From assembly GCF_900143005.1 (NCBI RefSeq), contig NZ_FRCS01000032.1, forward strand, positions 1 to 55,722: DNA of 55,722 nucleotides, read 5' to 3'. The notes beneath the pieces were generated by a model. That model was not told the origin of the DNA, did not search any database, and worked only from the letters and a program-made list of their open reading frames with translations. Every line of letters begins with the position of its first letter. Position 1 is the stretch's first letter. Source of the stretch: Cryptosporangium aurantiacum (GTDB lineage: Bacteria > Actinomycetota > Actinomycetes > Mycobacteriales > Cryptosporangiaceae). A program made the position numbers and the translations under genes. This document shows positions 1-55,722 of this stretch, piece after piece.

Positions 1-1
1 C

Positions 2-97
2 CACTGCAACGACTACGACTACAACGACTGCTACAAGCCGCGCCGCCGTCGTCGCCACCACAAGAAGCGTGACTACTGCTGGGACTACGGCTACTGA
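2..97 (+). CDS. C-terminus of a Cys/Tyr/Asp-rich protein (partial)
   Basis: Only the last 31 codons are in the window. The frame is chosen because nearly every third base is G or C, whereas the two other frames lack this. The tail has several Cys, Tyr and Asp residues, then a block of Arg/His/Lys (CYKPRRRRRHHKKRD), and ends DYGY before TGA. Cysteine-rich, strongly basic tails are common in small exported proteins, but no family is recognised. A bidirectional hairpin follows directly. Function unknown. Confidence 0.55.
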   Translation, partial: HCNDYDYNDCYKPRRRRRHHKKRDYCWDYGY

Positions 98-121
98 GCC
101 GAACCCCCCAACACAAACAAA

Positions 122-153
122 CGGCCGGGAAGCCCCAACGGGCTCCCCGGCCG
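122..153. terminator. Bidirectional hairpin terminator
   Basis: Inverted repeat with GC-rich arms (cggccggg...cccggccg, one unpaired A in the left arm and one extra C in the right) around an AACGGG-type loop. It lies between the end of the leftmost + gene and the end of the convergent BTAD regulator, so it can serve both. Confidence 0.7.
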
Positions 154-155
154 CT

Positions 156-3100
156 TCACGTGGTCAGCTGGTTCAGCAGGATCTCGGTCCGCTGGGTCAA
201 CACGGGGAAGCCGAGCGTGCGGTGCGCGGACAGGGCCTTTCCCGCGTGGCTGCGTGCCTCGTCGACCCGGCCGAGGGCGGCCAGTACCACCGCGATGTGG
301 TGGTGGGTCGATCCCCAGCAGGCGCCGGTGGTGCCGAGCGTTGCCAACCAGTCCGCGTACGGCATCAGGTCGGCCAGCACCGCCTCCGGGTCGGGGGTGC
401 CCAGCTGCGCGCCGACCAGCGCCCATTGAACCAGGACGAAGTCGGTCGCCCAGTTGTTCCGGATCGTGACACCCCAGCGGCCGACGAGCCGCCGCGCGTA
501 CCCCTCGTCGCCGGACTCCACGGCGGCGAGGATCGTCGCCGGCCGCAGCATCTCGAACGCCGGTTTCGCGGCGTACTCCAGGAGTTGTTCGAACGCGTCG
601 CCCGGCCGTCCCTGGGCCCGTCGGCTGGTGAACAGTTGCACGAGGTGCGGCAGTTCGCCGCCCCAGAGGCTGGTGCGGTGATGGAAGTCGAGCGCTTCTG
701 CCGAGAGCCGCTCGCCTTCCTCGTAGCGTCCGGACAGCATCGTGCGGGACGCCTCGGCGAACCGGACGATCCCGTCCAACTCAGGCCGGTTGACCTCGCC
801 GACGAGTTCCCGGGCGCGGGACAGGTCGGCGTCGAAACCCGGGAGGTCACCGGCCCGCATCAGCATCCCCATCCGGTGGATGCGGGCCACCAGCTCGTGC
901 GGCCGGGGCACGCCGGGCAGCGCGATCGCCTCGTCGGTGGCTCGACGGCGTTCGGTTTCGCGCTCCGGCACCCACGCGGCGATGTGGTAGTTGTTCAGCG
1001 TCTGGGCGAGCAGCGCGGCGTCGCCCAGCGGGCGGGCCAGCTCGACCGCGCGGGCCGCGTACGCCTCGCCCTCGGCCCGCGCCTGCCCGTAGTACAGCTC
1101 GACGCCGAGCGTCCCGAGCATCGCTGCCCGCTGTGCGTCGGTGAGGCCCTCCGCGTCGACCCGGTCGCGCAGAATCTGCACCATCCGGTCATCGACGACG
1201 CCGTACGGGCGCCAGTTCCACGCGGTGACGCCGCCGAACACGGTGACGGCCTCGATCACCGCGGCCTCGTCACCGTCGGCGAGCGCGAGTTGCACGGCCT
1301 CGTCCAGCGCCTCCCGGGCGCCCTCGGTGTCGCTGCAGGCGCGGCGGGCGCGGCCCAGCTCGATCAGCAGGTCTCGGCGGCGCATCGGCGTCGCCACGTC
1401 GAGCGCGGCGAGCGCGAGCTCCCAGAATTCCACGGCTTCCGGATGCGCCCGCTGGCCCGCGGCCTGCCTGGCGGCCTTGACCGCGTACTCCACGGCCTTC
1501 TCGCTGCTGCCGACGCGTGCCGCGAGCCCGAAGTGGTGGGCGAGTTCGGCCGAGCGGTCGGACGCGGTGGGTTGTGCCTCCAGCGCCTCGCCGACGCGTC
1601 GGTGCAGGCGGGCCCGCTGCAGCCGGCTCAACCCGACGTAGAGCGCGTCCCGGACCAGCGCGTGCGAGAACCGGTAGTCCCAGCCGTCCGGTAGCTCCTC
1701 GACCAGTCCGCTCGCGACGGCGGGCTCCAGCAGCATCAGGACGCGCTCGGTGTCGAGCTCCATGACGCTCTCCAGGACGTCCACCTCGATGTCACGGCCG
1801 CCGACCGCGGCCGCGCGCAGCAGCGCCTGGGTGTCCTGCGGCAGCCGGGCGACCCGCCGGTCGATGACCTCCCGGACGCCTGCCGGAACTGCGGACGCTG
1901 CGGCCTCGGTGGAGCCGCTGCCGGCCAGTGCGGCGGGTTGCTCGCTGTTCAAGAGGCGGAGCAATTCACCGAGATAGAACGGGTTGCCGCCGGTGCGGTC
2001 GTGCAGCACGCGGACCAGCCGGGGTGCCGGCTCGACCTGGTGCGCGTTCAGGAACTCGGCGACGTCCTCGGCGGTGAACGGGTGGACGTTGACCCGCTCG
2101 ACGCCGGGCTGTCTGGCGACGTCCCCGAGCGTGTGGTGCAGGGCCGCGGCGTGCTCGCCGGGCTCCTGCCGGAGCGTCACGAGGATCAGCGTCGGATACC
2201 GGTGCAGTTCCCCGGCGACGAACGCGAGCAGCTCCAGCGAGGACGCGTCGGCCCAGTGCAGGTCCTCGATGACGATCAGCAGCGGCGAGTCGCCGGCCAG
2301 CAGCGCGCTCGCGACGCCGGCGTGCAGCGCGAAGCGTGCGGCGTCCGGGTCGGGGTCGGCGGCGCTGTCCGCGCGGCCGGTGAGCAGACGCAACGCGTCC
2401 TCGGCCGCGGAGCCGGGCCGGGTGGCGCAGGCCTCGAGGACCTGGAGCCACGGCCAGAACGCGGGGGACGCGCTGCTCTCCACGCAGCGACCCCAGGCGA
2501 TCGGGATACCCAGCCCGGTGGCGGTGTCGGTGGCGGCTTGGGCGAGCCGGGTCTTGCCGATCCCGGCCTCTCCGGTGAGCAGCACGACGCCGCCCCGGCC
2601 GCGGGGTAGCTCCTGCAGCCGGGTGGTGATCCAGCCGAGTTGGAAGTCGCGGGCGATCAGCGGCAGCGCGCCCGCCCCGGGCAGGGCCGGGGCCTGGTAG
2701 TGCGGTGGCTCGGTGACCGGCGTGCGGCTCGGGTGCGGCTGCGCCGGTGCCATCGGAAGCCCGGCCGCCCCCGGCCCGCTCCCGCCAGTCGGCGCACCGG
2801 CGGTCGGCCCGCTGGTGGTCGGCCCGCTGGTGGTCGGCCCGCTGGTGGTCGGCCCGCTGGTGGTCGGGGTGACGGTGGTCGGGGTGACGGTCGCCGGGGT
2901 GACGGTTGGCGGGGTGACGGCTGGGCGGGGCGGGCCTGCCAGTGGGGACGGCGGCGCGGGGTACGACGTCGCGGCCGGCGACGGGTCGGTGGGCGGCGCG
3001 GCAGGTGCCAGGTACAGGAACGGTGACTGCTCGGTGACGACGGCCGTGCCCGGCGGGGTGTCCGGCAGGTCCAGCGACGTGTCCTGACGCAGGACCGCGG

Positions 3101-3881
3101 CCTCCATGTCGCGCAGCTCGGGCCCGGGATCGAGCCCCAGCTCGTCGGCGAGGATCGTGCGGACCCGCTGGAGCGCGCCGAGCGCGTCGGCCTGCCGTCC
3201 GCTGCGGTACAGGCCGAGGGCGAGCAGCGCCCAGAACCGCTCGCGGAACCGGTGGCGCTCGACGATCTGTTCCAGCTTGAGCACGGCTTCGGTGTGGCGT
3301 CCGAGGCCGAGCCAAGCCTCGATCTGCAGCTCGTGCGCGACCAGGTGCAGGTCGTGCATGCGGGTGATCGTCGGCTGGGCGAACGGCAGGTCGGAGAAGT
3401 CCTGCAGCGCCGAACCACGCCAGTGCGTCGTCGAGGCCCGGAAGTGCGCGTCGGCGGTGAGCGGGTCGCCGGCGGCGAGCGCCCGCCGACCTGCGTCGAC
3501 GTCCTGTGCGAAGCGAACGAGGTCCACCTGGGCCTGGTCGATGTCGAGCAGGTAGCCGGGTTCGCGGGTGAGCAGCGTGCGGGGCGGGGTGCGGGGCGCG
3601 CGGTCGGGCTCCAGCGCTCGACGCAGCTGGGAGATGTACGCCTGCAGCGTGCCGGTTGCGCTGGACGGTGGTTCGTCGGCCCAGAGCTGGTCGATGAGCC
3701 GGTCGAGCGGAAGTACCTGACCCGGCGTGATCAGCAGCATCGCGAGGATCGCGCGTTCCTTGCGCGGCCCGATGTCGACCTGGCGTCCCTGCCCGTCGAT
3801 CACGAGCAGCGGACCGAGTAACCGGAAGTCGAGGGTGCCGGGGGGTGCGGCGTTCGCCGGGGGTTGGTTCTCGGCCGGCAT
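156..3881 (-). CDS. BTAD/AAA/TPR transcriptional regulator (AfsR/SARP-like, large)
   Basis: 1241 aa. Residues about 17-110 form an OmpR-type winged helix (GPRKERAILAMLL) and about 110-260 the bacterial transcriptional activation (BTAD) domain, as in SARP/AfsR proteins. A Pro/Thr/Gly linker (about 270-400), partly made of five-residue repeats, leads to an ATPase with Walker A GEAGIGKTR near 440 and Walker B LLIVIEDLHWAD near 537. The last 400 residues are helical repeats of TPR type. Such proteins activate secondary-metabolism or stress genes in response to an unknown signal, with nucleotide binding as switch. It follows the GNAT gene by 10 nt with GGAGGGG before its ATG, so the two are co-transcribed. 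The shared upstream region carries SARP-type heptamers, suggesting autoregulation. Targets are inferred, not shown. Confidence 0.9.
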   Translation of the reverse strand: MPAENQPPANAAPPGTLDFRLLGPLLVIDGQGRQVDIGPRKERAILAMLLITPGQVLPLDRLIDQLWADEPPSSATGTLQAYISQLRRALEPDRAPRTPPRTLLTREPGYLLDIDQAQVDLVRFAQDVDAGRRALAAGDPLTADAHFRASTTHWRGSALQDFSDLPFAQPTITRMHDLHLVAHELQIEAWLGLGRHTEAVLKLEQIVERHRFRERFWALLALGLYRSGRQADALGALQRVRTILADELGLDPGPELRDMEAAVLRQDTSLDLPDTPPGTAVVTEQSPFLYLAPAAPPTDPSPAATSYPAPPSPLAGPPRPAVTPPTVTPATVTPTTVTPTTSGPTTSGPTTSGPTTSGPTAGAPTGGSGPGAAGLPMAPAQPHPSRTPVTEPPHYQAPALPGAGALPLIARDFQLGWITTRLQELPRGRGGVVLLTGEAGIGKTRLAQAATDTATGLGIPIAWGRCVESSASPAFWPWLQVLEACATRPGSAAEDALRLLTGRADSAADPDPDAARFALHAGVASALLAGDSPLLIVIEDLHWADASSLELLAFVAGELHRYPTLILVTLRQEPGEHAAALHHTLGDVARQPGVERVNVHPFTAEDVAEFLNAHQVEPAPRLVRVLHDRTGGNPFYLGELLRLLNSEQPAALAGSGSTEAAASAVPAGVREVIDRRVARLPQDTQALLRAAAVGGRDIEVDVLESVMELDTERVLMLLEPAVASGLVEELPDGWDYRFSHALVRDALYVGLSRLQRARLHRRVGEALEAQPTASDRSAELAHHFGLAARVGSSEKAVEYAVKAARQAAGQRAHPEAVEFWELALAALDVATPMRRRDLLIELGRARRACSDTEGAREALDEAVQLALADGDEAAVIEAVTVFGGVTAWNWRPYGVVDDRMVQILRDRVDAEGLTDAQRAAMLGTLGVELYYGQARAEGEAYAARAVELARPLGDAALLAQTLNNYHIAAWVPERETERRRATDEAIALPGVPRPHELVARIHRMGMLMRAGDLPGFDADLSRARELVGEVNRPELDGIVRFAEASRTMLSGRYEEGERLSAEALDFHHRTSLWGGELPHLVQLFTSRRAQGRPGDAFEQLLEYAAKPAFEMLRPATILAAVESGDEGYARRLVGRWGVTIRNNWATDFVLVQWALVGAQLGTPDPEAVLADLMPYADWLATLGTTGACWGSTHHHIAVVLAALGRVDEARSHAGKALSAHRTLGFPVLTQRTEILLNQLTT
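2796..2930. repeat. 15-bp minisatellite inside the regulator linker
   Basis: About nine consecutive 15-bp units. Three are exact copies of gctggtggtcggccc (2811-2855); the later units drift to the form gacggtggtcggggt. Because the unit is 15 bp, the reading frame is kept, and the protein shows repeated five-residue blocks of the kind PTTSG and TPTTV. The repeat sits in the flexible linker between the BTAD domain and the ATPase, so copy-number change would alter linker length only. Confidence 0.85.
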
Positions 3882-3891
3882 AGCCCCTCCG

Positions 3892-4371
3892 TCAGGTCTC
3901 CCGGGACCTCCACAGCACCGGGCGCCCCACCGAACGGTGAGAGTAACCGTCGTTCACCACGTCGGGATCCTCCGCGAAGCCGAGTCTCCGCAACATCTTC
4001 GTCAGCGCGTCGTCGGCGTTGGTGCAGAACTCCAGGATTTCGCCCCCGGCCTGCAGCGACCGTCGTACGTCGCTGAGCAGCCTGGTGGCCAGGCCGCGCC
4101 GGCGCCGGGACGGTTCGACCGCGAGCGCGACCATCCGGGCTCGTTCCGGGGTACTGCCGGGGACGACCAGCGCAGCGGCCAGCGCCTGGTGCGGGTCTTC
4201 GGCGGCGACGTCGACCAGTAGATACAGGCGGGCGTCCGTGACGTCGCCCAGCATCTCGGGAGCGCACCGCCGCAGCAGGTCGAGGGCAGGCCCCGGCGCC
4301 GTCGGTGGCGAGGTCCGGAAGAGGACCATGTCCGCGGCTGCCACATCGTCGGAGGGCAAGGAGGCGGTCAC
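3892..4371 (-). CDS. GNAT-family N-acetyltransferase
   Basis: 159 aa from the GTG at 4371; an in-frame ATG at 4383 is possible. The acetyl-CoA pyrophosphate-binding motif is RRRRGLATRLL, preceded by the usual beta strand (ARMVALAVEPS). A C-terminal LGF segment fits the end of the GNAT fold. Acceptor substrate unknown. I prefer 4371 because a -10-like AATGCT ends 7 nt upstream, which would make the transcript leaderless, and the ATG at 4383 lies inside that -10. First gene of an operon with the BTAD regulator; divergent from the FAD oxidoreductase. It may modify a metabolite in the same regulon, which is inference. Confidence 0.8.
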   Translation of the reverse strand: MTASLPSDDVAAADMVLFRTSPPTAPGPALDLLRRCAPEMLGDVTDARLYLLVDVAAEDPHQALAAALVVPGSTPERARMVALAVEPSRRRRGLATRLLSDVRRSLQAGGEILEFCTNADDALTKMLRRLGFAEDPDVVNDGYSHRSVGRPVLWRSRET

Positions 4372-4378
4372 ACTGGAG

Positions 4379-4410
4379 AGCATTCCCAGGCACGCTTGGA
4401 CGCGACTTGG
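4379..4410 (-). promoter_or_regulatory. SARP-type promoter for the GNAT-regulator operon
   Basis: On the - strand, heptamers CCAAGTC (4404-4410) and CCAAGCG (4393-4399) are separated by 4 bp. Eight bp further downstream is AATGCT (4384-4379), and seven nt after that is the GTG start at 4371. SARP-family activators are known to bind direct heptamers of 11-bp period with the last one 8 bp from the -10. The fit is by eye. Confidence 0.55.
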
Positions 4411-4464
4411 ATCCGGCTAGGGAACGACTCGGTCCATTGCCGCGAACTCGGACCAATACCCCAC

Positions 4465-4540
4465 CCAAGTCAACGGTTTAAGCGGCCAAGCAGCGCTCCA
4501 AGTGAGGATCAAGTCGCCGCCAAGCGCCTTCCGCCACTGT
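4465..4540 (+). promoter_or_regulatory. SARP-type promoter for the FAD oxidoreductase gene
   Basis: Three direct heptamers at exact 11-bp period: CCAAGTG (4498-4504), TCAAGTC (4509-4515) and CCAAGCG (4520-4526). Then come 8 bp and a -10-like CACTGT (4535-4540). Two further copies, CCAAGTC at 4465 and CCAAGCA at 4486, lie upstream. The promoter-proximal heptamer CCAAGCG is identical to the proximal one on the opposite side. This places transcription start near 4547 and supports the ATG at 4589 as the gene start. Confidence 0.55.
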
Positions 4541-4588
4541 TTCCGTTGTCGAGATACGGCAGCGGAAATCTCCAGTGGGGGAAGAGCG

Positions 4589-5983
4589 ATGATGACCATC
4601 GGCGCGACGGCGACCAGGGAAGCGGCCGGCAGCGTCGGCGCGGACCTGACCCGCCTGGTGCGCGGACAGGTGCTCTCGCCGGGTGACACCGGGTGGGAGG
4701 TGGCCCGGCGTCCGTGGAACCTTCAGGTGAAGCAGGAAGTCCGGGCGGTCGTCGTCGCCGAGGACGCGGAGGACGTCGCCGCCACCGTGCGGTACGCGAA
4801 CCAGTACGGGCTGTCGGTCGCCGCGCAGCCGGTCGGCCACGGCGCGACCACTGCCCTCCGCGACACGATCCTGCTCCGCACCGGCGCGCTGCGCGGCGTC
4901 GACGTCGACCCGGTGGCGCGGACGGCCCGGGTGGCCGCGGGCGCCGGTTGGGCGGACGTCCTCGGCCGGGCGGGTGCGCACGGGCTCACCGGTCTCGCGG
5001 GCAGCTCCACCGGCCCCAGCGTCGTCGGGTTCACGCTCGGCGGTGGGCTGTCGTGGTTCGGCCGCAAGTACGGCTTCACGGCCAACGCGGTGCGGTCCGC
5101 GGAGGTCGTGGACGCGAACGGCGACCGGTACCGGGTGGACGCCACCCGCGACCCGGAGCTGTTCTGGGCGCTCCGCGGTGGCGGTGGTGACTTCGCGCTC
5201 GTCACCGAGCTGGAGTTCGACCTCTTCCCGGCGCCGCTGCTCTACGGTGGCCGGCTGCTCTGGCCGGCCGAGCGCGCCGCCGAGGTGCTCGAGGCGTACC
5301 GGGAGACCGTGGCGATCGCGCCGGAGGAGCTGAGCCTCTGGTACACGCTGCTGCGCTTCCCGCCGATCCCGGAGCTGCCGGAGTTCCTGCGGGGCCGCGC
5401 GATGGTGGCGGTGGACGCGACCTACCTCGGTGGGCTGGCGAACGGCCGGGAGCTCCTCTCGCGGCTGCTCGCGGTGCCGGGGACGCTGCTCGACACGGTC
5501 GGCGCGCTGCAGGTCGCCGACCTCGGGTCGGTGGCCGCCGAGCCGGTCGACCCGGTGCCGGCGATGGAGTACGCGGCGCTGCTGCCCGAGCTCGACGACG
5601 ACGCGGCTGACACGCTGCTCGGCGTGGCGGGGCCGCACAGCGGTTCGCCGCTGAACACGGTGCAGCTACGGCACCTCGGCGGCGCGCTCGCGCGGCCGAC
5701 CATCGGCGGTGGTGCGGTGGGGCACCTCGAGGAGAAGTTCAGCCTGACCGGGATCGGCATGCCGATGGGGCCCGGCATGGCCGAGCAGATCGAGGCGCAC
5801 CAGGCGCTGATGGCGGACGCGTTCGCCCCGCACGCCAGCGGACGGATCTTCTTCACGTTCCTCGGCTCGGAGGAGAGCCCGGTCGCGGCGTTCCCGCCGG
5901 ATGTGCTCGCCCGGTTGCGGGACGTCAAGCGGCGGCGCGACCCGCACGGCGTCATCCGGAGCAATCACCCCGTGCTCCGATAA
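4589..5983 (+). CDS. FAD-binding PCMH-type oxidoreductase (BBE-like)
   Basis: 464 aa. The N-terminal FAD-binding PCMH domain contains QPVGHGA, whose His is where FAD is covalently attached in berberine-bridge-type oxidases. SSTGPSVVGFTLGGG is the second FAD-contact motif; the Cys found in bicovalent members is replaced by Ser, so single attachment is expected. FWALRGGGGDF is typical of the family, and the C-terminus ends in an HPVL segment where BBE domains end. Members oxidise sugars, alkaloids, aclacinomycin or similar secondary products, so substrate is open. GGGGGAAG precedes the ATG at 4589; the open frame continues upstream to 4502 but that part overlaps the putative promoter. Probably controlled by the divergent BTAD regulator. 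Confidence 0.88.
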   Translation: MMTIGATATREAAGSVGADLTRLVRGQVLSPGDTGWEVARRPWNLQVKQEVRAVVVAEDAEDVAATVRYANQYGLSVAAQPVGHGATTALRDTILLRTGALRGVDVDPVARTARVAAGAGWADVLGRAGAHGLTGLAGSSTGPSVVGFTLGGGLSWFGRKYGFTANAVRSAEVVDANGDRYRVDATRDPELFWALRGGGGDFALVTELEFDLFPAPLLYGGRLLWPAERAAEVLEAYRETVAIAPEELSLWYTLLRFPPIPELPEFLRGRAMVAVDATYLGGLANGRELLSRLLAVPGTLLDTVGALQVADLGSVAAEPVDPVPAMEYAALLPELDDDAADTLLGVAGPHSGSPLNTVQLRHLGGALARPTIGGGAVGHLEEKFSLTGIGMPMGPGMAEQIEAHQALMADAFAPHASGRIFFTFLGSEESPVAAFPPDVLARLRDVKRRRDPHGVIRSNHPVLR

Positions 5984-6040
5984 CCCCCTGACTCGGGGTC
6001 TCCGCGGTTGCCCCCCGTCTTCCGCGTCGAGATCCCGAAC

Positions 6041-6088
6041 CCACCGGCCCGGACGTCACCTGGAGAGTGGTGGCGTCCGGGCCGGTGG
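6041..6088. terminator. Long hairpin terminator 1
   Basis: Twenty-base-pair inverted repeat (6041-6060 with 6069-6088) with a single mismatch and an 8-nt loop, about 57 nt after the FAD oxidoreductase stop. Confidence 0.75.
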
Positions 6089-6119
6089 CCCCCCGGCCGA
6101 TGTTGCCCCGGCCGGGGGG
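6089..6119. terminator. Hairpin terminator 2
   Basis: Perfect 11-bp stem (ccccccggccg with cggccgggggg) and 9-nt loop, immediately after the first hairpin. The tandem arrangement should insulate the next gene. Confidence 0.7.
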
Positions 6120-6209
6120 CGCGGCCCGTGGCGTCCGGATGGGGTTGCCGGGCGCCTCGGGCCGCGTTGGTTGCAGCCTGCGCCCGGCCACCGGGTGGCG
6201 CGACGCCCC

Positions 6210-6215
6210 TACACT
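6210..6215 (+). promoter_or_regulatory. -10 element for a leaderless lipoprotein gene
   Basis: TACACT matches the actinobacterial -10 pattern TAnnnT and ends 6 nt before the GTG at 6222. Transcription would therefore start at the initiation codon. No Shine-Dalgarno sequence precedes this GTG. No clear -35 was found. Confidence 0.45.
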
Positions 6216-6221
6216 TAGTTC

Positions 6222-6599
6222 GTGACCAGCATCGACGCCCATCGCGCCGCATCCACCGGTCGTTCGTTCCGCCACCGGGCCGGGGCTCGCATCGGTGCCC
6301 TGATCGCGGCAGCCGCTCTCGGGCTCGCCGTGCTCGCCGGGTGCGGCGGAGACAACTCGCAGACGGACTGCAACCTCAACTCGTGCACGATCACCTTCGA
6401 CCGTGGGGTGGACGCCAGCGTCTCGGTGCTCGGCATCGACGCGAAGCTCATCTCGGTCCAGGACAGCCAGGCGACGCTGGAGGTCGCCGGGCAGCAGGTG
6501 ACCGTTCCGGTCGGCCAGGATGCCCAGTCCGAGGGCTTCAACATCTCGGTCGAGGAGATCACCGCCGACGAAGTGATCGTCAAGATCTCGGCCAACTGA
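6222..6599 (+). CDS. Small secreted lipoprotein, function unknown
   Basis: 125 aa. A basic N-region (two Arg-rich stretches) is followed by a hydrophobic helix ending in lipobox VLAGC, so the mature protein starts at Cys and is membrane-anchored outside the cell. The mature part, about 80 aa, has two further Cys (DCNLNSC), which could form a disulfide, and alternating beta-strand-like segments. It has no recognisable catalytic motif. It stands alone between terminators on both sides. I do not recognise a named family. Confidence 0.75.
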   Translation: MTSIDAHRAASTGRSFRHRAGARIGALIAAAALGLAVLAGCGGDNSQTDCNLNSCTITFDRGVDASVSVLGIDAKLISVQDSQATLEVAGQQVTVPVGQDAQSEGFNISVEEITADEVIVKISAN

Positions 6600-6611
6600 C
6601 CCTCCACACCC

Positions 6612-6641
6612 CAGCCCCGCACCCCCCGAGGTGCGGGGCTG
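6612..6641. terminator. Terminator of the lipoprotein gene
   Basis: Perfect 12-bp stem (cagccccgcacc with ggtgcggggctg), 6-nt loop, followed by cgttgtgctt. It begins 12 nt after the stop codon. Confidence 0.85.
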
Positions 6642-6687
6642 CGTTGTGCTTACGGTCTGTGATTTCCTATCCAAACGGTGGGATCGA

Positions 6688-6717
6688 TGTGACCTTGGGC
6701 CTGTGCCGGGTAACAAT
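6688..6717 (+). promoter_or_regulatory. Promoter of the sulfur operon leader
   Basis: A -10-like AACAAT (6712-6717, within TAACAAT) lies 6 nt before the leader ATG at 6724. A weak -35-like TGTGAC (6688-6693) is 18 bp upstream of it. The geometry predicts a leaderless mRNA starting at the leader-peptide ATG. Confidence 0.5.
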
Positions 6718-6723
6718 GACTCC

Positions 6724-6828
6724 ATGACGCACCGCACGAGTCGACGCCCAGGTCAGCGGGTCCCGCTGACGCAGCGGCGCCACATCGACCTCGTGCGCGT
6801 CGCGACCGCACTCTGTCTGGTCGACTGA
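6724..6828 (+). CDS. Sulfur-operon leader peptide (RRHIDLxRV...C type)
   Basis: 34 aa, MTHRTSRRPG... with the core LTQRRHIDLVRVATALC and four last residues LVD-stop after a single Cys. Short ORFs with an RRHIDL-RV-..-LC core precede sulfur and cysteine genes in many actinobacteria and are annotated as putative leader peptides. Cysteine-responsive leader ORFs are experimentally known in mycobacteria, though those carry runs of Cys. Here the peptide lies 151 nt upstream of cysC in the same orientation, with its own promoter. Its likely role is to couple cysteine/sulfur supply, sensed by translation near the single Cys codon, to expression of cysCDN. The mechanism (attenuation or RBS exposure) is not visible to me. 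Confidence 0.8.
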   Translation: MTHRTSRRPGQRVPLTQRRHIDLVRVATALCLVD

Positions 6829-6979
6829 CCGCTCACCGCAGGGAGCGACCGCAGCGCACCGTCGCGTCCGCGTGCCTCCTCGACCGCGCCGGCCATCCGT
6901 TCGCCCGGCCCGGACACGCTGCCCCCGGCCCCGCACCGCCGAGCCCCGGCCCAGACCCGCCGACCGAGGGATTCAGACG
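6829..6979 (+). promoter_or_regulatory. 5' leader between leader peptide and cysC
   Basis: 151 nt of C-rich untranslated sequence, ending with GAGGG (6966-6970) nine nt before the cysC ATG. Only short complementary stretches are apparent (for example cgctc near 6830 with gagcg near 6844). No strong terminator stem was found, so rho-dependent or translational control would fit better than an intrinsic attenuator. This is inferred from position. Confidence 0.4.
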
Positions 6980-7573
6980 ATGCCCCCAGCGTCCACTCCT
7001 GGCACCGACCATGCCCCCGCCGCTCTCCCCTCGAGCGCGCCCGGCGGCGCGACGATCTGGCTGACCGGTCTGCCCAGCGCGGGCAAGACCACGGTCGCGC
7101 TCGCCGCGGCCGAGCTGCTGCGTGCGGACGGCCGCGCGGTCGAGGTGCTCGACGGGGACGAGATCCGCGCATTCCTCTCGGCTGACCTGGGATTTTCCCG
7201 GGAGGACCGGGGCAAGCAGGTCGCTCGGGTGGGCTGGATCGCCCGGCTGCTCGCCCGCAACGGCGTCCTCGCGTTCGCGCCGCTGGTCTCCCCGTACGCG
7301 GCGGACCGCGACGCGCTCAAGGCCGGGTCGAAGGCTGAAGGACTCGCGTTCCTAGAGGTGTACGCCGCCGCCCCGGTCGAGGTCTGCGCCCACCGGGACG
7401 TGAAGGGCCTGTACGCCGGGCAGCGCACCGGCGCGGTCTCCGGGCTGACCGGCGTGGACGCACCGTACGAGATCCCCACCGCCCCCGACCTGGTGCTGCG
7501 CACGCACGAGGAGTCGGTCGCGGCCAGCGCGTCCCGGCTGGTCGGGTTGCTCGCCGAGCGGGGCCTGGCGTGA
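6980..7573 (+). CDS. cysC: Adenylylsulfate (APS) kinase
   Basis: 197 aa. Phosphorylates adenosine 5'-phosphosulfate to PAPS with ATP in the cytosol. P-loop GLPSAGKTT (family usually GLSGSGKST), DGDEIR and FSREDR motifs for APS/ATP binding, and the lid-type segment DVKGLYAG are all present. The ATG at 6980 is chosen because GAGGG precedes it by 9 nt and the upstream continuation is Pro/Arg-rich non-coding-like sequence. First enzyme gene of the operon. Its stop overlaps the GTG of cysD. PAPS then feeds the sulfotransferase encoded three genes downstream. Confidence 0.93.
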   Translation: MPPASTPGTDHAPAALPSSAPGGATIWLTGLPSAGKTTVALAAAELLRADGRAVEVLDGDEIRAFLSADLGFSREDRGKQVARVGWIARLLARNGVLAFAPLVSPYAADRDALKAGSKAEGLAFLEVYAAAPVEVCAHRDVKGLYAGQRTGAVSGLTGVDAPYEIPTAPDLVLRTHEESVAASASRLVGLLAERGLA

Positions 7574-8499
7574 GCCGGGTCGCCGGGCTGATCCCCGGTC
7601 ACTCCGCTCCCGGCGCCCTCGACCTCCTGGAGGCCGAGGCCATCCACGTGCTGCGCGAGGCCGCCGGGCAGTTCGACCGGCCCGCGTTGCTGTTCAGCGG
7701 TGGCAAGGACTCCGCGGTGCTGCTGCACGTGGCCACCCGCGCGTTCGGTGGCGCGCCGCTGCCGTTCCCGTTGCTCCACGTCGACACCGGCCACAACTTC
7801 GCCGAGGTCATCGACTTCCGTGACCGGCGGACCGCCGAGACCGGCACCGACCTGGTCGTGGCCCACGTCGAGGAGACGATCGCCGCCGGCCGGGTTTCCG
7901 ACGTTGCCCAGGGCCAGTCCCGCAACGCACTGCAGAGCCGGACGCTGCTCGACGCGATCGAGGCGCACAAGTTCGACGCGCTGATCGGTGGCGCCCGCCG
8001 GGACGAGGAGAAGGCGCGAGCCAAGGAGCGGGTGTTCTCGCTCCGGGACGCGTTCGGCGGCTGGGATCCGCACCGGCAGCGCCCCGAGCTCTGGCGTCTC
8101 TACAACGGCGCCCACCAGCCGGGGGAGAACGTCCGGATCTTCCCGCTCTCGAACTGGACCGAGCTCGACGTCTGGCGCTACATCGCGCGGGAGAACATCG
8201 AGCTCCCGCCGCTCTACTACGCCCACGAACGGGACGTCGTCGAGCGCGACGGCATGTTGCTCGCGATCACCGAGTGGTCCTCGGACGCCGATCGCGCAGC
8301 CGCGGTCCGCAAGAAAGTCCGCTACCGCACGGTCGGCGACGCGATCAGCACCGGCGCGGTCGAGAGCGACGCCACCGACGCGGAGGCTGTGCTGACCGAG
8401 GTGACGCTGGCCGAGCAGTCCGAGCGCGGCGCGACCCGCGCCGACGACCGGACCAGCGACGCCGCGATGGAGGACCGGAAGCGGGAGGGCTACTTCTGA
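7570..8499 (+). CDS. cysD: Sulfate adenylyltransferase subunit 2
   Basis: 309 aa, usual length. The PP-loop motif FSGGKDSAVLLH (near residue 43) binds ATP. DTGHNFAEVIDFRD and GGARRDEEKAR are conserved CysD segments, and the C-terminus ends in EDRKREGYF, the family's typical end. With CysN it makes APS from sulfate and ATP. GTG start overlapping the cysC stop (GTGA), and its TGA overlaps the cysN ATG, so the three are translationally coupled. Confidence 0.95.
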   Translation: MSRVAGLIPGHSAPGALDLLEAEAIHVLREAAGQFDRPALLFSGGKDSAVLLHVATRAFGGAPLPFPLLHVDTGHNFAEVIDFRDRRTAETGTDLVVAHVEETIAAGRVSDVAQGQSRNALQSRTLLDAIEAHKFDALIGGARRDEEKARAKERVFSLRDAFGGWDPHRQRPELWRLYNGAHQPGENVRIFPLSNWTELDVWRYIARENIELPPLYYAHERDVVERDGMLLAITEWSSDADRAAAVRKKVRYRTVGDAISTGAVESDATDAEAVLTEVTLAEQSERGATRADDRTSDAAMEDRKREGYF

Positions 8500-9857
8500 T
8501 GACACTTCTCGAGTCCCCGAAGCGGGCGGCGGGCGCGACCGGCTTGATCCGGGTCGCCACCGCGGGTTCGGTCGACGACGGCAAGAGCACGCTGGTCGGC
8601 CGGCTGCTCTACGACGGCAAGGCGGTGCTGGCCGACACGCTGCAGGCGGTCTCCTCGGCCAGCCGGGCCCGCGGCGCAGAGCTCGACCTGTCGCTGCTGG
8701 TCGACGGGCTGCGCAGCGAGCGGGAGCAGGGCATCACGATCGACGTCGCCCACCGCTACCTCTCCACCGAGGCCAGGGACGTCGTCCTGGTCGACTGTCC
8801 CGGCCACGTCGAGTACACCCGCAACACCGTGACCGGCATGTCGTCGGCGGACGTGGCACTGTTGCTCGTCGACGTCCGCAACGGGCTGGTCGAGCAGACC
8901 CGGCGGCACGCCGCGGTCGCCGCGCTGCTCCGGGTGCCGCACCTGATCCTGGCGGTCAACAAGATCGACCTGGTCGACTACGACGAGGACGCGTTCGCGC
9001 AGGTCGTGGCCGACGCCGAGGCGTACGCGAAGGAGGTCGGCATCGCGGAGGTCACCGCGGTGCCGGTGAGCGCGAAGGCCGGCGACAACGTCACGACGAG
9101 GTCCGAGCACACGCCCTGGTACACCGGCCCGACGCTGCTCGAGCTGCTGGCCTCGGTGGAGGTGCCGGTCCGCGCGAACGCGCCGCTGCGGCTGCCGGTG
9201 CAGTGGGTCGCCCGCGGAGACGGCCCCCGCCGTTACACCGGCACGGTGGCGTCCGGGATCGCCCGCCCCGGTGACGAGGTGCTGGTGCAGCCGGCCGGCC
9301 GCCGCACCCGGATCGTCGCGGTCGAGGACGCCGACGGTTCGCTCGACGCCGCCGGTGAGGGTGCCGCGGTCGCGGTGACCCTGGCCGACGACCTGCACGT
9401 GGGCCGCGGTGAGCTGATCGTCGCGGCGGACGCACCGGCCGAGGTCCTGCGGGAGTTCGTCGCCGACCTGGCGGTGGTCGGGGAACGACCGGTCGTCGCC
9501 GGTGACCGCGTGCTCGTGCGGCACACCGGCAAGCTCGTCCGCGGCCTGGTCCGCGAGGTCACCGACACCGTCGACATCGACACCGGCCGGCGACGCCCGG
9601 CCGACCGCCTGGAGACCAACGACATCGGCCGGGCGACGATCGCCGTCGCCGAGCCGCTCGCCGTCGACGCGTACGGCCACGACCGGACGACCGGTGCCGC
9701 GCTGCTGCTCGCCGAGCGGACGGGCGACGCGATCGCCGCCGTACTGGTGCGCCGCCTCGAAGAGCGCCCCTTGGAAGAGCGCCCCCTCGAAGAGGGCCCC
9801 CCCGAACAGCGGCGCCCCCTCGAACAGGGTCCCCTCGATCAGGGAGAGAACCGTTGA
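8499..9857 (+). CDS. cysN: Sulfate adenylyltransferase subunit 1 (GTPase)
   Basis: 452 aa. GTPase that drives the CysD reaction. G1 GSVDDGKST, G3 DCPGHVEYTRN and G4 NKIDL are intact, followed by two beta-barrel domains. It is not fused to an APS kinase domain, matching the separate cysC. The last 35 residues are an odd repetitive tail (LEERPLEERPLEEGPPEQ and so on) encoded by a minisatellite and not expected in CysN. The ATG at 8499 overlaps the cysD TGA by one base; the longer open frame upstream is cysD antisense-phase noise. Confidence 0.94.
   Translation: MTLLESPKRAAGATGLIRVATAGSVDDGKSTLVGRLLYDGKAVLADTLQAVSSASRARGAELDLSLLVDGLRSEREQGITIDVAHRYLSTEARDVVLVDCPGHVEYTRNTVTGMSSADVALLLVDVRNGLVEQTRRHAAVAALLRVPHLILAVNKIDLVDYDEDAFAQVVADAEAYAKEVGIAEVTAVPVSAKAGDNVTTRSEHTPWYTGPTLLELLASVEVPVRANAPLRLPVQWVARGDGPRRYTGTVASGIARPGDEVLVQPAGRRTRIVAVEDADGSLDAAGEGAAVAVTLADDLHVGRGELIVAADAPAEVLREFVADLAVVGERPVVAGDRVLVRHTGKLVRGLVREVTDTVDIDTGRRRPADRLETNDIGRATIAVAEPLAVDAYGHDRTTGAALLLAERTGDAIAAVLVRRLEERPLEERPLEEGPPEQRRPLEQGPLDQGENR
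9755..9847. repeat. Minisatellite at the 3' end of cysN
   Basis: Six consecutive units, five of 15 bp and one of 18 bp, of the type cctcgaagagcgccc. They encode the LEERP/LEQGP tail of CysN. The last unit degenerates to cctcgatcagggaga, and its gggagag is also the ribosome-binding site of the TTG-started transporter gene that follows. Confidence 0.85.
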
Positions 9858-10780
9858 CCCGTTTTCTCGTCTTCGTCCTGGTGGGTCTGGGCGCCCAACT
9901 GGTCGACGGTTCGCTCGGCATGGCGTTCGGCGTCACCGCGACCACGCTGCTGCTCACCAGCGGCGTCACGGCGGCGGTCGCGTCGGCGTCGGTACACCTC
10001 GCCGAGATCGGAACGACGCTCGCGTCCGGCGCGGCGCACTGGCGGTTCCAGAACGTCGACTGGAAGCTCGTCGTGCGCCTCGGCGTGCCGGGCGCGGTCG
10101 GCGCGTTCGTCGGGGCCTCGCTGCTGTCCCGGCTCTCCACCGAAGTGGCCGAGCCGTGGACGTCAGCGATCCTGCTGGTGCTCGGCGTCTACATCGTGCT
10201 GCGGTTCGCCACCAGGGCGATCGACGGTCAGCTGTCCGCGCGTCCGCCGCTGCGCAAGCGTGCGCTGGTGCCGCTCGGCCTGACCGCGGGTTTCATCGAC
10301 GCCACCGGCGGCGGCGGGTGGGGACCGGTCGCCACCTCGACGCTGCTCTCGGCGAAGCGGACCGAGCCGCGGAAGGTCATCGGCTCGGTCGACACCAGCG
10401 AGTTCCTGGTCGCGCTGTTCGCCAGCTTCGGCTTCCTGCTCGGGCTCGGCAACGAGGCGATCGACTGGGCGGTGGTCGGCGGCCTGCTGGTCGGCGGTGT
10501 GATCGCGGCGCCGTTCGCGGCCTGGCTGGTGAAGCACCTGCCGCTGCCGCTGCTCGGCACCGCGGCCGGTGGGTTGCTCGTGCTGACCAACGTCCGGACG
10601 TTGTTGAAGCAGACCGACGTGGCGGACGCCGCCCGACTCGGGATCTACGCCGCGATCGTGGCGGTCGTGGTCGCGCTAGCGACCTATGCCTATCTGCGGT
10701 GGCGCCGCGAAGGCTCGCGCGTCGGCGAGGAGTCCCTCGAGCAGGCGCCGTCCGAGCCGGTGGGGGTGGCACCACAGTGA
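9854..10780 (+). CDS. TauE/SafE-family membrane transporter
   Basis: 308 aa, about eight hydrophobic helices in two similar halves. The start (FVLVGLGAQLVDGSLGMAFGV) and the second-half GFIDATGGGGWGP are the characteristic TauE/SafE repeats. The family moves sulfite, sulfoacetate, sulfate or related anions across the cytoplasmic membrane. Placement directly behind cysCDN suggests sulfate uptake or sulfite export. TTG start (9854) overlapping the cysN stop, with GGGAGAG 5 nt upstream supplied by the cysN repeat. The C-terminal 25 residues are charged and cytoplasmic. Confidence 0.88.
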   Translation: MTRFLVFVLVGLGAQLVDGSLGMAFGVTATTLLLTSGVTAAVASASVHLAEIGTTLASGAAHWRFQNVDWKLVVRLGVPGAVGAFVGASLLSRLSTEVAEPWTSAILLVLGVYIVLRFATRAIDGQLSARPPLRKRALVPLGLTAGFIDATGGGGWGPVATSTLLSAKRTEPRKVIGSVDTSEFLVALFASFGFLLGLGNEAIDWAVVGGLLVGGVIAAPFAAWLVKHLPLPLLGTAAGGLLVLTNVRTLLKQTDVADAARLGIYAAIVAVVVALATYAYLRWRREGSRVGEESLEQAPSEPVGVAPQ

Positions 10781-11718
10781 CGCTGCCCGACTTCCTCGTT
10801 ATCGGCGTGCCCAAGGCGGGCACCACCGCGCTGCACGCCGCGCTGGTCCACCACCCCGAGCTGTACCTGTCGAAGGTGAAGGAGCCGAAGTACTTCCTGT
10901 CCGAGGGGCCGCCGCCCGCGCAGGGCGGCCCCGGCGACGCCCAGACCTACCAGGAGCACGTCTGGAAGCGCGCGGACTACGAGGCGCTGTTCGCGCCCGC
11001 CCCGCCCGGGACGCTGACCGGCGAGGCGACGCCGTTCTACCTCTACGACCTGGACGCCCAGGCCCGGATCAAGCGGACCGTCCCGGACGCGAAGCTGATC
11101 GTGGTGCTGCGGAACCCGGTCGATCGCGCGCACTCGAACTGGTACCACCTGTGGGCGGCGGGGCTGGAATCCGAGCGGGACTTCGTCACCGCCTGCGAAC
11201 TGGAACCGGAGCGGAAGGCGGCCGGCTGGGCGCACTTCTGGCACTACCTCGGCCAGGGACGCTACGGCGAGCAGCTGCAGCACCTCTACACGCTGTTCGA
11301 CGAGGAGCAAGTGCTGCTGATGCGGTACCGCGACCTGCGGGACGAACCGGTCGAAGCGCTGGACCGGGTCTGCGCGTTCCTCGGCGTCCGCACCGGCATC
11401 CTCGACGCGGTGCCGTCCGAGAACGTCACACCGTACGTGCCGGACACCCCGGTCAACGCCGTCCTCCGGACGCTGCTGCGCACCGGAGGCCGGCTCGGTC
11501 AACACTTCCCGGTTCCGCTGCGGCTGGCCGCACGGGGACCGCTGCTCACCGCACTCCACCGGCAGACCGGCCCGCGTCCCCGGCTGACGTTGCACGAACG
11601 CGCCACGATCTTGCCGTACTTCCACGAGGACATCGTCTTACTGGAGAAGGTGACCGGCGAGTCGTTCCAGGACTGGCTGGACGTCGAGAATCCGCCCCCG
11701 GCACACCGAAGGAGATAG
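10777..11718 (+). CDS. PAPS-dependent sulfotransferase
   Basis: 313 aa, cytosolic. The 5'-phosphosulfate loop is IGVPKAGTTALHAAL at the N-terminus. The 3'-phosphate site is VVLRNPVDRAHSNWYHLW, including the Arg and Ser that contact PAPS. KEPKYFLSE is typical of carbohydrate- or lipid-type sulfotransferase-1 relatives in bacteria. It transfers sulfate from PAPS to a hydroxyl; acceptor unknown. The GTG at 10777 overlaps the transporter stop. Being in the PAPS-making operon, it is the most likely consumer of that PAPS. Confidence 0.9.
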   Translation: MTLPDFLVIGVPKAGTTALHAALVHHPELYLSKVKEPKYFLSEGPPPAQGGPGDAQTYQEHVWKRADYEALFAPAPPGTLTGEATPFYLYDLDAQARIKRTVPDAKLIVVLRNPVDRAHSNWYHLWAAGLESERDFVTACELEPERKAAGWAHFWHYLGQGRYGEQLQHLYTLFDEEQVLLMRYRDLRDEPVEALDRVCAFLGVRTGILDAVPSENVTPYVPDTPVNAVLRTLLRTGGRLGQHFPVPLRLAARGPLLTALHRQTGPRPRLTLHERATILPYFHEDIVLLEKVTGESFQDWLDVENPPPAHRRR

Positions 11719-11719
11719 C

Positions 11720-12616
11720 GTGAGCGAGCCCGTTCCAGCGTGGGAAGGGGCGACGGTCGTCGTCGAACCACCGGAGGTCACGACGGGATCCTGGGCCGGC
11801 GCGCCCAGCGCCGTCCTCGCCGACGGCGTCTACTACCTGGCCTACCGGCTCCGGCTGCCGATCGGCGCCGGTCGCGGCTACGTGAACGTGATCGCGAAGT
11901 CGGCGGACGGCGTCACGTTCGAGCCGGTCGCCGAGGTCCGCCGGGAGGAGTTCGACTCCGACTCCCTGGAGCGCCCGGCGCTGCTGCGGGCTCCGGACGG
12001 ACGCTGGCGGCTCTATGTCAGCGTCGCCACGCCGGAGACCAAACACTGGCGAGTGGTGCTGCTGGAGGCCGACACGCCGGAGAAGCTCCCGCTCGCCGCG
12101 CCCCGCACAGTGCTGCCCGGCGACGAGACGGTCGGCGTCAAGGACCCGGTGATCGTGCACGCGGCCGGGCGCTGGCACCTCTGGGCGTCGGTCCACCCGC
12201 TGGAGTCCGACGAGCATGCCGACCGGATGACCACGGAGTACGCGACCAGCCCGGACGGCGTCGAGTGGACCTGGCACGGCACCGCGCTGGCCGGCCGTCC
12301 GGGCGAGTGGGACGCCCGTGGCGTCCGGTTCTCGTCGGTCGTCGTCGACGGGGACAGCGCGCTCGCGCTCTACGACGGGCGGGCCACCGCCGAGGAGAAC
12401 TGGGAAGAGGTCACCGGCCTCGCCCACGGCCGGCTCGGGGACGACGGCCTGTTCAGCCCGTTCGTGGCCGACCCCCGCCCGCCGAAGCGATCGCCGTTCG
12501 CTCCCGGCGGGCTCCGGTACGTCTCGGTGCTGACGCTGCCCGAGGGCGGCTACCGCGTCTACTACGAGGGCACCCGCGCCGACGGCGCCCACGAGCTGCG
12601 CACCGAACTCGTGTGA
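11720..12616 (+). CDS. Five-bladed beta-propeller protein, GH32/43/130-like
   Basis: 298 aa, no signal peptide. Repeated blades of the form LRAPDGRWRLYVS, HAAGRWHLWAS and LPEGGYRVYYEG with intervening W and Y residues resemble the glycosidase propellers of families 32, 43, 62 and 130. Candidate acidic residues are the D of VKDPVIVH and the E of DSLERPALL. Catalytic competence is not certain. AAGGAG precedes the GTG, and it follows the sulfotransferase by one nt, so it is the last gene of the sulfur operon. It may act on the glycan that is sulfated (inference). Confidence 0.65.
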   Translation: MSEPVPAWEGATVVVEPPEVTTGSWAGAPSAVLADGVYYLAYRLRLPIGAGRGYVNVIAKSADGVTFEPVAEVRREEFDSDSLERPALLRAPDGRWRLYVSVATPETKHWRVVLLEADTPEKLPLAAPRTVLPGDETVGVKDPVIVHAAGRWHLWASVHPLESDEHADRMTTEYATSPDGVEWTWHGTALAGRPGEWDARGVRFSSVVVDGDSALALYDGRATAEENWEEVTGLAHGRLGDDGLFSPFVADPRPPKRSPFAPGGLRYVSVLTLPEGGYRVYYEGTRADGAHELRTELV

Positions 12617-12652
12617 AGGGCTACCGGGGCGATAACCCCGGTAGCCCTTCAC
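12613..12652. terminator. Strong bidirectional terminator
   Basis: Perfect 17-bp stem with loop CGATAA. The stop codon of the propeller gene is inside the left arm, and the - strand ponA stop follows at 12659, so one hairpin ends both operons. Confidence 0.9.
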
Positions 12653-12658
12653 GAACGG

Positions 12659-14935
12659 TCAGTCGCCGGGTGTCGGCGGGGTGGTGGTTCTCCCGCCGTC
12701 CTCCTCGTCGGGATCCTCGTCGTCCTCACCTGGGCGTGGAGTCGGCGAGCGCCGGTCGCGTTCCCGCCGTTCCTGGTCCGGGTCGGCCGGTCCGCCACCC
12801 ACGCTCGGATCGCTCTTCAACGTCGGCGGCGAGCCGTCCGCGCCCCACTTCCGGAAGCTGGTCGGGGCGACGAAGCCCTTCGGGGCCACCGTGCTCAACG
12901 CGGTCTGCATCGTCTTGATGAACACGGTCGCGGGCACCCGGTAGTTGGGCACCGGGCGGACGTTCGGGTTGTCCGGATCGGAGTAGAACACCGCCGCGGC
13001 CAGGTTCGGCGTGAAGCCGACGAACCACGCGGCCTTATTGTCGTCGGTCGTACCGGTCTTGCCGGCGATCGGCCGGACGAACGCGCCGCCCACCCGGCCC
13101 GCGGTCACCCCGTTCCGGCGGGAGCATCCGCTCGCCGCGTCGTCGCCGACCGGGCAGCGGGCGGCGTCCGCCACCGCGTCCGCGATGTCGGGGGCGAGCA
13201 CCTGTTTACAGGTCGGGTTCCCGAACGCGATCTGCCTGCCGTTCCGATCGGCGAGCGAGAGCAGCGGGGTCGGATCGCAGCGTTTACCGCGCGCGGCGAT
13301 CGTCGCGTAGGCAGTCGCCATGTCCAGCGGGGTGACCAGCGCGGTGCCGAGCGTGAACGAGCCCCAGGCCTTGGGGTTGGTCTGCACGGCGTTCCGCTGG
13401 TCGTAGTCCTTGCTGGAGCGGAACGTCACGCCGAGCCGTTCGGCCATGTTGACCGCGGCCTTGACGCCGATCCGTTCCTCGAGCTGGACGAAGAACGTGT
13501 TGACGGACTCCCCGAAGCCCGACCACATCGTGTGGGTGCCGGACATTCGTCCGCTGGCGTTCTTCGGGCACCAGTAGTCGCCGTCGCACGCGACCGGGCC
13601 GCTGGCGTTGCGGAACTGGGTCTTGATCCGGCCGGCCGAGTAGATCTTCGTGCCGAGCGGCAGCCCTTTCTCGATCGCGGCGGCGAGCGTGAACAGCTTG
13701 AACGTCGAACCGGCCTGGTAGCCGGGGGAGACGTTGGTGCCGGTGAGCAGCGGGTTCACCGTGTTCGGCGCGGACCCGCCCGCCGGGTTCTTCTTCAGGC
13801 TGTACGTGCGGTTGATCGCCATCGCGGTGACCCGCCCGGTGCCGGGCTGGACGACGACGACGCCGGTGGCGAAGTTGCTCGTCCGCCGGACCTCCTCGTC
13901 GACGGCCTTCTGCGCGGCGCGCTGGGTGGCCGGGTCGAGCGCGGTGACGATCTTGTAGCCGCCGGTCTTCAGGTTCTGCTCGCGCTCGGTGCGGTTGCGG
14001 CCGAACGCCGGGTTCGACTTCCACCAGTCGAGGAACCAGTCGCAGTAGAAGCCGTACGACGGGTCGCCGTTGACGCAGGAGCCCTGCGGCTTGCGCGGGT
14101 GGAGTTCCAGCTTGGTCGCGGCGGCCTCGTTGGCCTCGACCCGCGTGATGTAGCCGAGGTCGGCCATCCGGGACAGGACGTAGTTCCGGCGGGCGCGGGC
14201 CGCGTCGGCGTCGCCGCTGATCGGGTCGTACGTCGACGGGCTGCGGACCATCCCGGCCAGCATCGCGGCCTCGGCGAGCGTCAGGTCCTTGGGCGCCTTC
14301 GAGAAGTACCGCTGGGCAGCCGACCCGAGGCCGTAGCCACCGTTTCCGTAGAACGAGATGTTGAGGTAGCGCTCCAGGATCTGCTGCTTGGTCAGCTGCT
14401 TCTCCAGCGCCACCGCGTATCGCGCCTCGCGGACCTTCCGGCCCACCGTGTCCTCGGTCGCGAGCCGACGCTCAGCGGGCGTGTCCGCGGCGTACGACAG
14501 CACGTTACGGACGTACTGCTGGGTCAGCGTCGATGCGCCCTGCTGGATGTCTCCGGCCTGCTGGTTGCGGACGAACGCCCGGATGATGCCCTGCATGTCG
14601 ACGCCGTTGTGCTGGTAGAACCGCGCGTCCTCGGCGGCGACCATCGCGTCCTGCATCATCTGCGGGACCTCGCTGATCGGCACCGGAACACGGTTCTCGG
14701 CGTAGAACGACGTGATCGGTGAACCGTCGGCGGCCAGCAGGTAGGACGTCTGCGGGAGCGGCGGGGTCGCCAGGTCGCTGGGAAGGTTCTCGAACTCGTC
14801 GGACGCGGATTTGGCGGTCAGGCCGGTGACCGCGACGGCCGGGAAAGCTGCTGCCGCGATGACGACGCCGGCCAACAGTCCACAGAGGGCGATCGCGAAC
14901 AGCTGGGCCCTCTTGTCTTTCCCCCGCGATTCCAT
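12659..14935 (-). CDS. Class A penicillin-binding protein (glycosyltransferase/transpeptidase)
   Basis: 758 aa. A short cytoplasmic N-terminus and one membrane helix (about 10-38) are followed by a GT51 domain with catalytic EDARFYQHNGVD near residue 101 and QQGASTLTQQ. The transpeptidase domain has SxxK as GSTFK (near 411), SxN as SVNTF and KTGTT near 627. It polymerises lipid II and cross-links peptidoglycan at the outer membrane face. The C-terminal 60 residues are a disordered tail rich in Pro, Asp, Glu and Arg, common in actinobacterial PonA proteins. Divergent from the antiporter gene. No PASTA domain. Confidence 0.94.
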   Translation of the reverse strand: MESRGKDKRAQLFAIALCGLLAGVVIAAAAFPAVAVTGLTAKSASDEFENLPSDLATPPLPQTSYLLAADGSPITSFYAENRVPVPISEVPQMMQDAMVAAEDARFYQHNGVDMQGIIRAFVRNQQAGDIQQGASTLTQQYVRNVLSYAADTPAERRLATEDTVGRKVREARYAVALEKQLTKQQILERYLNISFYGNGGYGLGSAAQRYFSKAPKDLTLAEAAMLAGMVRSPSTYDPISGDADAARARRNYVLSRMADLGYITRVEANEAAATKLELHPRKPQGSCVNGDPSYGFYCDWFLDWWKSNPAFGRNRTEREQNLKTGGYKIVTALDPATQRAAQKAVDEEVRRTSNFATGVVVVQPGTGRVTAMAINRTYSLKKNPAGGSAPNTVNPLLTGTNVSPGYQAGSTFKLFTLAAAIEKGLPLGTKIYSAGRIKTQFRNASGPVACDGDYWCPKNASGRMSGTHTMWSGFGESVNTFFVQLEERIGVKAAVNMAERLGVTFRSSKDYDQRNAVQTNPKAWGSFTLGTALVTPLDMATAYATIAARGKRCDPTPLLSLADRNGRQIAFGNPTCKQVLAPDIADAVADAARCPVGDDAASGCSRRNGVTAGRVGGAFVRPIAGKTGTTDDNKAAWFVGFTPNLAAAVFYSDPDNPNVRPVPNYRVPATVFIKTMQTALSTVAPKGFVAPTSFRKWGADGSPPTLKSDPSVGGGPADPDQERRERDRRSPTPRPGEDDEDPDEEDGGRTTTPPTPGD

Positions 14936-15140
14936 GGGGCCAGGCTAGTTTCGAGAACGGGAACAGAGAAGACAAAACTCCGTAACGACGGCGCGCCACC
15001 TCGACACACCGCGAAGCCCCACGAAACCACTGGGCATATCGTCCCAGGTGAGGCGTGTGGGGCCGGAGTGACGCGCCGGGAAACTCGTCCCGGCGTGGTC
15101 AGGAGTTCTCCGAAGGTCAGGATGGTAGAGCCTTCTTGCG

Positions 15141-16661
15141 ATGGATGCGCTCGATCTCTACCTCCTCGGCGGCGCTGCGGTGCTGCTCGCCGCGGTCGTC
15201 GCGGTCCGAGTCGCGTCCCGGGTGGGCATGCCCGGTCTGCTCGCCTTCCTGCTGGTCGGGCTCGCGCTGGGGGAGTCCGGACTCGGCATCCGGTTCGACG
15301 ACGAGGAGCTGACCCAGCTCGTGGGGTTCGCCGCGCTCGCGGTGATCCTCGCCGAGGGCGGCCTGACCACCCGCTGGCAGGACATCCGTCCGGTGATCGG
15401 GCTGTCCACCGTGCTGTCGACGGTGGGCGTGCTGGTCAGCGTCGCCGCGGTCGCGGTCTGCGCGCACCTGGCACTCGGCTTCGACTGGCGGCTGGGCATC
15501 CTGATCGGCGCGGTGGTGTCGTCGACCGACGCGGCCGCGGTGTTCTCCGTCCTCCGGCGCTTGCCGCTGCGACGCAGGCTCAGCGCGACGCTGGAGGCCG
15601 AGTCCGGCTTCAACGACCCGCCGACCGTGATCCTGGTGACCGTCGTCGCGTCGGACGCCTGGGAGACCGCGTCCGGGTGGGAGATCGGCGGGCTGGTCGT
15701 CTACGAGCTCGTCGCGGGTGCGCTGATCGGGCTGCTCGTGGGTTTTGTCGGACAGTGGCTGCTGAACCGGATCGCGCTGCCGGCGTCCGGGCTGTACCCG
15801 GTCAGCGCGATCGCGATCCCGCTGTTCGCGTTCGGGGGCGCCGGGATGCTGCACGCGAGCGGGTTCCTCGCGGTCTACGTCGGCGGGCTGGTGCTGGGCA
15901 ACGCGTCGCTGCCGCACCGTAACGCCACCCTCGGCTTCGCCGAGGGTCTTGCCTGGGTGGCCCAGATCGGGTTGTTCGTGATGCTCGGGTTGCTCGCCAG
16001 CCCGACACGTCTGGACGACGCCCTGGTGCCCGCGCTCGTGGTGGGCGTCGCACTGCTGCTGGTCGGACGTCCGCTCTCGGTGCTGATCTCGGCATCGGCG
16101 TTCCGATTGCCGTGGCGGGAACAGACGTTCCTGTCCTGGGCCGGGTTGCGCGGCGCGGTGCCGATCGTGCTCGCGACGATCCCGGCGGTGGCGCCGATCT
16201 GGGGTCGCGCCCGGCTGTTCGACGTCGTCTTCCTGCTGGTCCTGATGTTCACCGTGGTGCAGGCGCCGACGCTGCCCTGGGTGGCCAGACGGCTGCGGGT
16301 GGCCGCTCCGGACGAGGCCAGGGACATCGTCGTCGAGGCCGCACCGCTCGACGAACTGCGCGCCGAGCTGCTCGCGGTCACGATCCCGCCGCGGTCCCGT
16401 CTCGCGGGCGTCTGGGTGACCGACCTGCGGCTGCCCGACGGCGCGGTGGTGACGCTGCTCGTGCGCGACGGCCGCAGCACGGTGCCCGATCAGCACACCC
16501 GGTTCCGGGTCGGCGACCAATTCCTCGTCGTGACGACGACGGCCGACCGGCGGGCCACCGAGCGTCGGCTCCGGGCGGTCAGCCGCGCCGGGCAACTGGC
16601 CCGCTGGTGGGGCGAGCACGGCGGTGACGTGCCTGCCCGGCGTACACACGAGCATGGTTGA
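15141..16661 (+). CDS. Potassium/proton antiporter, CvrA/NhaP2-like
   Basis: 506 aa. About 12 membrane helices over residues 1-390 with CPA1 signatures GAVVSSTDAAAVF and EAESGFNDPP. In other CPA1 antiporters the Asp residues of such segments bind the cation and protons. A cytoplasmic TrkA-C-type domain follows (residues about 400-480; RLAGVWVTDLRLPDGAVV), which in CvrA/NhaP2 proteins senses ligands. A role in K+ and pH balance is inferred from family. ATG at 15141. It ends 29 nt before the GAF-ANTAR start. Confidence 0.88.
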   Translation: MDALDLYLLGGAAVLLAAVVAVRVASRVGMPGLLAFLLVGLALGESGLGIRFDDEELTQLVGFAALAVILAEGGLTTRWQDIRPVIGLSTVLSTVGVLVSVAAVAVCAHLALGFDWRLGILIGAVVSSTDAAAVFSVLRRLPLRRRLSATLEAESGFNDPPTVILVTVVASDAWETASGWEIGGLVVYELVAGALIGLLVGFVGQWLLNRIALPASGLYPVSAIAIPLFAFGGAGMLHASGFLAVYVGGLVLGNASLPHRNATLGFAEGLAWVAQIGLFVMLGLLASPTRLDDALVPALVVGVALLLVGRPLSVLISASAFRLPWREQTFLSWAGLRGAVPIVLATIPAVAPIWGRARLFDVVFLLVLMFTVVQAPTLPWVARRLRVAAPDEARDIVVEAAPLDELRAELLAVTIPPRSRLAGVWVTDLRLPDGAVVTLLVRDGRSTVPDQHTRFRVGDQFLVVTTTADRRATERRLRAVSRAGQLARWWGEHGGDVPARRTHEHG

Positions 16662-16690
16662 CCGGGTTACGGCCGGGAAATAAATCAGTC

Positions 16691-17470
16691 GTGGACGACG
16701 ACACCACCTCCGGGCGGGCGCTGATCGAGCGTCTGCTGTGTTATGCCGTCGACGAGGTCGCCGGGGCGATCGGGGCCGGCGTGAGCCTCGTGCGGGACGG
16801 CAAGATCACCGAGGTCTCCGCGGTCGGCGCCGCGGCGAGGCTGGACCGCTTGCAGTGGGAAGTCGGTGAGGGTCCGGTGGTGCGGGCGCACCACACCGAA
16901 CGGTCCGTGCTCTCCGACGACCTGCGCGCCGACCCGGAGTACCCGGCGCTGCGGCGGTCGCTGACCGGGACGTACGTGTCCGGGCTCCCCGGTACCGTCG
17001 GCGCGGTCGCGATGCCCGGTTCCTGGGACGAGGGCGGTCCCTCCCAGTTCTCGCTCTACCTCGAGCGCAAGCCGAGCGAGAAGACCGTCGCGGTGCTCGA
17101 CCGGATCGAGCCGATGGTCTCGCACGCGCTGGCCACCGTGGTGTTCTGCGAGAAGGAGTCGATGCGCGCCGACCAGATGGCGAAGATGGTTCAGTACCGG
17201 CGCGTGATCGAGCAGTGCAAGGGCGCGCTGATGGCGACCACGGGGGTCTCCGCGCCGCGGGCGTTCGAGCTGCTCGACCGCGCCAGCCAGCGCTACAACG
17301 TACGGCTGCGCGAGCTGGCGGTGGCGCTGGCCGAGCACGTCGGCAACGCCCCCGCCGAGCATCCGGACGACGTCGGTCACGTGCTGACGCCCACCGAGAG
17401 CGCCCGCACCGCCGCCCGCCAGCTGTGGCGTGCGGTGGCTCGCGCGTCAAAGGCGGAGAACGGCCACTGA
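16691..17470 (+). CDS. GAF-ANTAR RNA-binding antitermination regulator
   Basis: 259 aa. Residues 1-150 look like a GAF sensor domain (DRLQWEVGEGPVVRAH). The C-terminal 55-60 residues are an ANTAR domain (VIEQCKGALMATTGVSAPRAFELL...RELA), which in other proteins binds paired hexaloop RNA hairpins to prevent termination. No kinase partner is adjacent. GTG at 16691 with GGGAA upstream is preferred; a TTG at 16658 would add 11 residues. Its end overlaps the convergent treZ gene by 24 bp. Signal and targets unknown. Confidence 0.83.
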   Translation: MDDDTTSGRALIERLLCYAVDEVAGAIGAGVSLVRDGKITEVSAVGAAARLDRLQWEVGEGPVVRAHHTERSVLSDDLRADPEYPALRRSLTGTYVSGLPGTVGAVAMPGSWDEGGPSQFSLYLERKPSEKTVAVLDRIEPMVSHALATVVFCEKESMRADQMAKMVQYRRVIEQCKGALMATTGVSAPRAFELLDRASQRYNVRLRELAVALAEHVGNAPAEHPDDVGHVLTPTESARTAARQLWRAVARASKAENGH

Positions 17471-19180
17471 CTCCGGGGGCAGCCAGACCGTGGGGCCGTC
17501 CTCGACGTCGACGTTCTCGCCGAACAGAACCGCGTCGACCGGTGCCGCCAGCGGGATCGCCTGGGCCTCGCCGGCCAGGTTGACCGCGACCGCGTGCCGT
17601 TCACCGCGGTACACGACCAGACGACGCGAGTGGTCGTCGTACTCCACCGCCACCCGGTCCAGCCGCGGATCGCTCAGGTCCGAGACGCTCCGCCGCAGCG
17701 CGATCAGCCGCCGGTAGGCGTCCAGCAGGCCGGCGTGCGGTGGCTTCTCCAGCTCGGTCCAGTCGAGCTTGGAACGCTCGAACGTCGCCGGGTCCTGCGG
17801 GCTCGGCACGTCGGCCTCGCCCCACCCGTACGCGGCGAACTCGGACTTGCGGCCGTTCTCCACCGCGGTGGCGAGGTCCGGTTCCGGGTGGCTGGTGAAG
17901 TACTGCCACGGCGTGCTCGCGCCCCACTCCTCACCCATGAACAGCATCGGCGTGAACGGTGACGTCAGCATCAGCGCCGCGCCGATCGTCAGCAGGCCGG
18001 GGGAGAGCGTGGCGGAAAGCCGGTCACCGATGGCGCGGTTACCGATCTGGTCGTGGTTCTGCAGGCTCACCACGAACCGGTAGCCGGGGGTGTTCCGCCG
18101 GTCGACCGGTCGGCCGTGCACCCGCTCGCGGAACGACGAGTACGTCCCGGCGTGCAGATACGCGCTGGTCAGCACCGTGGTGAGCGTTGAGAGTGACCCG
18201 AAGTCGCGGTAGTAACCGCTGCGCTCGCCGGTGAGCAGCGCGTGCAGCGCGTGGTGGACGTCGTCGTCCCAGGCCGCGGTGAGGCCGTACCCGCCGGCCT
18301 CGACCGGCACCATCAGCGTCGGGTCGTTGAGGTCGGACTCGGCGATCAGCGACAGCGGCCTGCCGACGTGCGTGGAGAGGACGTCGACCTCGCGGGACGC
18401 CTCCTCCAGCAGGTGGGCGGCGCGGGTGTCGGCGAGCGCGTGCACGGCGTCCAGGCGCAGCGCGTCGACGTGGAAGTCGCGGAACCAGCCGAGGATGTTG
18501 TCCAGGATGTAGCGCCGGACCTCGTCGGAGTTCGGTCCGTCGAGGTTCACCAGGTCACCCCAGGTGTTGCGGCCCTCCTTGAGGTACGGGCCGAACCGCG
18601 GCAGGTAGTTGCCGGACGGACCGAAGTGGTTGTAGACGACGTCGAGCGCCACGCCGACGCCCCTGCGGTGGCACGCGTCGACGAACCGCTTCAAGCCGTC
18701 CGGGCCGCCGTACTGCTCGTGCACGGCGTACCAGGCGACACCGTCGTACCCCCAGTTGTAGGGGCCGTTGAAGCTGTTGACCGGCAACAGCTCGACCAGG
18801 TCGACGCCCAGCTCCACCAGGTGGTCGAGTCGCTCGATCGCGGCGTCGAACGTCCCCTGCGGGGTGAACGTGCCGACGTGCAGCTCGTAGAGGACGCTGC
18901 CCGGGAGCTGCTTGCCGGTCCAGTCGCCGTCGGTCCACCGGTACGCGCCGTGGTCGTAGACGCGGCCCGGCTCGTGGACGCCGTTGGGCAGCCACGCGGC
19001 GCGCGGGTCGGGGAGCGGTTGCGGGTCGTCGTCCAGCAGGTAGGCGTAGTCGGTGCCGGGGACGGCGTCCGGCAGGTCGACGCGCCACCAGTCGCCGGAG
19101 CGCTCCAGATCGGCCGTGTGCTCGCCCACCCGGATCCGGACCCGGGACGGCTTGGGTGCCCACAGCTCGAAAGCCGTCAT
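17447..19180 (-). CDS. treZ: Maltooligosyltrehalose trehalohydrolase
   Basis: 577 aa. An N-terminal beta-sandwich (FELWAPKPSRVRIRV) precedes the GH13 barrel. Catalytic elements are DALRLDAVHA near 240 (nucleophile Asp), LIAESDLNDP near 281 (acid/base Glu) and LQNHDQIGNR near 376. It releases free trehalose from maltooligosyl-trehalose. ATG overlaps the treY stop (ATGA). Third gene of glgX-treY-treZ. The 3' end overlaps the GAF-ANTAR gene by 24 bp in opposite orientation. Confidence 0.95.
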   Translation of the reverse strand: MTAFELWAPKPSRVRIRVGEHTADLERSGDWWRVDLPDAVPGTDYAYLLDDDPQPLPDPRAAWLPNGVHEPGRVYDHGAYRWTDGDWTGKQLPGSVLYELHVGTFTPQGTFDAAIERLDHLVELGVDLVELLPVNSFNGPYNWGYDGVAWYAVHEQYGGPDGLKRFVDACHRRGVGVALDVVYNHFGPSGNYLPRFGPYLKEGRNTWGDLVNLDGPNSDEVRRYILDNILGWFRDFHVDALRLDAVHALADTRAAHLLEEASREVDVLSTHVGRPLSLIAESDLNDPTLMVPVEAGGYGLTAAWDDDVHHALHALLTGERSGYYRDFGSLSTLTTVLTSAYLHAGTYSSFRERVHGRPVDRRNTPGYRFVVSLQNHDQIGNRAIGDRLSATLSPGLLTIGAALMLTSPFTPMLFMGEEWGASTPWQYFTSHPEPDLATAVENGRKSEFAAYGWGEADVPSPQDPATFERSKLDWTELEKPPHAGLLDAYRRLIALRRSVSDLSDPRLDRVAVEYDDHSRRLVVYRGERHAVAVNLAGEAQAIPLAAPVDAVLFGENVDVEDGPTVWLPPESVAVLRL

Positions 19181-21477
19181 GGTGCACTCCTCGTGAGCAG
19201 GGCCACCGGGTAGCGGGACAGGATGTCGACGACGCCGACCGGACCGTCCGCCCCGGCGGAGTACACCGCGCCGGTCAGCGCGTCCGTCCACTCGCCGTCC
19301 GGGAGCTCCAGCACGGTGTCGCCCCAGCCGCCGCGCCGCTCCAGCGCGACCGGCAGCCGGGTCGCCACGGTGATCGCACCACCCCGGTCGAACGCCACCG
19401 CGTGCGCGGCCGCCGACCCGGACGCCGACACCGGCGTGTACCCGCTGAAGAGCTCCGGCCGATCGCGCCGCAACCGCAGGGCCCGCGAGGTGACCAGCAG
19501 CTTGGCGGCCCCCTCGGCGTCCACCGGCGGCAGCCAGCCGTCGTCGAGCCGGGCCAGCAGCTTGCGCCTGGCGTCGAAGTCGACCGGTCGCCGGTTGTCC
19601 GGGTCGACCAGCGAGTTGTCCCACAGCTCGGTGCCCTGGTAGGTGTCCGGGATCCCCGGCATCGTCAGCTGTACCAGCTTCTGGCCGAGCGCGTTGACCC
19701 AGCCGTAGGGCGTGATCCGCTCGGCGAATTTCACCACGTCGGGGGAGGCAACTGCGGCCTCCACGGCGGCGTCCAGCGCGGCTTCGAACTCCTCGTTCGG
19801 GTCGTTCCAGGACGTGACGGTCCGCGCCTCCCGAGCGGACTTGCGCATCGCCTCGCGAAGCCGTGACGCCTCGATCGGCCAGGTCGCGGCGACCGACTGG
19901 TACAGCAGGTGGGCGATCGCCCCGTCCGGCACCGGCGCGATGTCCCGCCAGCGCCGCACGGCGTCCGCCCACTCATCCGGGAGCTCCGACAGCACGGCCA
20001 GCCGCGCCCGGACGTCCTCGGAGCGCTTCGTGTCGTGCGTCGACAGCGTGGTCATGCCGCGGGGGAACACCGCCTGCCGCGCCTGCGCCGCCGCGTGCCA
20101 CTCGGCAGGCGAGCCGCCGAACTTCGTCGGGTCACCGCCGACCTCGTTGAGCGCGACGAACCGCGTCCACCGGTAGAACGCGGTGTCCTCGGCGCCCTTG
20201 GCCATCACCGCGCCGGACGTCTGCTGGAACCGGATCGCCAGCTCGTCGTCCGGGTCGGTCAGCCGGGGCTCCAGCGCGTCCAGCGCCGGTCCGAGGTCGG
20301 GGCGGTTCTCGCGCGCGAGGACCAGGGCCGACGCCAGGTGGTCGAGTCCGAACGGCAGGTACGACCGGTACACCGGGAACACCGCCAAAATTTCGGACAG
20401 CGCCTCTGCGTATTCAGACACGTCGGGCACGACCGGCTCGGCAGGGGAGACCCCGGACGCCAGCCGGGCGAGCCGACGCAGCTCCGCCCTGAGCATGCCG
20501 GTCGCGACGTCCTTCTTGGACGTGTAGAGCAGCCCCGGATAGTCGGTGGCAACGCCGGTCAGCTCGGTGTCCAGCGCGGTGAACGCGTCCTCGCCCGCCG
20601 GGTCGACGAACAGCGCACCGACCTCGCCCAGCGCGTCGTACCCGGTCAGGCCGTCGATCGGCCACTCCGGCAACGCCTCGCCCGGCTCGGCGATCTTCTC
20701 CACCACGAGCCAGGCGTCCGGCGCTCCGATCCGCAGCCGCTGCAGGTACTCACCGGGGTCGCGGAGGCCGTCCGGATGGTCGACGCGAATGCCGTCCAGG
20801 TCGCCCTCGGCGTACCAGCGGAGGATCTCGCCGTGGGTGGCGTTGAAGACCGTCGGGTCCTCGACCCGGAGCCCGGCCAGGTCGGTGATCGCGAAGAACC
20901 GCCGGTACGTGATCTCGGCGTCGCCGCGGCGCCAGTCGACCAGCCGGTAGTGCTGCCGGTCGTGCACCTCCTCGGGCGTTCCGTCCTCCGTGCCCGGCGC
21001 GAGCGGGTACCGGTGCTCGTAGTAGTGCAGTTCTCCGTCGGAGACCGTGAGCGCGGAGACGTCGTCGTCCGATCCCAGAACCGGGATCAGCAGCGGGCCG
21101 CGGTCCCAGTCGATGTCGAACCAGCGGGCGTAGTCCGACTCGCGCCCCCGCTTCAGCACGTCCCACCAGGCCGGGTTGGCCTCCGGAACGGCGACCCCGG
21201 CGTGGTTCGGGACGATGTCGACGACCAGGCCGAGGCCGTGGGCGCGCAGCGCGCTCACCAGCTCGGACAGCGCGGACGCCCCGCCCAGTGCGGTGTTCAC
21301 GCGCGAGTGGTCGACCACGTCGTACCCGTGCGCGGATCCGGGCGCGGACTGCAGCAGCGGCGCCGAGTACAGCTGGGTCGCGCCGAGGTCGGCCAGGTAG
21401 TCGGCGAGCCCGGCGGCCGCACCCAGGTCGAACGCCGGCTGCACCTGCACCCGGTAGGTGCCTCGCACGGCCCCCAT
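19177..21477 (-). CDS. treY: Maltooligosyltrehalose synthase
   Basis: 766 aa, usual size. Starts TYRVQVQPAFDL..AAGLADYL like other TreY proteins. GIRVDHPDGLRDP near 232 holds the nucleophile Asp, VVEKIAEPGE near 259 the acid/base Glu, and STHDTKRSEDVRAR near 480 is the hallmark TreY segment. It isomerises the reducing-end alpha-1,4 bond of maltodextrin to alpha,alpha-1,1, preparing the substrate for TreZ. The ATG (21477) shares one base with the glgX stop. The open frame continues 60 codons upstream but that is inside glgX. Confidence 0.95.
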   Translation of the reverse strand: MGAVRGTYRVQVQPAFDLGAAAGLADYLADLGATQLYSAPLLQSAPGSAHGYDVVDHSRVNTALGGASALSELVSALRAHGLGLVVDIVPNHAGVAVPEANPAWWDVLKRGRESDYARWFDIDWDRGPLLIPVLGSDDDVSALTVSDGELHYYEHRYPLAPGTEDGTPEEVHDRQHYRLVDWRRGDAEITYRRFFAITDLAGLRVEDPTVFNATHGEILRWYAEGDLDGIRVDHPDGLRDPGEYLQRLRIGAPDAWLVVEKIAEPGEALPEWPIDGLTGYDALGEVGALFVDPAGEDAFTALDTELTGVATDYPGLLYTSKKDVATGMLRAELRRLARLASGVSPAEPVVPDVSEYAEALSEILAVFPVYRSYLPFGLDHLASALVLARENRPDLGPALDALEPRLTDPDDELAIRFQQTSGAVMAKGAEDTAFYRWTRFVALNEVGGDPTKFGGSPAEWHAAAQARQAVFPRGMTTLSTHDTKRSEDVRARLAVLSELPDEWADAVRRWRDIAPVPDGAIAHLLYQSVAATWPIEASRLREAMRKSAREARTVTSWNDPNEEFEAALDAAVEAAVASPDVVKFAERITPYGWVNALGQKLVQLTMPGIPDTYQGTELWDNSLVDPDNRRPVDFDARRKLLARLDDGWLPPVDAEGAAKLLVTSRALRLRRDRPELFSGYTPVSASGSAAAHAVAFDRGGAITVATRLPVALERRGGWGDTVLELPDGEWTDALTGAVYSAGADGPVGVVDILSRYPVALLTRSAP

Positions 21478-23585
21478 CAGACGTCCCGCTGCAGGACGAG
21501 GAGCGACCGGGCCTCGACCGGGATCTGACCGCCGGCCTCCGCTATCCGTCCGGCACGCTCGCCGGGTGCTGCGGTGTCGATCGCGACCTTCCACTTCGCG
21601 GCGAACTCGCTCGGCGGCATCGTGAAGTCGATCGACTCGTAGTGCGCGTTGAAGCACAGGACGAACGAGTCGTCGAGGATCTGGTCACCCTGCGGCCCCA
21701 GCTCGCGGATGCCCTGCCCGTTGAGGAACAGCATGATCGCGCGGCCGAAGTCGCTCTCCCAGTCGTCCTCGGTCATCTCCCGCCCGTCCGGCGTGAACCA
21801 CTCGATGTCGTTGAGCGGCTTGCCCGCACCGCGGCGGACCGGGCGGCCGTCGAAGAACCGGCGGCGCCGGAACACCGGGTGCTCGGCCCGGAACTCGGCC
21901 AGCTTGCGAACGAAGTCGACCAGCTGCTCGTCGGCGTTGCGCCAGTCGACCCACGACAGGTCGCTGTCCTGGCAGTAGGCGTTGTTGTTGCCCCGCTGGG
22001 TGCGGCCCAGCTCGTCGCCGTGACCGATCATCGGGACGCCCTGGGACAGCAACATCGTCGCCAGGAAGTTCCGGCGCTGCCGGGCCCGGAGTTCGAGGAC
22101 TTCCTGGTCGTCGGTGGGGCCTTCGACCCCGCAGTTCCAGGACCGGTTGTGGCTCTCGCCGTCCTTGTTGTCCTCGCCGTTCTCGTCGTTGTGCTTCTCG
22201 TTGTACGAGACGAGGTCGTTGAGCGTGAACCCGTCGTGGCAGGTCACGAAGTTGATGCTGGCCACCGGACGACGTCCGTCGTGCTGGTAGAGGTCGGCGG
22301 AGCCGGAGATGCGGGACGCGAACTCGCCGATCGTGCCGGGCTCGCCGCGCCAGAAGTCCCGCACGGTGTCGCGGTACCGGCCGTTCCACTCGGTCCACAG
22401 CGGCGGGAAGTTCCCGACCTGGTAGCCACCGGGACCGACGTCCCACGGCTCGGCGATCAGCTTGACCTGGCTGACGATCGGGTCCTGCTGGATGACTTCG
22501 AAGAACGTCGAGAGGCGGTCGACGTCGTAGAACTCCCGGGCCAGCGTCGCGGCGAGGTCGAACCGGAAGCCGTCGACGTGCATCTCGGTGACCCAGTACC
22601 GCAGCGAGTCCATGATCAGTTGCAGTGAATGCGGCTGCCGGACGTTGAGGCTGTTCCCGGTGCCGGTGTAGTCCATGTAGTACTCCGGCTGGTCGTCGAC
22701 CAGCCGGTAGTACGTGCGGTTGTCGATGCCGCGGAAGCTGAGCGTCGGGCCCAGGTGGTTGCCCTCGGCCGTGTGGTTGTAGACGACGTCGAGGATCACT
22801 TCGATGTCGGCGGCGTGCAGCGCTTTGACCATCGCCCGGAACTCCTGGACCTGCTGCCCGCGGGTGCCGGTGCTGCTGTAGCCGGAGTACGGCGCCAGGA
22901 AGCCGATCGTGTTGTAGCCCCAGTAGTTCCGCAGGCCCTTCTCGACCAGGTAGTGGTCGTGCACGAAGTGGTGCACCGGCATCAGTTCGAGCGCGGTGAC
23001 GCCCAGCTTCGAGAGGTGCTCGACCACCGCCGGGTGGCCGATCCCCGCGTACGTACCCCGGAGCGCCTTCGGCACCCCGGGGTGGTTCATCGTCAGCCCG
23101 CGGACGTGGGTCTCGTAGATGACCGTGTCGTGGTACTGGTGCCGCGGGGAGCGGTCCTCGGCCCAGTCGAAGTAGGGGTTCGCGACGACGCACTTGGGCA
23201 GGTGCCGGGCGGAGTCGGTGTCCGAGCGCTCGTGCGGAGCGTCGAATTTGTAGCCGAACAGCGAGTCGTCCCAGTCGACGTCGCCGTCGATGGCCTTCGC
23301 GTACGGGTCGAGCAGCAGCTTGTTCGGGTTGCAGCGGACGCCGGACTGCGGGTCGTGCGGCCCGTGGACCCGGAACCCGTACCGCTGACCCGGCTGTACG
23401 CCGGCGAGGTAACCGTGCCAGACGAAACCGTCGACCTCGGGGAGGGCATGACGCTCCTCGACGCCGCTGTCGTCGAACAAGCAGACTTCGACCTTCGTCG
23501 CGGCCTCGGAGAACAGCGCGAAATTCGTGCCGACGCCGTCGTAGGTCGCACCCAACGGGTAGCTGGTGCCGGCCCACACCTGCAT
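21477..23585 (-). CDS. glgX: Glycogen debranching enzyme
   Basis: 702 aa. CBM48-type N-terminal sandwich (GATYDGVGTNFALFSEAATKVE) followed by GH13 barrel. Catalytic segments are VDGFRFDLA near 341, KLIAEPWDVGPGGYQVG near 380 and CHDGFTLNDLVSYN near 452, all typical of GlgX. It removes alpha-1,6 branches left by phosphorylase and supplies linear maltodextrin to TreY. The ATG at 23585 has AGGAGG eight nt upstream. First gene of the trehalose operon, divergent from the NhaP-type antiporter. Confidence 0.95.
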   Translation of the reverse strand: MQVWAGTSYPLGATYDGVGTNFALFSEAATKVEVCLFDDSGVEERHALPEVDGFVWHGYLAGVQPGQRYGFRVHGPHDPQSGVRCNPNKLLLDPYAKAIDGDVDWDDSLFGYKFDAPHERSDTDSARHLPKCVVANPYFDWAEDRSPRHQYHDTVIYETHVRGLTMNHPGVPKALRGTYAGIGHPAVVEHLSKLGVTALELMPVHHFVHDHYLVEKGLRNYWGYNTIGFLAPYSGYSSTGTRGQQVQEFRAMVKALHAADIEVILDVVYNHTAEGNHLGPTLSFRGIDNRTYYRLVDDQPEYYMDYTGTGNSLNVRQPHSLQLIMDSLRYWVTEMHVDGFRFDLAATLAREFYDVDRLSTFFEVIQQDPIVSQVKLIAEPWDVGPGGYQVGNFPPLWTEWNGRYRDTVRDFWRGEPGTIGEFASRISGSADLYQHDGRRPVASINFVTCHDGFTLNDLVSYNEKHNDENGEDNKDGESHNRSWNCGVEGPTDDQEVLELRARQRRNFLATMLLSQGVPMIGHGDELGRTQRGNNNAYCQDSDLSWVDWRNADEQLVDFVRKLAEFRAEHPVFRRRRFFDGRPVRRGAGKPLNDIEWFTPDGREMTEDDWESDFGRAIMLFLNGQGIRELGPQGDQILDDSFVLCFNAHYESIDFTMPPSEFAAKWKVAIDTAAPGERAGRIAEAGGQIPVEARSLLVLQRDV

Positions 23586-23822
23586 CGTGCCTCCTCGTCG
23601 AACGTGCCGTCGTGGTACACCCACCGGATCCGCATCGATCCAGCGAGCCCCGGGCGAGGGGCCGCGAAACCAGTCCTGCCCCATGTCGGCCCGGTGCAAT
23701 CCTCCGCCCTCGGGCCAGGTGCGCGTAGACCGGGGCGGCAATCCGTCCGGCCGCGCTCACTCGGCATGCCGGTCCGAGGAGCGTCACAGGTGGGTGCACG
23801 GGTTCCCGGGTAGGTCTGGCGT

Positions 23823-25367
23823 GTGACACCTCTGGTCCTGGTTCTGATCCTCCTGCTCGGCGTCGTCCTCGTCAGTCCGCTCGCCGACCGGTTCGGCGTC
23901 CCCGCGCCGGTGGCGCTGACCGTGTTCGGGGCGGTTCTCGCGCTGCTCCCGGACGCGCCGACCGAGCTGATCGAACCGCACCTGGTCCTCCCGCTGTTCC
24001 TGCCGCCGCTGCTGTTCGCGGCGGCGCAGCGCAGCTCGCGCCGGGACTTCACCCGGAACTGGACGGTGCTGCTCGCGCTCGCGGTCGGGTTGGTGCTGGT
24101 GACCACGGCGGTCGTCGCGGTGGTCGCCCGCTGGGTGGATCCCAGCCTGACGCTGTACGCCGCGATCGCGCTCGGCGCGGTGGTGTCGCCGCCGGACCCG
24201 GTCGCGGCGACGTCGCTGGCCGGGCGGCTCGGGCTGCCGAAGCGGCTGGTCGCGGTCCTGGAGGGCGAGGGGCTGATCAACGACGCGCTGGCGCTGGTGA
24301 TCTACACGACCGCGGTCTCCGCGGCGTTGACCGACTCGTTCTCGGTCGCCGACGCGGCCGGCACGCTGGCTGTTTCCGTGCTGGTCGGCCCGCTGGTGGG
24401 GCTGGCGGTCGGGTGGGTGGGGCGGGCGTTGATCAGTCGGTTGTCCGACCCCCGTGCCGAGGTCGGGCTGTCGCTGCTGCTGCCGTACGCCGCCTACCTC
24501 GGGCTGGAGGAACTCGGTGGCTCCGGCGTCCTCGCGGTCGTGGTGGCCGGGCTGATGCTCGGCCAGGGTGGGAGCGACGCGTACACCGGCGCCGGGTTCC
24601 TGGCCGGCGGCACCGTGTGGCGGGTGGCCGACTGGATGATCGGCGGCTTCGCGTTCGGGTTGGTGGGCTTCGAGCTGGTCCGCGTCGTGCTGGATCCCGG
24701 CGTGCCGACGTACGGCGTGGGGGTGGCGACCGCGGTGTGCGTCGCCGCGATCGCGACCAGAGCGCTGTTCGTGCTTCCGCTGGGCTGGGTCGCCGGACGG
24801 CGGATGCGCCGGTCGGCGGAGTCGCACGGCTGGCGGGAGTCGACGGTGGTGTCCTGGGCCGGGATGCGCGGTGTCGTCACGCTGGCGACCGCGCTGGCCC
24901 TTCCGGCCGACTTCCCCGGGCGTCCGGTGGTGTTGTTCGCCGCGATTGCGGTCGTCGTGGTGACGCTGGTCGGGCAGGGGCTGACGCTGCCGTGGCTGGT
25001 GCGCGCGCTCGGCGTCCGGTCGCCGGAGGAGGAGCAGGGCGAGATCAACCGGGCCAGAGCGGTGGCCGCAGGCGCCGCGCTCGCCCGGCTGGACGAGTTG
25101 CACGCCGACGGCCGGATCGACGACGAGATCGCCGAGGCCATCCGGCGCCGGTACGCGCGTACCGTCCCGGGCCTGCGGGCCGACCTGCCCGCCGACGTGC
25201 GGCAGCGGATCCTCGACGTCAGCAGGGTCTCCCGGCACCTGCGTGAGGCCGAGCAGGCCGCGGTGCTCAGCCTGCGCAGTGAGGGTGAGGTGAGCACCGA
25301 CGCCGCCGACCGTGTCCTCCGCGACATCGCCGCCCGTACGGTCCGCGACCTGTACCACGCGGGCTGA
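23823..25367 (+). CDS. CPA1-family Na+/H+ antiporter
   Basis: 514 aa. About 12 helices in residues 1-400. GAVVSPPDPVAATS and LEGEGLINDALALV are the CPA1 signatures, differing from the SSTDAA type of the other antiporter here. A cytoplasmic helical tail of about 110 residues follows (INRARAVAAGAALARLDEL), as in the actinobacterial NhaP group. It likely exchanges Na+ or K+ for H+ in osmotic or pH stress. GTG start at 23823. No clear ribosome-binding site, so the mRNA may be leaderless. Confidence 0.88.
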   Translation: MTPLVLVLILLLGVVLVSPLADRFGVPAPVALTVFGAVLALLPDAPTELIEPHLVLPLFLPPLLFAAAQRSSRRDFTRNWTVLLALAVGLVLVTTAVVAVVARWVDPSLTLYAAIALGAVVSPPDPVAATSLAGRLGLPKRLVAVLEGEGLINDALALVIYTTAVSAALTDSFSVADAAGTLAVSVLVGPLVGLAVGWVGRALISRLSDPRAEVGLSLLLPYAAYLGLEELGGSGVLAVVVAGLMLGQGGSDAYTGAGFLAGGTVWRVADWMIGGFAFGLVGFELVRVVLDPGVPTYGVGVATAVCVAAIATRALFVLPLGWVAGRRMRRSAESHGWRESTVVSWAGMRGVVTLATALALPADFPGRPVVLFAAIAVVVVTLVGQGLTLPWLVRALGVRSPEEEQGEINRARAVAAGAALARLDELHADGRIDDEIAEAIRRRYARTVPGLRADLPADVRQRILDVSRVSRHLREAEQAAVLSLRSEGEVSTDAADRVLRDIAARTVRDLYHAG

Positions 25368-25469
25368 GCGGGGGCGCGCAACCGAGCTGCCACGGTGCGG
25401 CACTTGGCGCGCCACCCGGGCGGCCCGATCTCCCGGTTGCAGCCGAGCCGACCCCACCGGGAGAACCCC

Positions 25470-25820
25470 ATGCCGTCCGAGAACCTCTCCGCAGCCCCTG
25501 TCATCGCGATCGCCGATGTGCCCGTTGTTCGCGACCGGCGCCGCCGCGGCCAGCAGGTCGAGTTGGTCGGCACGATCCGCGGATTCGACGTCACCGAGGG
25601 CACCGTGACGATCGTCGACGTCCAGGACGGCCGCCGGGTGCACCACGAGCTGACCGTCCGGCTCACCGCGCAGGCCACGATCACCGTCGACGGCAAGCGC
25701 CGGGTCCTCTCCTCGCTGCCGTTCGGGCAGAAGCTCATCGTCACCGGCGTCCTCGACGGCACCGTCGTCACCTCCGGCGAGGTCCACGCGCTCACGCTCA
25801 CCGGGCTCTTCGCGGTCTGA
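25470..25820 (+). CDS. Small beta-rich protein, OB-fold-like
   Basis: 116 aa. No signal peptide or membrane helix. After a 25-residue start come alternating strands (QQVELVGTIRGFD, GTVTIVDVQDG, AQATITVDGKRR, GQKLIVTGVLDG, GEVHALTLTG), a pattern fitting a small five-strand barrel such as an OB fold. No binding motif can be assigned. ATG at 25470 follows gggagaacccc. It is flanked by a terminator and appears to be a single-gene unit. Family not recognised. Confidence 0.6.
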   Translation: MPSENLSAAPVIAIADVPVVRDRRRRGQQVELVGTIRGFDVTEGTVTIVDVQDGRRVHHELTVRLTAQATITVDGKRRVLSSLPFGQKLIVTGVLDGTVVTSGEVHALTLTGLFAV

Positions 25821-25830
25821 GCTCGACGTC

Positions 25831-25864
25831 ACCGGGACCCCGCGCCGTGGCGCGGGGTCCCGGT
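25831..25864. terminator. Hairpin terminator
   Basis: Self-complementary arms accgggaccccgcg and cgcggggtcccggt, closing on a very short loop around GCCGTGGC. It begins 10 nt after the stop of the small beta-rich protein. Confidence 0.8.
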
Positions 25865-25886
25865 CGTGTGTCAGGACGCACGGAAC

Positions 25887-25913
25887 GGTTTGCCCCTGCG
25901 GTCGCTCGGGCAC
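25887..25913 (+). promoter_or_regulatory. Possible SigF/SigB-type promoter of the SDR gene
   Basis: GGTTT (25887-25891) and GGGCAC (25908-25913) are 16 bp apart, one or two bases off the known actinobacterial SigF pattern GGTTT-N15/16-GGGTAT. It lies 43 nt before the SDR start. A SigF-type sigma factor gene is encoded 5 kb away. Tentative. Confidence 0.3.
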
Positions 25914-25956
25914 CTCGTCGGAGCAAGTCGACCCCCGACCCGAGGAGACGACGGCC

Positions 25957-26979
25957 ATGCCGACAGCGTCCGGTGCCCCCGTAGTCGTGGTGACCGGTGC
26001 GAGCGCGGGCGTCGGCCGCGCCGCCGCGCTGGCCTTCGCCCGGCGTGGCGCGGCGGTCGGACTGCTCGCCCGTGGGCAGGCCGGCCTCACGGCCGCCTGC
26101 ACGCAGGCTCTGGAGCACGGCGCGTCCGCCGCGTTGGCCGTCCGCACCGACGTATCCGACGCGGACGCCGTCGAGGCCGCCGCCACCCGCATCGAGGCCG
26201 AGCTCGGCCCGATCGACGTCTGGGTGAACAACGCGATGGCGAGCGTGTTCGCGTTCTCCTGGGACGTCACCCCGGCGGAGTTCAAGCGCGTCACCGAGGT
26301 CACCTACCTCGGGTACGTGAACGGAACGCTGGCCGCGCTGAAGCGGATGCGGCGCCGGGACCACGGCACGATCGTCCAGGTCGGGTCGTCGCTGGCCTAT
26401 CGTGCGATCCCGCTGCAGGCGCCGTACTGCGCGTCCAAACACGCGGTCGAGGGGTTCACCGAATCGGTGCGGGTGGAGCTCCGGGCGATCGGCAGCAACG
26501 TCCGGATCAGCCAGGTGAACCTGCCCGCGATGAACACGCCGCAGTTCGGCTGGGTCCGCACCCGGCTGCCGCGGCACCCGCAGCCGGTGCCGCCGATCTA
26601 TCAGCCGGAGGTCGGTGCGGAAGCGATCGTCCGGGCCGCCGAGACCGGTCAGCGGCTGCTGGACGTCGGTCTGATCACGGTGGCCACCCGCTGGGCGAAC
26701 AAGTTCGTGCCCCGTCTGCTCGACCACTACCTCGCCCGCAACGGCGTCGACAGCCAGCAGACCCCGGACGAGATCGACGCCGGGGCCTGGAAGGACAACC
26801 TCACCCGCCCGCTGGACGACGTCCAGGACCGCGGCGCGCACGGTATCTTCGACGCCCAGGCGAAGTCGCACAGCTGGCAGGCCTGGGCCGCCGGACGCAA
26901 GCCGCTGGTACTGGCCGCCGGCGGAGCGGTGCTCGCCGCCGCGACCGCCCAAGCACTGATCGCGAGGGCCCGCCGATGA
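25957..26979 (+). CDS. SDR-family oxidoreductase with C-terminal membrane anchor
   Basis: 340 aa. Classical short-chain dehydrogenase: nucleotide motif TGASAGVG at residues 13-20, WVNNAMA in place of NNAG, catalytic YCASK with upstream Ser (QVGSSLAY). Longer than the usual 250 aa. The extra 80 C-terminal residues include a hydrophobic helix (LVLAAGGAVLAAATAQALI) followed by RARR, suggesting membrane attachment. The gene overlaps the next one (ATGA), so the SDR and FAD dehydrogenase are made together. Substrate unknown; lipids or isoprenoids are plausible. Confidence 0.87.
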   Translation: MPTASGAPVVVVTGASAGVGRAAALAFARRGAAVGLLARGQAGLTAACTQALEHGASAALAVRTDVSDADAVEAAATRIEAELGPIDVWVNNAMASVFAFSWDVTPAEFKRVTEVTYLGYVNGTLAALKRMRRRDHGTIVQVGSSLAYRAIPLQAPYCASKHAVEGFTESVRVELRAIGSNVRISQVNLPAMNTPQFGWVRTRLPRHPQPVPPIYQPEVGAEAIVRAAETGQRLLDVGLITVATRWANKFVPRLLDHYLARNGVDSQQTPDEIDAGAWKDNLTRPLDDVQDRGAHGIFDAQAKSHSWQAWAAGRKPLVLAAGGAVLAAATAQALIARARR

Positions 26980-28571
26980 CCGGTCCTACGGAAACCGTCG
27001 ATGCGGTTGTCATCGGCGGCGGCCACAACGGGCTCGTCGCGGCGAACCTGCTCGCCGACGAGGGGTGGCACGTCCTCGTGCTGGAGGCCGCCGACCAACC
27101 CGGCGGAGCGGTCCGCACCGACGAGATCAGCCCCGGCTACCTGGCCGACCTGTGCAGCGCGTTCTACCCGCTCGGTGGCGCCTCGCCGGTGCTGGCCGGG
27201 CTCGAACTCGAACAGCACGGCCTGCGCTGGGTCCATTCGCCGCTCGTCCTCGCCCACGTGCTTCCGGACGACCGCGCGGCGGTGATCTCCCGCGACCTCG
27301 ACGAGACCGCCGCGTCGGTGGACGCGTTCGCACCCGGCGACGGCGACGCGTGGCTGGCCGAGGCGGAGCGGTTCCGCCGCCTGGCAGACCAGCTCCTCAA
27401 CGCGCTGTTCCAGCCGTTCCCGCCGGTGCGGGCGGCGGCAGGCCTGCTCAGCACGCTCGGTGTCGCGGACGCGCTGCGCTTCGCCCGGTTCGCCGTGCAG
27501 CCGGTCAAGCAGTACATCACCGAGACGTTCACCGGCGAGGGCGCGAAGGTGCTGCTCGCGGGCAACGCGCTCCACACCGACCTGCAGCCGGAGAGCGCCG
27601 CCAGCTCGGTGTTCGGGTGGCTGCTGGCGATGCTGGGGCAGTTCCAGGGCTTCCCGGTGCCGGAGGGCGGCGCCGGTGCGCTCACCGGGGCGCTGGTCTC
27701 CCGGTTGTCCGCGGCGGGCGGGCAGTTGCGCTGCGCGGAACCGGTCGAGCAGGTCCTGGTGGCCCGGGGACGGGCGGTGGGCGTGCGGACGGCGTCCGGG
27801 GCGCTGATCCAGGCGCGCAAGGCCGTGCTGGCCGACGTCGCCGCGCCGCACCTCTACCGCGAGCTGGTCGGCGACCGCCACCTGCCGTCCCGGCTGCGCG
27901 ACGACCTCGACCGGTTCGCCTGGGACAACGCGATCATCAAGGTCGACTGGGCGCTGTCCGGTCCGGTGCCGTGGACCGCCGAGGCCGCCCGTAAGGCCGG
28001 CACCGTACACCTGGGCGTCGACCTCGACGGGCTCACCCAGTACGGCGCGGACCTGGCTCGCCGGCGGATCCCCAAACATCCGTTCGTCCTGGCCGGGCAG
28101 ATGGCGGTGGCCGACCCCACTCGGACGCCTCCCGGCGGCGAGTCGCTCTGGGCCTACACGCACGTGCCGCACGGACACGACTGGAAGCCCGGCGAGACCG
28201 AGCGCCACGCCGACCGCGTCCAGGCGCTGTTCGAACGACACGCTCCCGGGTTCGCCGACCGGATCGTCGCCAGGCGGGTGCTGAGCACGCGCGACGTCAC
28301 GCACGGGAACCCGTCGCTGCCCGAGGGCTCGGCCAACCTCGGTACCGCCGCGATCCACCAGCAGCTGTTCTTCCGCCCGGTGCCGGGCCTCGGTCGTCCG
28401 GACACGCCGATCGACCGGCTCTACCTGGCGAGCGCGTCGGCGCACCCGGGCGGGGGAGTGCACGGCGGGCCGGGCAGCAACGCGGCCAGGGCCGCGCTGC
28501 TCCGCAACTCGCTCGGCGGCCCCGCCTACGCGGCGCTGATCCGCTCCGCGAACCGAGCGGTGTACTCCTGA
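26976..28571 (+). CDS. Phytoene-dehydrogenase-like FAD oxidoreductase
   Basis: 531 aa. Rossmann FAD motif VVIGGGHNGLVAANLLADEG at the N-terminus followed by LEAADQPGGAVRT, the second dinucleotide-contact segment of amine-oxidase/phytoene-dehydrogenase proteins. C-terminal YLASASAHPGGGVHGGPGSNAA is the conserved FAD-binding end of the CrtI/PYROXD2-like group. No carotenoid genes are nearby, so phytoene itself is not implied. Translationally coupled to the SDR. Ends 3 nt from the convergent SRPBCC gene with no terminator between. Confidence 0.88.
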   Translation: MTGPTETVDAVVIGGGHNGLVAANLLADEGWHVLVLEAADQPGGAVRTDEISPGYLADLCSAFYPLGGASPVLAGLELEQHGLRWVHSPLVLAHVLPDDRAAVISRDLDETAASVDAFAPGDGDAWLAEAERFRRLADQLLNALFQPFPPVRAAAGLLSTLGVADALRFARFAVQPVKQYITETFTGEGAKVLLAGNALHTDLQPESAASSVFGWLLAMLGQFQGFPVPEGGAGALTGALVSRLSAAGGQLRCAEPVEQVLVARGRAVGVRTASGALIQARKAVLADVAAPHLYRELVGDRHLPSRLRDDLDRFAWDNAIIKVDWALSGPVPWTAEAARKAGTVHLGVDLDGLTQYGADLARRRIPKHPFVLAGQMAVADPTRTPPGGESLWAYTHVPHGHDWKPGETERHADRVQALFERHAPGFADRIVARRVLSTRDVTHGNPSLPEGSANLGTAAIHQQLFFRPVPGLGRPDTPIDRLYLASASAHPGGGVHGGPGSNAARAALLRNSLGGPAYAALIRSANRAVYS

Positions 28572-28574
28572 CCT

Positions 28575-29036
28575 CTAGGCTCGGCTGCTCCCGGCATACC
28601 GATCGTCATGGACCGCTCGGTCGGCCAGCCGATGGAGCGACTCCCGGTTACGGGCGTTGAGCATCGGCGCGATCAGCGGCTCCGGGAGTAGCTTCCCCGG
28701 GCCGTCGACGAACTCCTCGGACAACGTCGCGATCGTGGCGTCGTCGCCGTCCGGCTCGAGTTCGATCTTCACGACGCCGCCGAACAGCGGCCAGGCCTTG
28801 ACCTTCAGCACGAGCTTGCGGTTCGCCTCGAACTCCAGGACCTCGGACTCGTCCTTGACCATCAGCGGCCATCCGCCGAGGCTGTGGTGGATCCGGGTGC
28901 CGGGAGCGGGGAACCCTTCGTCGACGTCTCGGATGTGGCTCGCGCCGACCACCCAGCTGGCGTACGCCCAGCCGTCGGAGAGCACCGCGAACACACGATC
29001 CGGGCTGGTGGGAATGGTCAGGCGTACGGTCTGCAT
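28575..29036 (-). CDS. SRPBCC (START-like) domain protein
   Basis: 153 aa. Begins MQTVRLTIPTSPDRVFAVLSD and contains HSLGGWPLMVKDESEVLEFE, the strand pattern of polyketide-cyclase/START-like helix-grip proteins, which bind hydrophobic ligands in a cavity. ATG at 29036 is chosen as the first start with a typical SRPBCC N-terminus; an upstream in-frame ATG lies inside the amylase gene. It follows the amylase by 28 nt, so it is the last gene of the anti-sigma/sigma/amylase run. Ligand unknown. Confidence 0.75.
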   Translation of the reverse strand: MQTVRLTIPTSPDRVFAVLSDGWAYASWVVGASHIRDVDEGFPAPGTRIHHSLGGWPLMVKDESEVLEFEANRKLVLKVKAWPLFGGVVKIELEPDGDDATIATLSEEFVDGPGKLLPEPLIAPMLNARNRESLHRLADRAVHDDRYAGSSRA

Positions 29037-29064
29037 GCGGGAGTTATGCCCAGGAACGGCCCGC

Positions 29065-30369
29065 TCATTCCGGTAGCAACACCGCGAACTCGTGCCCCGG
29101 AACACTCACGCCGGCCCCGGTCCGCGCCGCGGCGCCTGCGCCGACCCGGTAGCCGGTGCCCGCAACGGTCAGCGGCTCGTCCGCGAGGTTCAGCGCCACC
29201 CGCACGTGCTGCCCGTCCGGCCCGTTCACCCGGTAGATCAGCGACGCGTTGGCGATGTTCTCCGCCACCGGAAGACCCCGGACCAGCCAGGAATGGCGGC
29301 GTCGCAGGCCGAAGAGCTCCTGGTGGAGCCGGTAGACGCCCTGGCCGTACGGGGCCAGGTCGGCGGGCGAGGAGGGGAACGGCGGCCGGACGGCGTCGTC
29401 GCCACCGGCCCGGTTCTCCTTGCGCCCGCGGAACGCCTGCTCGTCCCCGGCATACACGCTCGGGACGCCCGGCAGCGTGGCGAGTACCGCGATGGCATGG
29501 CCGAGGTGCCGGTCGTCGCCGATCTGGTCGGCGAGCCGGGTGACGTCGTGGTTACCGAGGAACGTCTGGGGTACGAACGCGGCCGCGAACGCCGCGTGCC
29601 GCTCGAGCGCCCAGGCAAGCTCGAACAGGTTCCGGTCGGCCAGCGCGCTCCACGTCGCCTTCCAGAGTTCGTACTGGGTGACCGAGTCGAGGCCGCTGGT
29701 GGCCACGTACCCGGCGTAGTCCCCGTGGATCATCTCGCCGACGAACCAGGCGTCCGGGAACTCGGCGCGGACCCGTCCCACGGTCTTGCGCCAGAACTCC
29801 GGAGCGACCGCATAGGCCGCGTCCAGCCGCCACCCGTCCGCACCGGCGGTGAGCCAGTACCGCAGCACCGACGTCACGTAGTCGGCCACCGCGGGTTCAT
29901 CGTGGTTCAGCGCGACGAGGTGCTGATGGCCCTCGAACGTGTCGTAGCGGAAGTCCGGAGCGTCCCAGTCGATGCGGAACCAGGACGCGTACTGCGACGC
30001 CCGGCCGTGCGCCAGCACGTCCTGGACGAACGGGTGGTCCCGACCGACGTGGTTGAAGACCCCGTCGAGCAAGACCCGGACGCCGCGCGCGGCACACACG
30101 TCGATCAGCCGGCGTAGGTCCTCCTCGGTACCCAGCCGCGGGTCGACCGTCAGGTGGTCGACGGTGTCGTAGCCGTGGGTCGCCGACCGGAAGACCGGCC
30201 CGAGCGCCAGCCCGTTGCAGCCCAATGCGAGCAGGTAGTCGAGCCAGGCATCAAACCGATCCAGGCGGTGCATCGGCGGGGCGCCCGGCGGCAACGCCGA
30301 CTTCTCCGCGTCGACGAACCCCAGCGGGTAGACGTGCCACCAGATCACATGGTCGGCCCAGCCGGTCAC
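29065..30369 (-). CDS. GH13 alpha-amylase-family enzyme
   Basis: 434 aa, no signal peptide, thus cytoplasmic. Starts WADHVIWWHVYPLGF. Catalytic elements are DGWRLDAAYA near 180 (nucleophile), FVGEMIHGDY near 214 (acid/base) and FLGNHDVTRL near 272. GVFNHVGRDH is the first conserved region. It is compact, without a starch-binding domain, and could trim maltodextrin or glycogen. The GTG has AGGAG eight nt upstream. Located 118 nt behind the sigma-factor gene on the same strand, suggesting stress-linked carbohydrate use. Confidence 0.87.
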   Translation of the reverse strand: MTGWADHVIWWHVYPLGFVDAEKSALPPGAPPMHRLDRFDAWLDYLLALGCNGLALGPVFRSATHGYDTVDHLTVDPRLGTEEDLRRLIDVCAARGVRVLLDGVFNHVGRDHPFVQDVLAHGRASQYASWFRIDWDAPDFRYDTFEGHQHLVALNHDEPAVADYVTSVLRYWLTAGADGWRLDAAYAVAPEFWRKTVGRVRAEFPDAWFVGEMIHGDYAGYVATSGLDSVTQYELWKATWSALADRNLFELAWALERHAAFAAAFVPQTFLGNHDVTRLADQIGDDRHLGHAIAVLATLPGVPSVYAGDEQAFRGRKENRAGGDDAVRPPFPSSPADLAPYGQGVYRLHQELFGLRRRHSWLVRGLPVAENIANASLIYRVNGPDGQHVRVALNLADEPLTVAGTGYRVGAGAAARTGAGVSVPGHEFAVLLPE

Positions 30370-30487
30370 CGAATACTCCTGCCCTGGCGCTGTTACTGAT
30401 TCACTCTCCCCGGCCCAGCGGAGGGCGGAACTACTGGCCGCGGCAGGCGTTGCGGTTCGCGCGATCCCACGAAGTCCTGAGCCTTTC

Positions 30488-31477
30488 TCAATCCTCCAGT
30501 AGTCCGAGGCGGAGCTTCGCCAGCGTCGCGGCGAGCAATCGCGACACGTGCATCTGGGAGACGCCGATCTCCTGGGCGATCTGCGTCTGGGTCTGGTTGC
30601 CGAAGAACCGCAGTGCGAGCACCCGGCGCTCCCGCGGTGGGATCTTCGCCAGCAGCGGCTGGAGGGCCTGGCGGTACTCGACCGCGTCGATCGCGGAGTC
30701 CTCACCGCCGAGCGTGTCGACCAGCGACGGCGCGTCCGGTTCGGTGCCCACCGGCGTGTCCAGGGACGTCGACTGGTACGCGTTGGCCGCCTCCAGGCCC
30801 TCGAGGACCTCTTCCCGGGAGAGGCCCAGATGGGCGGCGAGCTCGGTCGCGGTCGGCGCCCGCCCGTTGTGCTGCGAGAGCTCGCCGACCGCGGCGTTGA
30901 TCGACAGGTGCAGCTCCTTGAGCCGCCGCGGCACCCGTACGGACCAGCCCTGGTCGCGGAAGTGCCGACGGACCTCGCCCATGATCGTCGGGATGCCGAA
31001 CGAGAGGAACTCGACGCCGCGGAACGGGTCGAACCGGTCGATGGCCTGGATCAGACCGACCATCGCGACCTGCGCCAGGTCCTCCAGCCGCTCGCCGCGG
31101 TTCGCGAACCGCCGCGCGATGTGCCTGGCCAGCGGCAGATGGACGGTGACCAGCCGCTCGCGGAGTGCGGCCCGCTCGGGGTCGTCCGCCGGCAGCCGGG
31201 CGTACTGCTCGAACAGCGGCGCGACCGTCGAATAGTCGTCGTAGTCCAGCCGGCGGTCGGCGTCGCGACCACCGAGGTGCGCGGCGAGGCGCGCCGCGCT
31301 GTAACCGTCCGCCGACTCCCGGCGGCGCCTGCGCGGCTCGGGAGCCGTCTCGGTGTCGGACTCGCCCCACAGGTCGGGGGCGCTGCGGAGACCGAGGTCG
31401 GCTTCGGGCTGGAGCCCGTGCTCGACCTCGGCCTCTGCGGGGTCGCGGAGGTCCACGCCCGGCCCGCGGTCGGTCAC
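30488..31477 (-). CDS. SigF/SigB-type alternative sigma factor
   Basis: 329 aa. The first 80 residues are an acidic and Arg-rich extension not needed for the fold. Region 2 [20 protein letters not shown]...[19 protein letters not shown], region 3 [10 protein letters not shown] and region 4 [35 protein letters not shown] are typical of the SigB/SigF/SigG general-stress and sporulation group. The GTG at 31477 overlaps the anti-sigma stop, coupling the two proteins. Known relatives recognise GTTT-N15-GGGTAT promoters; one GGGTAT stands before the YihY operon at 35153. Confidence 0.93.
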   Translation of the reverse strand: [329 protein letters not shown]

Positions 31478-31968
31478 GAGTTGTCCCTTCCGTGTCGGGC
31501 GGGGCGCGGGCCGACCCGGACGAGCAGCGACGTCCGCAGCTCGTAACCGTCGTCCAGCGCCTGGGTCTCGGTAGCGATCCGGTCGGTCAGGCTGCTCAGC
31601 AGCAGGACGCCGAGTTCGTCCTCGGCCGATGCGGACTGCGGTGACCAGACCGCGGCGACCACCTCGACGGCGTCCGGGTGCTGGATGAACCGGCAGTGCA
31701 GCGGCTCGTCGGGGCCGGCGGCGCGGACCAGGGCGGAACACGCCTCGTCGACCGCGAGCCGCAGGTCAGCGACCATGTCCAGGTCGGCGTCCGCGCGGAG
31801 CGCGATCGACGTCGCGATCGCGCGCAGCACCGGGAGCTGTTCGGCGGTTGCCGGACAGATCACCTCGACGGCGTTGTCGCCCGAGCCCGCGTCCGGATCC
31901 CGGTGCGGTGCGGAGCGTGCGAGGGTTGTCGAAAACAATGGCTGGGCGTGGCGGAGTGTCGCGGGCAC
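31474..31968 (-). CDS. RsbW-like anti-sigma factor (HATPase)
   Basis: 164 aa. Histidine-kinase-like ATPase fold of RsbW/UsfX type: DLRLAVDEACSALVRAAG is the N-box helix and DELGVLLLSSLTDRI the C-terminal helix seen in mycobacterial anti-SigF proteins. The N-box Asn expected for Mg-ATP is Ala here, and no clear GRGL loop is visible, so kinase activity is doubtful and simple sigma sequestration more likely. GTG at 31968 preceded by GAGGGGG. Directly upstream of and overlapping the sigma gene. An antagonist candidate is the STAS protein at 34515. Confidence 0.82.
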   Translation of the reverse strand: MPATLRHAQPLFSTTLARSAPHRDPDAGSGDNAVEVICPATAEQLPVLRAIATSIALRADADLDMVADLRLAVDEACSALVRAAGPDEPLHCRFIQHPDAVEVVAAVWSPQSASAEDELGVLLLSSLTDRIATETQALDDGYELRTSLLVRVGPRPARHGRDNS

Positions 31969-32071
31969 CGGAGCCCCCTCATTTCGCTGTCGGCCGGGTG
32001 GAGAGCCCGGCTCCGCCGTACCCGGACCGGACCGCCGACGCGGCCCGGCCCGGCACGGCCGGTGGATCGGA

Positions 32072-32743
32072 TCAGGGCAGCGGGCCTGCCGGGCGGCCCT
32101 CGTCGAACGCCCGCTGGGCGTCCTCGGTCGACATCGCGGACCGGCTCGAAAGCGGATCGGAAGCCGGGCCCGACGGCATCGGGGGCACGCCGTGGGCCAT
32201 CGCGTTCGGGTCCTCCTCGGTTCGCGGAGTCCAGTAGCCGCCCGCGGACGACGCTTCGTTGGCCTGCGCTGCGGCGTCCCCCCGCTGCGGGGGAGCGTCG
32301 ACCTCGCCGCGCCACGCGCCGGTCGAGGAGCCGCGCTCCTCGATGAACGTCTTGAAGCGCTCCAGGTCACCCTTCACCCGGTGCGAGACGACACCGAGCG
32401 CGTCGCCGGCCTTCTCCACCGCACCGCTCGGGTGGAAATCGAGCTGCAGCATGATCCGCGTGTTCTCGTCGTCCAAGCGGTGGAACGTCACGACGCCGGC
32501 CTGTTCCTCGCCGTCCGTGCTCTTCCACGCGACCCGCTCGTCGGGACGCTGCTCGGTGATCTCGGCGTCGAACTCGCGGTGAACGCCCGCGATGTTCGTC
32601 CGCCAGTGGGTGTGGACGTCGTCGATCTGCCGGATGTCCTCGACGCCCTCCATGAACTGCGGGAACGTCTCGAACTGCGTCCACTGGTCGTAAGCCGTGC
32701 GGACCGGCACATGGACGTCGATCGATCGCTCGATGGTGCTCAC
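32072..32743 (-). CDS. SRPBCC family protein (cyclase/dehydrase type)
   Basis: 223 aa. Residues 1-150 form a Polyketide_cyc-type fold starting TIERSIDVHVPVRTAYDQWT, with FPQFMEGVEDIRQ as in the common actinobacterial stress-linked SRPBCC proteins. The last 70 residues are disordered and rich in Ser, Pro and Asp (MAHGVPPMPSGP). GTG start with AGGAGGAAG 5 nt upstream. It lies 103 nt before the anti-sigma gene on the same strand and may be co-transcribed. Ligand unknown. Confidence 0.8.
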   Translation of the reverse strand: MSTIERSIDVHVPVRTAYDQWTQFETFPQFMEGVEDIRQIDDVHTHWRTNIAGVHREFDAEITEQRPDERVAWKSTDGEEQAGVVTFHRLDDENTRIMLQLDFHPSGAVEKAGDALGVVSHRVKGDLERFKTFIEERGSSTGAWRGEVDAPPQRGDAAAQANEASSAGGYWTPRTEEDPNAMAHGVPPMPSGPASDPLSSRSAMSTEDAQRAFDEGRPAGPLP

Positions 32744-33291
32744 TCTTCCTCCTCACGAGAACGGCCGGCGCGCTGATCGGCGCCTCGACCGCCCGGGTCG
32801 GTCGGAAAGGTCCGGCGGTGGACCCGCCGTGGGCCCGCTGCTGGACCCGGAACGTGCAGGCCTCACGGGCCCGATCGGGGCGGACGCCGGACGTCGTCGC
32901 ATCCGTGCGCTCTCCGGTTGTCGGCGCGGAACCGCGCCCGAAAATCGGCCACCGGGAGGCGCTCGGTCTGCACCCCGCCCCGGCGAATTCGTCTCCGCCT
33001 CACCGCTGGCCAGCGATAACGCCGACGCGTCAACTGGTGGGGCCACAGCACCCATACCCGGCCCCGGCGGCCTCACACACCTGAATTCGGGCGTTTCGTT
33101 GGGTGTCTCCCGGAGAATCGCGCGGGCACGACGCTGTGACGTTCCGGGTCTACCGTGAGTGCTGTGAAGCCTCGGGTGACGAGTGCGGCACACCGGTCCC
33201 CGAAATGTGGACGAGACCGGGCCGACGGGGCTTAGCGTAGGGAGAGGAGCGGGATTCCCACTCGAGGCCGCTCCGGGAAGGCAGCTGCTTC
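32744..33291. other. 548-nt region without a convincing gene
   Basis: Separates the SRPBCC gene (-) from the GT4 gene (+). An open frame on the - strand (32753-33193) is low-complexity Arg/Pro/Ser and lacks a start signal, so I do not call it. A -10-like TAGCGT near 33235 and GGGAGAGGAG (33240-33249) precede the glycosyltransferase. I see no repeat or strong hairpin. Confidence 0.6.
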
Positions 33292-34512
33292 ATGAGGATC
33301 GCGATGGTGTCGGCACCCACGAACCTGCCCAGCGCGCTCGCTGCCGCGCTGGCCGAGCGGGGACACGAGGTGGTGGTGCACACCAGGCGCGTCGATCCGG
33401 ATGCCCCGGAGCGGCAGCGGTTGCCGTCCGGGGTCGTCGTGCAGCAGATCGTGGCCGGCCCGGTGCGGCCGATCGTCGAGCAAGAGCTCGCCCCGTGGCT
33501 CGGGGAGTTCGGGCGGGCGCTGGCCGCCGCCTGGCGCGACGACCGCCCGGACGTCGTGCACGCGTTCTCCTGGGCCTCCGGCCTGGCGGCATCCGCCGCC
33601 CGCCAGCAACTCCGCGAGAGCACGTTGATCCGCAACGGCGCGGCGGCCGCGCCGTTGCCGGTCGTCCTGACGTTCACGGCGTTCGGCGCCGAGCAGCACC
33701 GCCGTCAGGGACCGGTCGACCCGGGCCTGGCCAATCGGATCCGGCTGGAGGTCGCGCTGGCCCGTTCGGTCGCCGCGGTGATCGCCGGCAGCGACGACGA
33801 GGTGGAGGAACTGGCCCGGATGGGCGTGCCGCGGGAGCGCGTCACGCTGGTGCCCCCGGGCGTCGACGTCAGCCGGTTCACGCCGTACGGCCCGTCCGCC
33901 GAACGTACGGACGCGCCGCGGCTCGTCGCGGTGGGCGATCTGACCCCCTCCAGCGGCTTCGACACCGTGATCGCGGCCCTCCGTGGGCTGCCCGGCGTCG
34001 AACTCGTGATCGCCGGTACGACGTCGGGAGACGCGTCGGAGGAGCTCGAGCGGCTGCGGGCCGGTGCCGAGCAGCTCGAACTCGCCGACCGGGTCACGTT
34101 CGCGCACTCCGCCGTGCGGGATCCCGCGGCGCGGTCGGCGCTGCTGCGGTCGGCCGACGCGGTGGTCTGCGTACCGTGGCACGGGCCGGTCGGTGCCGGC
34201 CCGGTGCTGGAGGCGATGGCGTGCGGCATCCCGGTCGTGGCGACCGCGGTCGGAGCGGTGTCCGACGTCGTCGTGGACGGCGTCACCGGGGTCCAGGCGC
34301 CGCCCCGCCGTCCCGACCAGCTCGCGACCGTGATCCGCGGGCTGCTCGGTGACCCGGTGCGCTGCCTCGGATTCGGCGCGGCGGGCGCTGACCGGGCCCG
34401 ATCACGCTACGAGTGGGCGCGGATCGCCGTCGATGCGGAACGGGCGTACCGCGCGTTGGTGCCCGCGGCGTTGCCCGCCGTGGACGACGAGCTGATCCAC
34501 TCGAACGAGTAG
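33292..34512 (+). CDS. GT4-family glycosyltransferase
   Basis: 406 aa, GT-B fold. N-terminal Rossmann half begins MRIAMVSAPTNLPSALAAAL; the C-terminal half holds LVAVGDLTPSSGFDTVIAAL and the nucleotide-sugar site GPVLEAMACGIPVVAT, where the Glu of LEAM is characteristic of family 4. No membrane segment. It likely moves a sugar from a nucleotide donor to a lipid, glycan or small molecule. ATG at 33292. Ends 2 nt before the convergent STAS gene. A stand-alone gene, so acceptor cannot be guessed. Confidence 0.88.
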   Translation: MRIAMVSAPTNLPSALAAALAERGHEVVVHTRRVDPDAPERQRLPSGVVVQQIVAGPVRPIVEQELAPWLGEFGRALAAAWRDDRPDVVHAFSWASGLAASAARQQLRESTLIRNGAAAAPLPVVLTFTAFGAEQHRRQGPVDPGLANRIRLEVALARSVAAVIAGSDDEVEELARMGVPRERVTLVPPGVDVSRFTPYGPSAERTDAPRLVAVGDLTPSSGFDTVIAALRGLPGVELVIAGTTSGDASEELERLRAGAEQLELADRVTFAHSAVRDPAARSALLRSADAVVCVPWHGPVGAGPVLEAMACGIPVVATAVGAVSDVVVDGVTGVQAPPRRPDQLATVIRGLLGDPVRCLGFGAAGADRARSRYEWARIAVDAERAYRALVPAALPAVDDELIHSNE

Positions 34513-34514
34513 CC

Positions 34515-34934
34515 TCACCAGGCGTCGAGCGGGTCGCTGACCGTCGTGAACGCGGTCACCAGCCCGGTGATCTCCAGCGGACGCAGCACGCTCGGCCCGT
34601 CGGCGACCAGCCGCAGCTGGACCTGTTGGTCCGCGCAGCGACGGGCCAGCGCGATCAACGCGCTCAGCCCGCTGGAACCCAGGAAGCGGACCGGCCGGAG
34701 ATCGACCAGCAGACGGCTGCACCCGCGGTCGAGTTCGTCGTCGACCACGGAGATCAGGGTCGGCGCGGTCAGCATGTCGAGCTCGCCGTCGACGCGCACG
34801 GTGGTGAGACCGGTCGCTTCACGCGCAGTGGCGACGGTCAGGGTCTCTTGGACGGGTGAGCCGGCGCTCTCAGCAACAGTGCGTACTTCCACGCCGCTCT
34901 CGATCACCGTCCACTGGGCTTCAGGTGCGGTCAT
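34515..34934 (-). CDS. STAS-domain anti-sigma factor antagonist
   Basis: 139 aa. After a 35-residue start the STAS fold follows (LTTVRVDGELDMLTAPTL..RLLVDLRPVRFLGSSGLSALIAL). The Ser residues of LGSSGL correspond to the phosphorylated Ser of SpoIIAA/RsbV, so the switch residue is retained. It would bind an RsbW-type ATPase and release a sigma factor when unphosphorylated. It is 3 kb from the sigma/anti-sigma pair, which is the obvious candidate partner, along with the STAS-ATPase fusions at 42.7 and 46.8 kb. Confidence 0.88.
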   Translation of the reverse strand: MTAPEAQWTVIESGVEVRTVAESAGSPVQETLTVATAREATGLTTVRVDGELDMLTAPTLISVVDDELDRGCSRLLVDLRPVRFLGSSGLSALIALARRCADQQVQLRLVADGPSVLRPLEITGLVTAFTTVSDPLDAW

Positions 34935-35241
34935 GGCTGCTCCCTCGCTGAACGCCGCGCTGGGCGCGCGTCGAGGCGTACGGAACCCGAAGTGGCTGGC
35001 TGCTCAACCGCTCGATCCCGTCCAGGGTACGTGCGGCAGCGTCCGGAGAACAGGGTGGACCGGACAAGACGGGAAATCTGGGTTGCCCCCAAGTGTCCGG
35101 CACGGGCGAACTGGACCGATTAGGCGCGACACGCATTGACAACCGTCACCCCGGGTATGGGAGGGCATACCAATCGCCCGATCGGCGTACCTGACGAATT
35201 GCCGATCGGGAGGTCCGGAGCACAGCCGAGGGGGTAGTCGG
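34935..35241. other. Intergenic region between STAS gene and YihY operon
   Basis: 307 nt that should contain divergent promoters. No ORF with coding-like third positions was found. The right half holds the GGGTAT motif and hairpins described in the next entry, and GAGGGGG (35229-35235) before the ATG at 35242. Confidence 0.6.
35153..35210 (+). promoter_or_regulatory. GGGTAT motif and 5'-UTR hairpins of the YihY operon
   Basis: GGGTAT (35153-35158) equals the -10 of SigF/SigB-type promoters, but the -35 side (CATTG at 35134) matches poorly. It overlaps a small palindrome, ggtatg-ggaggg-catacc (35154-35171). Downstream, cccgatcggc (35177-35186) pairs perfectly with gccgatcggg (35201-35210) over a 14-nt loop in what would be the untranslated leader. 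Confidence 0.45.
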
Positions 35242-36234
35242 ATGACCGCGATATCCGCAGGCGGGGCGCGCAGCGGGGGCGCACGCGGGCGTCAGGCGGA
35301 CTCGCCCAGCCAGATTCCTGCGCGGGGCTGGAAAGACGTACTGGTCCGTACGGTCCGTGAGTTCAAGGAGGATCAGATCTCGACCGCGGCCGCGGCTGCG
35401 GCTTTCTACGCCTGGCTGGCGTTGATCCCGGCCGCGATCGGCGCGATCACCGTGTACGGGCTGGTCGCCAGCCCGGACCAGATCGCCACCCAGATCGACG
35501 AGCTCACCGCCAGCCTGTCCGCGGACGTGAAGTCGGTGATCACCGACCCGATCACCGCGGCCACCAGCGCGAGCGGCAAGGGCCTGTCGATCGGTCTGAT
35601 CATCTCGCTCGCCGCGGTGCTCTGGAGCGCCTCGGGCGGCATGAACGGGATGATCCAGGCGGTCAATACGGCCTACGACGAGAAGGACGAGCGCAACTTC
35701 GTCAAGAAGCGCGGTCTGGCGATCGTCCTGACGCTCGGCGCGATCGTGGCGTTCGTCGTCGCGATCCTGCTCGTCGCCGTGCTGCCGCCCGCGCTCGACG
35801 CGCTCAAGCTCGGCGGATTCGCCAGCGCTGCGGTCAACGTCGGCCGCTGGGTGCTGCTCGCCGTGCTGATGATGTTCGGGCTCGGCCTGCTCTACCGCTA
35901 CGCCCCGGACCGCGACAACCCGAAGTTCCGCTGGGTCTCCTGGGGCGCGGTGGTCGCCACCGTGCTCTGGCTGATCGCGTCCGCGGGCTTCTCGTTCTAC
36001 GTCAACAACTTCGGTAGCTACAACAAGACGTACGGCGCCCTCGCCGGCGTCATCGTCCTCAACCTCTGGCTCTACATCTCCTGCATGGCGATCCTGTTCG
36101 GCGCCGAGCTGAACGCCGAGCTGGAGGCCCAGACGAAGCGCGACAGCACCACCGGCGCGGAGAAACCCCTCGGCCGCCGCGGTGCCCGCAAGGCCGACGA
36201 GGTCGGACCGAGCACCGAAGGCTCACTCACCTAG
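35242..36234 (+). CDS. YihY/BrkB-family inner membrane protein
   Basis: 330 aa. Six predicted helices, beginning with the conserved amphipathic start WKDVLVRTVREFKEDQIST followed by AAAAAFYAWLALIPAAIGA. LWSASGGMNGMIQAVNTAY and LAGVIVLNLWLYISCMAILFGAELNAEL are the family signatures. Not an RNase despite old names. Role unknown but commonly linked with envelope stress in actinobacteria. First gene of a four-gene run with a holin-like protein, DUF3618 and DUF4235. Confidence 0.9.
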   Translation: MTAISAGGARSGGARGRQADSPSQIPARGWKDVLVRTVREFKEDQISTAAAAAAFYAWLALIPAAIGAITVYGLVASPDQIATQIDELTASLSADVKSVITDPITAATSASGKGLSIGLIISLAAVLWSASGGMNGMIQAVNTAYDEKDERNFVKKRGLAIVLTLGAIVAFVVAILLVAVLPPALDALKLGGFASAAVNVGRWVLLAVLMMFGLGLLYRYAPDRDNPKFRWVSWGAVVATVLWLIASAGFSFYVNNFGSYNKTYGALAGVIVLNLWLYISCMAILFGAELNAELEAQTKRDSTTGAEKPLGRRGARKADEVGPSTEGSLT

Positions 36235-36261
36235 CCGTACCAAGAACAGGAAGGGAGTCCC

Positions 36262-36699
36262 ATGGCCACCCAGACCGGACCCGCGCCGACGCCTTCTCCG
36301 GGGCGCTTCAACACCGCGGACGCGTCGACCGCCGAGCTCGTCACCCGCCTCGCCGACCAGGTCACCACTTTGGTGCGCGACGAACTGAAGCTGGCGCAGC
36401 TGGAACTGACCCAGAAGGGCAAGAAGGCCGGCATCGGCGCAGGCATGTTCGGCGGCGCCGGTGTGGTGGCGCTGTACGGCGTCGGCGCGCTGGTCACCGC
36501 CGCGATCGCCGCGCTCGCGCTCGCCCTGCCCGTGTGGGCGTCCGCGCTGATCGTCGCGGTGGTGCTGTTCGCCGTCGCCGGCGTCCTGGCGCTCACCGGC
36601 AAGAAGGAGCTCCAGCAGGCCACCCCGCCGGTCCCGGAGGAGGCGGTCGGCGGGGTCAAGCAGGACATCAACACGGTGAAGGAGCGTGCACACCGATGA
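36262..36699 (+). CDS. Phage-holin-superfamily protein (Holin-X/DUF1469)
   Basis: 145 aa. An amphipathic N-terminal helix (STAELVTRLADQVTTLVRDE, LKLAQLEL) is followed by two membrane helices (GVGALVTAAIAALALALPVW and ALIVAVVLFAVAGVLAL) and a charged tail. This is the chromosomal Holin-X family, not a phage lysis gene. Located 27 nt after the YihY gene. Its stop overlaps the DUF3618 start (ATGA). Probably part of a membrane complex with its neighbours. Confidence 0.85.
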   Translation: MATQTGPAPTPSPGRFNTADASTAELVTRLADQVTTLVRDELKLAQLELTQKGKKAGIGAGMFGGAGVVALYGVGALVTAAIAALALALPVWASALIVAVVLFAVAGVLALTGKKELQQATPPVPEEAVGGVKQDINTVKERAHR

Positions 36700-37142
36700 G
36701 TTCGGACGACGCGAAGAAGGGCTCGACCGCCGTCGAGCCCACGAAGGATCCCGACGCGCTGCGCGCCGAGATCGCCGAGATTCGCGCGGAGCTGGGTGAC
36801 ACCGTCGAGGCCCTCGCGGCGAAGGCCGACGTCAAGGCGCAGGCCCAGGCGAAGGTCGAGCAGACGAAGGACCAGCTACGGGAGAAGGCCGTGCACGCCA
36901 AGGAGCAGATCGGCCACACCGCCGGCTCGCTCAGGGCCAAGGCGACCGACCGCACCGTGCAGCTGCGCGAGCGGCCCGAGGTGAGCCGGGCGAAGGACAC
37001 GCTGTCCCGGTACGCGCCGTGGCCGCAGGTCGCCGCCGGTGCCGCGGCGACGCTGGTCGTCCTCGTGCTGGGCGGCCGGAAGGTGCGGGCCCGCCGGGCG
37101 TCCTCGACGCGGCGCACGCTGCGGAAGGTGGGTCGCCGATGA
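36696..37142 (+). CDS. DUF3618-family protein
   Basis: 148 aa. Begins with acidic residues and the DUF3618 core DALRAEIAEIRAELGDTVEA. A long Lys/Ala/Gln-rich helix (KADVKAQAQAKVEQTKDQL) resembling LEA-type amphipathic repeats comes next, then one membrane helix near the C-terminus (AAGAAATLVVLVLGG) and a strongly basic tail. It would reach from the membrane into the cytoplasm. Overlaps both neighbours by ATGA junctions, so it is strictly co-translated with the holin-like and DUF4235 proteins. Confidence 0.87.
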   Translation: MSSDDAKKGSTAVEPTKDPDALRAEIAEIRAELGDTVEALAAKADVKAQAQAKVEQTKDQLREKAVHAKEQIGHTAGSLRAKATDRTVQLRERPEVSRAKDTLSRYAPWPQVAAGAAATLVVLVLGGRKVRARRASSTRRTLRKVGRR

Positions 37143-37408
37143 AGGGGTCCGCGCTCGCGTACCGGCCGATCGGACTGGCCGGCGGTATGGCCGGCGGTCT
37201 GCTGGCCGGAATCATCTTCAAGCAGGTGTGGAAGAAGGTGTCCGGGGAGGACGACGCGCCGGGCGCCACCCAGAGCGAGTACTCGTGGAGCGAGGTCCTG
37301 CTCGCCGCCGCGCTGCAGGGAGCGATCTACGCCGTGGTCAAGGCCGCCATCGACCGGGCCGGAGCGCAGGCGTGGGCCAAGTCCACCGGCTCCTGGCCCG
37401 GCGACTGA
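37139..37408 (+). CDS. DUF4235-family small membrane protein
   Basis: 89 aa. Two helices: IGLAGGMAGGLLAGIIFKQVW, which is continued by KKVSGED, and WSEVLLAAALQGAIYAVVKA. The second carries the conserved DUF4235 pattern ending AIDRAGAQAWAK. ATG at 37139 overlaps the DUF3618 stop. Last gene of the YihY operon, followed by a hairpin terminator at 37434. Role unknown; genomic association with holin-like and DUF3618 proteins is widespread in actinobacteria. Confidence 0.87.
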   Translation: MKGSALAYRPIGLAGGMAGGLLAGIIFKQVWKKVSGEDDAPGATQSEYSWSEVLLAAALQGAIYAVVKAAIDRAGAQAWAKSTGSWPGD

Positions 37409-37433
37409 GGACCGGCCGCTGCATGGTCCATAA

Positions 37434-37467
37434 TGGAGCCCTGCGCCCGATCGGGTGCAGGGCTCCA
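37434..37467. terminator. Terminator of the YihY operon
   Basis: tggagccctgc (37434-37444) pairs perfectly with gcagggctcca (37457-37467), and the interior cccga/tcggg extends the stem. It begins 26 nt after the DUF4235 stop. Confidence 0.85.
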
Positions 37468-37574
37468 GGTCGTCTCCATCGGTCCAGATCCGATCGGAGA
37501 TTTGAACGCCCGTGACCCGGGTAGTTGGAGGTCCGTCCCCGTCGGGGAATTGCATTTACTGGGGAGCGTGCAAC

Positions 37575-37793
37575 GTGTCAGAGATCGCAGACGTCGGTCG
37601 GCAGGGTTCTTTCGGTCTGTGGACCGCCGGGTTGTGGCGTCGGGCATTCCGAGTGGCCGCTGCCTCCGCGGCGTGGGCCCGCGCCGAACGGCACGCGTTC
37701 CTCGCCCCGCCCGCGGTCGGCGCGTTCCACGGCGAACCGACCCGCGACGACGGTTACCTCACGATGATGCGCTCCACCTGGGGACGGCCCTGA
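37575..37793 (+). CDS. Small orphan protein, about 72 aa
   Basis: Starts GTG at 37575 with GGGGAG eight nt upstream. An in-frame GTG at 37512 is possible but lacks this site. Third codon positions are consistently G/C, supporting coding. The protein has an aromatic/hydrophobic stretch (FGLWTAGLWRRAFRVAAASAAWA), then a charged part and ends MMRSTWGRP. No family is recognised and it has its own intergenic region on the left. Convergent with the Gfo/Idh gene. Confidence 0.5.
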   Translation: MSEIADVGRQGSFGLWTAGLWRRAFRVAAASAAWARAERHAFLAPPAVGAFHGEPTRDDGYLTMMRSTWGRP

Positions 37794-37825
37794 GCACCGG
37801 CACGACGCCCCCTGCGGGTTCGGCC

Positions 37826-38809
37826 CTAGTCGGTGCGGAGGCGTAACGCGCGGCCTTCGGCGGCGGAGCGGGTGAGCGCGCAGGCCAGCCGGTGGGTGCG
37901 CACCGCTTGGGCGTAGTCGGCGAGCACGCCGACGCGCGCTTCGGGGCGCCGGATCGCGTCCACGAACGCCCGGTCGGCCGCGCGGTAGGACGTCTCCGCG
38001 TCGACCGCGTGCCACTCCGAGCGGTCGCCCACCCGGATCTCGCAGCCGTCCTCGGTGATCGTCACGCTGGCACCGTCGGCGAAGATCTCCAGCCCGGCCC
38101 GGCGGCGTCCGGTGAACCGGCAGGTGGTGGCGAGCGTCGCGACTGCTCCGGACGCGAACCGCAGGGTCGCCGCGGTCACCCCGTCGATATCGGCGTCCGC
38201 GACGCCCGGCGGTGGGGTACCGTCTCCGGCCGCGTAGACCTCGACCACCTCGCCGGCGAGCGCCCGCAGCAGGTCGAGCAGGTGGACGACCTGCTCGACG
38301 ATCGGCCCTCCGGAGCGGTCGCGCCGTCCCCACCAGCCGGCGGTGTCGACGCTGTCCAGCCACGAGCCGGTCACCAGCCGGATCGGCCGCCCGGCCAGCA
38401 CGGCACCGGCGCGCCGCACCGCCGCGGAGTACCGCCAGTGGTGACCGACGGCCGTGACGACACCGGCCGACGCGACCCGCCTGGCCAGCAGGTCCGGGAC
38501 CTCCCGGTCCACCCCGAGCGGCGTCTCGACGAAGATCGGCAGCCCGGCGTCGAGAAGTTCCTCCTCGATCGGGCCGTGGGCGAACGGCGGCACGCAGACG
38601 AACACCGCGTCCGGCCGCAGCGCCAGCAACGCACCGACGGTCGGGGCGACCGTGGCGTCACAATCGGCGGCCAGCCTGGCGGCGGCGGCGAGGTCACAAT
38701 CGGTGACGCCGACGATCGACACGTCGTGGAATCGAGCCAAGGTCGACGCATGCCGGGCCGCTGCTCGGCCGGCGCCGACCAGCCCGATCCGACACCGCGT
38801 CACCGCCAC
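37826..38809 (-). CDS. Gfo/Idh/MocA-family oxidoreductase
   Basis: 327 aa from the GTG at 38809; AAGGGGG precedes it by 4 nt. The open frame extends to an ATG at 38884, but that extension is not like the family. Rossmann motif IGLVGAGRAAARHASTL; second domain begins VGHHWRYSAAV. In most members the catalytic Lys is in an EKP motif after the Rossmann fold; here it reads FVETPLG, so the Lys is replaced by Thr. It may bind NAD(P) and a sugar without normal dehydrogenase activity, or have another proton relay. Substrate unknown. Divergent from the DUF1360 gene. Confidence 0.8.
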   Translation of the reverse strand: MAVTRCRIGLVGAGRAAARHASTLARFHDVSIVGVTDCDLAAAARLAADCDATVAPTVGALLALRPDAVFVCVPPFAHGPIEEELLDAGLPIFVETPLGVDREVPDLLARRVASAGVVTAVGHHWRYSAAVRRAGAVLAGRPIRLVTGSWLDSVDTAGWWGRRDRSGGPIVEQVVHLLDLLRALAGEVVEVYAAGDGTPPPGVADADIDGVTAATLRFASGAVATLATTCRFTGRRRAGLEIFADGASVTITEDGCEIRVGDRSEWHAVDAETSYRAADRAFVDAIRRPEARVGVLADYAQAVRTHRLACALTRSAAEGRALRLRTD

Positions 38810-39054
38810 CTGACCCCCTTCGGTCACTCGCGCCGCGGTGGCGGCCCGGACTGACCCGGCGACGCGAACCTCCTGCTGCGACATCTCCGCTCATTGTCCA
38901 CCAGATGGGGGCCTCGCCGGAGCCGTCTGCAGCACTGCGGACCGGACAGGTTTCCGTGCCCGGCTGGTGGACATCACCGAACCGTGACCACCAACGACCA
39001 GAACCCCGGCGGAACGGGTCTGACGACCGCCGACACCGAGGGAGAGAACCGCTG

Positions 39055-39585
39055 ATGACCGACGTGTTACCGACCGTACGGGCGGCAGCGTCGCGGGTGG
39101 CCGAGCGGTACGCGCGTTCGGCGGACGACGATCGTCCGCTACGCGGGTATCTCACGCTGATGGGCCTCTACGGCGGCACCGTGGCCGGCCTGACCGGGCT
39201 GGCCGCCGTCCTCGGACGCAAGCCACCGCAGAAGGTGTCCGCGGGCGACGTCGCCCTGCTCACCGCCGCGACGTACAAGCTGAGCCGCATCCTCACCAAG
39301 GACGCGATCACCAGCCCGCTGCGCGCCCCGTTCACCCAGTACTCCGCGTCCGCAGGGGAAGGCGAGGTGAACGAGGAGCCGGTGGCGCACGACCCGTATC
39401 GCCACGCGGCCGGTGAGCTCGTCAACTGTCCGTTCTGCACGTCGATGTGGGTGGCGACCGGGTTGGCTGCCGGGCTCGTGCTGGCACCCGGCTTCACGCG
39501 GGTGGCAGCGACCGCGCTGACCGCGGTGGCCGGGTCGGACCTGCTGCAGTTCGCCTTCACCGCGGTGCGCGAAAAGGTGGAGTGA
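39055..39585 (+). CDS. DUF1360-family protein
   Basis: 176 aa. Contains the DUF1360 pattern: LTAATYKLSRILTKDAITSP, LRAPFTQY, then HAAGELVNCPFCTSMWVA with a C-x2-C pair, followed by hydrophobic helices (GLAAGLVLAPGF). Likely a small membrane-associated protein; related proteins occur in spore and envelope contexts, but no activity is known. ATG at 39055 preceded by GAGGGAGAG. The TGA ends 4 nt before the convergent GT2 gene. Confidence 0.82.
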   Translation: MTDVLPTVRAAASRVAERYARSADDDRPLRGYLTLMGLYGGTVAGLTGLAAVLGRKPPQKVSAGDVALLTAATYKLSRILTKDAITSPLRAPFTQYSASAGEGEVNEEPVAHDPYRHAAGELVNCPFCTSMWVATGLAAGLVLAPGFTRVAATALTAVAGSDLLQFAFTAVREKVE

Positions 39586-39589
39586 CCGA

Positions 39590-40261
39590 TCAGAGCGCGT
39601 GGAGGTAGGCGCTGAAACCGTGTGGGGCGCGGGCCGTGCGGCGGGCGCTGGTCACGACCCGAACGGCGGTGCTGCGGACGACGTGCATCCCGGCGTCGAC
39701 CGCGGCCCGCACCAGCGCCTGGTCCTCACCGACCGACGACGGCCGGAAGCCGCCTGCCCGCAAGTAGGCGGCGCCGGTCAGCCCCAGGTTCGCCCCGTGG
39801 ACGTGCAGGTGCTGGGCCGGGCCGATGCCCCGGTGGTACGCGGCCCGGAACGCGGTGGCGGTCGCCGCGGGCCACTCCGTCCAGTCGTCCACGCCGACGA
39901 TGCCGGTGACGACGTCCGCGCCGGCTGCGGCGAACCGGAGCTGCTGCATCAGCCAGTCCGGCGCCACCCGGGTGTCGGCGTCCGTGCACGCCAGCCAGGT
40001 GCGGCCGGCCGGGGCGTCGGCCAGCGCCGCCGCCGCACCGGCGGCGCGCGCCCGGCCGACGTTGCGGGCCTCGACCGCGAGCGTGCGTACCCCGGCCTCG
40101 GCCGCCACCCGCGCCGATCCGTCCCGGCACGCGTCCAGTACGACCAGGACGTCGACCGGCAATGGTGCGTGGCTCGCGGCCTCGCGCACAGCGTCCAAAC
40201 AGGCAGGTAGCAGTTGTTCTTCGTCGTGAGCGGGAATGACGACGGCGATTCGCGTCAGCAC
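39590..40261 (-). CDS. GT2-family glycosyltransferase
   Basis: 223 aa. GT-A fold beginning TRIAVVIPAHDEEQLLPACL, DVLVVLDACRDGS and the metal/nucleotide motif CTDADTRVAPDW. HVHGANLGLTGAAYLRAGGF and VGEDQALV are the acceptor-side elements of family 2. No membrane helix. GTG at 40261 overlaps the methyltransferase end by 7 nt. Last gene of the four-gene acyl-CoA dehydrogenase/PIG-L/methyltransferase operon, so it probably adds a sugar to the product of those enzymes. Confidence 0.86.
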   Translation of the reverse strand: MLTRIAVVIPAHDEEQLLPACLDAVREAASHAPLPVDVLVVLDACRDGSARVAAEAGVRTLAVEARNVGRARAAGAAAALADAPAGRTWLACTDADTRVAPDWLMQQLRFAAAGADVVTGIVGVDDWTEWPAATATAFRAAYHRGIGPAQHLHVHGANLGLTGAAYLRAGGFRPSSVGEDQALVRAAVDAGMHVVRSTAVRVVTSARRTARAPHGFSAYLHAL

Positions 40262-40863
40262 AGGCCCTCGCGGGCAGCGACCGACCGCGCGGCCGGGGGC
40301 ACCCGGGCGTAGACCTCGAGCCGGAAGTCGGCCTCGACGTGCGCGATCGTGCGGTCCAGCTCCGGACGCCCGGCGAACGCCGCGTGCACGGTGTCGCCGT
40401 CGAGCGGATAGTCGTCGACCGGATGGCGCCAATGCACGAGCACCAGGTCGCCGCCGGGTTCCAGCGACGCGGTCGTCGCGGCCACGAGCCGGTCGAGCGC
40501 CGCCCGGTCGAGGTAGTACCCGACCTCGGACAGCACGACGAGGTCGAACCGCTCGTCCGGCCACTCGTCCGGGATCCGGAGGCGTGCGACGCGCGCGCCG
40601 GCGGTGCCAGCCAGCCGGGAGCGGGTCGCCGTGACCGCCGCGTCCGCGACGTCGGTGGACAGCAACGCGTCGCACCGGGTGGCCAGCTGCGCCGACAGGA
40701 CGCCGATCGAGCAGCCGGGCTCGAACCCGGACCGATAGCGGCGCCGGGGGAGCGCGGCGAGCGTCAGCGCGTACTTGCGCTGCTCGTACCAGCGCGAACG
40801 GAAGCCCCAGGGGTCGTCGTCGGCGGCGTACATCCGGTCGAAGTACTCGCTCGGAAGGCTCAA
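40255..40863 (-). CDS. NodS-like SAM-dependent methyltransferase
   Basis: 202 aa. Starts LSLPSEYFDRMYAADDDPWGF, as in the NodS-like methyltransferases. SAM motif I is SGFEPGCSIGVLSAQLA and motif II-III FDLVVLSEVGYYLDRA. The start is a TTG at 40863 overlapping the PIG-L TGA (TTGA). An upstream in-frame ATG exists at 41037, but that segment is antisense-like Arg/Pro-rich sequence within PIG-L. NodS itself N-methylates a deacetylated glucosamine, which fits a product of the preceding PIG-L deacetylase. Confidence 0.86.
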   Translation of the reverse strand: MSLPSEYFDRMYAADDDPWGFRSRWYEQRKYALTLAALPRRRYRSGFEPGCSIGVLSAQLATRCDALLSTDVADAAVTATRSRLAGTAGARVARLRIPDEWPDERFDLVVLSEVGYYLDRAALDRLVAATTASLEPGGDLVLVHWRHPVDDYPLDGDTVHAAFAGRPELDRTIAHVEADFRLEVYARVPPAARSVAAREGLC

Positions 40864-41582
40864 CGGAAGAAAACCTCGACGCTGCGGTCGAAGCGGGCCA
40901 GGACGTCCGGCGGCAGGATCGGTGCGTCCTCCGGACGGGGACCCAGCGGCCGGATCTGGGTGACGAACGCGTCGAGCGCGTGCCGCTTCGCCGCCCGTTC
41001 GGCGTCGCTCAGCGGCAGCCGAGAGCAGCGGTCCCACGGGACGCGCGGGTCGGCGGGGCGGGCCCAGTGCCAGGTCCAGATCGGGTACTCGACCAGGCGC
41101 GCACCGGTGGTCGCGCAGGCCGCGGCGGCGGCTCGCCCGACCGCTTCGTGGTCGGGATGCCCGTCACCGCGCCAGCTGGCGAGGCACCAGCGGCCCGGGG
41201 TCAGGAGGCGCGTCAGCGCGTCGGCCAGCGTGGCCTCGTCGACGCCGCCGTCCGGGTGACCGAGCCGGTGGATGACCGGCGCGGATAGGCCGAGCCGGCG
41301 CAGGGCCTCGTCGGTCTCGGCCCGGCGGAGCGCGGCCAGCTCGTCCGGGCGGTGGACCGTGCTGTGCGGGTGCGACGCCTCGCCGTCGGTGACCGCGACG
41401 ATCTCGGCACCCGGTCCGTCGGCGAGGCGAGCCAGCAGACCACCGGCGCCCAGCACCTCGTCGTCCGGATGCGGGGCCACGACGAGCGGCGGTGTGTCCG
41501 GCAGTTCCAACTCGGGCCCGGAGAGCTCCCAGGTACGCCACTCCTCCTCGGCGGTCCCGGCACCCGTGATCAGCGGCGTCAC
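40860..41582 (-). CDS. PIG-L/LmbE-family N-deacetylase
   Basis: 240 aa. The zinc-binding and catalytic motif is VVAPHPDDEVLGAGG (HPDDE), and the second zinc ligand segment is GHPDHEAVGRAA. Family members deacetylate N-acetylglucosamine in GPI, mycothiol, bacillithiol or antibiotic precursors. This is not MshB by context, as no other mycothiol genes are near. GTG at 41582 overlaps the acyl-CoA dehydrogenase stop. In the operon, it would expose an amine for the methyltransferase. Confidence 0.9.
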   Translation of the reverse strand: MTPLITGAGTAEEEWRTWELSGPELELPDTPPLVVAPHPDDEVLGAGGLLARLADGPGAEIVAVTDGEASHPHSTVHRPDELAALRRAETDEALRRLGLSAPVIHRLGHPDGGVDEATLADALTRLLTPGRWCLASWRGDGHPDHEAVGRAAAAACATTGARLVEYPIWTWHWARPADPRVPWDRCSRLPLSDAERAAKRHALDAFVTQIRPLGPRPEDAPILPPDVLARFDRSVEVFFR

Positions 41583-42544
41583 CAGTCGGCTCCGGCGGCG
41601 AGGAGGTCGGCGCCGAGGTCGGCGAGATCCCGCTCGGCGTGGCTCTGCCGCAGGTAGACCGCGAGATCGGCGGTGCGGCGGGCGTGGGCGGCGTCCTGGC
41701 AGAGCGGGCGGGCGCCGAGGGCGCGTCCGACGCGGTCGAGCGTCGTCGTCGCGGCGGCCTCGACGGCGGCGCGGACCCGGCGGACCGGAAGACGCAGCGC
41801 GGTTGTGGTGAAGTCGGCGTCGATCCGGGTCGCGACCTGGTCGAGCAGGGCCGAGGCGCTGCGGAGTGCGGTGTCCACTGCACCCAGATGCGCCAGCGCG
41901 TGCGGATCCGTGGGGCGGGCGTCCACCAGACGCTCGGCGATCGCCACCGCGACGCCGTACCAGCAGGCCGCCACGCCCGCGCCGCCCGCCCAGAACCCCG
42001 GCCGGTTCACGTAGTCACCGACACCGCCGACCGGTTCGCCGCGCGCCCGGGTGAAGCGGACGGTCCGGCTGTCGCTGCCCGCCATGCCCACGGCGGGCCA
42101 GGTCTCGTCCAGCGGCGTGACCGCCGGCGGGTCGACATCGACCGCGAACAGCCGGACACCCTCGTCGGTGGACGCGGTCACCAGCGCGCGGGCGCAGCAG
42201 CCGGCTCCCGAGCACCACGGCCGGTCGCCGGAGAGCAACCAGTCGCCGCCCTCCCGGGTCGCCACGAGCGAGTCCGGCGCCGCGGCCCACACACCCCAGG
42301 CTGCATCACCGGGATCGGGGCCCCCGAGTTCGGCGAGGATCGCGACCGCGTCGGCATGGCCCTCGGCGAGCCGGGCCAGCACCGCGTCGGCATGCCCGAT
42401 ACCGGCCAGCGCCGCGAACCGGGTCGCGGTCCGGCCGGATCCTGGTAACGGCAGGTCGAGTAGACCGGCTTTGTGCGCCATGAGAAACGCGTCGGCCGGG
42501 TGCGCGTCGGTCAGCTCCGTGGACAGGGCGAACTCGGGCCGCAT
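41579..42544 (-). CDS. Acyl-CoA dehydrogenase-like flavoprotein (short)
   Basis: 321 aa, shorter than the usual 380. The middle domain WLLSGDRPWCSGAGCCARALVTA corresponds to the flavin-contact region, and the helical C-terminal domain includes LLDQVATRIDADF and ARRTADLAVYLRQSHAERDL. The N-terminal helical domain appears truncated, and I cannot place the catalytic Glu. It may therefore be a hydroxylase- or redox-partner-type relative rather than a true beta-oxidation enzyme. First gene of the four-gene overlapping operon. Start ATG at 42544; weak ribosome site. Confidence 0.78.
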   Translation of the reverse strand: MRPEFALSTELTDAHPADAFLMAHKAGLLDLPLPGSGRTATRFAALAGIGHADAVLARLAEGHADAVAILAELGGPDPGDAAWGVWAAAPDSLVATREGGDWLLSGDRPWCSGAGCCARALVTASTDEGVRLFAVDVDPPAVTPLDETWPAVGMAGSDSRTVRFTRARGEPVGGVGDYVNRPGFWAGGAGVAACWYGVAVAIAERLVDARPTDPHALAHLGAVDTALRSASALLDQVATRIDADFTTTALRLPVRRVRAAVEAAATTTLDRVGRALGARPLCQDAAHARRTADLAVYLRQSHAERDLADLGADLLAAGADW

Positions 42545-42675
42545 GGGCTACCCACCTGCTTCCGGGTCAGCCCTGCCCTGTCAGGAGCCGGGCGTCACGT
42601 CGGCCGGCCGGGAAGCCGGTTCCGGACGTACTCCTAACCGGTTCGCCAGGCTCTGAAGCGTGACCCGCGCCGTAT

Positions 42676-43410
42676 CTACCTGCCTACCCGGAGTGTCGCC
42701 CAGACGACCTTCCCGCTCTGTAGCGGAAGGCAACCCCACGCCGACGCGAACTCGTCGACCAGCAGCAGTCCGCGGCCGCTCAGCGCTCCGACCGGGGGAT
42801 AGCTCGGGCTCTTCCGTGGTGGGTCGGGGCTGCCGTCGGCGACCGTGAGGTGCAGCAGGTCGTACCGGAAGACCAGGCCCACGGTGAAGTCGGTGCCCGC
42901 GTGCTGGATCGAGTTGCTGACCAGCTCGGAGAGAATCAATTCGGCCGGCAGCGCAAAATCGTCCAATCCCCAGGCCAGGCAGGCGTCCGATGCCATCGCA
43001 CGAACCTGGGGCAGCGACATCGTCCCCGGCCGCATGGTCCGTTTGACACGGCGAGGCGTGAGCGGAACCACGGGTGCCACGGCCAGCGCCTCGTCGACCG
43101 TCGAGAACACCGGGATTCTCCAGAGCTGCGTGACCTGACGCAGTTGCTGGCGGAGATCCGGCGGGGTCGCCACGAGGATCAGCGGGACCGGTGGCCACTC
43201 CGTGGCTCGGTGGCTCACGGCACCGAAGACCGTGAGCGCGGTCCTGCTGCCGATTTGCAGGCAGGACAGATCGACGACGACCGCCTCCGGGCACTCGACC
43301 AGGCACTTCAGCAAGGCGTTGCGAACCTGGGCGACGGTCCGCATCCGTAGCTCCCCGTCCAGTCGGAGCACGGTGGCCGGACGGGTCCTGTCGATCTCAC
43401 TGCTGAACAT
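42676..43410 (-). CDS. STAS-HATPase fusion regulator
   Basis: 244 aa. An N-terminal STAS-like domain (VLRLDGELRMRTVAQVRNAL, VVVDLSCLQIGSRTAL) is joined to a histidine-kinase-like ATPase (LPAELILSELVSNSIQHAG N-box, VADGSPDPP, SGRGLLLVDEFA). In the STAS part the usual D-S-S-G becomes G-S-R-T, so phosphorylation is uncertain. The ATPase half looks intact. Such fusions resemble anti-sigma and antagonist in one chain. ATG at 43410; the open frame continues but upstream sequence is not coding-like. No sigma gene is adjacent. A paralogue with similar order is at 46.8 kb. Confidence 0.82.
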   Translation of the reverse strand: MFSSEIDRTRPATVLRLDGELRMRTVAQVRNALLKCLVECPEAVVVDLSCLQIGSRTALTVFGAVSHRATEWPPVPLILVATPPDLRQQLRQVTQLWRIPVFSTVDEALAVAPVVPLTPRRVKRTMRPGTMSLPQVRAMASDACLAWGLDDFALPAELILSELVSNSIQHAGTDFTVGLVFRYDLLHLTVADGSPDPPRKSPSYPPVGALSGRGLLLVDEFASAWGCLPLQSGKVVWATLRVGR

Positions 43411-43590
43411 CCAACGCCTCGCTTCTCGGCGCACCGAGCAGGCACGTCGTTCCCTCGCGCGGCGAGACATACCCGGGTCGACGCGGAGAATTCGTCGAGT
43501 CTCCATGCTAGTGGTGGACCGCGGCCGGCTGGTCGTGTCAGCGCTGAGCCGCCGGGGTAACCCGGGACGACAACGGGGTAAGGGGGGACC

Positions 43591-44265
43591 ATGAGTGGAG
43601 ATCCGGACGCGCTGATCGTCACGATGAAGCGGGTAGCCAGCACGCTGAAGGCGGCGGACATTCCGTTTGCCCTGGCCGGAGGATTTGCGGTCTATGCCAG
43701 AGGCGGCCCGGCCTCCACGCACGACGTGGATTTCCTGATCCGTCCCTCCGACGTCCAGTCGGCAGTCGGGGCCTGCGTCGAGGCCGGGCTGCGGTCCGAG
43801 CACCCGCCCGAGGACTGGCTGGTGAAGGTCTACGACGGCGACTGCCTGGTCGACCTGATCTTCCGCCCCTCCGAGCGGGAGGTCACGTTCGACATGCTCG
43901 AGCGGGCGGAGGAGCTGCCGGTCGAGGCGGTGCGGATGCCGGTGCTGTCGGCGACCGACCTGCTGTTGAACAAGTTGCTGGCGTTCACCGAGCACTACTG
44001 CGACCTGGCCACGGTGCTGCCGCTGGGCCGGGCGTTGCGGGAGCAGATCGACTGGAACCTCGTCCACGACGCGACCGCGCACTCGCCGTACGCCGAGGCG
44101 TTCCTGCTGGCCGCCGAGCGGCTCGGGATCGCACCGCCGGGCACGTTGCGCCTCCGCGGACTCGGCCACGACGCGGGCCCGGCGTCCACCGGCGGCGCCG
44201 AAACCGACCCCGACCCTGACCCTGACCCCGAGCCCAGCTCGGATCCCGCCCCCGCCGCGGTCTAA
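43591..44265 (+). CDS. Nucleotidyltransferase-fold protein
   Basis: 224 aa. Begins with LKAADIPFALAGGFAVYARG and STHDVDFLIRPSD, the beta-strand plus DxD pattern of minimal nucleotidyltransferases (AbiEii/DUF6036-like). DCLVDLIFRPSE supplies the third acidic residue. The last 30 residues are an acidic Asp-Pro repeat tail. No antitoxin-like partner is adjacent, so toxin-antitoxin function is not supported. ATG at 43591 with a G-rich ribosome site. Its 3' end overlaps the convergent acyltransferase by 4 nt. Confidence 0.75.
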   Translation: MSGDPDALIVTMKRVASTLKAADIPFALAGGFAVYARGGPASTHDVDFLIRPSDVQSAVGACVEAGLRSEHPPEDWLVKVYDGDCLVDLIFRPSEREVTFDMLERAEELPVEAVRMPVLSATDLLLNKLLAFTEHYCDLATVLPLGRALREQIDWNLVHDATAHSPYAEAFLLAAERLGIAPPGTLRLRGLGHDAGPASTGGAETDPDPDPDPEPSSDPAPAAV

Positions 44266-46262
44266 CCGGCCGCCCCGACCAACTGCGGCAGTAGCCACGG
44301 AGCGAGGTAGTCGCGGACTCCGCCTCGGGTGAGGTGGAGTCCGTCGCTCCGGACCCGGATCCCGTCGACATCGCGGGCGTACCGGCCGTCGGGACAGAGC
44401 CGCGCTCCCAGGTCCACGACCCGGACGCGGTCCGGATGGGTCCGCGTGGTGTCCACCAGCATCCGGTTCCACGCGTCCATCCGCGCCGGGTCGTCCTCCG
44501 GGTAGAGGCTGCCGTCCCGGCGCTCGTACCGGTGGTTGTACGGAGCGGTGGCGAGCACCACCCGTGCCCCGTCCGCGGTCAGTACCTGGATCATTCGCGC
44601 CAGCTCGGTCCGCAGGTAGGCGTCGTACGCCGGCTGACCGATGTGCTGCCATCGCCCCCGCAACTTGCGGTCGAGCACCTCCCACCGGGCCAGGACGACC
44701 AGCGCGACGTCCGGACGGTCGGCGCGCACGCCGTCGGCCCAGTAGGCGTCCCAGCGGGGGCACCGCTCGTAGGGGTCCTGGATCCGGGCGGCGTTCCGAA
44801 CCGGCCCGGACCGCGCGATCCCACACCCGATCAGCGCCCGATTCGTCACCCGGGCACCGGACACCAGCGGTAGCCCGATGGCCAGGCTGTGTGCGACCGA
44901 ATCGCCGAACACCGTGATCCGCAGCGGCCCCGGTGCCCGGCCCGGCCGGTCGAGCAGCGTGCTCGGTCCGGTGGTCCGCAGTGCGGTCGCCGGGCCGTCC
45001 GGTGTCGTCGGACGCGGAGCGGGTGGCGTGGTCAGCACGAGCGCCGCGATCACCACGCAAGCCGTCGCTCCCAGCGTGGTCAGGATCGGCCGCACCGTCC
45101 CGGGGCGTGGCCACCGCCCGGCGCGGATCGGCCGACTGAGGAAATGGAACGTGAGTTCGGCGAGCACGATCGTGGCCGCGCACCGCGCCACCAGGAGCAT
45201 CAGCCCGTCCAGGCCGGTGCGCTGGGAGTCCAGCGCCAGGAACACCGGCCAGTGCCACAGGTACAGCTCGTACGAGACGCGGCCGATCCGGGGAAGCGGC
45301 GGGACCGAGAGCAGGCGGGCGGTGAGCCCGTCCGGCTCGCGCTCGGCGTCGCTGATCACCGCCGCCACGGCCAGGACGACGAGCAGCAGGCCACCGCGGT
45401 AGAGCGCCGGTCCGACGTCGTCGAGCAGCAGCAGCGCCGCCGCGAGCACGCCGGCCGCCGCCAGAACCGCCGGTGACCAGCGTCGGCGGGCGGCGTGACC
45501 GGGGCGGTACCGGCGAGCGCTCAGCACCAGCGCGAGCGCGCACCCCGCCAGCAGGCCGAAAGCCCTGGTGTCGCTGCCGTAGTAGGCGCGCGCGGGCTCG
45601 GCGTCCGGAACGTAGAGCAGTGCCATCGCACCGGCGGACGCCGCGGCCGCGACCAGCGTCCCCACCAGCAGGGCGCGCGCCGACCACAGCGCGAGCGCTC
45701 CGACGACGAGCAGCGGCCACAGCAGGTAGAACTGTTCTTCCAGGGCCAGCGACCAGGTGTGTTGCAACGGTGAGGGCGCCGAGGTCAGCACGGCGTAGCC
45801 GTCGCCGCGGTCGAGCATGCGCCAGTTGGCGACGTACCCGAGCGCCGCGAGCGCGTCCGGGCCGAGGGCCGCCAGCTCCTCCGGTGGCACCAGCCAGCGG
45901 GCGCAGCCGAGCACGGTGGCGACCACGGTCAGCAGCGCCGGCAGCAGCCGCCGCGCGCGGCGGGCCCAGAACGCGCCGAGCCGGATGCTTCCGGTCCGCT
46001 CGTGCTCCGCGAGCAGCAACGTCGTGATCAGGTACCCCGAGAGTACAAAGAACGCGTCGACGCCCAGCCAGCCGCCCGGTAGCCAGGACACTCCACCGTG
46101 GAACAGCAACACGACGACGACCGCCACCGCACGCAGCCCGTCGAGGGCGGGGCGGTGGGTGAGGCGTAGCCGCTCGGGTGGCCGGACCCGGCGCCCGGGG
46201 CGGGACGATCGGTCCAGGCGGGCGATCGGGACGGTTGGCGGGTCGAGCACGCGGTCCGGCAT
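44262..46262 (-). CDS. OafA-type acyltransferase with SGNH domain
   Basis: 666 aa. An acyltransferase-3 membrane domain (residues about 30-400, ten or so helices) contains the hallmark LDGLRAVAVVVVLLFHGG and FFVLSGYLIT. A linker leads to an extracytoplasmic SGNH hydrolase-like domain with GDSVAHS near 452 (Ser) and DGLHLTRGG near 645 (Asp/His pair). OafA proteins O-acylate cell-surface glycans or peptidoglycan; the SGNH half transfers or removes the acyl group outside. ATG at 46262 with AGGAG upstream. No sugar pathway adjacent, so target unknown. Confidence 0.9.
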   Translation of the reverse strand: MPDRVLDPPTVPIARLDRSSRPGRRVRPPERLRLTHRPALDGLRAVAVVVVLLFHGGVSWLPGGWLGVDAFFVLSGYLITTLLLAEHERTGSIRLGAFWARRARRLLPALLTVVATVLGCARWLVPPEELAALGPDALAALGYVANWRMLDRGDGYAVLTSAPSPLQHTWSLALEEQFYLLWPLLVVGALALWSARALLVGTLVAAAASAGAMALLYVPDAEPARAYYGSDTRAFGLLAGCALALVLSARRYRPGHAARRRWSPAVLAAAGVLAAALLLLDDVGPALYRGGLLLVVLAVAAVISDAEREPDGLTARLLSVPPLPRIGRVSYELYLWHWPVFLALDSQRTGLDGLMLLVARCAATIVLAELTFHFLSRPIRAGRWPRPGTVRPILTTLGATACVVIAALVLTTPPAPRPTTPDGPATALRTTGPSTLLDRPGRAPGPLRITVFGDSVAHSLAIGLPLVSGARVTNRALIGCGIARSGPVRNAARIQDPYERCPRWDAYWADGVRADRPDVALVVLARWEVLDRKLRGRWQHIGQPAYDAYLRTELARMIQVLTADGARVVLATAPYNHRYERRDGSLYPEDDPARMDAWNRMLVDTTRTHPDRVRVVDLGARLCPDGRYARDVDGIRVRSDGLHLTRGGVRDYLAPWLLPQLVGAAG

Positions 46263-46330
46263 CCGGCTCCTCTCGCGGTGGAGCTCGCGTCAAGGCCGCC
46301 GGATCATATGAGTAGAAACGCATATAAAGG

Positions 46331-46368
46331 CCGCGCCCGCCGTTGGTCCTGACCAATGGCGGGCGCGG
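46331..46368. terminator. Orphan terminator hairpin of a decayed gene
   Basis: Eighteen-bp arms (46331-46348 with 46351-46368) with one G-U position. It stands 16 nt downstream, on the - strand, of the end of the cheB/PAS remnant, and upstream of the acyltransferase start. It terminates no intact gene. Confidence 0.8.
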
Positions 46369-46384
46369 CGGTGACGGGTACTAG

Positions 46385-46659
46385 TTAGGCCGGTGCGGAC
46401 CGGATCTCCACCGCCCGACCCCGCCGGTTGATCGCGTCGAGCGACAGCGATTCCGATGTCGAGGTTGAGCAGGTGCCGGCCGCATAGCGTCGGTGGCCGT
46501 GCGCGCGGGGAGCGGGCCCACCCGGTCGAGGATCGAGCCGAGTACGCTGCTTCCGCCGGGGGACGTGTGCAGGACGACGAGAAGGGCCGCCGGAAGGTCG
46601 GTCGGGAACCTACGGACGACCGAGCGATGGCCCTCGACGCCCTCTGCCCGACCGGACAT
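46385..46659 (-). pseudogene. Relic of a CheB-CheR/PAS chemosensory-type protein
   Basis: From an ATG at 46659 the - strand reads VEGHRSVVRRFPTDLPAALL, VVLHTSPGGSSVLGSILDR and VGPLPARTATD, matching the start of the CheB methylesterase domain (strand, LP.DLPA.., HTxPG, ILDR). After about 57 codons similarity stops. In other frames come HLLNLDIG and then LDAINRRGRAVEIRSAP-stop (46385), resembling the inner PAS region of CheB-CheR-PAS proteins. So most of a large multidomain protein has been deleted and the frames broken. Function lost. The hairpin at 46331 was probably its terminator. The assignment of the second part is from pattern memory and is less sure. Confidence 0.55.
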
Positions 46660-46802
46660 ACGGTTCCCTTCCGGGCGTCCGTGCTGCCGTGAACACCCTA
46701 TGTGACGGAGGTTACTCCTGATCGGGACACCGGCAGTCCTTCCGCGTGTGCCCACTACGGATCGTGGGTAACACGACGCAACAGAGACCGGAGAGCGGTG
46801 TG

Positions 46803-47579
46803 ATGGGCCCGGACCTACAGGTCGACCAGGAACGTTCTGTCGACCATGTGGTTCTACGCCTGCACGGTCGGCTCTCAGTGCGTTCCGCGCCGGCGGCTCG
46901 ACGAGCGATGCTCAAGTCGCTGCTCGACGTGGGGAGGGTGGTGGTGGACGTGTCCCGGCTCCAGCTGGCGAACCTGGAGTGCGTCTGGCTGCTGCCCAGC
47001 GTGCTCACCACCGCGGGAGGATGGCCCGCCGCGCGGATGTCGATCGTCGACGCGAACGGCGTCTACGAGGCAGCCGCCCGGCGCGTGCACTGCGCCGACC
47101 TGCTCCACTTCTACCCGGCGACGGAGGCGGGTGTGCGCCATGTCGATGACCGGCCGGCACGGATCAAACGGGACATCGTGGTTCCGGCCGATCCCTCCGC
47201 GTCCGCCGCTGCCCGGAGGTTTCTCCAGCAGACAGCCGCCGATTGGGACCTCTCACCGGACCTGACCGAAGTAGCCCAGTTGGTCGTCAGCGAGTTGGTC
47301 TCGAACGCGGTCGAGCACGCCGGGACCCCGTCGACGGTCGTGTTGGAGCTGACCGACACCGGGCTGCGGATCAGCGTCCGGGACGGCTCCACCGTCCAGC
47401 CGGTCGCGCGGCCATTGGACATGGTGAGCTTCCGAGGGCGCGGCCTGCCGCTGATCGATCGGGTCAGCGAACGCTGGGGTATCGCCGACCACCCGGACGG
47501 CAAGACGGTCTGGGCGGCACTGGCCGTCGAGCCGGACGTTGCCAGCGACACCGACGTTTCGGACGCCGCTGAGGGGTGA
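46803..47579 (+). CDS. STAS-HATPase fusion regulator (paralogue)
   Basis: 258 aa. N-terminal STAS-like part (HVVLRLHGRLSVRSAPAARR, VVVDVSRLQLANLECVWLL), in which the phosphorylatable Ser position is lost (ANLE). The C-terminal ATPase part has N-box LVVSELVSNAVEHAG, VRDGSTVQPVARP, and SFRGRGLPLIDRV as ATP lid. Overall order and length match the protein at 42.7 kb, so the two likely arose by duplication. GGAGAG precedes the ATG at 46803 by 7 nt. Followed after 12 nt by the MBL-fold gene, probably co-transcribed. Confidence 0.82.
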   Translation: MGPDLQVDQERSVDHVVLRLHGRLSVRSAPAARRAMLKSLLDVGRVVVDVSRLQLANLECVWLLPSVLTTAGGWPAARMSIVDANGVYEAAARRVHCADLLHFYPATEAGVRHVDDRPARIKRDIVVPADPSASAAARRFLQQTAADWDLSPDLTEVAQLVVSELVSNAVEHAGTPSTVVLELTDTGLRISVRDGSTVQPVARPLDMVSFRGRGLPLIDRVSERWGIADHPDGKTVWAALAVEPDVASDTDVSDAAEG

Positions 47580-47591
47580 ACCCGTCCGGGC

Positions 47592-48413
47592 ATGACCTCG
47601 GTCAACCGGGCAGTCGGCAGCCTGATGTTCATCGGGAACGCCACCGTCCTGCTCCGGCTCGGGGGCTGCACCGTACTGACCGATCCGAATTTCCTGCGCC
47701 GCGGCGAGCGCGCCTACCTCGGCTACGGCTTGTCGTCCCGCCGGTTGGTCGATCCCGCGATCGCGATGGAGGCGTTGCCGCCGCTGGACGCGGTGGTGCT
47801 CTCCCACCTGCACGGTGACCACTTCGACCGGAGAGCGAGGCACGGCCTCGAGCGCAGCACGCCGATCGTGACCACGGCGCACGCCGCCCGGCGGCTGGAA
47901 CGCTGGGGCTTCCGGGCGGCCGAAGGTCTCCGTCCCTGGGCGGCGTGGGAGCTGCGGCACGGCACCGAGGTGCTCCGGGTGACCTCAGTGCCCGGCCAGC
48001 ACGGCCCCGACCTCGTGCACCGGTTGCTGCCGCCGGTGATGGGCAGCGTCGTCGACCTGGAGCGGGACGGTGTCCGGGTGTTCCGGCTGTACATCACCGG
48101 CGACACGCTCTGCCGTCCGTGGCTCGGCGAGATCGCGGAGCGATACCCGGGGATCGACGCGGCGCTGGTGCATCTCGGTGGAACCCGCATCCTCGGCGTG
48201 CTGTTGACGATGGACGAGCAGCAGGGCGCGGACCTGGTCGAGCTGATCGACCCGTCGTTCGTCTTCCCGATCCACAACGACGACTACACCGTGCAGAAGA
48301 CGCCGCTGCAGGCGTTCCTCGACGAGACGGCCCGGCGGCGGATCGCCGGCGTGCGGCCGATCGAGCGCGGACACCCGGTACCGCTGGCAACTGCCGTTTC
48401 GGATGCTTCCTAG
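47592..48413 (+). CDS. MBL-fold metallo-hydrolase (UlaG-like)
   Basis: 273 aa. Metal site HLHGDHFD near residue 74 follows the HxHxDH pattern. Later His and Asp ligands are in GQHGP and ITGDT, and FPIHNDDY supplies the last His. Starts SLMFIGNATVLLRLGG, TDPNFL, typical of the UlaG-like lactonase/phosphodiesterase branch. Cytosolic. ATG 12 nt after the STAS-ATPase gene; weak ribosome site suggests coupling. Substrate unknown. Confidence 0.85.
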   Translation: MTSVNRAVGSLMFIGNATVLLRLGGCTVLTDPNFLRRGERAYLGYGLSSRRLVDPAIAMEALPPLDAVVLSHLHGDHFDRRARHGLERSTPIVTTAHAARRLERWGFRAAEGLRPWAAWELRHGTEVLRVTSVPGQHGPDLVHRLLPPVMGSVVDLERDGVRVFRLYITGDTLCRPWLGEIAERYPGIDAALVHLGGTRILGVLLTMDEQQGADLVELIDPSFVFPIHNDDYTVQKTPLQAFLDETARRRIAGVRPIERGHPVPLATAVSDAS

Positions 48414-48465
48414 CGGGAACTTCGTCCGGGGCGCGCGTTGACGCGCCGAACCGGAAGGAAGTTAC

Positions 48466-49461
48466 ATGCGGTTGCCGGAGCCACGGGGTGGCGTGAGTGA
48501 AGCGTTGGTCCAGGCACTGGCCGGTAAGCCCGGCACGTTCGGGGGAGCGTCCGTCCCAGGGTCGGACGAGCCGTGGGCCGACGAGGATTTGCAGCTCGCG
48601 CTCTGGGTGCTCTACGAGTTGCACTACCGGGGATTCGACGAGGTCGACCCCGACTGGGACTGGGATCCAGATCTGATTCGGCTGCGGGCGGGGTTGGAGC
48701 AACGGTTCCTCGGGGGCCTTCGTGCGGTGGTGACGCTTCCGGACGGTTCGGACGGGCCGATCCCTGCCGCGCTCGCCGCGCTGACCAACGCCGACGCCGG
48801 GCCCTCGATGAGCCGCTATCTGCAGCGGAAAGCGACGCTCACCCAGTTCCGGGAGTTCGTCGTGCACCGGTCGCTGTACCACCTGAAGGAGGCCGACCCG
48901 CACAGCTGGGGGATTCCGCGGCTCGACGGGCGGCCCAAGGCCGCGCTGGTCGAGATCCAGGCGGACGAGTACGGCGGCGGCCGCGTCGAGCGGATGCACT
49001 CCGAACTGTTCCGGACGACGATGGAGCGGCTCGGTCTCGACTCCCGGTACGGCGCCTACGTCGACCACGTCTCGGCGCAGACGCTCGCCACCAGCAACCT
49101 CATGTCGCTGTTCGGCCTGCACCGGCGCTGGCTGCCCGCGCTGCTGGGGCACCTGGCCGCGTTCGAGATGACGTCGTCGCTGCCGAATCGGCGCTACGGC
49201 AACGGGTTGCGGCGGCTGGGCGGTGACGCCGACGCGACGCGCTTCTACGACGAGCACGTCACCGCCGACGCCGTGCACGAGCAGATCGCCGCGCACGACC
49301 TCTGCGGGGGATACGTCGCCGAGCACCCCGACCAGGCGCGCGACGTGCTGTTCGGAGCGGCGTGCGGGTTGTGGCTGGACGCCGCTGCGGCCGAGTGGAT
49401 CCTCGATCGCTGGGAGAGCGGCCACACCGCACTCCGCAGCCCCGATCCGCTCGCTGCCTGA
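48466..49461 (+). CDS. Iron-containing redox enzyme, haem-oxygenase-like fold
   Basis: 331 aa, all-helical. RSLYHLKEADPHSWGIPRL and ALVEIQADEYGGGRVERMHS match the haem-oxygenase-like diiron family; E, D and H residues in the second segment and in HLAAFEMTSS and YDEHVTADAVHEQ could be iron ligands. These are non-haem oxidases or oxygenases (relatives of UndA and SznF), with varied substrates. GGAAGGAAG precedes the ATG. It ends at a shared terminator facing a CDGSH gene, the kind of partner often found next to this family. Confidence 0.82.
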   Translation: MRLPEPRGGVSEALVQALAGKPGTFGGASVPGSDEPWADEDLQLALWVLYELHYRGFDEVDPDWDWDPDLIRLRAGLEQRFLGGLRAVVTLPDGSDGPIPAALAALTNADAGPSMSRYLQRKATLTQFREFVVHRSLYHLKEADPHSWGIPRLDGRPKAALVEIQADEYGGGRVERMHSELFRTTMERLGLDSRYGAYVDHVSAQTLATSNLMSLFGLHRRWLPALLGHLAAFEMTSSLPNRRYGNGLRRLGGDADATRFYDEHVTADAVHEQIAAHDLCGGYVAEHPDQARDVLFGAACGLWLDAAAAEWILDRWESGHTALRSPDPLAA

Positions 49462-49471
49462 CTCCATGGGA

Positions 49472-49510
49472 AAGCCCTACCGCCGCAGATGCGGCGGTAG
49501 GGCTTGTTTT
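49472..49510. terminator. Bidirectional intrinsic terminator with T-tail
   Basis: Perfect 15-bp stem (aagccctaccgccgc with its complement), loop AGAT, followed by GTTTT. It lies between the convergent haem-oxygenase-like and CDGSH genes and is the clearest rho-independent terminator here. Confidence 0.93.
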
Positions 49511-49713
49511 CATGCTCCGGGCGCTTCGAAGCCGACGAGTTTGTGCGTGCCGTCGCAGAACGGCTTGAGCCCGGACTTCCCGCACCGGCACAGCGCCACG
49601 GTCGCGCGGCCGGGGTCGATCGGCGTCCCGTCCTGGCCACGCAGTACGAAGTCGCCCCGAATCAGCAGCGGGCCGTCCTCATAGAGCGTGACGCTCACTT
49701 CCTCACCGCTCAC
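49510..49713 (-). CDS. CDGSH-type iron-sulfur protein
   Basis: 67 aa. CRCGKSGLKPFCDGTH fits the CDGSH pattern C-x-C-x2-S-x3-P-x-C-D-G-(S/T)-H, giving a 3Cys-1His ligated [2Fe-2S] cluster, with Thr in place of the Ser. Single domain, no membrane anchor. GTG at 49713 overlaps the end of the Rieske gene (GTGA), so the two are co-translated. It probably transfers electrons or clusters between the Rieske protein and the neighbouring oxidase (inference). Confidence 0.9.
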   Translation of the reverse strand: MSGEEVSVTLYEDGPLLIRGDFVLRGQDGTPIDPGRATVALCRCGKSGLKPFCDGTHKLVGFEAPGA

Positions 49714-50615
49714 ACCTCGGCGTTCTTCCACACGCTTCCTTCCGCGAACGCCCGAGCACGCAGCCGCCCGGCCACGATCTCGGTCCGGAACACCGGCTGG
49801 CACGCAGTCGCCGGACCGCGCAGCGGTTCGCCGTCGACCAGCCGGAACACCGACCCGTGCCAGGGGCACGTGATCCGGGGTTCCCCCGGCCCGTCGGTGA
49901 CTTCCCCTTCGTGCAGCGGTCCGCCGACATGACTGCATTCGGACGCCAGGACATGGACGCCGCCGCCGGTCCGCAGGTGCCTGCGATAGACGACGACCGT
50001 GGTGTCACCGACCACGCGCCGCACCGGCTCGCCGATCGGGATCTCGTCCAGCGGCCCGAGGTCCTGCCAGCCGTCCCCGGCCCGCCGCATCGTGCCCTCG
50101 GCGTGGTTGACGCCGCTCGCCTGCGAGTAGGCGAGGTGGCCGCCGAGCGTGCCGCCGAGGCCGACGGCGGCCAGGCCCAGCAGCGCGTAACCGACGCCGC
50201 TGAGCTGTCGTCCCTGCTTCCGGGCCGTCCAGGAGGCGGCGTAGAACGTGGTGCCGACCGCGTTCGCGGCCGCGTGCACCAGGCCGACGCGCCGCTGGTC
50301 GGGTTCCAGGTCCGCCCAGTCGGCCAGGCCGGCAGCGATCGCGGCGGGCGCGGTGAGCAGCCCGAGACCGACGAGTCGCCGCGCGGCGGTCCGGCCACCG
50401 GGCGTGAAGTCGAGGACGCTCGCCGACACCCAGGCGCCGATCGGTACCTGGACCAACACCGGATGGACCGGATGGCCGAGCCATCGACCGTGTAGGAGGT
50501 CTGCGATGCGTGCGCTGGGGATCGTCTGATGGACCGCGTCCGCGACCGCCTCGGCGACGGGGTCGAGGAGCCGCGCGTTTTCCAGGCGGGTGAAGAGTGC
50601 TCGGATCACCGACAT
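49710..50615 (-). CDS. DUF2231-Rieske membrane iron-sulfur protein
   Basis: 301 aa. The N-terminal half is a DUF2231 four-helix membrane domain (LHGRWLGHPVHPVLVQVPIG, then three more helices up to residue 175). The C-terminal half is a Rieske domain with both ligand motifs, CSHVGGPLHEGE (C-x-H) and CPWHGSVF (C-x2-H). Residues between lie in AGDGWQDLGPLDEIP, the start of the Rieske fold. It would be a membrane-bound [2Fe-2S] electron carrier. ATG at 50615; no strong ribosome site. Co-transcribed with the CDGSH gene. Confidence 0.9.
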   Translation of the reverse strand: MSVIRALFTRLENARLLDPVAEAVADAVHQTIPSARIADLLHGRWLGHPVHPVLVQVPIGAWVSASVLDFTPGGRTAARRLVGLGLLTAPAAIAAGLADWADLEPDQRRVGLVHAAANAVGTTFYAASWTARKQGRQLSGVGYALLGLAAVGLGGTLGGHLAYSQASGVNHAEGTMRRAGDGWQDLGPLDEIPIGEPVRRVVGDTTVVVYRRHLRTGGGVHVLASECSHVGGPLHEGEVTDGPGEPRITCPWHGSVFRLVDGEPLRGPATACQPVFRTEIVAGRLRARAFAEGSVWKNAEV

Positions 50616-50748
50616 AGAGCAGCAATTACCCGGCAAGCAGGCGGTCACACCGTGAACCTGAGATCGGTCGCCGGTTTCCGCCCGGTACGGGGTGTGTGTG
50701 CCGGGTGACCGGGTAGCCCACCGGCGGACGCAACCGGAAGGAGGACTG

Positions 50749-50985
50749 ATGAGCTCGATGAGCTGGCAAGGTCCGGATCCGAGCCGCACGCCGGGGCTGG
50801 AGCCCGGCGGCGGTGTGCCGCCGGGGGAGACGCCACCGGGGGAAGGTGGCGTCTCGGCGATCACCCATCAGGAGGCAGGACCGGCCCCGAAATGGGTGCC
50901 CCGCGTGGTGATCGGCGCCATCGGACTGATGGTGGTGCTGGTCGCGCTGTTCATGCTCGTGCGTGTCTTCCTGATGGTGGACTAG
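50749..50985 (+). CDS. DUF6480-family small membrane protein
   Basis: 78 aa. The N-terminal half SMSWQGPDPSRTPGLEPGG and GVPPGETPPGEGG is the conserved DUF6480 segment. One C-terminal membrane helix (VVIGAIGLMVVLVALFMLV). GGAAGGAGG precedes the ATG at 50749. These small proteins are common near stress and envelope genes in actinobacteria; function unknown. Its end overlaps the convergent epimerase gene by 4 nt. Confidence 0.8.
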   Translation: MSSMSWQGPDPSRTPGLEPGGGVPPGETPPGEGGVSAITHQEAGPAPKWVPRVVIGAIGLMVVLVALFMLVRVFLMVD

Positions 50986-51995
50986 GCGAACAGCCGGATC
51001 GGGCGGAGGAGGGGGCCGCGACCGCCCGCGTGGGCGCGGATGCCACCGACGACATCGGCGAGCGCCTCGGTCGTGCGGTAGCGGGGCGTCCACCCCAGTT
51101 CGTCCCGCGCCCGTGCGCTGTCCAGCAGCGGGTGACCGAGCAAGAGGTCGACCCAACCGGCGTCGACCGGCTGGAGGCGCGTCGCCCAGGTCACGGCAGC
51201 GCCCGCACGGAGCACCGACGCCGGAAGCGGTATCCGCCGCCCACCGAACGCCGCCGCCAGGTCCTCCGGCCGCAGCGGCGGCTCCGGCGCCAGGTTGAAC
51301 GCCCCGCCCGCCCGCGCGGCGAGAATTCGCAGGACGCCGTCCGCGACGTCGTCCGCGTGCACGACCTGCGTCACCGCGCGGTCGGGTAGCGGGAGGACCG
51401 GTAGTGGCGCACGCACGAGCGGCCGCGCCAGGGCGGGCGCGAAGTACCGCAGGAGCTCGCTGGCCGCTCTGCGCTGCACCACCAGCGCCGGCCGCAGCCG
51501 GGTCACGACCGGCAGCACGCCCCGCTGCTCGGCGGCGTCGAGCAGGCGTTCGGCCGCGACCTTGTCCCGGCTGTAGGACGACGTGTGGATGCCCTCGGTG
51601 GGCCAGTCCTCGCCGACCGGGCGATCCTTCGGCCCGACCGAGTACACGCCGACCGAGGACGCGTGCACCAGGTGCGGGACGCCTGCCTGCTCGGCGGCGC
51701 TGATCACCGCGTCGGTCCCGAGCAGGTTGGTCCGGACGAGCCGGCGCCGGTCGTGGCTCGGCTGGATCGCCCACGCCAGGTGCACCACGGCGTCCGCCCC
51801 GGCCATGGCGGCGCGCAGGACGACGTCCGCATTACGGGCACCGACGTCGCAGCGGACCCACCGCGTGCCGGAAGGTGCAGAGCGTTCCGGCGGGATCCGC
51901 CGAGCGACCGCGACCACCTCCGCACCCGATCGGAGGGCAGCCCGTACCACCGCACTCCCGACATTCCCGCTGGCTCCGGTCACCACGATGCGCAT
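50982..51995 (-). CDS. NAD-dependent epimerase/dehydratase
   Basis: 337 aa, extended SDR. NAD motif VVTGASGNVGSAVV at the N-terminus; HASSVGVYSV and YSRDK hold the catalytic Ser/Tyr/Lys. VVHADDVADGVL is the substrate-domain loop. Likely acts on nucleotide sugars or as a steroid/terpene reductase; no sugar cluster is next to it, so the substrate is open. ATG at 51995 preferred, as the first start with the canonical motif. Divergent from the YfhO-like gene. Confidence 0.85.
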   Translation of the reverse strand: MRIVVTGASGNVGSAVVRAALRSGAEVVAVARRIPPERSAPSGTRWVRCDVGARNADVVLRAAMAGADAVVHLAWAIQPSHDRRRLVRTNLLGTDAVISAAEQAGVPHLVHASSVGVYSVGPKDRPVGEDWPTEGIHTSSYSRDKVAAERLLDAAEQRGVLPVVTRLRPALVVQRRAASELLRYFAPALARPLVRAPLPVLPLPDRAVTQVVHADDVADGVLRILAARAGGAFNLAPEPPLRPEDLAAAFGGRRIPLPASVLRAGAAVTWATRLQPVDAGWVDLLLGHPLLDSARARDELGWTPRYRTTEALADVVGGIRAHAGGRGPLLRPIRLFA

Positions 51996-52160
51996 GACGT
52001 GCTGGGTTCCCCGCCGGGCTGCCGACAATCCATCGGACGTCCGGCGTTCGACGGAGGGTTACCACGGGGCTGTTACTCTCGGCGGGTCCTCGCGTCCCGG
52101 CGTGGCCGTAGTCCCCCGCGTTCCGGAGTTCGATCATCTCGTGAACAAAACAGGGTCCCC

Positions 52161-55064
52161 GTGAGCCAGAGGTCCGACACCGTCGTGGCAACCCCGGCGC
52201 CGGAGCCGTCCGAGGAGAGCGAGCAGTCCCGGCCGGCCGAACCGCGCTGGCAGCGGGTGCTGACCGCGGTGGTCACGCTGACGATCATCGGTTACGCGCT
52301 GATCGGCATCGGGCCGGCTCTGCTGGGCCAGAAGGTCTTCGCCGCGACCGACATGATCGCGAACAAGGCCCCGTACGTGAACTCCGGCCTGGCCGACGTC
52401 CAGCCGACGAACACGTACCTGAACGACACCGTCGACTCGGTCGTCCCCAACACCACGCTCTTCGGTGAGCTGTTCCGCGACGGTGACGTCGCACTCTGGA
52501 ACCCGTACCAGGCCGGTGGCAGCGCGTTCGGCTCGACGCCGAACAACGCGGTCTACAACCCGCTGACGGTGCCGTACCTGGTGCTGCCCGGATGGCTGGC
52601 GCCCGGCTACGTGAAGCTGCTCGAGATCCTGGTGGCGGCGGGCGCGACGTTCCTGTTCCTGCGGCGGTTCGGGCTCGGACGTGCGGCGGCCGGGCTCGGT
52701 GGGTTGGTGTTCGTCGGCAGCGGGTTCATGATCGCGTGGACGAACTGGCCGCAGACCCGGGTCGCCGCGTTCATTCCGGCCGTGTTCTGGTGTGCCGAGC
52801 GGTTGGTGACCAACCGGCGGGCCCGGGACGGGGCACTGCTGTGCCTGGCCGTCGCGTCGATGCTGCTCGGCGGTTTCCCGGCGGTGACCGGCTACACGAT
52901 CCTGTTCGCCGGCCTGTACCTGGTCACCCGCGTCTTCGCCGAGTACGGCGGGCAGTGGCGGCGGATCGTCGGCGTGGTCGGCGGCGCCGGTGCGGCGCTC
53001 GGCGGTGCGGTCGCGCTCGCCGCGTTCCAGCTGCTGCCGTTCGCGTCGGCGATGACCGGTGTCTTCATCCGAGGACGGGAACAGACGCCCGACGACCACC
53101 TGTCGCCGGTGACCGCGTTGACCGCGGTGGCGCCCTGGGCGTTCGGGACGACCGACCCGAACCGCGGACCGTACTGGTATCTACCGGTCAACCTGGTCGA
53201 ATCGACGATGTACCTCGGGGCGGCGGCGGTGCTGCTGATCCTCGTCGCGGTCGCGTGGCCACGGGCCGCCTGGGGCCGGCTGCCGCGCGGCGGCTGGACG
53301 TTCTTCGTCGTCGCGGCCGGGCTCGGGCTCCTCGTCTCGTACGCGGGTGGGCTGCCGCTGGCCGTGCTGCAGAAGCTGCCGGTGCTGTTCTCCGACAACT
53401 ACGTCGGGCGGATGCGGAGCGTGCTCTGCTTCGTGCTCGCGGTTCTCGCTGCGGTCGGGTTCGACCTGCTGGTGCGGAAGGTCGCTCCGGCGCGGGCCGC
53501 GAGCTGGGTCTGGCGGGTTTGGCCGGCGCTGGTGTTCAGCGGGGCAGCGGTTGCCGGCGCCGGACTGATCTGGCGGGGGCGGCGGGCGGCGGAGATCGCG
53601 AAGGGCGGCGAGAACGGCGCGTACCGCGTCTCCTGGTTCGACGACCAAGTGTTGTGGGCCGGGCTGTTCGTCGCGCTGGCGGTGGCGGCGATCGGGGTGC
53701 TGTGGTGGACGATCCGCCGCGGGCGCGGGCGGTGGCTCGCCGGAGCTGCGGCGGTGCTGGTGCCGGTGCTCGTCGTGGTGCAGGCGCTGACGTTCGCCGG
53801 GCCGTACTGGCCGAAGTCGGACCGGGACACGTTCTACCCGGAGACCGGCGTCCACACCTGGCTCGCCGAGCACCTCGGGGACGACCGGTACGCCGCGGGC
53901 GGCGCGATGTTCGTCGGATCGGACTCCTACTACCGGCTGCGGGCGCTGAACGGCCACCAGTTCGTCGGGAAGCGGTTCGGCGAGGCGCTGGACGGCATGC
54001 CCGGCTGGGGACTCGGTGACCCGCCGACCTACGTCAACTTCCGGTCGACGTCGCAGATGGCGCAGCAGCCGCTCTTCGACCGGCTCGGCATCAAGTACTT
54101 CGTGACCGCGCCCTGGGACGAGGTGTTCGGCACGGTCACCGAACCGAAGCCGACCACCGGGCCGACCACGATCGGCAACGACCAGCCGCTGACCGAGCGG
54201 GTGCCGGGTTCCGGGCCGCTGCGCGCGGTCTCGGTCGTCACCGCGGCGGCGTTCCGGCCGGACCGCGACGCGCACGTGCGGGTCAGCCTGCGCGACTCCG
54301 CCGGTAAGGAGCTGGCGCGCGGCGAGCGCGAGGTACTGGTCAGCGGCGGGCGGGACGGCCTGGCCGCCGGCCAGCGGTTGACGATCCCGATCGTCGCCGA
54401 GGATCTGCCCGCCGACGCGGCGCTGACCGCGGTGATCACCCAGGACTCCGCGGTCCCGCTGACCGTCGAGGGGTCGCTGGGCGTCGTGCGGCCGGCTGAC
54501 GACGGGCTGAAGCTGGTGTACGCCGGCGAAGCGGTGGTCTACGAGCGGCTGACCGCGCTGCCGCGGATCCGGTGGGCGAACGAGACCGTGGTCGAGCCGG
54601 ACGCCGCCGCGCGGGTGGAGCTGGTGAACAGCCGCTCGCTCGCGGCGAACCAGGTCGTGCTCGACGCGGCCGGTGCGCCGGCGACCGAGGGCAGCACCGC
54701 GGAGATCTCGGTCGTCACCGACGGGGTCGACCGGATCGAGACCCGGGTCGACGCGTCCGGCGACGGCTACCTGGTGGTCGCCGACGCACTGCAGACCGAC
54801 TGGGCGGTGACCGTCGACGGCAAGGCCGCCGAGCTGGTCCCCGCCGACCACGGTCTGGTCGCGGTCGCGGTGCCGAAGGGTGTGCACACCGTGGCGCTGT
54901 CGTACCGCACGCCGTACCAGGGCGCGGGAACCTACCTGTCGGCCGCGGCCGCGGTGGTGCTCGTCGTGATCTTCGCGGGCGGGTGGTGGCGGTCACGCCG
55001 TGCGCGTCACCGTGAACATGAAGCACCCGTAGGCGACGTTCCGGCTGTGGATGCCGATCACTGA
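52161..55064 (+). CDS. YfhO-like multi-spanning membrane protein (GT-C type)
   Basis: 967 aa. One N-terminal helix, then an extracytoplasmic loop containing LFRDGDVALWNPYQAGGSA, followed by about 11 helices up to residue 560 and a large C-terminal soluble domain with beta-strand content (GYLVVADALQTDWAVTVDGK), and a final helix with basic tail. This is the organisation of the YfhO/GT-C membrane glycosyltransferases, for example those that modify lipoteichoic acid with lipid-linked sugar. WNPY with D and E in the first loop would be the active site region. GTG at 52161. The 3' end overlaps the convergent DUF1203 gene by 72 nt. Confidence 0.83.
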   Translation: MSQRSDTVVATPAPEPSEESEQSRPAEPRWQRVLTAVVTLTIIGYALIGIGPALLGQKVFAATDMIANKAPYVNSGLADVQPTNTYLNDTVDSVVPNTTLFGELFRDGDVALWNPYQAGGSAFGSTPNNAVYNPLTVPYLVLPGWLAPGYVKLLEILVAAGATFLFLRRFGLGRAAAGLGGLVFVGSGFMIAWTNWPQTRVAAFIPAVFWCAERLVTNRRARDGALLCLAVASMLLGGFPAVTGYTILFAGLYLVTRVFAEYGGQWRRIVGVVGGAGAALGGAVALAAFQLLPFASAMTGVFIRGREQTPDDHLSPVTALTAVAPWAFGTTDPNRGPYWYLPVNLVESTMYLGAAAVLLILVAVAWPRAAWGRLPRGGWTFFVVAAGLGLLVSYAGGLPLAVLQKLPVLFSDNYVGRMRSVLCFVLAVLAAVGFDLLVRKVAPARAASWVWRVWPALVFSGAAVAGAGLIWRGRRAAEIAKGGENGAYRVSWFDDQVLWAGLFVALAVAAIGVLWWTIRRGRGRWLAGAAAVLVPVLVVVQALTFAGPYWPKSDRDTFYPETGVHTWLAEHLGDDRYAAGGAMFVGSDSYYRLRALNGHQFVGKRFGEALDGMPGWGLGDPPTYVNFRSTSQMAQQPLFDRLGIKYFVTAPWDEVFGTVTEPKPTTGPTTIGNDQPLTERVPGSGPLRAVSVVTAAAFRPDRDAHVRVSLRDSAGKELARGEREVLVSGGRDGLAAGQRLTIPIVAEDLPADAALTAVITQDSAVPLTVEGSLGVVRPADDGLKLVYAGEAVVYERLTALPRIRWANETVVEPDAAARVELVNSRSLAANQVVLDAAGAPATEGSTAEISVVTDGVDRIETRVDASGDGYLVVADALQTDWAVTVDGKAAELVPADHGLVAVAVPKGVHTVALSYRTPYQGAGTYLSAAAAVVLVVIFAGGWWRSRRARHREHEAPVGDVPAVDADH

Positions 55065-55466
55065 CGGGTCGGCGAGCATCTCGTCGAGGACCGCGTCCGG
55101 TGCGGAGCCGTCGTGGACGCGCGTGGCGGGGTGGATGCGCCCCTCGGCGTCGTAGGCCCGATAGACCTGCGGCCGCCCCAGCCACCCCTCCGGATACCGC
55201 CCATCAACCGCACCACCGCACGGGGTGGCGTGTGCGAACACCGGGCCGTACTCGCGGTACGGGCCTTCCGGCAGCGGTGGCCGGTAGCCGAACAGGATGA
55301 GCTCCTCGCCGGGGCTCGCGTCCCGGAGGCAGCAGCGGAGCGGTTCGCCGCCGTCGGCCGTGCGGCGCTCGGGCGGGGTTCCGCCGGCGTCCGGGCTGCC
55401 CGCCCGGGCGGCGTCCAGGGTCTGTGGGGCGATCGCGTCGATGCGGTAGGTCGTCGTGGTGTCCAT
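54993..55466 (-). CDS. DUF1203-family protein
   Basis: 157 aa. YRIDAIAPQTLDAAR at the start, RCCLRDASPGEELILFGYRP, PVFAHATPC and SVIGIHSRNVAYGCFMFTVT are the conserved DUF1203 segments with Cys and His residues that might bind a metal. Cytosolic, single domain, function unknown. ATG at 55466. Its last 24 codons overlap the end of the YfhO-like gene on the other strand. An imperfect hairpin lies upstream. Confidence 0.85.
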   Translation of the reverse strand: MDTTTTYRIDAIAPQTLDAARAGSPDAGGTPPERRTADGGEPLRCCLRDASPGEELILFGYRPPLPEGPYREYGPVFAHATPCGGAVDGRYPEGWLGRPQVYRAYDAEGRIHPATRVHDGSAPDAVLDEMLADPSVIGIHSRNVAYGCFMFTVTRTA

Positions 55467-55533
55467 ACCATCGATCGTGGTGCGCTCCGCCGCCGGATGC
55501 TGGCGGGAATCCGCCACCGAGTCGGGGCCGCGC

Positions 55534-55587
55534 CGAAGCGGATTGCATTTGGGAGGCCTCTGGCCCTTCCAAATGCAATCCGTTTCG
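55534..55587. repeat. 23-bp inverted repeat with AT-richer arms
   Basis: Arms 55534-55556 and 55565-55587, differing at two wobble positions, around an 8-nt loop. The core cggattgcattt is unusually AT-rich for this DNA. It sits between DUF1203 and the terminator of the next gene; it may be a second terminator or a protein-binding palindrome. Confidence 0.7.
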
Positions 55588-55591
55588 AACG

Positions 55592-55623
55592 CCGCGAGCC
55601 GCCCTCCAGGGGGCGGCTCGCGG
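55592..55623 (-). terminator. Terminator of the calcium-repeat gene
   Basis: Perfect 13-bp stem (ccgcgagccgccc with gggcggctcgcgg), loop TCCAGG, 8 nt downstream (on the - strand) of the stop codon at 55632. Confidence 0.87.
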
Positions 55624-55631
55624 GGTGTGGG

Positions 55632-55722
55632 TCAGACGCGGGTGGTGGCTGCGGTGTCGGCGACGCCGTCGCCGTTGGTGTCGGCCACGGCGGTGTCGGT
55701 GTAGCCGTCGCCGTCGGTGTCG
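55632..55722 (-). CDS. C-terminus of a DxDxDG calcium-repeat protein (partial)
   Basis: Only the last 29-30 codons are present. They read DTDGDGYTDTAVADTNGDG then VADTAATTRV-stop, two 13-residue repeats with DxDxDG calcium loops like thrombospondin type-3 or dockerin-like repeats. In actinobacteria such tails occur in secreted or envelope proteins. A terminator follows. The rest lies beyond the window. Confidence 0.75.
   Translation of the reverse strand, partial: DTDGDGYTDTAVADTNGDGVADTAATTRV

Follow-up and report, generated by a model that had tools for sequence, protein, structure and literature searches.

Short direct repeats lie on both strands between a large regulatory gene with its upstream companion and a divergent FAD oxidoreductase gene of Cryptosporangium aurantiacum, and they raise the question of which protein reads them and which of the flanking genes it controls. 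The repeats form part of a stretch of 55,722 nucleotides (contig NZ_FRCS01000032.1; henceforth referred to as the window), and an initial annotation, made from the letters of the window, had taken them for a bidirectional SARP-type operator. What is known of SARPs comes mostly from Streptomyces, where they activate antibiotic clusters (PMC10972967, sections cited). Here we report that the site is very probably a bidirectional SARP operator-promoter, from which the large SARP encoded beside it would activate both the FAD gene and its own operon, thereby closing a positive feedback loop.

Genes of the locus and the repeat arrays between them

The left operon, on the - strand, begins with a gene for a GNAT-family acetyltransferase (3892..4371, 159 aa from GTG 4371); whether read from 4383 or from 4371 to 3892, this ORF gives modest GNAT matches, three of four above the Pfam cut-offs. 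Starting 10 bp after the GNAT stop, the next gene (156..3881, - strand) encodes the regulator, a protein of 1241 aa with Trans_reg_C, BTAD and AAA_16 ATPase domains. Its SARP domains score 45.2 bits for PF00486 (cut-off 26.2) and 132.7 bits for PF03704 (cut-off 22.1), and beside AAA_16 it has no HTH family other than Trans_reg_C at E<=0.001. Residues 528-833 match TOMM_kin_cyc, a kinase/cyclase fusion model, below its curated cut-off, and on this match rests any kinship with guanylate cyclases, which, with the lack of a C-terminal LuxR HTH, marks the SARP-LALs of the PimR class. The N-terminal part is nearest to the NCBIfam AfsR equivalog, at 150.9 bits against a cut-off of 1430, too low for an AfsR orthologue, and the best PDB match of the SARP part is EmbR (2fez, E 5.3e-50), where AfsR also aligns. 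The divergent gene on the + strand (4589..5983) encodes an FAD_binding_4 oxidoreductase of 464 aa, whose nearest NCBIfam models, BagG/FevA2 and BagK/FevA1, are both matched below cut-off; identity as a BagG/FevA2 oxygenase was rejected at 337.4 bits against a cut-off of 850. It is followed by a small ORF with no Pfam match (6222..6599, + strand) that occupies the same place in all four genus members and that we read as a putative lipoprotein gene. Farther on, ORFs at 6872-9857 of the window read as cysC, cysD and cysN (sulfate activation). Relatives of CysC and CysD stand at the equivalent place in sister species G002 and G003, and in G001 a CysD relative is inverted and lies farther off, with no CysC relative found in the stretch.

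The right array (4498..4526, + strand, CCAAGTG-AGGA-TCAAGTC-GCCG-CCAAGCG) points toward the FAD gene and consists of three heptamers whose starts are 11 bp apart (CCAAGTG 4498-4504, TCAAGTC 4509-4515 and CCAAGCG 4520-4526); 8 bp past the last one lies the -10-like hexamer CACTGT (4535..4540, + strand). The left array (4393..4421, - strand, CCTAGCC-GGAT-CCAAGTC-GCGT-CCAAGCG) points toward the GNAT-regulator operon and likewise comprises three phased heptamers (CCTAGCC 4421-4415, CCAAGTC 4410-4404 and CCAAGCG 4399-4393), with the -10-like hexamer AATGCT (4384-4379) again 8 bp past the last. The two heptamers on the - strand and three on the + strand that had been described, their 11-bp period, CCAAGCG as the last word on both sides, the 8-bp gap and the hexamers AATGCT and CACTGT all read as claimed; the degenerate third left heptamer CCTAGCC, which is in phase, had been missed and is added here. 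A further + strand heptamer, CCAAGTC at 4465..4471, is in phase 33 bp upstream of 4498 and is weak; of the three sister species, G002 alone retains it in the alignment. It and an off-phase CCAAGCA at 4486-4492 had also escaped the earlier description. Of 29 positions, the left and right arrays have 20 in common, consistent with recognition of both by a single protein. SARP sites reportedly carry repeats at 11 or 22 bp, with 8 bp separating the 3' repeat from the -10 element (PMC10936776, sections cited); both features are found here, the second judged by the position of the -10-like hexamer.

Such pairs are rare in the surrounding DNA. The pattern YCAAG-N6-YCAAG, that is, pairs at 11 bp, has three matches in the 55.7-kb window, all at this intergenic site (100 window shuffles: mean 0.08, maximum 1), and the 71 YCAAG words of the window form no other 11- or 22-bp chain. 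In the 9.58-Mb genome CCAAG-N6-CCAAG occurs at three places, compared with 25 for the pattern read backwards. Neither of the other two was retained as a promoter candidate: in L001 the 8-bp position holds nothing like a -10 hexamer, and L002 appears to lie inside a coding frame.

Conservation in the genus and the gene starts

The genus comparison comprised the genome of the window and those of three sister species, in all four of which the order of regulator, GNAT gene, FAD gene and small ORF is the same. Both arrays, the hexamer positions and the 8-bp gaps stay in place in all four, while the flanking DNA diverges; the heptamer spacing, on whose conservation in related genomes the initial annotation had staked its reading, is thus kept. 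By alignment, 4/4 species share TCAAGTC and the CCAAG cores of the right array, together with its 8-bp gap and CACTGT. In the left array the middle heptamer CCAAGTC is invariant, the promoter-side heptamer begins with CCAAG in three of four species and is the degenerate CCTAACC in G002, and the first heptamer is in phase as CCTAG in every species (CCTAGCC, or CCTAGTG in G001). With a 51-bp profile, scores above 20 bits were confined to the two arrays of each genus genome (150 of 4,287-4,539 candidates scored in each) and scores above 40 bits to the eight training arrays among the candidates scored in the four genomes, as expected for a dedicated regulator. Next below the training arrays came G002:C1:5834722 (19.3 bits), which was rejected as it has no -10-like hexamer at 8 bp.

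The initial annotation held that the operator fixes both gene starts. It does point to starts, though not to those of the longest ORFs, ATG 4383 and GTG 4502. On the left, the hexamer overlaps the ATG (4383) of the longest GNAT ORF, an overlap missed earlier; since the hexamer reads AATGCT or, in two sister species, GATCCT, this ATG is absent in two of the four species. The hexamer form RAT(G/C)CT at 8 bp is itself conserved in the genus and is followed 7 nt further on by a GTG in 4/4 species (4369..4371, - strand, in the window), and the codons between the equivalent of GTG 4371 and the next conserved ATG (14, 19, 14 and 4 in the four species) are open in one frame in the translations. We therefore place the GNAT start at GTG 4371, which is more likely than ATG 4383. 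As this GTG coincides with the predicted transcript start, the GNAT mRNA is predicted to be leaderless. In S. avermitilis 22.2% of mRNAs have a 5' UTR of <9 nt and such mRNAs strongly prefer AUG (PMC8780764, sections cited), which somewhat disfavours a leaderless GTG start. On the right, GTG 4502 of the longest ORF lies upstream of the predicted promoter and a purine-rich stretch precedes ATG 4589/4592, which points to the latter as the probable start of the FAD gene.

Relatives in other families and the rival readings

Relatives of the SARP domain in other families are 45-59% identical to that of the window. Among 45 distinct non-own regulator matches, two were without a locus and 43 were scanned for YCAAG pairs; neighbour counts used 40 stretches with 42 regulators, the L112 stretch being left out. 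A divergent FAD homologue lies within 1.6 kb of 32 of the 42 regulators and within 300 bp of 25, and for the remaining 10 the stretch shows no FAD gene in divergent orientation, that of L148 being cut by a contig end. The FAD homologues of 23 of the 25 close pairs are 53-60% identical to that of the window and the other two 36% and 42%, and the seven homologues 0.85-1.02 kb away are 39-43% identical. Exact YCAAG pairs at 11 bp occur within 1.5 kb upstream of 9/43 regulators, compared with 0/43 for the reversed pattern, and none was found in 97 kb of downstream sequence. A tblastn search of the 40 stretches (E<=1e-6) revealed no GNAT relative, so that the GNAT gene may have been added in the window's genus.

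Spacings, matrix matches and hexamers were counted in the 25 pairs less than 300 bp apart, the other seven being left out; these 25 regions form 15 sequence clusters, with the 13 hexamer cases coming from six and the 19 matrix matches spread over 12, and are therefore not all independent. On the FAD strand of these regions, CAAR words are spaced at 11 bp 18 times (shuffle mean 0.7, with 0/200 shuffles reaching 18), at 22 bp 14 times and at 33 bp four times, and spacings of 9, 10, 12, 21 and 23 bp do not occur at all; off-phase spacings of 30 (three), 34 (two) and 45 bp (two) are also present. On the regulator strand the 11-bp spacing was counted 10 times. A -10-like hexamer (CAGTAT, CACCCT, CACCGT, GATCCT and similar) stands exactly 8 bp after 13 of 15 terminal phased words (background 0.0136 per position), a count that is descriptive because the hexamer rule ([CG]A, T at position 6) was picked after inspecting the hexamer rows. 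Both exceptions, in L157 and L160, have a further heptamer and GATCCT downstream. The independent test is a matrix whose training set consisted solely of the genus's own eight arrays, and which matches 19 of 25 FAD strands at p<=0.05 (1.25 expected) and 8 of 25 at p<=0.01, with p>0.05 in the other six; 13 of the 19 matches take in a -10-like hexamer at the 8-bp distance, and in the other six the best match is an upstream heptamer pair that lacks a -10 at this distance. Regulator strands gave 7/25 significant matches, one of them with a fitting hexamer. Together with the 11-bp phase, the 8-bp hexamer distance and the conservation in the genus, this recurrence supports the assignment as a SARP-type operator, and the FAD oxidoreductase, which had been named as the defined target, is strongly supported in that role.

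Phased arrays face the regulator in nine of the 25 pairs of other families, and eight of these nine have no -10-like hexamer at 8 bp, which favours a reading in which the right array alone is an activating SARP promoter and the left array is accessory or repressing, giving negative autoregulation or cooperative help to the FAD promoter. A precedent in the same direction is PimR, for which a primary and a secondary operator both serve one target, pimM (PMC5930380, sections cited). We consider this reading unlikely, though it is the most serious rival, as within the genus the left array is followed at 8 bp by the conserved RAT(G/C)CT and 7 nt further on by GTG in all four species, and in L157 and L160 GATCCT is found at the 8-bp position on the FAD side as well. 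Activation by the SARP of its own operon is thus likely, resting on the four genus members: the proposed autoregulation holds up within the genus and finds little echo elsewhere, so that feedback activation may be special to the genus, or the left array may have another role. In six of the relatives (L136, L137, L139, L167, L168 and L171) the two arrays stand back to back around an inverted core of the TTG(G/A)-CCAAG type, the regulator-facing one mostly without a -10-like hexamer at 8 bp.

The initial annotation had named the local BTAD-ATPase protein as the reader, and co-conservation of regulator and arrays argues for it. Taken as real SARP operators, the arrays could have as their reader a different one of the genome's 22 BTAD proteins and not the local regulator, but this is improbable. 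The sheer number of BTAD genes (the local regulator and 21 others) would favour such a reader, as would the recognition-helix segment, which is not exclusive and is shared in part by paralogues (SLQAY in L120, TLQSY in L122). Against this, no YCAAG pair at 11 bp was found in the 21 other BTAD loci with flanks of ~1.5 kb each, relatives of the local regulator are repeatedly paired with such arrays in other families, and 32/32 FAD-paired regulators carry the segment TLQ[AS]Y (in one case as SLQAY), which is altered in 6/10 unpaired ones. Chance or base composition, by which short spacer words would merely look periodic, hardly deserves credence: the CAAG words are indeed short, but the shuffle controls, the conservation in the genus and the strict 11/22/33 spacing with 8-bp placement of the -10 in other families all speak against it.

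The proposed switch, known systems and further candidate sites

We infer that the local SARP binds both arrays and that, in the bidirectional switch favoured here, its protomers (winged helix plus BTAD) would line up on one helix face, one per 11-bp repeat, and cover the -35 region of each promoter, where they would contact RNA polymerase and sigma and offset the poor promoter elements. From the right array the FAD oxidoreductase gene would be activated with a transcript start at ~4547, and this is the firmest of the proposed steps; from the left array the GNAT-regulator operon would be activated from ~4371 as a leaderless GTG mRNA, resulting in positive feedback. The AAA_16 ATPase and the long C-terminal part presumably gate the activator by a signal, perhaps one tied to the substrate of the oxidoreductase.

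SARP operators that follow such rules, and SARP-LALs with CAAG-ending heptamers, are already well known, and the present site adds a new and well-supported example to an established type of switch. A close parallel is AfsR at the afs box of afsS in Streptomyces coelicolor, where 11-bp direct repeats lie over the -35 region, the last of them 8 bp from a suboptimal -10 that is CACTGT, the same as the right hexamer (PMC10936776, sections cited). In structures, AfsR protomers sit adjacent on the 11-bp repeats that overlap the -35 element and make contact with both sigma region 4 and the polymerase, a geometry that the present site shares, and AfsR is, like the local regulator, a large SARP with an extra nucleotide-binding domain (PMC10936776). 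However, the afs box has two repeats and one promoter, whereas here there are three phased CAAG-core heptamers per side and two directions, and in the PDB search only the SARP part aligns well between AfsR and the local regulator. PimR, SanG and PolR are SARP-LALs, large SARPs with an ATPase half as here, and their operators consist of CGGCAAG heptamers with 4-bp spacers (PMC5930380, PMC3367932, sections cited); that heptamer is absent here, where the words are (C/T)CAAG plus two bases and only the CAAG core is common. Like the present arrays, the PimR site has three repeats, the optimum reported for PimR, and lies in an intergenic region, between pimR and pimM (PMC5930380), but according to the same sections its triplet stands upstream of the -35 and serves pimM only, whereas both arrays here lie 8 bp from a -10-like hexamer; the PimR target is a pathway regulator and the target proposed here an FAD oxidoreductase. 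EmbR of Mycobacterium tuberculosis, the best PDB match of the SARP part, has an FHA domain and not an ATPase (PMC10936776).

In the open-access literature searched, we found no description of the SARP-FAD oxidoreductase pairing or of these arrays. Gene order and operator sequence here link a clade of large SARPs, in many genomes, to a single oxidoreductase family. Its pairs offer a ready collection of natural variants from which the SARP DNA code could be read and in which one could ask whether the ATPase part responds to something connected with the oxidoreductase; sharp predictions of start sites follow as well, including that of the leaderless GNAT mRNA. More tentatively, and with doubt slightly outweighing confidence, we suggest that the locus belongs to a two-gene module that is widespread in actinomycetes and perhaps not yet described, made up of a large SARP with an ATPase sensor and a divergent FAD oxidoreductase that are connected through CAAR arrays at 11 bp. 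If so, the module would be a stand-alone inducible unit that senses a compound and oxidises it, rather than a regulator of an antibiotic cluster, and its protein-DNA code would be readable and would vary between lineages.

A scan of the genome, which had been proposed for finding the regulon, gave no further strong site in the own genome (150 candidates scored), and a looser pattern yields candidates with other heptamers. This pattern, CAAG-N7-CAAG-N10-CANNNT, has 15 places in the four genus genomes compared with three for the reversed control; four of the 15 are the right arrays, and 10 of the 11 others, with GCAAG as the second word, were not assigned to this regulator. At G002:C1:9097692-9097722 (L183), GCAAGAG-CTTT-CCAAGCG is followed after 8 bp by CACAGT before a likely ATG start, possibly marking a further target of this regulator in that sister species. 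The 400 bases ahead of the next-best FAD homologues of G000, G003 and G002 (L019-L021) yielded no phased CAAR pair. Two distant FAD homologues have arrays within ~115 bases before the start of the FAD match, namely CCAAGGG-GCCG-CCAAGCC, 8 bp and GATGCT in L014 (~40% identity) and CCAAGAC-CACG-CCAAGCA-TCCG-GCAAGTA, 8 bp and CATGGT in L024 (~37% identity); no SARP relative was found in the 1.5-kb flanks of either. Phased CCAAGCC words are also present in L031, in a repetitive stretch. At G000:C5:13634-15897 (L027, L120) a paralogous FAD oxidoreductase and BTAD regulator adjoin on the same strand, and locus L120 contains no YCAAG pair at 11 bp. A second SARP-like site, of the GCAAG type and matching the looser pattern, lies at G000:C2:63927-63957 (L176, base 1500); it precedes another BTAD gene (L129, match C2:63133-63561) by a few hundred bases and is perhaps the own operator of the L129 SARP. 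Finally, the near-identical arrays at G000:C14:119546-119576 and G001:C3:101876-101906, which start with CAAGGGTCGTGCAAGG and end with CACACT, are a candidate for a conserved site of another SARP.
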